Source: Gammaproteobacteria bacterium
GTDB lineage: Bacteria > Pseudomonadota > Gammaproteobacteria > Competibacterales > Competibacteraceae
NCBI GenBank assembly: GCA_020047885.1
Contig: JAIFNF010000020.1
Coordinates: forward strand, 1-6,234
Length of the DNA stretch: 6,234 nucleotides
Direction of reading: 5' to 3'
Shown one piece after another: positions 1-6,234 of the stretch (the stretch's first letter is position 1; every line of letters starts with the position of its first letter). The translations under genes and the position numbers were made by a program. The notes beneath the pieces were generated by a model. It was given only the letters and a program-made list of their open reading frames with translations. It made no database searches and was not told where the DNA came from.

Positions 1-1
1 G

Positions 2-61
2 AAGAGTCAAGATTACGCCCGCCAGTGGTGGATCACGGGCGGCGATGCCGATTTTCGTTAA
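2..61 (+). CDS. 3' end of an upstream gene, product unknown (partial)
   Basis: Frame 2 is open from the left edge and ends at TAA 59-61. Its last residues read DYARQWWITGGDADFR, which looks like a real protein C-terminus (two Trp, balanced acidic and basic residues, no rare AGA codons). Frame 1 is also open and stops at TAA 70-72, overlapping the next ATG as TAATG, but its peptide is arginine-rich with AGA codons and looks like an off-frame reading. The giant gene's own frame is open to the left edge as well, so I cannot exclude that there is no separate upstream gene. Nineteen codons are too few to name a product. If real, the gene ends ten bases before the next start, which suggests one operon and possibly translational coupling. 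Confidence 0.5.
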   Translation, partial: KSQDYARQWWITGGDADFR

Positions 62-74
62 GAATCCCATAATG
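59..74 (+). promoter_or_regulatory. Weak ribosome binding site and start of the giant gene
   Basis: TAAG at 59-62, followed by AAT, lies nine bases before the ATG at 72-74 and is a modest match to the Shine-Dalgarno sequence. The TAAG overlaps the probable stop codon of the upstream gene. The ATG at 72 is preferred because it places MSAQRPRVLFALPATTLGGAE at the N-terminus, and GT-B transferases normally begin within a few residues of their first beta strand (here RVLFALP). An in-frame ATG at 45 would add nine residues (MPIFVKNPI), has no better ribosome site and would overlap the upstream gene. No promoter is visible in the 71 bases upstream. Confidence 0.4.
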
Positions 75-1199
75 AGCGCTCAACGCCCGCGCGTACTGTT
101 TGCTTTGCCAGCAACCACTCTGGGTGGCGCAGAAATTCGTTTGCTTAACATGCTAGGCTGGTTTACGCAGTTCGAACCCGTTTTGCTTACCCATAAGGTT
201 ATCGCTGACCACTGCCCTCCCGAAATTCGGGTTCTGACATTTGAAGATCAGCCGGATTGCGTCAATCCCTATCCATTTGACTGGGGCAATGCATGTATCT
301 ATGCCCGAGCCATTGCCCAGGTGGGAAATCGGGTAGGGGCGGATCTGGTGTTTGGCTGGATGCATAATGGCACTATTTTCACGGCGCTCGCAGGAACACT
401 GTTTGGTTTGAGGAGCCGATTGATAGGTAGTGTGCTGGGACCCGCTTCCGCCCACTATCATTTTCAAGGCCTTTCTCCCACATTCTATGAACGCGCTATC
501 TTGGCCTTCGCGTTCCGCCGTGTGCATGGACTGGTCGTAAACTCCAATGGGACGCGGCAGGATCTGATCGATCATTGGCACGCTCCAGCCCGTCGCGTCC
601 AACGCATCTATAACGGGATTGATCTATCCAGAATTCGAACCATGGCTGAACAGGATCCTGTGTCAGCCGATGCGGGGATACCGGTTATTTTGGCCGCTTC
701 GCGCTTGAGTCTCGAGAAAGGGTTTGATGTGCAGTTGCGGGCATTTGCTCGGGTGCGTCAGTTCGTCAAGACCAAGTTTCTCATCCTCGGCGAGGGACCC
801 CTGCGTCCGCCGATTGAAAGTTGGATTGCGGAACTGGGTCTGGCAGACGATGTTACGCTGCTTGGTTTCCAGAGTAACCCGTTTGCCTGGATGAAACGTG
901 CATCGGTATTTCTGATGGCGTCTCGACTTGAGGGATTTCCGAATGCCTTGGTTGAAGCCATGTCGCTGGGAGTTCCCGTGGTCAGTACCGCCTGTCCGTA
1001 TGGTCCCCAAGAAATTATAGAACCCGATCTCAGTGGCTTGTTGGCACCTGTGGATGATGATGAAGCCTTGTCCCGTCACTTGTTACGGGTATTGCTGCAT
1101 CGTGAAGATGCGGCGCGGTTAGGGGAAGGCGCACGTCGGCGGGCGGAGACGTTTACCATGTCCACCATGATTGAGGCTTATGAGCGGCTTATTATCTCA
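72..1199 (+). other. Domain 1: GT4-type (GT-B fold) glycosyltransferase, residues 1-376
   Basis: The N-terminal Rossmann half starts with RVLFALPATTLGGAE, whose Gly-Gly loop (G18-G19) and acidic follow-up are typical of retaining GT4 enzymes. The C-terminal half has the donor-binding features: SRLSLEKG (R211 and K216, the usual diphosphate-contacting pair), ILGEGP at 238-243, and ASRLEGFPNALVEAMSLG at 283-300, holding a complete EX7E motif (E287 and E295). After this come GVPVV and a C-terminal helix near YERL. The 376-residue length is normal for a complete GT4 enzyme. All motifs are intact, so this domain should transfer a sugar from a nucleotide donor with retention of configuration. It is followed directly by the deacetylase domain, so its product may be the deacetylase substrate (inference). 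Confidence 0.9.
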
Positions 1200-4100
1200 A
1201 TCTGTCTGAATCCCTCGACAGTCTATGATCATCATGGATATTGGAACCGGATGAATGAGGATAAAGAAAGGATACCGCGTCAAGCAATATCAACTTTGGG
1301 GACTGGTGGGATTGCTTTGATCCTAGCGCTGCATCCGGACGATGAGGTTTTTGGCTGTGCTGGTGCCATCCTGTGCCATATCGCTGCTGGTGATCCAGTC
1401 ACAGTCATCATCCTAACCGATGGCGACGGGGGGCGGGATAATGGCGCGGAACAGACAGCCTGTGTGGCACAGCGTCGGCAGGAAAGCCGGAATGCCGCGG
1501 ACATTCTCGGCTACGGCGAACCGATGTTCTGGGATCTCTGCGACCGGGAGCTGATTATTGACGAGTTGCTCATGCAACGACTCGGCGAAACAATCATCGC
1601 CACTGGCACCCGGTGGGTCTATGCACCTTGGCCCGGCGAAAACCATCCGGATCATCGTCGGCTCGGCATGGCGGCGCTGGAGCTGCTGAATCGTCTGCCC
1701 GAACCGGTCAACTTGGTATTTTATGAAATCAGCGCTCCTCTACTGCCCAATCGCCTACTGGACATTTCCTGTTTTCTGGAGCGCAAGCGTCAGGCGATGG
1801 CCTGCTTCGTCAGTCAGTTGGCTACGCAGCCTTATGACCACCAGATTGAGGCGCTGAATCGCTACCGGGCCTACACGCTTGGAGCCGTTACCGCCGCGGA
1901 AGCCTATTGCCAGATTGAAGCCCATGAGGCCATCGCCGCCCAGCATTTTTTCACCACACTGATTGCTGGCTGGCCGCTTACTCTGGCCACCACGACTGAG
2001 TCTGATCCTGACCCCTTGGTCTCAGTCATCGTGCGCACCCTGGGGCGCCCGGAATTGCCTGAAGCTCTGGCATCCATTGCGGCACAAACCTGTGACCGCC
2101 TCGAAGTCGTAGTGGTAGACGCCAGCGGCGTCGACGCTGTACATCCCGGCAGTCAGTGCGGTCGTTTTCCCCTGTTCTTGGCAAGGGCGGGCCAACGTCT
2201 CGGTCGTAGCGCCGCCGCTAATCTGGGTCTAGATCAGGCAAGTGGCGAATTTCTGATCTTTCTGGATGATGATGACTGGTTCGAGCCAGACCATATTTCC
2301 AGTCTGGTTGACTTGTTACGAATGCAAACCACTACCGTAGCAGCCTATGCCGGAGTCCGCTGTGTCCGGCGTTCGCTGTACGGTCAGTGGGAAACAACCC
2401 GGATTTATAACGACTCCTTTGACGCTACGCGGCTGCGGGTGGAAAACTTCATTCCCATTCATGCGGTGCTGTTTCGACGAACGGTACTCAGCGGCCCAGC
2501 GCCTTGTCGTTTCGACGAACAACTGGATGTATACGAAGACTGGGATTTCTGGCTGCAATTACTGGAGCGGGGGGCTTTTCATCATCGGAACGTGGTGAGC
2601 GCCTGCTACCGAATTCACGACAGCGGCAGTCTGGTCAACGCGAGTGGGCAACAGAAGCAGGAGGCGTTCCAATCCATCGTTCGCAAGTGGCGGAGTCGCT
2701 GGAGCGACCAGCATTTGATGGACATGCTGATCCGCGCCCGGACTCCAGAGTCTACCTGTCCACAAACTATCGAACTGCGCAGCGCAACGCCCGGAGAAGA
2801 TGCCACTCAGCCGCAGCGGATCACCCATCAATTTATTGTTGAAGCGCCAGTCGTTGTCCATGTCGATGCTCCATTAGCTACCATACCCGATTCAGTGCCA
2901 TACCGAGCCGCGCTGGTCGATGTCATCATTCCCGTTTATCGCGGGCTGGCGGAAACCCGCGCCTGTTTGACCAGTATCCTGCATTACCGGCAGAGCGTCC
3001 CACATGAAATTATCGTCATTGATGATGCCAGTTCTGAACCAGCGTTGACCGACTATCTCAGCGAATTGGCGACGGCTGGACATATTACCCTGCTGCACAA
3101 TGAACAAAATCTGGGGTTCGTGCAAACCGTTAATCGTGGCATGGCGGTTCATCAAGAACGCGATGTCGTGCTGTTGAACAGCGATACCGAGGTCGCCGGC
3201 GACTGGCTGGATCGCCTGACTCAGTGTGCCTACGGCGATCCGCGAACCGGAACCGCGACCCCTTTTTCCAATAACGCCACCATTTGCAGCTACCCCCGAA
3301 CCTGCGCCAACAATGATTTGCCGGACGGTTATACGGTGGCGACTCTGGATGCGCTGTTTCGGCGGGTGAATGTCGGACGGTCGATATTTATTCCGACCGC
3401 GGTGGGGTTTTGCATGTATATCCGTCGTGATTGCCTCCGCGAGACCGGCTTCTTTGATGCTGTCCATTTTGGCCGGGGGTATGGCGAAGAAAACGATTTC
3501 TGTATGCGTGCAACAACTCTCGGCTGGCACCATCTGCTGTGTGGCGATGTGTTTATTTATCACCGGGGCGGTGCCAGTTTTGGCGACCAGCACGATCTTT
3601 TGGAGCAACAGGGAATCGCGACTATCTGTCGATTACATCCCGGTTATGAAACCGCCATCCAAGCCCATATCGCCGCTGATGCAGCGAAACCGTTGCGCCA
3701 GGCAGTAGACGCCGCCCGCCTGCTTGATAGCAATCTGCCGGTTGTATTGTTTGTCAACCATAACCTTGGCGGCGGCACTCTCAAGCATGTGCGGGAACTG
3801 GCCGCGTTGTTGAGTGGGCGGATGCAAACCCTGTTGCTCTGCCCGATGGCTGACCATATCCATAGTTTAAGCTGGTTCCGGGATGGGGAAAGCTTGGAGT
3901 TGCGTTTTGCATTGCCAACTGATTATGGCCTGCTGTGTGATGTGTTGCGCGCCTTGAGCGTGAGCCGAATTCATTTTCATCATCTGCTGGACGTGGACGC
4001 CAGTATCTGGCAATTGCCGCAGGATTTAGGATTACCGTATGACTATACCCTGCATGACTATTACCCGGTCTGCCCACGCATCAATTTGTTTAATGCATTA

Positions 4101-6234
4101 GGCCGCTATTGTGGTGAACCCGATGAAGTTGGATGCAACCACTGCTTGCAGACGACCGAACCGGTGATCAAGGATACAACCATTCAGGATTGGCGAACTC
4201 GCCATGTCCAATTGCTGAACGCTGCTGACCGGGTGTTAACGCCAACCTGCGATGTGAAACAGCGAATGTTACGTTATCTGCCTGTAGCTCATCTGATGGT
4301 TGCCCCACATCCCGAAGCTACGTTACTCGATCAGCCGCCGACGCCGACGCCACTGTCTGCGAATGAACCCTTACGAATTGTAGTGTTAGGGGCACTCAGT
4401 CAAGCCAAGGGTGCGGATCTGTTGGAAGCCTGTGCGATTGACGCCCAACGACGTAACTTGCCACTGGCTTTTCACTTGTTGGGCTACGCGCACCGTAACT
4501 TGGCGATCGGACCGGACAGCCGGCTACAGATCTATGGAGCCTACAATGACGAAGATCTGCCGGAACGGTTGGCAGCGCTTAACTCTCATCTCGCCTGGTT
4601 CCCAGCGCAGTGGCCGGAAACCTACTGTTATGCGCTGAGCGCCTGTCTGCGAGCCGGGTTACCGATTGTCGCCACTGATCTGGGTGCCTTCGCGGAACGA
4701 CTGGCTAACCGCTCCTGGAGTTGGATCAGGCCTTGGCAAACAAGTCCGGCAGCGTGGAGTGATTTCTTCATGGTGCTGCGAGAGCAGTATTTTGCCCGCG
4801 GCATTTCGCCCCCGGTATGGTCTGGTGAGACGCTAACCGCGGAATTTGACTACCTCCGTGATTATCTGCTGTCGTTAGCTGACAAGCCCATCGAACCTGC
4901 TTATATTCCCGATAATCTGACGACCCTGTTAGCGGCTTGTGTTGCTGAGACTCCGCCAGACAGGCAAGACTATATTATTTGGTTACAACGCCATCGTTGG
5001 GATGAGCGAGCTTGCCGCCATCTATTAGAATTGACCCAGCGCCGGACGACACTGCCGATAATCCACCTGTTCATCGTGTTGCCTGCATCGCAGAGCGCAC
5101 TGCTAGGTCCGACCCTGATTTCACTGGCCGAGCAAACCCTGTCGGCGTGGCGCTTAACAGTGATAGCCGACTTCGCCTGCCCAGCGCCGGAATTTGCGCA
5201 GATGGACGAGTTGAACTGGGTTCATATCAGCGCCTGGGGGGAATTAAGCGATGCCCTGGCCGATCACGTGCGGCAATCGCCAGCGGAATGGTTCTGGTCG
5301 GGTCATGCGGGTATTCAGTTGGAACCGGTTTTCATCAATCTGGCGGTGGAATTGATCAGCCGCCATCCTGAATGGCGCTTGGTTTATACCGATGAAGATG
5401 TTGTCAGCTCAGGACTGGATCAGCAATCCTGGAGCCATCCTCTGTTTAAACCGGACGCTAATCTGGATTTATTGCGTTCCAGTGGCTATGTCGGTCATGC
5501 CGTTCTGATCCATCGGGAATTGTGGGCAAGTCTGCCCGTTGCTGAATTACGCCCTGGCCTGTTGCTGAATTACGCTGTGGCTTTACGCTGTTTCGAGCAG
5601 TTCGGCGAAGCGGCGGTCGGCCACATTGATGAGATGGTTTTTCACCAGCCTGAAGCAACGCCCGTCAACTGGCCGGTGTTTGGCCGGGACGCCCGGCCGC
5701 TGTTAAGCGGACATTTACAGCGCCAAAACCTCGCGGCGACGATCCAGGCTGGGCCACTACTGGGAACTTTCCAGGTGAATTACGGGGTGACGCGTACCCC
5801 GCTGGTTTCGATCATCATTCCTACGCGTAATCGCCTGGATTTGATCCAGCCCTGTCTGGATAGTCTCCTGGCGAAGACCCGCTATCCGCATTTCGAAGTG
5901 CTGATTGTCGATCATCGCAGCGATGAACCGGACGTGTTGGATTACTTGCAACAGAAAGTCCGGCAGGATGTCCGGGTCCGGGTCATCCCCTATTCAAACG
6001 AGTATAACTATTCGGCAATCAACAACCATGCCGCCCGACAGGCGCAGGGCGAATTCTTGCTGCTATTGAATAATGATACCGTCATTCTGCACTACGACTG
6101 GTTGGAGACGCTGGTGGCGCTGGGTTTACGTCCGGACGTCGGGGCGGTCGGATGTCGGCTGATTTACCCCAATCACACTTTGCAACATGCCGGGGTCATT
6201 GTCGGGATGGGTGGGGTAGCAGACCATATTGGCG
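72..6234 (+). CDS. Giant multi-domain glycosyltransferase / PIG-L deacetylase (3' partial)
   Basis: This single uninterrupted frame codes for 2,054 residues and leaves the window without a stop. Domains in order: GT4-type GT-B transferase (1-376), PIG-L/LmbE zinc deacetylase (413-640), GT2 (648-880), GT2 (947-1195), second GT-B transferase (1222-1560), degenerate GT2 (1661-1885), and GT2 (1908 to beyond the edge). Each is assigned from motifs described in the domain entries. Single-domain members of these families are usually about 230-400 residues, so this is a fusion of at least seven modules. No signal peptide or transmembrane helix is apparent, so a cytoplasmic enzyme is expected, as for transferases using nucleotide sugars. 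The inferred role is building a glycan with a de-N-acetylated amino sugar for a polysaccharide, lipid carrier or glycoprotein; donor and acceptor are unknown. Codon use looks the same throughout, arguing against a recent patchwork. The fusion and family calls are firm; the pathway is inference. Confidence 0.95.
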   Translation, partial: MSAQRPRVLFALPATTLGGAEIRLLNMLGWFTQFEPVLLTHKVIADHCPPEIRVLTFEDQPDCVNPYPFDWGNACIYARAIAQVGNRVGADLVFGWMHNGTIFTALAGTLFGLRSRLIGSVLGPASAHYHFQGLSPTFYERAILAFAFRRVHGLVVNSNGTRQDLIDHWHAPARRVQRIYNGIDLSRIRTMAEQDPVSADAGIPVILAASRLSLEKGFDVQLRAFARVRQFVKTKFLILGEGPLRPPIESWIAELGLADDVTLLGFQSNPFAWMKRASVFLMASRLEGFPNALVEAMSLGVPVVSTACPYGPQEIIEPDLSGLLAPVDDDEALSRHLLRVLLHREDAARLGEGARRRAETFTMSTMIEAYERLIISICLNPSTVYDHHGYWNRMNEDKERIPRQAISTLGTGGIALILALHPDDEVFGCAGAILCHIAAGDPVTVIILTDGDGGRDNGAEQTACVAQRRQESRNAADILGYGEPMFWDLCDRELIIDELLMQRLGETIIATGTRWVYAPWPGENHPDHRRLGMAALELLNRLPEPVNLVFYEISAPLLPNRLLDISCFLERKRQAMACFVSQLATQPYDHQIEALNRYRAYTLGAVTAAEAYCQIEAHEAIAAQHFFTTLIAGWPLTLATTTESDPDPLVSVIVRTLGRPELPEALASIAAQTCDRLEVVVVDASGVDAVHPGSQCGRFPLFLARAGQRLGRSAAANLGLDQASGEFLIFLDDDDWFEPDHISSLVDLLRMQTTTVAAYAGVRCVRRSLYGQWETTRIYNDSFDATRLRVENFIPIHAVLFRRTVLSGPAPCRFDEQLDVYEDWDFWLQLLERGAFHHRNVVSACYRIHDSGSLVNASGQQKQEAFQSIVRKWRSRWSDQHLMDMLIRARTPESTCPQTIELRSATPGEDATQPQRITHQFIVEAPVVVHVDAPLATIPDSVPYRAALVDVIIPVYRGLAETRACLTSILHYRQSVPHEIIVIDDASSEPALTDYLSELATAGHITLLHNEQNLGFVQTVNRGMAVHQERDVVLLNSDTEVAGDWLDRLTQCAYGDPRTGTATPFSNNATICSYPRTCANNDLPDGYTVATLDALFRRVNVGRSIFIPTAVGFCMYIRRDCLRETGFFDAVHFGRGYGEENDFCMRATTLGWHHLLCGDVFIYHRGGASFGDQHDLLEQQGIATICRLHPGYETAIQAHIAADAAKPLRQAVDAARLLDSNLPVVLFVNHNLGGGTLKHVRELAALLSGRMQTLLLCPMADHIHSLSWFRDGESLELRFALPTDYGLLCDVLRALSVSRIHFHHLLDVDASIWQLPQDLGLPYDYTLHDYYPVCPRINLFNALGRYCGEPDEVGCNHCLQTTEPVIKDTTIQDWRTRHVQLLNAADRVLTPTCDVKQRMLRYLPVAHLMVAPHPEATLLDQPPTPTPLSANEPLRIVVLGALSQAKGADLLEACAIDAQRRNLPLAFHLLGYAHRNLAIGPDSRLQIYGAYNDEDLPERLAALNSHLAWFPAQWPETYCYALSACLRAGLPIVATDLGAFAERLANRSWSWIRPWQTSPAAWSDFFMVLREQYFARGISPPVWSGETLTAEFDYLRDYLLSLADKPIEPAYIPDNLTTLLAACVAETPPDRQDYIIWLQRHRWDERACRHLLELTQRRTTLPIIHLFIVLPASQSALLGPTLISLAEQTLSAWRLTVIADFACPAPEFAQMDELNWVHISAWGELSDALADHVRQSPAEWFWSGHAGIQLEPVFINLAVELISRHPEWRLVYTDEDVVSSGLDQQSWSHPLFKPDANLDLLRSSGYVGHAVLIHRELWASLPVAELRPGLLLNYAVALRCFEQFGEAAVGHIDEMVFHQPEATPVNWPVFGRDARPLLSGHLQRQNLAATIQAGPLLGTFQVNYGVTRTPLVSIIIPTRNRLDLIQPCLDSLLAKTRYPHFEVLIVDHRSDEPDVLDYLQQKVRQDVRVRVIPYSNEYNYSAINNHAARQAQGEFLLLLNNDTVILHYDWLETLVALGLRPDVGAVGCRLIYPNHTLQHAGVIVGMGGVADHIG
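1200..1307 (+). other. Linker between GT4 and PIG-L domains, residues 377-412
   Basis: This short hydrophilic stretch joins the last helix of the GT4 domain to the first strand of the deacetylase. It includes YDHHGYWNRMNEDKERIPRQ and belongs to no domain I recognise. It has more A and T than its surroundings and uses AGG and ATA codons. An in-frame ATG at 1251-1253, with GGA at 1243-1245 five bases before it, would be a plausible start for a stand-alone deacetylase-onward product. There is no stop between the modules, so the two domains are physically fused in the full-length product. Confidence 0.6.
1308..1991 (+). other. Domain 2: PIG-L/LmbE-family zinc N-deacetylase, residues 413-640
   Basis: The strand GIALILALHPDDE ends in the family's signature HPDDE: H421, D423, D424. 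TDGDGG at 449-454, RRQESRNAA at 468-476 and HPDH at 525-528 follow at family-typical spacing. By analogy with MshB, H421, D424 and H528 should bind zinc, D423 should act as general base, and H525 should support the transition state. The family removes N-acetyl (or related acyl) groups from sugars such as GlcNAc-inositol, GlcNAc-malate, GlcNAc-phosphatidylinositol and antibiotic precursors. All expected residues are present, so activity is likely. The neighbouring transferase domains suggest a substrate made or extended on the same polypeptide. The exact sugar is unknown. Confidence 0.9.
2013..2711 (+). other. Domain 3: GT2 (GT-A fold) glycosyltransferase, residues 648-880
   Basis: The domain opens with PLVSVIVRTLGRPELPEAL, then ASIAAQT and VVVVDASG (D683, nucleotide-binding region). 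RLGRSAAANLGLDQASGEF leads to IFLDDDDWFEP, whose aspartates D732-D735 form the metal-binding DXD-type motif. YEDWDFWL at 821-828 corresponds to the family's ED motif with the presumed catalytic base, and CYRIHDSGS near 845-853 is the usual C-terminal His segment. At about 230 residues it is a complete inverting GT2 domain. Fusion of a PIG-L domain to a following GT2 of this type is, from memory, also seen in shorter proteins. The linker 881-946 that follows is Pro/Thr/Glu-rich with no recognised fold. Confidence 0.9.
2910..3656 (+). other. Domain 4: GT2 (rhamnosyltransferase-like) domain, residues 947-1195
   Basis: It begins VDVIIPVYRGLAETRACL, followed by IIVIDDASSEPAL (D984-D985), NLGFVQTVNRGM and VVLLNSDTEVAGDWLDRL. 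The NSDTE at 1036-1040 is the metal-binding DXD equivalent. FIPTAVGFCMYIRRDCL is the typical acceptor-side strand. FGRGYGEENDFCMRATTLGW holds the ED motif (E1139-D1142, with the acidic cluster intact), and YHRGGASFG at 1163-1171 carries H1164. This pattern is common to GT2 enzymes of O-antigen and flagellin glycan synthesis, including rhamnosyltransferases. All key positions are conserved, so it is expected to be active. The sugar is not determined by these motifs. Confidence 0.9.
3735..4751 (+). other. Domain 5: GT-B glycosyltransferase with HDYYPVCPR/Cys region, residues 1222-1560
   Basis: The N-terminal half reads LPVVLFVNHNLGGGTLKHV, with a Gly-rich donor/acceptor loop at G1233-G1235. SRIHFHHLL and LHDYYPVCPRINLF follow. 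Cysteines at 1334, 1347, 1355 and 1358 cluster around YCGEPDEVGCNHC. A short PPTPTP linker (1422-1427) joins the halves. The second half starts RIVVLGALSQAKGADLL (K1446-G1447, diphosphate-binding position). It continues to AWFPAQWPETYCYALSACL, where the first Glu of EX7E is E1516 but the second position is A1524, then GLPIVATDLGAFAERL. From memory, related domains occur in large polysaccharide-synthesis proteins with this same ending, so the Ala may be usual for the subfamily. Probably a transferase, less certainly active than domain 1. Residues 1561-1660 after it are helical-looking spacer with no recognised domain. Confidence 0.8.
5538..5583 (+). repeat. 23-bp imperfect tandem repeat within the coding region
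   Basis: The unit 5538-5560 is followed immediately by 5561-5583. The first 15 bases of each (GTTGCTGAATTACGC) are identical, and 20 of 23 positions match overall. Because 23 is not a multiple of three, the copies are read in different frames: VAELR in the first, LLNYA in the second. The repeat lies over residues about 1823-1838, exactly where domain 6 has lost its QDYD motif. Confidence 0.8.
5682..5698 (+). repeat. Small GC-rich inverted repeat (7-bp stem, 3-base loop)
   Basis: GGCCGGG at 5682-5688 and CCCGGCC at 5692-5698 can pair around the loop ACG. No T-run follows and the site is in the middle of the gene, so it is not a terminator. It encodes part of FGRDARPLL in the C-terminal part of domain 6 and is probably incidental. 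Confidence 0.5.
5793..6234 (+). other. Domain 7: GT2 glycosyltransferase, truncated by window end, from residue 1908
   Basis: The sequence TPLVSIIIPTRNRLDLIQPC is a clear GT2 start. VLIVDHRSDEPDVLDYL (D1947), NYSAINNHAARQAQGEF and LLLNNDTVILHYDWLETL follow; NNDT at 2000-2003 is the metal-binding motif. Then come VGAVGCRLIYPNHTLQHAGV and GMGGVADHIG at the edge. This closely follows the second domain of tandem-GT2 proteins, in which about 100-130 further residues including the ED motif would be expected. Everything seen so far is intact, so this is probably the active partner of the degenerate domain 6. The C-terminus of the protein and any further domains lie outside the window. Confidence 0.9.

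Follow-up and report, generated by a model that had tools for sequence, protein, structure and literature searches.

A single open frame across the window

Does one polypeptide carry seven steps of glycan assembly, and does the order of its modules reflect the order of its reactions? This question is raised by a stretch of 6,234 nt from a Competibacteraceae genome, the whole of which was analyzed and is here called the window. Its translation contains a single plus-strand frame without a stop codon from nt 3 to 6233, just as a sequence-only reading of the same DNA had described, and simple arithmetic puts the probability of 2,077 random codons without a stop at ~1e-43. The frame holds 2,063 codons when counted from the ATG at position 45 and 2,054 when counted from the ATG at position 72. 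Its modules are, in order, a GT4, a PIG-L, two GT2s, a weakly matched GT-B, a module 6, and a GT2 cut by the window end; a Pfam search of the whole frame returned N-terminal GT4 models, a PIG-L match at 426-546, and three stretches of GT2. GC content of the seven modules is 0.535-0.577, so that no recent foreign piece is apparent in the window. The features are as follows.

2..61, plus strand (other frame): last 19 codons and stop of the upstream GNAT acetyltransferase gene; matches gene ends in L129 and L130 (PF13527)
72..1211, plus strand: module 1, GT4 glycosyltransferase, a stand-alone gene in relatives; from Pfam and ten homologs
1212..1250, plus strand: 13-codon in-frame bridge, a gene end and gene start in relatives; from comparison with homologs
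1251..1979, plus strand: module 2, PIG-L/LmbE deacetylase; Pfam 74 bits, ATG 1251 aligns with homolog starts
1980..2819, plus strand: module 3, GT2; 67 bits to PF00535
2892..3758, plus strand: module 4, GT2; 55 bits to PF00535
3759..4841, plus strand: module 5, weakly matched GT-B, EX7E without the second Glu; below Pfam cut-offs, motif
4842..4979, plus strand: module 5 tail and linker, the joint that carries inserts in relatives; from comparison of relatives
4980..5771, plus strand: module 6, conserved domain without Pfam match and without DXD; from profile searches and motif inspection
5772..6233, plus strand: module 7, GT2, cut by the window end; 73 bits to PF00535

The GT4 gene and its junction with the PIG-L module

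Nucleotides 2-61 encode, in another frame, KSQDYARQWWITGGDADFR followed by a stop, which are the last 19 residues of an upstream gene. The genes that precede the GT4 ortholog in two Competibacteraceae loci, L129 and L130, have almost identical ends and encode GNAT acetyltransferases (PF13527). Gene order in L130 is Wzm (PF01061), Wzt (PF00005), a GT4-PIG-L fusion, GNAT, and GT4; in L129 it is a GT4-PIG-L fusion, GNAT, GT4, a short spacer, and a frame that opens with a module-3-type GT2, reaches the contig end, and has a repetitive charged tail. Together, the GNAT gene end and the order in these two loci place the start of the GT4 gene at ATG 72, which agrees with the start proposed from the sequence alone, and the window is predicted to sit, most likely, in the same kind of operon.

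The sequence-only reading had made GT4 the first module of a shared chain, and this needs correcting for the relatives: listed homologs are split at the GT4/PIG-L junction. The ten nearest listed homologs of module 1 (68-80% identity, 363-389 aa) end at, or at most about 15 residues past, the position of window residue 389, and PIG-L homologs start at or near a Met aligned with window residue 403. A PIG-L match above 80 bits was found in 44 of 355 proteins and begins within the first 60 residues in every one of the 44. GT4 and PIG-L Pfam domains did not occur together in any of the best 120 listed matches to GT4 plus PIG-L, which span only 352-1,120 aa. Since the listed relatives keep the two apart, the window links genes that are normally separate, by way of 13 in-frame codons (nt 1212-1250) that contain no stop.

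This join may be a sequence or assembly error, with two genes present in the organism; such an error would be confined to the first junction and does not conflict with the explanation that we favor below. The bridge spans from the point where the GT4 homologs terminate to the start codon of the PIG-L homologs, 14 of the 18 bases up to and including the ATG are identical to L127 (counted by hand), and the GT4 ortholog of L129 ends in a stop, with its GT2 frame following after a short spacer, as the ortholog of L130 is likewise closed by a stop. The frame is nevertheless clean on either side of the bridge, with no frameshift signature, and a natural loss of the stop would look the same. We regard an error here as a serious possibility, somewhat short of probable.

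That a GT4-PIG-L fusion can exist is shown by L129 and L130, each of which has such a frame two genes upstream of its GT4 ortholog (L129:199-2346, 716 aa; L130:3665-5911, 749 aa). Along with the openness of the window frame through all of its modules, these fusions speak for the alternative of a true seven-module assembly line, in which all modules act in chain order with GT4 first. They are, however, only about 28-34% identical to the window modules, and the assembly line is further opposed by the stand-alone GT4 of the ten nearest listed homologs and by the N-terminal position of PIG-L in 44 of 44 listed proteins. The remaining modules bear on it as well.

Modules with and without glycosyltransferase signatures

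Module 2 matches PIG-L/LmbE (PF02585) at 74 bits against a cut-off of 28.2. Motifs read in the translation are HPDDE and HPDH in module 2, DDDD and ED in module 3, NSDTE and EEND in module 4, and NNDT in module 7, all of which we take to be functional motifs of their modules. The GT2 modules 3, 4, and 7 each score above the Pfam cut-off, and the chain therefore bears two or more GT modules. Module 4 or 5 was found in all 80 loci fetched by similarity. Module 5 searched alone against three GT-B models scored 22.9, 22.7, and 20.8 bits, where the cut-offs are 26.4, 28.5, and 27 (best E 7e-5), and its two halves match GT-B models in the right order, though below the cut-offs. Its motif, PETYCYALSA, has Ala in place of the second Glu of EX7E, and the same Ala occurs in 86 of 102 proteins fitting a search pattern that presupposes part of the motif.

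Module 6 searched alone matched no Pfam family at E 1, and six of its relatives matched no GT-type Pfam family at E 10. Comparison with modules 3, 4, and 7 by hhalign gave a probability of 3%, and no PDB match to module 6 was found under E 0.5. There is no DXD; WFWSGHAGIQLEP stands at the proposed place, in a register that rests on an uncertain GT2 likeness. An iterated search of 355 proteins did tie module 6 to GT2 domains by round 2, a result open to profile drift. Given the negative profile, hhalign, and PDB tests and the missing DXD, the assignment of module 6 as a GT2 is not borne out. Identity of the window to eight relatives is 70-81% in module 6, 65-80% in module 5, and 77-86% in module 7.

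Pfam thus upheld the original assignments of modules 1, 2, 3, 4, and 7, while module 5 as a GT-B was recovered only below cut-offs and module 6 as GT2-like was not upheld. Judging from their motifs and profiles, modules 5 and 6 may lack glycosyltransferase activity. With no GT profile or DXD in module 6 and no second Glu in module 5, seven catalytic sugar-transfer steps are unlikely, and the absence of both marks from module 6 counts against the assembly line.

Relatives share the chain and differ in module order

The protein P0001 (3,057 aa) carries modules 2, 3, 4, 5, 6, and 7 in the order of the window, at identities of 70, 75, 79, 74, 78, and 80%, respectively; past the window end it continues with the remainder of the module 7 GT2 and then a module 8 with GT-B relatives. 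P0003 is collinear with the window from within module 4 onward, and six proteins of 1,816-1,830 aa, two of them named Polaromonas, match modules 2-3-4-5 and module 8, without modules 6-7. Both P0001 and P0002, a further relative, are metagenome proteins. On this sequence evidence, the chain from PIG-L to the last GT2 is real, with its order kept in P0001. The proposed tethering on one chain accordingly survives for modules 2-7, through P0001 and the six proteins that keep 2-3-4-5, and does not extend to GT4 in the listed relatives. Homologs are not consistently split at the junctions of modules 2-7 (L002 is split at 5/6 by an insert), and the listed ones are split between GT4 and PIG-L.

Among the 124 listed proteins of at least 1,600 aa, 71 have modules 6-7-8 side by side, and the 124 make up 55 distinct strings of reference modules, counts that depend on the reference modules chosen and that cover listed proteins selected by similarity (the best 120 of 815, 175, and 293 matches). 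P0004 has module 6 placed between modules 3 and 4, and the N-terminal side before module 4 is PIG-L-GT2 in the window and P0001 or methyltransferase in P0002 and L002. The suggestion that domain order matches reaction order did not withstand this comparison; module order varies among relatives, which argues against it and against the seven-module assembly line alike. We consider that assembly line very improbable.

The nearest genome matches of the window are Candidatus Competibacteraceae and Contendobacter, and an uncultured member of this group is its most likely source. With at most 10 candidates scored per genome, a family search gave matches at 1e-40 or better in 30 of 39 genomes and GT4 orthologs at 70% identity or more in 2 of 39. 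Plasmid searches returned no DNA match to the window, and the PIG-L start gave 9 records, none of which reached 60% identity. A PDB sequence search gave 64 matches, the placeable ones among the 60 listed being GT4-type (including GlgA fusion constructs), GT2, and PIG-L relatives. In Chromatium okenii, a 2,987-aa open frame (L071:9206-18166) has methyltransferase, GT2, and GT-B matches and much unmatched sequence.

A variable joint between modules 5 and 6

Across the window and its relatives, the transition from module 5 to module 6 takes five forms. The window has a short linker ending IIWLQRHRW and no insert; P0001 and P0003 have RgpF-HAD plus a third stretch; P0002 and L001 have a GT2-GT4 pair; and P0009 has a WbsX domain (PF14307, named GH99-like). 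In the fifth form, found in L002 (Contendobacter odensis), the tail of module 5 is interrupted by an AT-rich insert of ~0.8 kb that contains a methyltransferase frame (L002:12019-12824). The seven bases ATTCGAC stand at both of its edges, and a repeat search made no terminal inverted repeat evident. After the insert the frame runs into module 6, giving a methyltransferase-6-7-8 protein, P0015, which was found on two contigs. This insert is a possible mobile cassette. GC content is 0.387 and 0.355 in the L001 insert and 0.408 in the L002 insert, whereas the modules on either side have 0.54-0.63 and 0.55-0.61.

Over the 906 aa that start with module 6, the identity between P0009 and P0015 is 99.1%. 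Before the joint, P0009 is 65% identical over 117 aa to module 5 in the preceding gene of L002, a comparison confined to 117-123 residues because P0009 starts inside module 5, and the inserts of the two proteins at the joint are unrelated in kind. Near-identity after the joint, 65% before it, and different inserts between place a breakpoint at the joint.

A bolder reading builds on this joint: the giants would be plug-in assembly enzymes with constant front and back blocks, foreign cassettes swapped through a recombination socket in the linker, and module 6 for docking. The front block would be modules 4-5 and the back block modules 6-7-8, with the socket in the linker between them and module 6 serving as a docking domain beside it. 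RgpF-HAD, GT2-GT4, WbsX, and methyltransferase cassettes would be gained, lost, and swapped there, mostly in frame, and the surface glycan would change while the rest of the cluster stays untouched. We hold this version in full to be possible, though rather doubtful.

Exporters, coiled coils, and autotransporters at related loci

Wzm and Wzt are both present in 53 of the 80 loci fetched by similarity, and in 45 of the 55 of those that are at least 18 kb long. They accompany a GT4 ortholog or a PIG-L giant in all five Competibacteraceae loci L130-L134; the order in L131-L134 is Wzm, GT4, Wzt, and then a PIG-L-GT2 giant of 1,185-1,317 aa. In the stretches of the closest relatives, neither was found in L002, L003, L070, and L138 (18-26 kb) or in the short stretches L001 and L127-L129. 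Each of L131-L134 also has an upstream frame of roughly 600 aa that matches BNR weakly, and L131, L132, and L134 (three tested) have another of roughly 420 aa without a Pfam match, again upstream.

By a home-made heptad score, a coiled-coil-like stretch is present in 92 of 108 relatives of 1,100-1,400 aa versus 5 of 60 shuffles drawn from four proteins, and it lies at most 250 residues before module 4 in all 89 relatives with module 4 placed. An N-terminal methyltransferase occurs in 88 of the 108 and also in P0002. The same score detected no coiled-coil stretch in the window, P0001, P0002, or P0003, and Pfam detected no terminating enzyme (such as a methyltransferase-kinase) in the visible part of the window chain.

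In two genomes the neighborhood points elsewhere. Closely similar autotransporter frames of 858-860 aa (PF03797) adjoin giant GT genes in L002 (L002:6711-9284) and L128/L153 (L128:3743-6322), which raises the alternative that the enzyme glycosylates a neighboring autotransporter adhesin rather than building an exported polysaccharide. PF03797 matches occur in 14 of 29 genomes, yet GT-module matches were found in only 2 of 17 stretches around autotransporter matches (two further matches lie outside this count), namely L002 and L128/L153, and these two have the autotransporter on opposite sides, upstream of the giant GT genes in one genome and downstream in the other. A chemotaxis gene common to both loci was looked for and not found. 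Most other relatives are accompanied by ABC exporters instead, and we judge the glycosylation of an adhesin to be highly unlikely.

Comparison with known systems

Multi-module polymerases of ABC-transporter pathways include WbbB (O12), ORF6 (O7), and WbdA/WbdD (O3/E. coli O9), and in the Klebsiella O antigens terminator, coiled-coil ruler, and polymerase modules are variably spread over proteins (PMC11231755). The window and its relatives resemble this class in having several GT modules on one chain or complex, and 53 of the 80 related loci share the genes for ABC export; some members of the class add a terminating enzyme, and module distribution differs between serotypes there (PMC11231755). 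Many window relatives also follow the Klebsiella plan in having a methyltransferase and a coiled-coil-like stretch before modules 4-5 (PMC11231755). Unlike the class as described in the passages of that paper, the window includes a PIG-L deacetylase as well as a larger number of modules, one close relative is as long as 3,057 aa, and the part seen has neither coiled coil nor terminator. Those same passages make no mention of exchange at one internal linker (PMC11231755). By inference from this analogy, the window enzyme would work like the Klebsiella polymerase class, minus two of its marks in the part seen.

Other comparisons are more distant. A111/114R of Chlorovirus PBCV-1, with three putative GT domains of about 300 aa each, is likewise one chain assigned several sugars of one glycan; it differs in being viral, in having three domains, and in acting on an N-glycan core, and its abstract names neither PIG-L nor an export system (PMC7826918). 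TagF-like and related multidomain capsule polymerases similarly unite GT and other transferase activities in one surface-polymer enzyme and differ in that their polymers contain phosphate, as far as the portions consulted describe them (PMC8262930, PMC5974469). Cps3D (8qoy), the one PDB match of the capsule-polymerase type, covers only the GT4 module. The BAHT/TibC heptosyltransferases, as partly described, are GTs acting on an autotransporter (PMC4358343), and two window relatives have an autotransporter frame beside GT genes. A search of the open literature with limited terms showed, among the papers listed, no giant GT proteins of this kind and no module exchange at an internal linker.

A probable mosaic gene for a surface glycan

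We think it probable that the window belongs to a giant, mosaic, multi-module glycan-assembly gene for an ABC-exported surface glycan, diversified by linker recombination and preceded by a GT4 gene. The open frame and its domains, the collinear P0001 and P0003, the six proteins with modules 2-3-4-5, the GT4 gene boundary, the exporter genes at related loci, the coiled-coil-like stretches of relatives, and the variable joint with its AT-rich inserts speak for this reading. Speaking against it are the exporters not found in the stretches from the closest relatives, the coiled coil not detected in the window and P0001-P0003, and the doubtful activity of modules 5 and 6. The window would then hold, in operon order, the end of the GNAT gene, the GT4 gene, whose frame here continues into the next gene, and 1,661 codons from the beginning of the giant gene itself. 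That gene would encode PIG-L, GT2, GT2, GT-B, module 6, GT2, and, judging by homologs, a last module of GT-B type. In the cytoplasm, these modules would jointly process a lipid-linked surface glycan, with PIG-L taking off an acetyl group, the GT2 modules 3, 4, and 7 and perhaps module 5 adding sugars, and module 6 having a structural or acceptor-binding part; for every member of the group, such catalytic roles are predicted. The product would exit by the Wzm/Wzt ABC transporter. Recombination would gain, lose, or replace modules at the linkers, above all at the module 5/6 linker, and glycan diversity would follow.

A multi-module glycan-assembly enzyme is a known kind, and the variable joint is the part most worth following. 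Diversity of bacterial surface glycans is usually put down to the exchange of whole cluster genes. Here, the site of exchange seems to be a defined linker inside a single gene, and two relatives are 99% identical on one side of it. If this is true, natural variants mark the points at which catalytic modules can be fused into a functional chain, which would help in the construction of glycan polymerases. A further caution is that the order of domains in such giants should not be taken for the order of reactions. Wastewater granules, in which extracellular glycans matter, are a typical habitat of Competibacteraceae. Since the enzymes at one joint of the protein differ between close relatives, exchanging parts within one gene may be how these bacteria alter their surface sugars.
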